Source of the DNA: an uncultured Dehalococcoidales bacterium
Lineage (GTDB): Bacteria; Chloroflexota; Dehalococcoidia; UBA1151; UBA1328
Assembly: GCA_905614375.1 (NCBI GenBank)
Contig: CAJQSP010000013.1
Location: 1-12,563, forward strand
Reading direction: 5' to 3'
DNA: 12,563 bases
The translations under genes were made by a program, and so were the position numbers. Positions 1-12,563 of this stretch are shown in pieces (position 1 is the stretch's first letter; each line of letters opens with the position of its first letter). The notes below the pieces were generated by a model that saw only the letters and a program-made list of their open reading frames with translations, had not been told where the DNA came from and made no database searches.

Positions 1-346
1 TTGCTACGTCAAACCTGACGCTGGTGGGGAGTGCGAACTTTGTTTCGGGCTCGAGCGTTTGTACGCGCCTTCGAGCTTTGACGATGTCGGGACTGGCCTC
101 GACGTATCGTTTTTGCCACATTGATAGCTCGATTGCCGATCCACCAAGATGAAGAACGTACTCGCCTGCATCGTTGAAGACCTGAACGCGGTCGTTCGCC
201 CAGTCGCAGATGTAGATATCGCCATCGGGGTCCACTGCCACATCGGTCGGATGGTCTAGTTGACCGGGATCGGAGCCGTAGCTTCCGATGGCCCGAAGGA
301 AGTTGCCTGCGGGATCGAAAGAAAACGAGTTCGTAAACCCGGACGA
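1..346 (-). pseudogene. NHL-repeat (beta-propeller) protein, fragment open at left edge
   Basis: The minus-strand frame that includes bases 319-317 is open from the left edge to a TAG at 347-349 and reads as NHL repeats. Recognisable pieces are FDPAGNFLRAIGSYG, then HPTDVAVDPDGDIYICDW, then NDRVQVFNDAGEYVLHLGG, the usual alternation of 'hP.diavd.dG.iyv.D..n.rvqvf...G'. NHL proteins form extracytoplasmic or cytosolic beta-propellers that bind ligands or act as lactonase or lyase-like enzymes; nothing here picks out one role. Only about 1.5 repeats are visible. The upstream side lacks a start codon and the rest of the propeller, because homology stops near 320-335 where an unrelated flavoprotein begins on the other strand. 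The gene is therefore 5'-truncated by a deletion or rearrangement, or by an assembly chimera. Other minus-strand frames here are shorter and not protein-like. Confidence 0.7.
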
Positions 347-695
347 CTACAAGTCCACTCACGATGCCAACTTCGAGATGGAACTAATGGCCCAACTCAA
401 GCACCGCATCCCGAACTTCGCAAATAAAGCGAGAGTAGTAGGCGGCTACGCAAACCTCTACGACGTAACCCCAGACTGGCACCCGATCCTCGGGCGTGTC
501 GAAGAAATCGACGGCTACATTAACTGCAACGGCTGGAGCGGACATGGATTCAAGTTGGGACCTGCGGTAGGCGAACTGATCGCAGAGGAAATAGTCGACG
601 GCACATCGTTCTTGATCGACATCAAGACACTCAACCTCGACCGCTTCGCAAAAGGAAACCTACTCTCAGGCTCTTACGCCGGAAACCAAGCGTGA
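288..695 (+). pseudogene. FAD-dependent oxidoreductase (DAO family), C-terminal fragment
   Basis: The frame from about 330 to the TGA at 693-695 matches the C-terminal end of the DAO superfamily (glycine/D-amino acid/sarcosine oxidases). It has the substrate-domain piece YDVTPDWHPILG followed by NGWSGHGFKLGPAVGELIAE, which in this family closes over the FAD and contributes to its binding. Family members are usually 370-450 residues; only about 120 are present, and the N-terminal Rossmann GxGxxG motif is absent. An ATG at 288 is in frame, but its first ~13 codons lie inside the opposing NHL frame, so I do not believe it is the natural start. No flavin-binding domain means no activity as it stands. 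The C-terminal end looks intact. Substrate cannot be inferred. Confidence 0.75.
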
Positions 696-702
696 ACACC
701 GC

Positions 703-1008
703 TTAGTCAAGAACGATATAGGCAATCGCTTCCTTTTTCTTATCAAGCTCCAACTCACCATCGGTTTCTGCGTCTTCTTGCGCCACCAAATCGAAGTCAG
801 TGGCCGAAACAGGAGATGGACCAACTAAAACCGGCCAGTCACCATCGTCCTTGTTATATATTCCCGCTGAACTAAGAATAACCGTAGTTGCTGCACTCAC
901 ACTGTGAGAAAAGGAATACGGCGGACTGTCATCCCAACCCTTTGTGACCTTTGCTCCCAGTGCGGCTTCATATGCAGCCGAGCCAAGTGTTCCAGAGGTG
1001 TTTACCAA
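703..1008 (-). CDS. C-terminal domain fragment of a secreted/surface marine-type protein
   Basis: This frame reads SGTLGSAAYEAALGAKVTKG, then a Trp-Asp-aromatic stretch (DDSPPYSFSHSVSA), a GDWPVLVGPSPVS turn and a final Glu-rich strand ending in EAIAYIVLD. From memory this resembles the C-terminal beta-rich module of large extracellular proteins in marine microbes, with the pattern '...GGWayLyG...t...DLaiDEDq..d.ER.HTtEqvaYivfe'. The first usable start is a TTG at 1008-1006, only three codons after a stop at 1018-1020. There is no signal peptide, and the rest of such a protein (normally hundreds of residues) is missing, so this is most likely a decayed 3' end rather than a complete 101-residue gene. 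It converges on the flavoprotein fragment with only 7 bases between the stop codons. Confidence 0.5.
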   Translation of the reverse strand: MVNTSGTLGSAAYEAALGAKVTKGWDDSPPYSFSHSVSAATTVILSSAGIYNKDDGDWPVLVGPSPVSATDFDLVAQEDAETDGELELDKKKEAIAYIVLD

Positions 1009-1202
1009 TCGGAGTAATTAGATCGTGTATGTGCACAGGGTGAAGATCACAGACGATTTACGGCCCACCGTTCGGTCATCCGAGCTGCATCGCAAGCGCG
1101 ACTGCTTCGCCTTCAACCCCGAAACGTTTACAGACAGGTGGTCGATTCTAATGACCGAATTGTCAGCTTAAATACAGTGCCTCATCACGTTTTTAGGTCG
1201 GC

Positions 1203-1272
1203 CTGACCTGCCCCCGATAGCGTTACCAGTTGAAAAATCAGATACTGAACATCGCGAAGGGAGGCAGGTCAG
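1203..1272. repeat. Inverted repeat pair, insertion-sequence-end-like
   Basis: CTGACCTGCCCCC at 1203-1215 is matched in inverted orientation by GGAGGCAGGTCAG at 1260-1272, with 12 of 13 positions pairing. The arms resemble the TGACCTGCC-type termini seen on some IS3-group elements. The 44-base interior is too small for a transposase, and the flanks show no obvious target-site duplication. It may be a solo-end remnant, a miniature element or a chance hairpin. Confidence 0.4.
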
Positions 1273-1290
1273 TTCAATATATAAAGCAAT

Positions 1291-1404
1291 CCATAGGAGC
1301 TTTAAAAGCGGTGACCCATCAGAAGCAATTCTGGATATTTGGTCTGATCTAATTTAGGCACAACCGATTGCATATTGCTAATCATTCGGAACGGGCTCCT
1401 ATGG
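1291..1404. repeat. 10-bp perfect inverted repeat in non-coding DNA
   Basis: CCATAGGAGC at 1291-1300 is the exact reverse complement of 1395-1404, with a possible bulged extension (CAAT on the left, TTG on the right). The 9-base direct repeat GACCCATCA also occurs at 1313-1321 and 1436-1444. The interior holds no gene. Function is unknown. Confidence 0.35.
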
Positions 1405-1640
1405 TTGATTTTTGGGTGGCTGCAAAAACATCAACGACCCATCATAGCCTCTCGATAAAAGCGTATACGCATATTGGCTAGCATCATGCTCGCATGGTCA
1501 ACTCCTGCCTCAGCAATGTTGACGACTAAAAGCCAAAGAAAGTATGTAATCCCAACGATTCATCAATACCATTACAATGTCGTTTAAAGTCGCTAAAGGC
1601 GGCCAATTGATATGGGATATTCAAACTTCGATTGAGAAAA

Positions 1641-3074
1641 ATGACAACAAAACCTAATCTGCTCTTCATTTACTCTGACCAACATAACCCTGATGTTATG
1701 GGTTGTGCCGGCGATCCTGTTGTCGCGACACCCAACCTCGACTCACTGGCAGCTAAGGGAGTGATCGCCACCGCGGTCTACTGTGCGTCACCTGTTTGTG
1801 TACCCGCTCGCATGTCGATGCTGTCTGGGCGCTATCCACACGAAATTGACACATGGACAAACAGCCACGTCATGGATTCAACTGTTCCAACGCTAGCGCA
1901 CTCCATGGGCGCTGCGGGATATAACCCCGTCTTGGCCGGACGGATGCATTTTCTAGGACCAGATCAACTACACGGTTACAGTGATCGGATAATAGGAGAC
2001 CACAGTTCTCTGGTGCCTGGGACAGGCGATGCGAGCTTTGACTTCCTCGAAGATATACGTAACTCGGGACCCGGTTCAAGCGGATACCAAGTGATTGATG
2101 AAGATACCACAGCCGTCGCAGTGGAATGGCTAAACCGATTTGCTCTTCGGAAGAGAGCTAATCGTGACGAGGAGCCTTTCAACTTAACGGTCGGATATAT
2201 CCTCCCACATTCACCATATATAGCTAGAAAAGAGGATTATGATCGATATGCCGGGCGAGTGAAGCCACCTACCGTTAGAATGCCGTTTTCTGATCTTGAT
2301 CACCCCTTTGACAAATGGTGGCGCGAACACGTAAATCTGGTTGACCCTCCCGAAGAAGACGTTATGAAAGCAAGGGCAGCTTACTGGGCTTTGGTTGAAA
2401 GGCTGGACACAAACATAGGGCTCATTCTTGAGGCTCTTCGCACCAATGGATTAGATGAAAACACTCTGATTGTTTACAGTACTGATCATGGAGATATGGT
2501 CGGCGAACGTGAACTCTGGATGAAAAGATGTTTCTACGAACCGTCTGTTAAAGTGCCTGCAATAATTTCATGGCCAGGAGTGATACCAAGTGGCACACGG
2601 TGCGATCGAGTGATGAGCGTTATGGATCTTAACGCGACCATACTTTCGGCGCTTGGTGCTCCCCCACTTCCTGGATCGCGTGGAAGAGACGCTATACCCA
2701 TGTTGCGCGGTGAGGACAATGATTGGGATGATGTCGCAATATCCGAATACGCAATACAGGAGGGTTCAGTTCAACGAATGGTGCGTAAAAACAACTGGAA
2801 ATTTATTTACCACCATGGAGAACCTGCACAACTATTCGACCTTTCAGCAGACCCAAACGAACTAAACGACCGATCACAGGATTCAGATTACGCAGAGATC
2901 GTGTCTGAATTATCGGCTCTGGTGTTCGCTGACGGATGGGATCCTGACCATGTGCGAAAAAGGCTCAAAGAAAAAAAACGAGACACGGACTTGATACGAA
3001 AATGGGCCGAAAATTGCCCTCCGGAAGATTCGTATCGATGGGATATGGACCCGTCATGGACTTACGTTGAATAG
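1641..3074 (+). CDS. Choline-sulfatase-like type I sulfatase
   Basis: Hydrolyses a sulfate (or phosphonate) ester of a small molecule; 477 residues from the ATG at 1641. An in-frame TTG lies three codons upstream at 1632, and neither start has a strong ribosome-binding site. The catalytic signature CVPAR (C53-P55-R57) sits in SPVCVPARMSMLSGRYP, where C53 would be matured to formylglycine. Metal ligands are the N-terminal D13-Q14 and D282-H283 in STDHGDMVGERELW. Residues 101-112 (RMHFLGPDQLHG) and the DHGDM-GER-LW-K block closely follow choline sulfatases (BetC), as does the C-terminal tail with aromatic residues near W468. The usual lysine of GK-x-H is Arg101. No signal peptide precedes the core, so it should be cytosolic. 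It is monocistronic here and convergent with the minus-strand operon. No choline-oxidation genes are nearby, so a choline-sulfate substrate is not established. Confidence 0.9.
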   Translation: MTTKPNLLFIYSDQHNPDVMGCAGDPVVATPNLDSLAAKGVIATAVYCASPVCVPARMSMLSGRYPHEIDTWTNSHVMDSTVPTLAHSMGAAGYNPVLAGRMHFLGPDQLHGYSDRIIGDHSSLVPGTGDASFDFLEDIRNSGPGSSGYQVIDEDTTAVAVEWLNRFALRKRANRDEEPFNLTVGYILPHSPYIARKEDYDRYAGRVKPPTVRMPFSDLDHPFDKWWREHVNLVDPPEEDVMKARAAYWALVERLDTNIGLILEALRTNGLDENTLIVYSTDHGDMVGERELWMKRCFYEPSVKVPAIISWPGVIPSGTRCDRVMSVMDLNATILSALGAPPLPGSRGRDAIPMLRGEDNDWDDVAISEYAIQEGSVQRMVRKNNWKFIYHHGEPAQLFDLSADPNELNDRSQDSDYAEIVSELSALVFADGWDPDHVRKRLKEKKRDTDLIRKWAENCPPEDSYRWDMDPSWTYVE

Positions 3075-3120
3075 CCAATTGCCAATTGTAAGAAATATCA
3101 ATTGACAGTCCATGATTTAC

Positions 3121-3154
3121 AAAAAAGGCCATTGCACAAGTGTGTGATGGCCTT
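3121..3154 (-). terminator. Rho-independent terminator of the minus-strand operon
   Basis: The stem AAGGCCAT (3125-3132) pairs perfectly with ATGGCCTT (3147-3154). It can extend inward by five pairs (two of them G-U) to a 4-base AAGT loop. On the minus strand the hairpin is followed by a T-run (complement of the A's at 3121-3126). It starts a few bases after the stop codon of the membrane-protein gene. The plus-strand side has no T-run, so it acts mainly on the leftward operon. Confidence 0.85.
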
Positions 3155-3160
3155 ACAGCA

Positions 3161-3787
3161 CTAATTCCATCCAAAGGTTGCGAGCTTTTCAGCATTTACA
3201 AGCGTTAAGACCGCGGTAGTCGCGATGGCGAAAAACGTTATCGCAGCAGCATTGGAAATCCAAACAATACGCATATTGGAAGTTTGATTCGCATGATCCA
3301 GGACCCAACCCAAAATGGCAAAAGCAGGAATTGTCATCAGGGCCATGGGAATACCTAAAAACAAATTGACTATCATCGAACCAGGTATTTGGAACAGCGA
3401 GTTAATCCCGATGTTGATAATTTCTTCGGTAGAAAATACGGAAACTCTGATAGCGGTAACCCAAGAAATCAGAGGCAATGTACCACCGTATACAAACGGG
3501 AATCCCAGGCCAAATACAATACCACGTAGTGCCCAGCTGATTTTCCCTTGAGGCCAATAACCGAGTTCTGATGGGGCGGGCATCAACAGTATTGCAATCA
3601 TCATTCCTACCAGGAAGCCGGCCAACGTTACCGTTACGTAAATACCGGCAGGAGGGTACGCTGCAGACTCCCAATGTCCGTGATCGGCCACGTTGAGTAT
3701 CATCGCGATCACCAGACCAAACATCCCCCCACAAATCACTGTCGAGAGATTGCGCTTCACGCCCAGTATATTATGACGATATCTCAC
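3161..3787 (-). CDS. Small integral membrane protein, unrecognised family
   Basis: A 208-residue, strongly hydrophobic protein. Predicted membrane segments by eye are about 14-34, 48-69, 86-112, 134-164 (long, possibly a re-entrant pair) and 174-198, so five or six spans with a short basic N-terminus (KR near 11-12). Glycine- and proline-rich helices (GIVFGLGFPFVYGGTLPL) suggest a channel or transporter-like fold, but I do not recognise a family motif. The GTG start overlaps the TGA of the upstream enolase-superfamily gene by four bases (GTGA), so the two are probably translationally coupled. It is the last gene before the terminator. Co-transcription with a catabolic cluster makes product or sulfate export, or accessory uptake, plausible, but this is only inference. 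Confidence 0.75.
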   Translation of the reverse strand: MRYRHNILGVKRNLSTVICGGMFGLVIAMILNVADHGHWESAAYPPAGIYVTVTLAGFLVGMMIAILLMPAPSELGYWPQGKISWALRGIVFGLGFPFVYGGTLPLISWVTAIRVSVFSTEEIINIGINSLFQIPGSMIVNLFLGIPMALMTIPAFAILGWVLDHANQTSNMRIVWISNAAAITFFAIATTAVLTLVNAEKLATFGWN

Positions 3788-4926
3788 GAGTCCTTGATAA
3801 TCCCACCGTGGCGCCTGACAGCGTCTAGATTAAGTTCAGCTCCAAGACCTGGGCCTTCTGGGAGGTGGAAATACCCGTTACTTATTCGTTCGGGAGGTGC
3901 AAATAATTCAAACCGCCATTCAGCTTCGCCAATTGCATGCTCAAGCGGCCTTTTCCCGCCAATGGCGGCGGTAACATGAGCACTCGCTAGCTGTGAAATT
4001 GGGCCGGATGGGCTGTGTAAAGAAACGTCAGCACCTAAGGCAATCGCAGCTCTGCCGGCCGCAAAAGCATCCGAAACCCCTCCGCAGTGTTTAATGTCGG
4101 GCATTATTACACTGACTGAACCCTTTTTTACTAGATCAACAAAAGCATTCTCACCGTAAATACCTTCGGCTCCGGCCATAGTAACGGGGATCTCTTTTGA
4201 CAGGGCGCTAAGTCTGTCCGAGTCTGTTCGGGGCTGGAGCGGTTCCTCAAACCAGCCTATGTTTAGTTCAGCCAGTCGATGCGCTACAGATTTAGCTACC
4301 TCGGGCGAAAATCGGCTATGACAGTCAACTAGCAGGTCAACCTCATCACCAATGGCGCTTCTAACTGCGGCAACGCGGGCCAGGCCTAGCTCAGAAGCTT
4401 GCAAGCTTTCATCGACAGAAAGTTCTCGATTAACCTCATCAAATGGTGCGCACTTTACCGTCGAGAATCCCATGCCTACCGCACGCTCTGCCATCTCCCC
4501 AAAAGCTACCGGTGACCTGCTACCAAGCAAAGCTCGATTGATATTCCCGTACAAGGGAACCTTGTCGGTGAACACCCCTCCGAGCTCCTCGGTGAGACTA
4601 ACTCCATTATGTACAGCCTTGAGCTGAGTTACCGTAGATCGCAGACCGCTAATCGCTGTGGCAAGAATAAAATCTGTGGTCGGTCGGTCATTGTCTATTC
4701 CAAGAACTGAACAGACTTCTGATTCGTTTTCGATAGGACGATTCCGGAGTTTCTGAAAAAGTTCTTTTACAAGAATTACAACCTCATCACCTTGTTGGTT
4801 GCCTTTAGTCACTTCAATCAGTGTCTTTGCACCTTCAGCATCAGTGATTTCTAAAATAACCCACGTAGTCCTACGCGTGACCGGTATGAGAATCTCTTTT
4901 ATCGCGCTTAGTCGAACTTGCTGCAT
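3784..4926 (-). CDS. Mandelate racemase/muconate lactonizing (enolase superfamily) enzyme
   Basis: 380 residues. The enolase superfamily abstracts a proton alpha to a Mg2+-bound carboxylate. The N-terminal capping domain covers about 1-125 and the barrel about 126-350. Visible ligands are D201 (LLVDCHSRF), the Glu pair 227-228 (GWFEEPLQ) and E254 (MAGAEGIYG). D277 (MPDIKHCGG) and H304 (SLHSPSGPIS) form the His-Asp dyad of mandelate-racemase-type members, and E329 lies in RPLEHA. The barrel strand 2 motif is VKCAPFDE: K158 is present, but the second lysine of KxK, the base in mandelate racemase, is Ala160. This points to a His-Asp-driven acid-sugar dehydratase or epimerase rather than a classical racemase. 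A good ribosome-binding site (AGAGGA, within 4931-4938 on the opposite strand) precedes the ATG. It lies 45 bases after the sulfatase stop and overlaps the next gene. The exact substrate is unknown. Confidence 0.9.
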   Translation of the reverse strand: MQQVRLSAIKEILIPVTRRTTWVILEITDAEGAKTLIEVTKGNQQGDEVVILVKELFQKLRNRPIENESEVCSVLGIDNDRPTTDFILATAISGLRSTVTQLKAVHNGVSLTEELGGVFTDKVPLYGNINRALLGSRSPVAFGEMAERAVGMGFSTVKCAPFDEVNRELSVDESLQASELGLARVAAVRSAIGDEVDLLVDCHSRFSPEVAKSVAHRLAELNIGWFEEPLQPRTDSDRLSALSKEIPVTMAGAEGIYGENAFVDLVKKGSVSVIMPDIKHCGGVSDAFAAGRAAIALGADVSLHSPSGPISQLASAHVTAAIGGKRPLEHAIGEAEWRFELFAPPERISNGYFHLPEGPGLGAELNLDAVRRHGGIIKDS

Positions 4927-4971
4927 TAATTTCCTCTCGTTTCTGACGCACGTATCGTTAACTATCCGTAC

Positions 4972-6468
4972 CTAGTTCGGTAATACGGCCGTATCATCGG
5001 TATCAGCCTGCCATTGATTGATCCTGTCCGTTAGATCGTTGATCCTGGGCTTTTCAGAAACTTCGTCGAAAAGGTTTTTCTGCTCGTATCGATCCTCATT
5101 TAGATCATAGAATTCATTCTGTTCCGGACCCAAAGTAAGCTTCCATCCTTCTCGCGAAATTATTGACCTGTAAGGCTGCATTCTCAGCTTTTGAACTTTT
5201 GTCATGTCTTCTTTGATTAAATGCGTTCTATCCCCAGGCCAGTCAATAAATACATCGCTTTCTGCCAGTGTTTCTTCTCCACGGAATACCGGAACTCTAC
5301 TCTTTCCTTGTAACTCTTCAGGTGGTTCTACACCCATCAGGTCCAGCAATGTTGGCACGGTATCAATATGGCTATATCGCCCCTCAATACGCGACATCCT
5401 CTGGATCGGTGAAAAAGATTTGTCTCTGTTATCCACCTTATGATTATTAATCCACGGAACATGGACAATCATGGGAACCTTTATTGATGACTCATAAAAA
5501 GTTGTCTTTTGGATTATGTTGAATTCGCCAAGCTGTTCCCCATGTTCACTGGTGAACACAATAATCGTATTGTGCTGTAATCCGGCCTGGACAACTGCGT
5601 CGAGAATTCGCCCGACTGCTCTATCTACCAGAGTCACATTGCCCCAATACCGAGCGATGATATCGCGCCATAAACTCTCATCTTCTGTGTCACCCCAAAC
5701 TTCCCTATCCGGGTCGAAACCTTGCCCCCCCAGAGACGCTTCAGCTCTCAACTTATGCATGTCGGAAGCATTATCTGGTGGATTTTTTAAAAACGTAGGT
5801 GGTACCGGAATATCATCAGGGTCGTAAAGATCATTCAGTGGTCCATCATAAGGAGGGTGTGGTTCAAATATATTTATGTAAAGAGCAAACGGCCTGTGCT
5901 TGTTTTTTTCGATGAACTGCTCTGCTTGAGATGCCAAGAATTGTGCTTTGGTAAATTCTTCGACCATGGTGGCTGCATAAGCCCTGGAAAAAACTTCTTC
6001 ACCTTTAGAAACTTTATCTGGCACAAATCCGTTCATTTTCAGGAAATTACAATGATCACTTAAAACCTTGTCGTACTTTTCGTCGGAGTAATAATCCCTA
6101 TATTGATCCTCTATGCTCACCCACTCATCAAACCCGGCTCTGCGTATTACCTCATCGCCCAGATGCCACTTACCGTGGTAAGCCTTTAAATAGTTCTCAG
6201 GAAGGAAGTCAACTAAGGTTTTCACATCGTTCGGCAATGGAATATTGTTTTCAATTGCCCGGTGTGTGTGAGGCCACAGACCACTGAGAAGTGTGCCGCG
6301 TGAAGGAGTACAGACCGGAGCGCTCACATATGCGTTATCAAATACGAAACTACGCTGACTGAGCGCATTGAGATTGGGAGCCTCAACAATCCGGTTACCG
6401 TAGCAAGATAAAGTATCGGCTCGCTGCTGATCGGTAAAAATAAAAATAAGATTCGGTGATTCTGGCAA
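4972..6468 (-). CDS. Type I sulfatase (alkaline phosphatase superfamily)
   Basis: 498 residues. The formylglycine signature is CTPSR (C53-P55-R57) in SAPVCTPSRGTLLSGLWPHTH. Metal-site residues D13-Q14 (FTDQQRADTLSCYG) and the HGKWHLG motif with K100 and H102 are present, as are EPHPPY (H204) and K321 in IIQKTTFYESS. The usual Asp-His of the second metal motif reads Glu308-His309 (FTSEHGEQLGE), a conservative but uncommon ligand change. There is no signal peptide, implying cytoplasmic action on an imported ester. The only start that keeps the N-terminal metal motif is a TTG at 6468-6466, preceded by GAGGT ten bases upstream; an in-frame stop lies just before it. It sits between the aldolase-like and enolase-like genes in the same operon, so sulfate removal is probably one step of that pathway. 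Confidence 0.9.
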   Translation of the reverse strand: MPESPNLIFIFTDQQRADTLSCYGNRIVEAPNLNALSQRSFVFDNAYVSAPVCTPSRGTLLSGLWPHTHRAIENNIPLPNDVKTLVDFLPENYLKAYHGKWHLGDEVIRRAGFDEWVSIEDQYRDYYSDEKYDKVLSDHCNFLKMNGFVPDKVSKGEEVFSRAYAATMVEEFTKAQFLASQAEQFIEKNKHRPFALYINIFEPHPPYDGPLNDLYDPDDIPVPPTFLKNPPDNASDMHKLRAEASLGGQGFDPDREVWGDTEDESLWRDIIARYWGNVTLVDRAVGRILDAVVQAGLQHNTIIVFTSEHGEQLGEFNIIQKTTFYESSIKVPMIVHVPWINNHKVDNRDKSFSPIQRMSRIEGRYSHIDTVPTLLDLMGVEPPEELQGKSRVPVFRGEETLAESDVFIDWPGDRTHLIKEDMTKVQKLRMQPYRSIISREGWKLTLGPEQNEFYDLNEDRYEQKNLFDEVSEKPRINDLTDRINQWQADTDDTAVLPN

Positions 6469-6507
6469 TACTATTTAGACCTCGTTGGACTTTTATTTTC
6501 AAAAAGA

Positions 6508-6536
6508 TTTATGTACATTTTGTAATAGCAGTTCAA
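6508..6536 (-). promoter_or_regulatory. Possible internal promoter before sulfatase gene
   Basis: In the 79-base gap upstream of the sulfatase, the minus strand reads TTGAAC (6536-6531), then 17 bases, then CATAAA (6513-6508). Each hexamer matches the sigma-70 consensus at 4 of 6 positions in an AT-rich context. It is weak, and the gene can equally be transcribed from upstream. Confidence 0.25.
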
Positions 6537-6547
6537 TAAATACGCAT

Positions 6548-7444
6548 CTATGTAGCGAATAAATCTGATAACTGGCTTAATGCCCAGTCCAGTTCACGCC
6601 GTTCAAACTTATCCAGCTTCTTCGCTGAGGGGTTGCGGATAAAAGGATTGTCGATAATGCCTCTTGTGTGAAGCACATATTTACTCACTTCTATGCCGAA
6701 TAAATTCCCATATAGCAGTACGGGAAGTAAACGCGCTTGAAGTGACCTTGCCTCGTCCAACTCTCCCGCTTCAAGGAGATCCCACACTTTAACTTGAGCA
6801 TCTACGATGTGACTACCAGGCATGTTTCCACACGCACCTCTCGAGTGCTCGTCGATGATGAATTTGGCTGCCATTCCGCCCATAATGCCTTTGAATGCTC
6901 CAGAATCTTTGGCAAGAATTTCTGAAATGACATGGGAGGCAAAGCTACCTTCCTGTTTTACATACTGTATTAGAGGAAACTTGTTTGCCAGTTTGATCAA
7001 GAAATCTGCTGACATTGAAGAGCCACTCGCTGGTGCGTTTTGAATAAATATTGGGAGACTGCAAGACCGGGATAACTCTTCAAAAAAATCATGGATGTAT
7101 TGCTGGGACGCCGGTCTTGAAATTGTAGGCATCGCGATGATTGCTTCGCAACCTATCTCCTCAGCATACGTAGCTAAGCCGACAGAATGCGTGATGTGAT
7201 TACCGGTAACCCCTGCCACCACCGGAACACGTTTATTCACGACTTCAACATAGGTATTTAATACCTCACGGTGCTCCTCTTCACTCAACGTGTAGAACTC
7301 GCTGGCCAATACAGGACCGACGATGCCTGTTGCACCTGAGTTGACGGCGAACTCCACAACACGCTTTAGGCTCTCGATGTCTACTGCCCCCTTCGCTGTA
7401 AAAGGTGTCTGGGGTATCGAAAAAATCCCTCTGTACTGAACCAT
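6548..7444 (-). CDS. Dihydrodipicolinate synthase/N-acetylneuraminate lyase family protein, atypical active site
   Basis: 298 residues from an ATG with GGGAG ten bases upstream; a TTG seven codons earlier is less likely. Length and the opening YRGIFSIPQTPFTAKGAVD are typical of the DapA/NanA class I aldolase barrel. K163 in YVKQEG is in the position of the Schiff-base lysine. The keto-acid carboxylate motif GTTGE is replaced by GPVLASEF (43-50), and the YN-x-P motif carrying the catalytic tyrosine reads QNAP (135-138), so Thr-Thr and Tyr are all missing. It is therefore not a DHDP synthase and probably not an ordinary pyruvate aldolase. A lyase, aldolase or hydratase acting on another carbonyl compound is more likely. 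It sits 36 bases after the ATPase gene in the same operon, linking the importer to the catabolic genes. Confidence 0.85.
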   Translation of the reverse strand: MVQYRGIFSIPQTPFTAKGAVDIESLKRVVEFAVNSGATGIVGPVLASEFYTLSEEEHREVLNTYVEVVNKRVPVVAGVTGNHITHSVGLATYAEEIGCEAIIAMPTISRPASQQYIHDFFEELSRSCSLPIFIQNAPASGSSMSADFLIKLANKFPLIQYVKQEGSFASHVISEILAKDSGAFKGIMGGMAAKFIIDEHSRGACGNMPGSHIVDAQVKVWDLLEAGELDEARSLQARLLPVLLYGNLFGIEVSKYVLHTRGIIDNPFIRNPSAKKLDKFERRELDWALSQLSDLFAT

Positions 7445-7480
7445 GTAACTTCGTCTCCCTGACAAAATTATTCCACTGAT

Positions 7481-8542
7481 CTATTCGGCTGAACCGACGA
7501 GTTCTAGTTCCTCGATTCTGTGGCAGCTCGTAAAGCGGCCAGGCTCGATTTCTCTTACCTCGGGCGCTTCAACGCGGCATTGCTCGACCGCATATTTACA
7601 CCTGGGGTGGAAAAAACACCCAGACGGTGGATTAGCAGGGTCTGGCACTTCTCCTGATAGAGAAAACGTTCTCCGCTTCCCCTTAGACGGCTTTAATGCG
7701 GGCAGCGATGAAATTAGAGCTTCCGTGTACGGGTGCTTTGGATCCCGGAACAGGTCCTCCGGGGTTCCTATCTCAGCAACTTTTCCTACGTACATCACCA
7801 CCACTCGATGGCAGATATGCCTTACGACTCGCAAGTCATGGGCGATGAATATATACGCAAGCCCTAGATCTTGTTGAAGGTCAGCCATCAGATTCAAAAC
7901 CTGCGCCTGAACAGACACGTCTAGAGCCGAAACAGGCTCATCAGCTACGATCAAGCGGGGGTTAAGAGCGAGAGCACGGGCTATCCCGACACGCTGTCTT
8001 TGCCCGCCGCTAAAAGCGTGGGGATACCTGCGCATGTATTCAGGTGCGAGTCCGACCCGTTGTAAAAGGGAAGATACCCTGTCTTCCTGTTCCGACCGAT
8101 TCCCAACGTGGTTTACTACAAGTGGTTCGGCGACTATCTGGAAAATAGTCATACGAGGATTGAGCGAAGTATAGGGATCTTGAAAAATAAACTGAATATC
8201 ACGACGAAGTGGGCGCATCTGAGACTGCGGGAGGTTCGCAAGATCAACAACATCTCCTGTCCTCGTACGAAACAAGATCTGCCCTTCCGTCGGTTTCAGC
8301 GAGCGCACTATGCATCTTGAAGCGGTGGTTTTACCGCATCCGCTTTCGCCTACAATACCCAACGTTTCACCAGTTTTAATTGAAAACGTTAGACCATCGA
8401 CTGCACGCACCATTGAAGTGCGTCGCCGAAAAAATCCTTTGCGAATAGGAAAGTATTTTTTTAGCCCGATGACATTTAAGAGATCGTCACCCTCATCTGC
8501 TGCATCTGACGATTGCATTATGGCCGCATTCTCTTCGGTCAT
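7481..8542 (-). CDS. Peptide/oligosaccharide-type ABC transporter ATP-binding protein (DppF/OppF type)
   Basis: 353 residues from the ATG at 8542-8540, which overlaps the upstream gene's TGA by one base (TGATG) and has GGGAG seven bases before it; an in-frame TTG at 8572 is less likely. It powers import across the inner membrane. Walker A is GESGCGKT (65-72), Q-loop Q121, signature FSGGQRQR (from 177), Walker B LIVADEP and H235 in AHD. The C-terminal OppD/F extension (about 285-345) carries PSGCFFHPRC with cysteines 309, 315, 322 and 340, the arrangement known to hold an iron-sulfur cluster in some Opp/Dpp ATPases. It pairs with the preceding ATPase as a heterodimer. The specificity of family members ranges over peptides, nickel, opines and oligosaccharides, so the sequence alone does not give the cargo. 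Confidence 0.93.
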   Translation of the reverse strand: MTEENAAIMQSSDAADEGDDLLNVIGLKKYFPIRKGFFRRRTSMVRAVDGLTFSIKTGETLGIVGESGCGKTTASRCIVRSLKPTEGQILFRTRTGDVVDLANLPQSQMRPLRRDIQFIFQDPYTSLNPRMTIFQIVAEPLVVNHVGNRSEQEDRVSSLLQRVGLAPEYMRRYPHAFSGGQRQRVGIARALALNPRLIVADEPVSALDVSVQAQVLNLMADLQQDLGLAYIFIAHDLRVVRHICHRVVVMYVGKVAEIGTPEDLFRDPKHPYTEALISSLPALKPSKGKRRTFSLSGEVPDPANPPSGCFFHPRCKYAVEQCRVEAPEVREIEPGRFTSCHRIEELELVGSAE

Positions 8543-9612
8543 CAGGATTCTCCCTTTGTGTATAGGAAACAACTGGCTTTCTGCTGCCCATTGACTATCA
8601 GCAGTTCGGGTTCGCTGCGATCGCAGGTTCCGGGCATGAAAGAATCACATCGCGGATGGAAAAAACATCCTGCCGGCCTGCTGTGAGGTTCCGGCACGGA
8701 GCCCATAATGGTCGGTAGTCGACTACCTTCTATTTTGCTGGTGCCTGGCATCGATGTGAAAAGAGCTTTGGTATAAGGATGTCGCGGTGACTGGAACAGT
8801 TCCATCACAGACGCTTCTTCAACAACCCTCCCCAAATACATCACCTGAACCTCGTCTGCGATCTCCGCGATGACTCCAAGATCATGGGTGATAAATATCA
8901 TGGCCATGCCATGTTCTGCCTGTAACGAACCCAGCAAGTCAAGAATCTGAGCCTGTGTAGTTACGTCAAGGCCCGTGGTAGGTTCATCAGCTATCAGGAG
9001 AGATGGATTCGTTGAAAGTGCAAGTGCGATCATCGCTCTCTGCAGTTGTCCACCACTCAGCTCATATGGATATGAGCCTATACGTTCTGATGGATTCGGC
9101 ATTCCAACACGCTGCAGCCAGTCCACGGCCTGCTCATTAGCCTCAACCTTCGAAATGGGTTTGTGGAGACGCAGGGCCTCGACCATTTGATTGCCAATTG
9201 TGTGGACGGGGCTGAAAGCAGACATGGGTTCCTGGAATATCATCGATATGCCACCGCCCCTGATCGAACGGATTTCACTTCCATTGGGAGGAAGTCTCAA
9301 AATATCAGTCTCAGTGGCAGTTTCTTCGCCTTCGGCACGCTGGTGGTACAAAACTTCCCCACCGGCGATACGGCCTGGGCGGCCTATAAGTTGCAGGATC
9401 GAACGAGCTAAAACACTCTTACCGCAGCCACTTTCACCGACGATACCCACCGTCTTCCCTTCAGCGACGTCAAAGGACACACCATCTACCGCCTTTACAA
9501 CCCCGTCGGGGGTTGAAAATTCGACATACAAATCACGTATTTTCAGCACCTTGCGATCTGGCTGTTTATCGGCGTTAATGATTGTGCCTTCTGCTTTGTT
9601 TGTTTTGACCAT
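8542..9612 (-). CDS. Peptide/oligosaccharide-type ABC transporter ATP-binding protein (DppD/OppD type)
   Basis: 356 residues from an ATG. It is the first of two paired ATPases. Walker A is GESGCGKS (59-66), the Q-loop is FQEPMSAFSP, the signature LSGGQLQRA (185-193), Walker B LLIADEPTTGLD and the H-loop H243. The C-terminal oligopeptide-transporter extension contains PAGCFFHPRC with Cys316, 322, 330 and 348, again a four-cysteine set suited to a metal or iron-sulfur site. The N-terminal ~23 residues are a loosely conserved extension. The gene starts 30 bases after the DppC-type permease stop and ends with a one-base overlap with the DppF-type gene, consistent with co-translation. The ribosome-binding site is weak. 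Confidence 0.93.
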   Translation of the reverse strand: MVKTNKAEGTIINADKQPDRKVLKIRDLYVEFSTPDGVVKAVDGVSFDVAEGKTVGIVGESGCGKSVLARSILQLIGRPGRIAGGEVLYHQRAEGEETATETDILRLPPNGSEIRSIRGGGISMIFQEPMSAFSPVHTIGNQMVEALRLHKPISKVEANEQAVDWLQRVGMPNPSERIGSYPYELSGGQLQRAMIALALSTNPSLLIADEPTTGLDVTTQAQILDLLGSLQAEHGMAMIFITHDLGVIAEIADEVQVMYLGRVVEEASVMELFQSPRHPYTKALFTSMPGTSKIEGSRLPTIMGSVPEPHSRPAGCFFHPRCDSFMPGTCDRSEPELLIVNGQQKASCFLYTKGES

Positions 9613-9642
9613 AGTTTGCTTCAGTTTGAAACCTCAACGCCC

Positions 9643-10773
9643 CTAGGAAGTGCTTGAGTACGGGTCCGCAGCATCTCGCAAACCGTCACCCATAAAGTTA
9701 AGGGCTAGAATCACAACAATCACAGGTAATGCCGGCAACATCAACCAAGGGGTCAAAGCTATAGAGTGGACGTTTTGTGTAGCGTGCAACAGAACGCCCC
9801 AGCTTATCGCCGGTGACCGTAAACCCAATCCAAGAAAACTCAATGCAGTTTCACTGATGATCATAGCCGGTATTGCCAGTGTGGTCGCAGCAATAAGGTG
9901 GCTAAAAAACGATGGCAACATGTGACGGAAAACGATCCTTTGCCATCCAGCTCCCGACAGCATCGCTGCGGTCACAAAATCTTCTTCCCTCAGAGAAAGA
10001 AATTTTCCTCTAACCACCCGGGCCAAATCGGTCCAGGCGAACAGAGAAATGATAATGGTGATCGCAAAATAAATTTGGAGCACGCCCCAGTCCCGAGGGA
10101 GGATTCCTGCCAAAACCAGCCAAATCGGTATGGTCGGTATCGCTCGGAAAATTTCAACTGAGCGCTGTATGACGGTATCGATAACCCCACCGAAATAGCC
10201 TGATATGGCTCCGAGAGAAACGCCAAGTATCAGAGTCAATGTAACGCCGACTAGGCCGATAGACAGTGAAAACCGAGTACCGTAGACGATTCGTGAAAAA
10301 AGACCTCTGCCCTGTACGTCAGTCCCCAATGGAAAAACCAGACTCTCGTGGCTCCTTGTTGAATCTCCCACTCCTATGAGATGCCGGTTGCTGTGAAGAA
10401 GTCCCAGAAACTTGTATTCAAACCCTCGCGCAAAAAATTGCATTGGAATCTTTTCAGAGCAATCTTCGTCGAATGTTTTTTTCAACGACACCGGATCACG
10501 CTTGCCAATCATTGCACACACGTATGGTGCTGGCTTCAATCCGTCAAATACATGAATACTCTGCGGTGGCATCAGCGACCGTTTTGCATCTGTTTCGACA
10601 GGGTCATTAACGGCAACAAATTCCGCGCCGAACGCCACAAGGTAAAAAAACGCCACTATGACAGCCGAAATAAGGGCGAGTTTATGCCGTCGAAAGCGGG
10701 CCCAAACGAGTTGCCTTTCCGAAGCCAGTTTTACATCGCGGGATTCGCTGTTTTCTAAGTTATCGGCAGTCAA
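9643..10773 (-). CDS. ABC transporter permease, DppC/OppC type, with enlarged first periplasmic loop
   Basis: 376 residues from a TTG at 10773-10771 with AGGGA nine bases upstream. The next in-frame ATG would remove the first membrane span, so TTG is preferred. Membrane segments by eye are about 33-53, 168-192, 212-226, 232-250, 291-311 and 343-361. The cytoplasmic EAA coupling motif is at 264-289 (EEDFVTAAMLSGAG...RHMLPS), and the family motif FPLGTDVQGRGLFSR lies at 147-161. Usual DppC proteins are near 300 residues; the extra length is an insert of about 70 residues between the first span and FPLGTD, containing Cys86 and Cys105. This longer loop probably faces the binding protein. The gene begins 6 bases after the DppB-type stop, and its ribosome-binding site overlaps that stop. 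Confidence 0.93.
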   Translation of the reverse strand: MTADNLENSESRDVKLASERQLVWARFRRHKLALISAVIVAFFYLVAFGAEFVAVNDPVETDAKRSLMPPQSIHVFDGLKPAPYVCAMIGKRDPVSLKKTFDEDCSEKIPMQFFARGFEYKFLGLLHSNRHLIGVGDSTRSHESLVFPLGTDVQGRGLFSRIVYGTRFSLSIGLVGVTLTLILGVSLGAISGYFGGVIDTVIQRSVEIFRAIPTIPIWLVLAGILPRDWGVLQIYFAITIIISLFAWTDLARVVRGKFLSLREEDFVTAAMLSGAGWQRIVFRHMLPSFFSHLIAATTLAIPAMIISETALSFLGLGLRSPAISWGVLLHATQNVHSIALTPWLMLPALPVIVVILALNFMGDGLRDAADPYSSTS

Positions 10774-10779
10774 AACTAT

Positions 10780-11763
10780 CTATCCCTGCCTAATTCTAGG
10801 ATCTAAAACACCAAGCAGAATATCTGAGATCAAAGTCCCCACAACAGTCATAACCCCCACAAGGAAAATTATCGCACCGGCCAGTTGCAAGTCCTGTTCC
10901 AAAAGAGACGTCAACAAAGTAGGTCCAATAGTTGGAAGGCTTAACACCACCGACACGATAACGCTTCCAGAAATCAGGAACGGGAATAGGTACGCCGTCA
11001 AACTGACCGCGGGGTTCAGCGCCAACCTGACCGGGTATTTCAGGATCAGACGCCACTCAGTGAGGCCCCTTGCGCGTGCAGCAACTACATATGGCTTGTG
11101 CAGCTCATCCAGTAAGTTCGCACGTACGATCCTTATGAGGGACGCTGTTCCTGATGTTCCGAGAACAATAATCGGTATCACAAGGTGTTTTGCCAGATCC
11201 CATATGCGGGGCAGACTCCAGGGAGAATCCACATACTCTGGTGAAAACAGCCCCCCCATGCTCACTCCAAAAAACACAAACCCAAGCCACAGAAAAAGCA
11301 ATGCTAGTAAAAAATCAGGGACAGCAACACCGATAAATCCCAGGGTGGTAAAAGAATAGTCCGCAAATGAATATTGCCTCACCGCCGATAATATTCCGAT
11401 CGGTATAGCAACCACCCAAATAAACACAACGGTCGCCCCTGCGTACAACACGGTAAGCAGCAGTCTTTGGCCCAATATGTCATTTACCGGGGCACGCTGC
11501 GCAAACGAGTAGCCGAGGTTCCCTCGCATCATGTTCCCGATCCAGCTCAGATACTGCAGATGAGGGGGCTCATCCAGGCCAAAATAAATTCTGAGGTTTT
11601 CGATTTCTGCCTGTGTAACGTTTTCACCTTCCATCTGCAGGGCAATCACCTCGGACGTGACATAGTCGCCCTTGGGAAGCTGAATGAGAATAAATGAGAC
11701 CAGTGAAAGCGCCCATATGGTGATCAGACCTATGCCCATGCGTTTTGCGAGATAAATCCACAT
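10780..11763 (-). CDS. ABC transporter permease, DppB/OppB type
   Basis: 327 residues, the normal size for the family. It starts MWIYLAKRMG with a first membrane span at about 9-29, then a large periplasmic loop with the conserved FGLDEP...YLSWIGNMMRGNLGYS segment (61-86). Further spans are at about 103-127, 137-167, 193-210, 258-276 and 296-318. The EAA motif is at 223-249 (KPYVVAARARGL...KYPVRLALNP), and the C-terminal DPRIRQG is typical. It forms the heterodimeric channel with the DppC-type permease encoded next. The ATG at 11763-11761 has only a weak ribosome-binding site, and the gene lies 241 bases after the binding-protein gene, past a strong hairpin. Confidence 0.93.
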   Translation of the reverse strand: MWIYLAKRMGIGLITIWALSLVSFILIQLPKGDYVTSEVIALQMEGENVTQAEIENLRIYFGLDEPPHLQYLSWIGNMMRGNLGYSFAQRAPVNDILGQRLLLTVLYAGATVVFIWVVAIPIGILSAVRQYSFADYSFTTLGFIGVAVPDFLLALLFLWLGFVFFGVSMGGLFSPEYVDSPWSLPRIWDLAKHLVIPIIVLGTSGTASLIRIVRANLLDELHKPYVVAARARGLTEWRLILKYPVRLALNPAVSLTAYLFPFLISGSVIVSVVLSLPTIGPTLLTSLLEQDLQLAGAIIFLVGVMTVVGTLISDILLGVLDPRIRQG

Positions 11764-11865
11764 TATCGGAAATTAACCTTGATCCATTCATCGGTCGCAC
11801 AAGAAGTGGTCCAGCACACATCCAACCTCAAGTGAACGCATCCAGACCGTTTAGTGTAATTCGGT

Positions 11866-11888
11866 TTCGTACGAACATATAAGTTCGT
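11866..11888. repeat. Short palindrome and overlapping inverted repeat
   Basis: TTCGTACGAA (11866-11875) is a perfect 10-base palindrome. Its right arm ACGAAC (11871-11876) can alternatively pair with GTTCGT at 11883-11888. It lies between the intercistronic hairpin and the permease start and could be an operator or a minor RNA structure; evidence is weak. Confidence 0.25.
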
Positions 11889-11931
11889 CCTCAAATGCGG
11901 CCGATTCTTCATCAAGACCATCGATGGAACT

Positions 11932-11968
11932 CCGTGTCCCGGCGTACTAGACGTATGCCGGGACACGG
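11932..11968 (-). promoter_or_regulatory. Strong intercistronic hairpin between binding-protein and permease genes
   Basis: CCGTGTCCCGGCGTAC (11932-11947) pairs with GTATGCCGGGACACGG (11953-11968) around a 5-base loop: 15 Watson-Crick pairs out of 16 and one G/T position. The minus strand has no T-run downstream, so it is not a standard terminator. Hairpins placed here typically protect binding-protein mRNA and lower permease expression. A repeat element is an alternative. Confidence 0.7.
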
Positions 11969-12004
11969 GATTTCCAATCTCATTATCCGAAACCGTATCT
12001 GGGA

Positions 12005-12563
12005 CTACCGCTCCTGAGTTGCCAGAGAAAGGGTCTCGATAAACGCATTCCCGGGAGTGCCTCCAAATACGCTGAATGGAAGCGGATATGGCAGGTTGCG
12101 CACGTAGTTTTTAACTATGCCCACACGTTCTGCCGCCCCGGTCACCGTGCCGATATACGGAACGTTGTCACAAAGTGCGTTCACTCCCGACTGAACGTCA
12201 TCTATACGTTCTGCAGGACCTTTAGCAAGAGCAGCGTAGTAATCGTCGACCATACCGACTATCCACTCGGGACCACCGTATTCACTTGCAGTCGGATTGT
12301 CTGCCCATTGTTTTGCCAGGGGAGCCCAGCGTGTAGAAGGCAATAAACGACTTTCGAGAACAGGGAAGAATGGACCAGTAACGTTGATCTCTCCCATGTG
12401 CTCGTTACCAGCCTCTATCTCACCCAGCAAGGACTTCGATACAGGCTGGACCTGCAGGTCGATCCCGACATTTTCTTTCCACATCTGTGAAATCATTTCA
12501 CCGAACTCGGAATGATCAATGTGGTAGTTCGTCGGGGCAACCAATTCGAGAGTCAAACGTTTT
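12005..12563 (-). CDS. Extracellular solute-binding protein family 5 (DppA/OppA type), C-terminal part
   Basis: The minus frame is open from the right edge to a TAG at 12007-12005, giving about 185 residues with no true start inside the window (a TTG at 12556 is internal). The N-terminal segment LTLELVAPTNY followed by a helix-strand unit (MISQMWKENVGIDLQVQPV) is the last lobe of a family 5 binding protein. The aromatic- and Pro-rich C-terminal end (VGIVKNYVRNLPYPLPFSVFGG) follows the family pattern. The missing N-terminal part would carry the signal peptide or lipobox. It sits directly upstream of the permease and ATPase genes in transcription order, so it is the receptor of this importer and the operon probably begins beyond the right edge. 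This class binds peptides, opines, sugars and other small molecules. Confidence 0.85.
   Translation of the reverse strand, partial: KRLTLELVAPTNYHIDHSEFGEMISQMWKENVGIDLQVQPVSKSLLGEIEAGNEHMGEINVTGPFFPVLESRLLPSTRWAPLAKQWADNPTASEYGGPEWIVGMVDDYYAALAKGPAERIDDVQSGVNALCDNVPYIGTVTGAAERVGIVKNYVRNLPYPLPFSVFGGTPGNAFIETLSLATQER

Follow-up and report, generated by a model that had tools for sequence, protein, structure and literature searches.

Gene organization of the locus

The window analysed here is a 12,563-nt stretch of DNA from an uncultured Dehalococcoidales bacterium of the Chloroflexota (GenBank assembly GCA_905614375.1, contig CAJQSP010000013.1, positions 1 to 12,563). It contains a leftward array of nine genes, all on the minus strand, that encode a family-5 binding protein (SBP), two permeases and two ATPases of the Dpp type, a DapA-like enzyme, a sulfatase, an enolase-superfamily enzyme and a small membrane protein, in the order given by the initial annotation. 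A further sulfatase gene at 1641-3074, absent from the gene list of that annotation, converges on the array. Gene families were assigned by Pfam and NCBIfam profiles, although no enzyme scores high enough to reach an NCBIfam equivalog cut-off. The features are as follows, with identities referring to the related genome G486:

1641..3074, plus strand: second sulfatase, related to choline-sulfatases (PF00884), convergent with the operon, no signal peptide
3121..3154, minus strand: terminator-like hairpin with a U run, 3′ of the last gene (membrane protein)
3161..3787, minus strand: 208-residue integral membrane protein, no Pfam or NCBIfam match
3784..4926, minus strand: putative acid-sugar dehydratase of the enolase superfamily (MR/GalD-like; PF13378, MR_MLE_C)
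4972..6468, minus strand: sulfatase with the CxPxR motif (CTPSR; PF00884, PF16347), 95% identical over its first 283 residues
6548..7465, minus strand: DHDPS/NAL-family protein resembling L-2-keto-3-deoxyarabonate (L-KDA) dehydratase (PF00701), start likelier near 7444
7481..8572, minus strand: DppF-type ATPase, passing NF008453 (420 against 408 bits), 85% identical
8542..9612, minus strand: DppD-type ATPase (ABC_tran and oligo_HPY), 83% identical
9643..10773, minus strand: DppC-type permease (PF00528/PF12911), 89% identical
10780..11763, minus strand: DppB-type permease (PF00528/PF19300), 92% identical
11932..11968, minus strand: stem-loop in the gap between the SBP gene and dppB (−43.1 kcal/mol over 105 nt, z −3.6)
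12005..12563, minus strand: C-terminal part of a family-5 (cluster C type) lipoprotein SBP, 94% identical

Intergenic gaps are short or overlapping, as had been claimed. They measure 6 nt between dppB and dppC, 30 nt between dppC and dppD, 15 nt between dppF and dapA (36 nt with the later dapA start, as in relatives), 79 nt between dapA and the sulfatase gene and 45 nt between the sulfatase and enolase genes; dppD and dppF overlap by 31 nt, and the enolase and membrane protein genes by 4 nt. The one exception is the 241-nt gap between the SBP gene and dppB, which bears the strong hairpin at 11932-11968. G486 has a hairpin at the same place that is made of other bases (z −5.3 over the whole gap). 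The hairpin in the window is not followed by a T run; a classical terminator was rejected on this ground, and the structure is thus probably not an intrinsic terminator. It probably serves to stabilize the SBP mRNA or in attenuation. At its other end the array closes, as first described, in one terminator-like hairpin with a U run (3154-3121), although this fold reaches a z of no more than −1.7 and the terminator scanner did not list it. An Rfam search returned no match. The upstream end of the operon and the 5′ end of the SBP gene lie beyond the window edge.

The transporter and its binding protein

The locus encodes a family-5 (Dpp/Opp) ABC importer in one cluster, comprising an SBP_bac_5 protein (through its G486 ortholog), two permeases and two oligo_HPY ATPases. 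The permeases match BPD_transp_1 and OppC_N and the ATPases ABC_tran and oligo_HPY, so that Pfam and NCBIfam bear out the DppB/C and DppD/F calls of the initial annotation. The SBP fragment consists of the last 185 residues and has no Pfam match of its own. Its assignment to family 5 stands through the G486 SBP, a nearly full-length protein of the lipoprotein type that is 94% identical over those 185 residues and matches PF00496 (4e-51).

The closest solved structure to the SBP is 5ipw, and the closest relative with characterized ligands is SPH1118 of Sphingomonas sp. A1, which binds acidic pectin sugars and hardly any peptides. In the accessible part of its description, SPH1118 is likewise a large family-5 (cluster C) SBP that is annotated as peptide-binding and has predicted oligopeptide ABC genes nearby, but its ligands are unsaturated galacturonate oligosaccharides and no sulfatase context is given there.

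The 208-residue membrane protein at the end of the array has orthologs at the same place in G486 (67% identity) and in a second close relative, G454 (76%). Its structure model, built from a 4-row alignment, has a mean pLDDT of 54. A distant homolog (25%) lies directly after dppBCDF in the genome G450, which ties the protein to the transporter more than to sulfate. It is perhaps an accessory protein connected with the transporter or with anion export.

Two sulfatases without signal peptides

The operon sulfatase consists of a Sulfatase and an SGSH_C domain. It has the residues of an S1 (formylglycine) sulfatase, namely C53-T-P-S-R57, D13, K100, H102, H204, H309 and K321, and C53, P55, R57 and the remaining active-site residues are invariant in a 22-row alignment. 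H309 is preceded by Glu in 23 of 25 sequences of the sulfatase clade and by Asp in the other two; in the clade alignment (A2) the row for locus L093 starts late. The absence of a signal peptide from the operon sulfatase, noted in the initial annotation, was confirmed and extends to the second sulfatase. A formylglycine-generating enzyme (FGE, PF03781) was found in five of nine genomes but not in G486, G454, G009 or G450, where some of the assemblies may be incomplete. The FGE of G206 is a single 457-residue frame with two partial matches above the cut-off.

In profile comparisons the operon sulfatase scores equally well against sulfatases and against phosphonate monoester hydrolases, the best five matches lying between 210 and 202 bits, which leaves room for hydrolysis of phospho esters; judged by these scores, the enzyme could prefer phosphonate or phosphodiester substrates. 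Its score against the choline-sulfatase family (166.5 bits) is below that of the second sulfatase.

The second sulfatase occupies the same position in G486 and G454, with 91% identity, and scores 213 bits against 6fny. The choline-sulfatase BetC removes sulfate in the cytosol after import. Like BetC, of which it is a distant relative, the second sulfatase is an S1-type sulfatase without a signal peptide, but it reaches only 301.3 bits against TIGR03417 (cut-off 433.45) and there are no choline-oxidation genes in the window. Choline sulfate was rejected as the main substrate on the basis of the missed family cut-off, the lack of choline genes in the window and the presence of a GalD-like dehydratase in the operon.

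Two putative sugar-acid dehydratases

Acid-sugar dehydratases of the enolase superfamily have three acidic metal ligands, a D-x-H motif and C-terminal His bases. The operon enzyme has this GalD-type motif, with D201/H203, E227, E254 and H304 invariant in 25 rows aligned to 2qq6. Its best NCBIfam matches are gluconate and galactonate dehydratases, all below cut-off, and it does not classify as a D-galactonate dehydratase proper (124.7 of 311 bits for NF010624 and 133.6 of 750 bits for NF040790). Of the two activities originally suggested for this enzyme, dehydration and epimerization, the D-x-H and His layout supports the former. The best-named homolog, at 80% identity, is from a ‘Chloroflexota bacterium’.

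The best solved relatives of the DapA-like enzyme are 7c0c and 3fkk. Its Lys170, Glu172 and Gln142, which are invariant in a 17-row alignment, match the Schiff-base Lys171, Glu173 and Gln143 of L-KDA dehydratase, in which Gln replaces the aldolase Tyr. By contrast, the second base proposed for L-KDA dehydratase, Glu200, aligns with Ala. Taken together, Gln142 in place of the aldolase Tyr and Lys170 and Glu172 as in L-KDA dehydratase make a second dehydration likelier than a cleavage. These residues suggest an enzyme that works like L-KDA dehydratase, although we do not class it as a member of that family. They also speak against the final cleavage step of the initial annotation, because the aldolase Tyr is replaced by Gln142 and the Lys, Glu and Gln are common to L-KDA dehydratase.

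L-KDA dehydratase of Azospirillum brasilense acts in an alternative, Weimberg-type pathway for L-arabinose, where its partner dehydratase is an IlvD/EDD enzyme. The operon protein shares with it the DHDPS/NAL fold, the Schiff-base Lys, the Glu two residues further on and the Gln for the aldolase Tyr, but is only 26% identical, does not conserve Glu200 and is paired with an enolase-type dehydratase in place of IlvD/EDD. The best-named homolog of the DapA-like protein, at 87% identity, is from a ‘SAR202 cluster bacterium’. A search of a plasmid collection with this protein returned only matches below 60% identity (34% for the best five).

Conservation of the operon in close relatives

The conserved synteny that the initial annotation called for recurs in the nearest relatives, G486 and G454, but the full gene order is not widespread. 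G486 has the operon genes at 67-95% protein identity, split over two contigs. Contig C34 preserves the order of the window from the SBP gene through dppB, dppC, dppD, dppF and dapA up to residue 283 of the sulfatase, and is 83% identical to the window in DNA over 6.9 kb; contig C9 carries the enolase gene from residue 132, the membrane protein gene and the convergent second sulfatase gene. The contigs break within the sulfatase and within the enolase, and both fit the window, whose gene order is the basis for joining them. G454 has the end of the enolase gene, the membrane protein gene and the second sulfatase gene. The conserved block has its left edge near position 1301, where similarity to both genomes ends.

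Of 250 genomes of the order, one, G486, has a close ortholog of DapA (86%), and the other listed matches are at most 44% identical. No DapA match is listed for G454, perhaps because the genome is incomplete. Each gene or gene part compared with G486, eight in total and excluding dppD and dppF, varies most at third codon positions, indicating that the genes are maintained. The pattern is least clear in the membrane protein gene (56/28/80 by codon position), which changes fastest (67% identity). The nine-gene array is a real, selected and syntenic operon of known families.

Association of the sulfatase clade with family-5 transporters

A sulfatase, a DapA and Dpp genes occur together in none of 80 enolase-homolog loci from public genomes (the best 80 of 587, some of them shortened by contig ends). 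At L001 and L055, Dpp genes lie close to the enolase homolog and there is no sulfatase or DapA match, and 11 of the 80 loci have some sulfatase match, a count made without a control set.

Around members of the clade of the operon sulfatase, matches to both dppB and dppC are found in 6 of 11 fetched loci (L093, L094, L095, L097, L099 and L100) but not in the other five (L096, L098, L101, L102 and L103). The only enolase homologs in L094 and L099 are distant paralogs. In L095 and L097 the gene order is SBP, DppB, DppC, a carbonic anhydrase with a lipoprotein-type start, and sulfatase; in L095, and in no other of these loci, two SulP sulfate permeases follow. SulP was found in five of nine genomes, and not in G486, G454, G007 or G450. 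In G450 a similar DppBCDF with the membrane protein lies, on a 5.8-kb contig, beside what by eye is a peptide-synthetase-like gene and not beside a sulfatase.

In five genomes, which were picked after their loci were known, 7 of 16 clade sulfatases lie within 8 kb of a family-5 SBP, a limit also set afterwards, compared with 1 of 45 matches to other sulfatases (44 by genes, as one G009 gene was counted as two matches). The same comparison gives 9/18 against 2/74 in seven genomes, from which G206 and G486 were dropped because only their best clade member was listed. The five-genome count left out G001, G002, G005 and G015, which hold five further clade members; the loci from three of these, L096 (G005), L101 (G002) and L103 (G015), have no Dpp permease match. 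Because the genomes were chosen after the loci had been seen and four clade-bearing genomes were omitted, the contrast between the clade and other sulfatases is inflated. With the left-out members scored as misses it becomes 7/21 against 1/44 (P = 0.001), with a tandem trio also taken as one 5/19 (P = 0.008), and with one pair per genome dropped 2/11 against 1/44 (P = 0.10). For all sulfatases together, 11 of 92 matches are near a family-5 SBP where a crude estimate predicts 6.5, a difference that is unimpressive alone. Co-location of the sulfatase clade with family-5 SBPs beyond close relatives is therefore suggestive.

A proposed pathway and its alternatives

We propose that the locus is a catabolic operon of a SAR202-type Chloroflexota bacterium for a sulfated acidic sugar, which would be imported intact, desulfated in the cytosol and dehydrated twice; judged from the sequences, we give this reading a probability of about 0.5. 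The family-5 lipoprotein would catch a sulfated sugar acid or a short acidic oligosaccharide, and DppBCDF would import it with its sulfate in place. The cytosolic formylglycine-type sulfatase would then take the sulfate off, with the convergent second sulfatase possibly acting on another sulfate position. Dehydration of the desulfated sugar acid by the GalD-like enolase-superfamily enzyme would yield a 2-keto-3-deoxy acid, which the DHDPS-family enzyme would dehydrate a second time through a lysine Schiff base. If the substrate has a five-carbon skeleton, which is a guess, the product would be α-ketoglutarate semialdehyde. From these genes we infer the direction of transport, the class of substrate, the order of the reactions and the cytosolic site of desulfation. 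The GalD-like enolase and the closeness of the SBP to binders of acidic sugars make choline sulfate, amino acids and hydroxy acids less likely as substrates. The window offers only an incomplete pathway, since no dehydrogenase, lactonase, semialdehyde dehydrogenase or glycosidase was seen there.

The reaction order first suggested for this locus would make the DapA-like enzyme an aldolase, so that in the last step the 2-keto-3-deoxy acid would be split into pyruvate and an aldehyde. We consider this unlikely, since the place of the aldolase Tyr is taken by an invariant Gln142, as in L-KDA dehydratase, and the profile for that enzyme is favoured at 201 against 154 bits; the accessible part of PMC9795676 also counts against it. 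Double dehydration, on the other hand, fits the non-phosphorylative sugar-acid routes with COG4948 and COG0329 enzymes that are described for SAR202 in the accessible part of PMC10444878.

Slightly less probable still is a peptide or opine importer with unrelated enzyme genes lying downstream. In this case the enolase homolog would be an epimerase, and the ‘sulfatase’ would be a phosphonate or phosphodiester hydrolase or have sulfated amino acids as its substrates. The Dpp-type annotation of the transporter, the peptide-synthetase-like gene adjoining the transporter and membrane protein in G450, and the tied sulfatase and phosphonate monoester hydrolase scores are consistent with such an importer. 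However, the SBP is nearest to a pectin-sugar binder with hardly any peptide binding, and the sulfatase clade adjoins Dpp genes and, in one case, SulP. Dipeptide epimerases typically have two lysines; the operon enolase has H203 and H304 and lacks these lysines, which argues against epimerization. We regard it as improbable that the system is one for sulfur scavenging, in which many sulfate esters would be imported and desulfated mainly for their sulfate while the enolase and DapA-like enzymes disposed of one carbon skeleton. Loci of relatives that combine transporter and sulfatase but have no close homolog of either the enolase or the DapA-like enzyme point in that direction, but sulfate is plentiful in seawater, and here the enolase and DapA genes are inside the operon, with DapA also present in G486.

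Relation to known SAR202 biology

SAR202 bacteria, which abound in the ocean, have dozens of enolase-family enzymes and many sulfatases. In the accessible portion of PMC6946804, sulfatases are expanded in SAR202 groups I and II. Like the operon described here, the SAR202 group I sugar-acid pathways in the accessible portions of PMC10444878 and PMC6946804 involve enolase-superfamily dehydratases and DapA-family enzymes, alongside sulfatase expansions and a growth response to sugar acids. These accounts differ in that they treat paralog families, stress MFS transporters and speculate on the breakdown of sulfated polysaccharides such as fucoidan. The expansions of enolase, sulfatase and DapA families in SAR202 are thus known already; their combination in an import-coupled operon with a Dpp-type ABC system was not found described in the open-licence literature, including the accessible portions of PMC10444878 and PMC6946804. 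Nor did we find a paper there on a cytosolic sulfatase associated with an ABC transporter or, judging by titles, on an operon that combines SulP, a sulfatase and a carbonic anhydrase.

A broader reading, which we put forward tentatively as possible but doubtful, is that SAR202-type bacteria have dedicated cluster C ABC importers for whole sulfated acidic sugars, which they would desulfate inside the cell. The carbon would be used through double dehydration, and partner membrane proteins would dispose of the sulfate. This partner would be SulP in some members, together with a carbonic anhydrase outside the cell, and the 208-residue protein here. If true, such a route would keep desulfation inside and private to the cell, as an alternative to the extracytoplasmic sulfatase model, and would be directed at dissolved low-molecular sulfated matter. 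By joining an enolase and a sulfatase to a specific importer, the operon offers testable substrates and a testable reaction order for the use of sulfated organic matter. Part of the SAR202 sulfatase expansion may accordingly serve the cytosolic handling of small sulfated molecules, as opposed to polysaccharide breakdown outside the cell.

Transporter–sulfatase clusters in related genomes

Some relatives of the operon sulfatase also lie beside family-5 solute-binding protein (SBP5) and permease genes in other genomes. Two of the loci fetched around these sulfatases, L095 and L097, hold a compact cluster:

L095:4595-14648, SBP5-DppB-DppC-alpha carbonic anhydrase-sulfatase
L097:4933-11089, the same arrangement

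In both, the carbonic anhydrase has a lipoprotein-type start and the sulfatase has no signal peptide; neither 20-kb locus has a match to DppD or DppF. The sulfatase cluster in L095 is followed by two SulP permeases. This make-up suggests that import, desulfation and anion exchange are coupled.

Homologues of the operon sulfatase (51-54%) are also found near SBP5-DppB-DppC in L093, L094 and L099. All three loci contain a UxuA-like gene, L094 and L099 an enolase paralogue, and L093 and L099, the two inspected for it, an amidohydrolase gene. In genome G007, a single SBP-DppB-DppC set is surrounded by three sulfatases of the operon sulfatase's clade, two in tandem (L100:5022-13591). At a metal ligand (residues 307-309 of the operon sulfatase, window 4972-6468), 23 of the 25 clade rows in alignment A2 carry Glu-His in place of the usual Asp-His of sulfatases.

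A formylglycine-generating enzyme search (PF03781) of the whole genomes G486, G454, G009 and G450 gave no match, with 14 sulfatase genes in G486 and at least 18 in G009.

Operon surroundings and transporter use

Left of the operon, the window contains:

288-695, + strand, FAD-dependent oxidoreductase, C-terminal piece (PF01266, from profile position 268)
1641-3074, + strand, second sulfatase, convergent with the operon and lacking a signal peptide

The second sulfatase resembles choline-sulfatase, scoring under that family's cut-off, and its position is kept in both near relatives, G486 and G454. Similarity to these genomes stops near 1301. The oxidoreductase seems truncated; an opposing open frame (2-241) looks NHL-like by eye.

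The SBP/permease gap holds a strong hairpin (window 11932-11968; L124:2158-2400), which is conserved between the two species and built from different bases in each.

In G450, a gene that by eye is peptide-synthetase-like adjoins DppBCDF and a distant homologue of the operon membrane protein (L135:2-1462); this transporter type is not used with sulfatases only.
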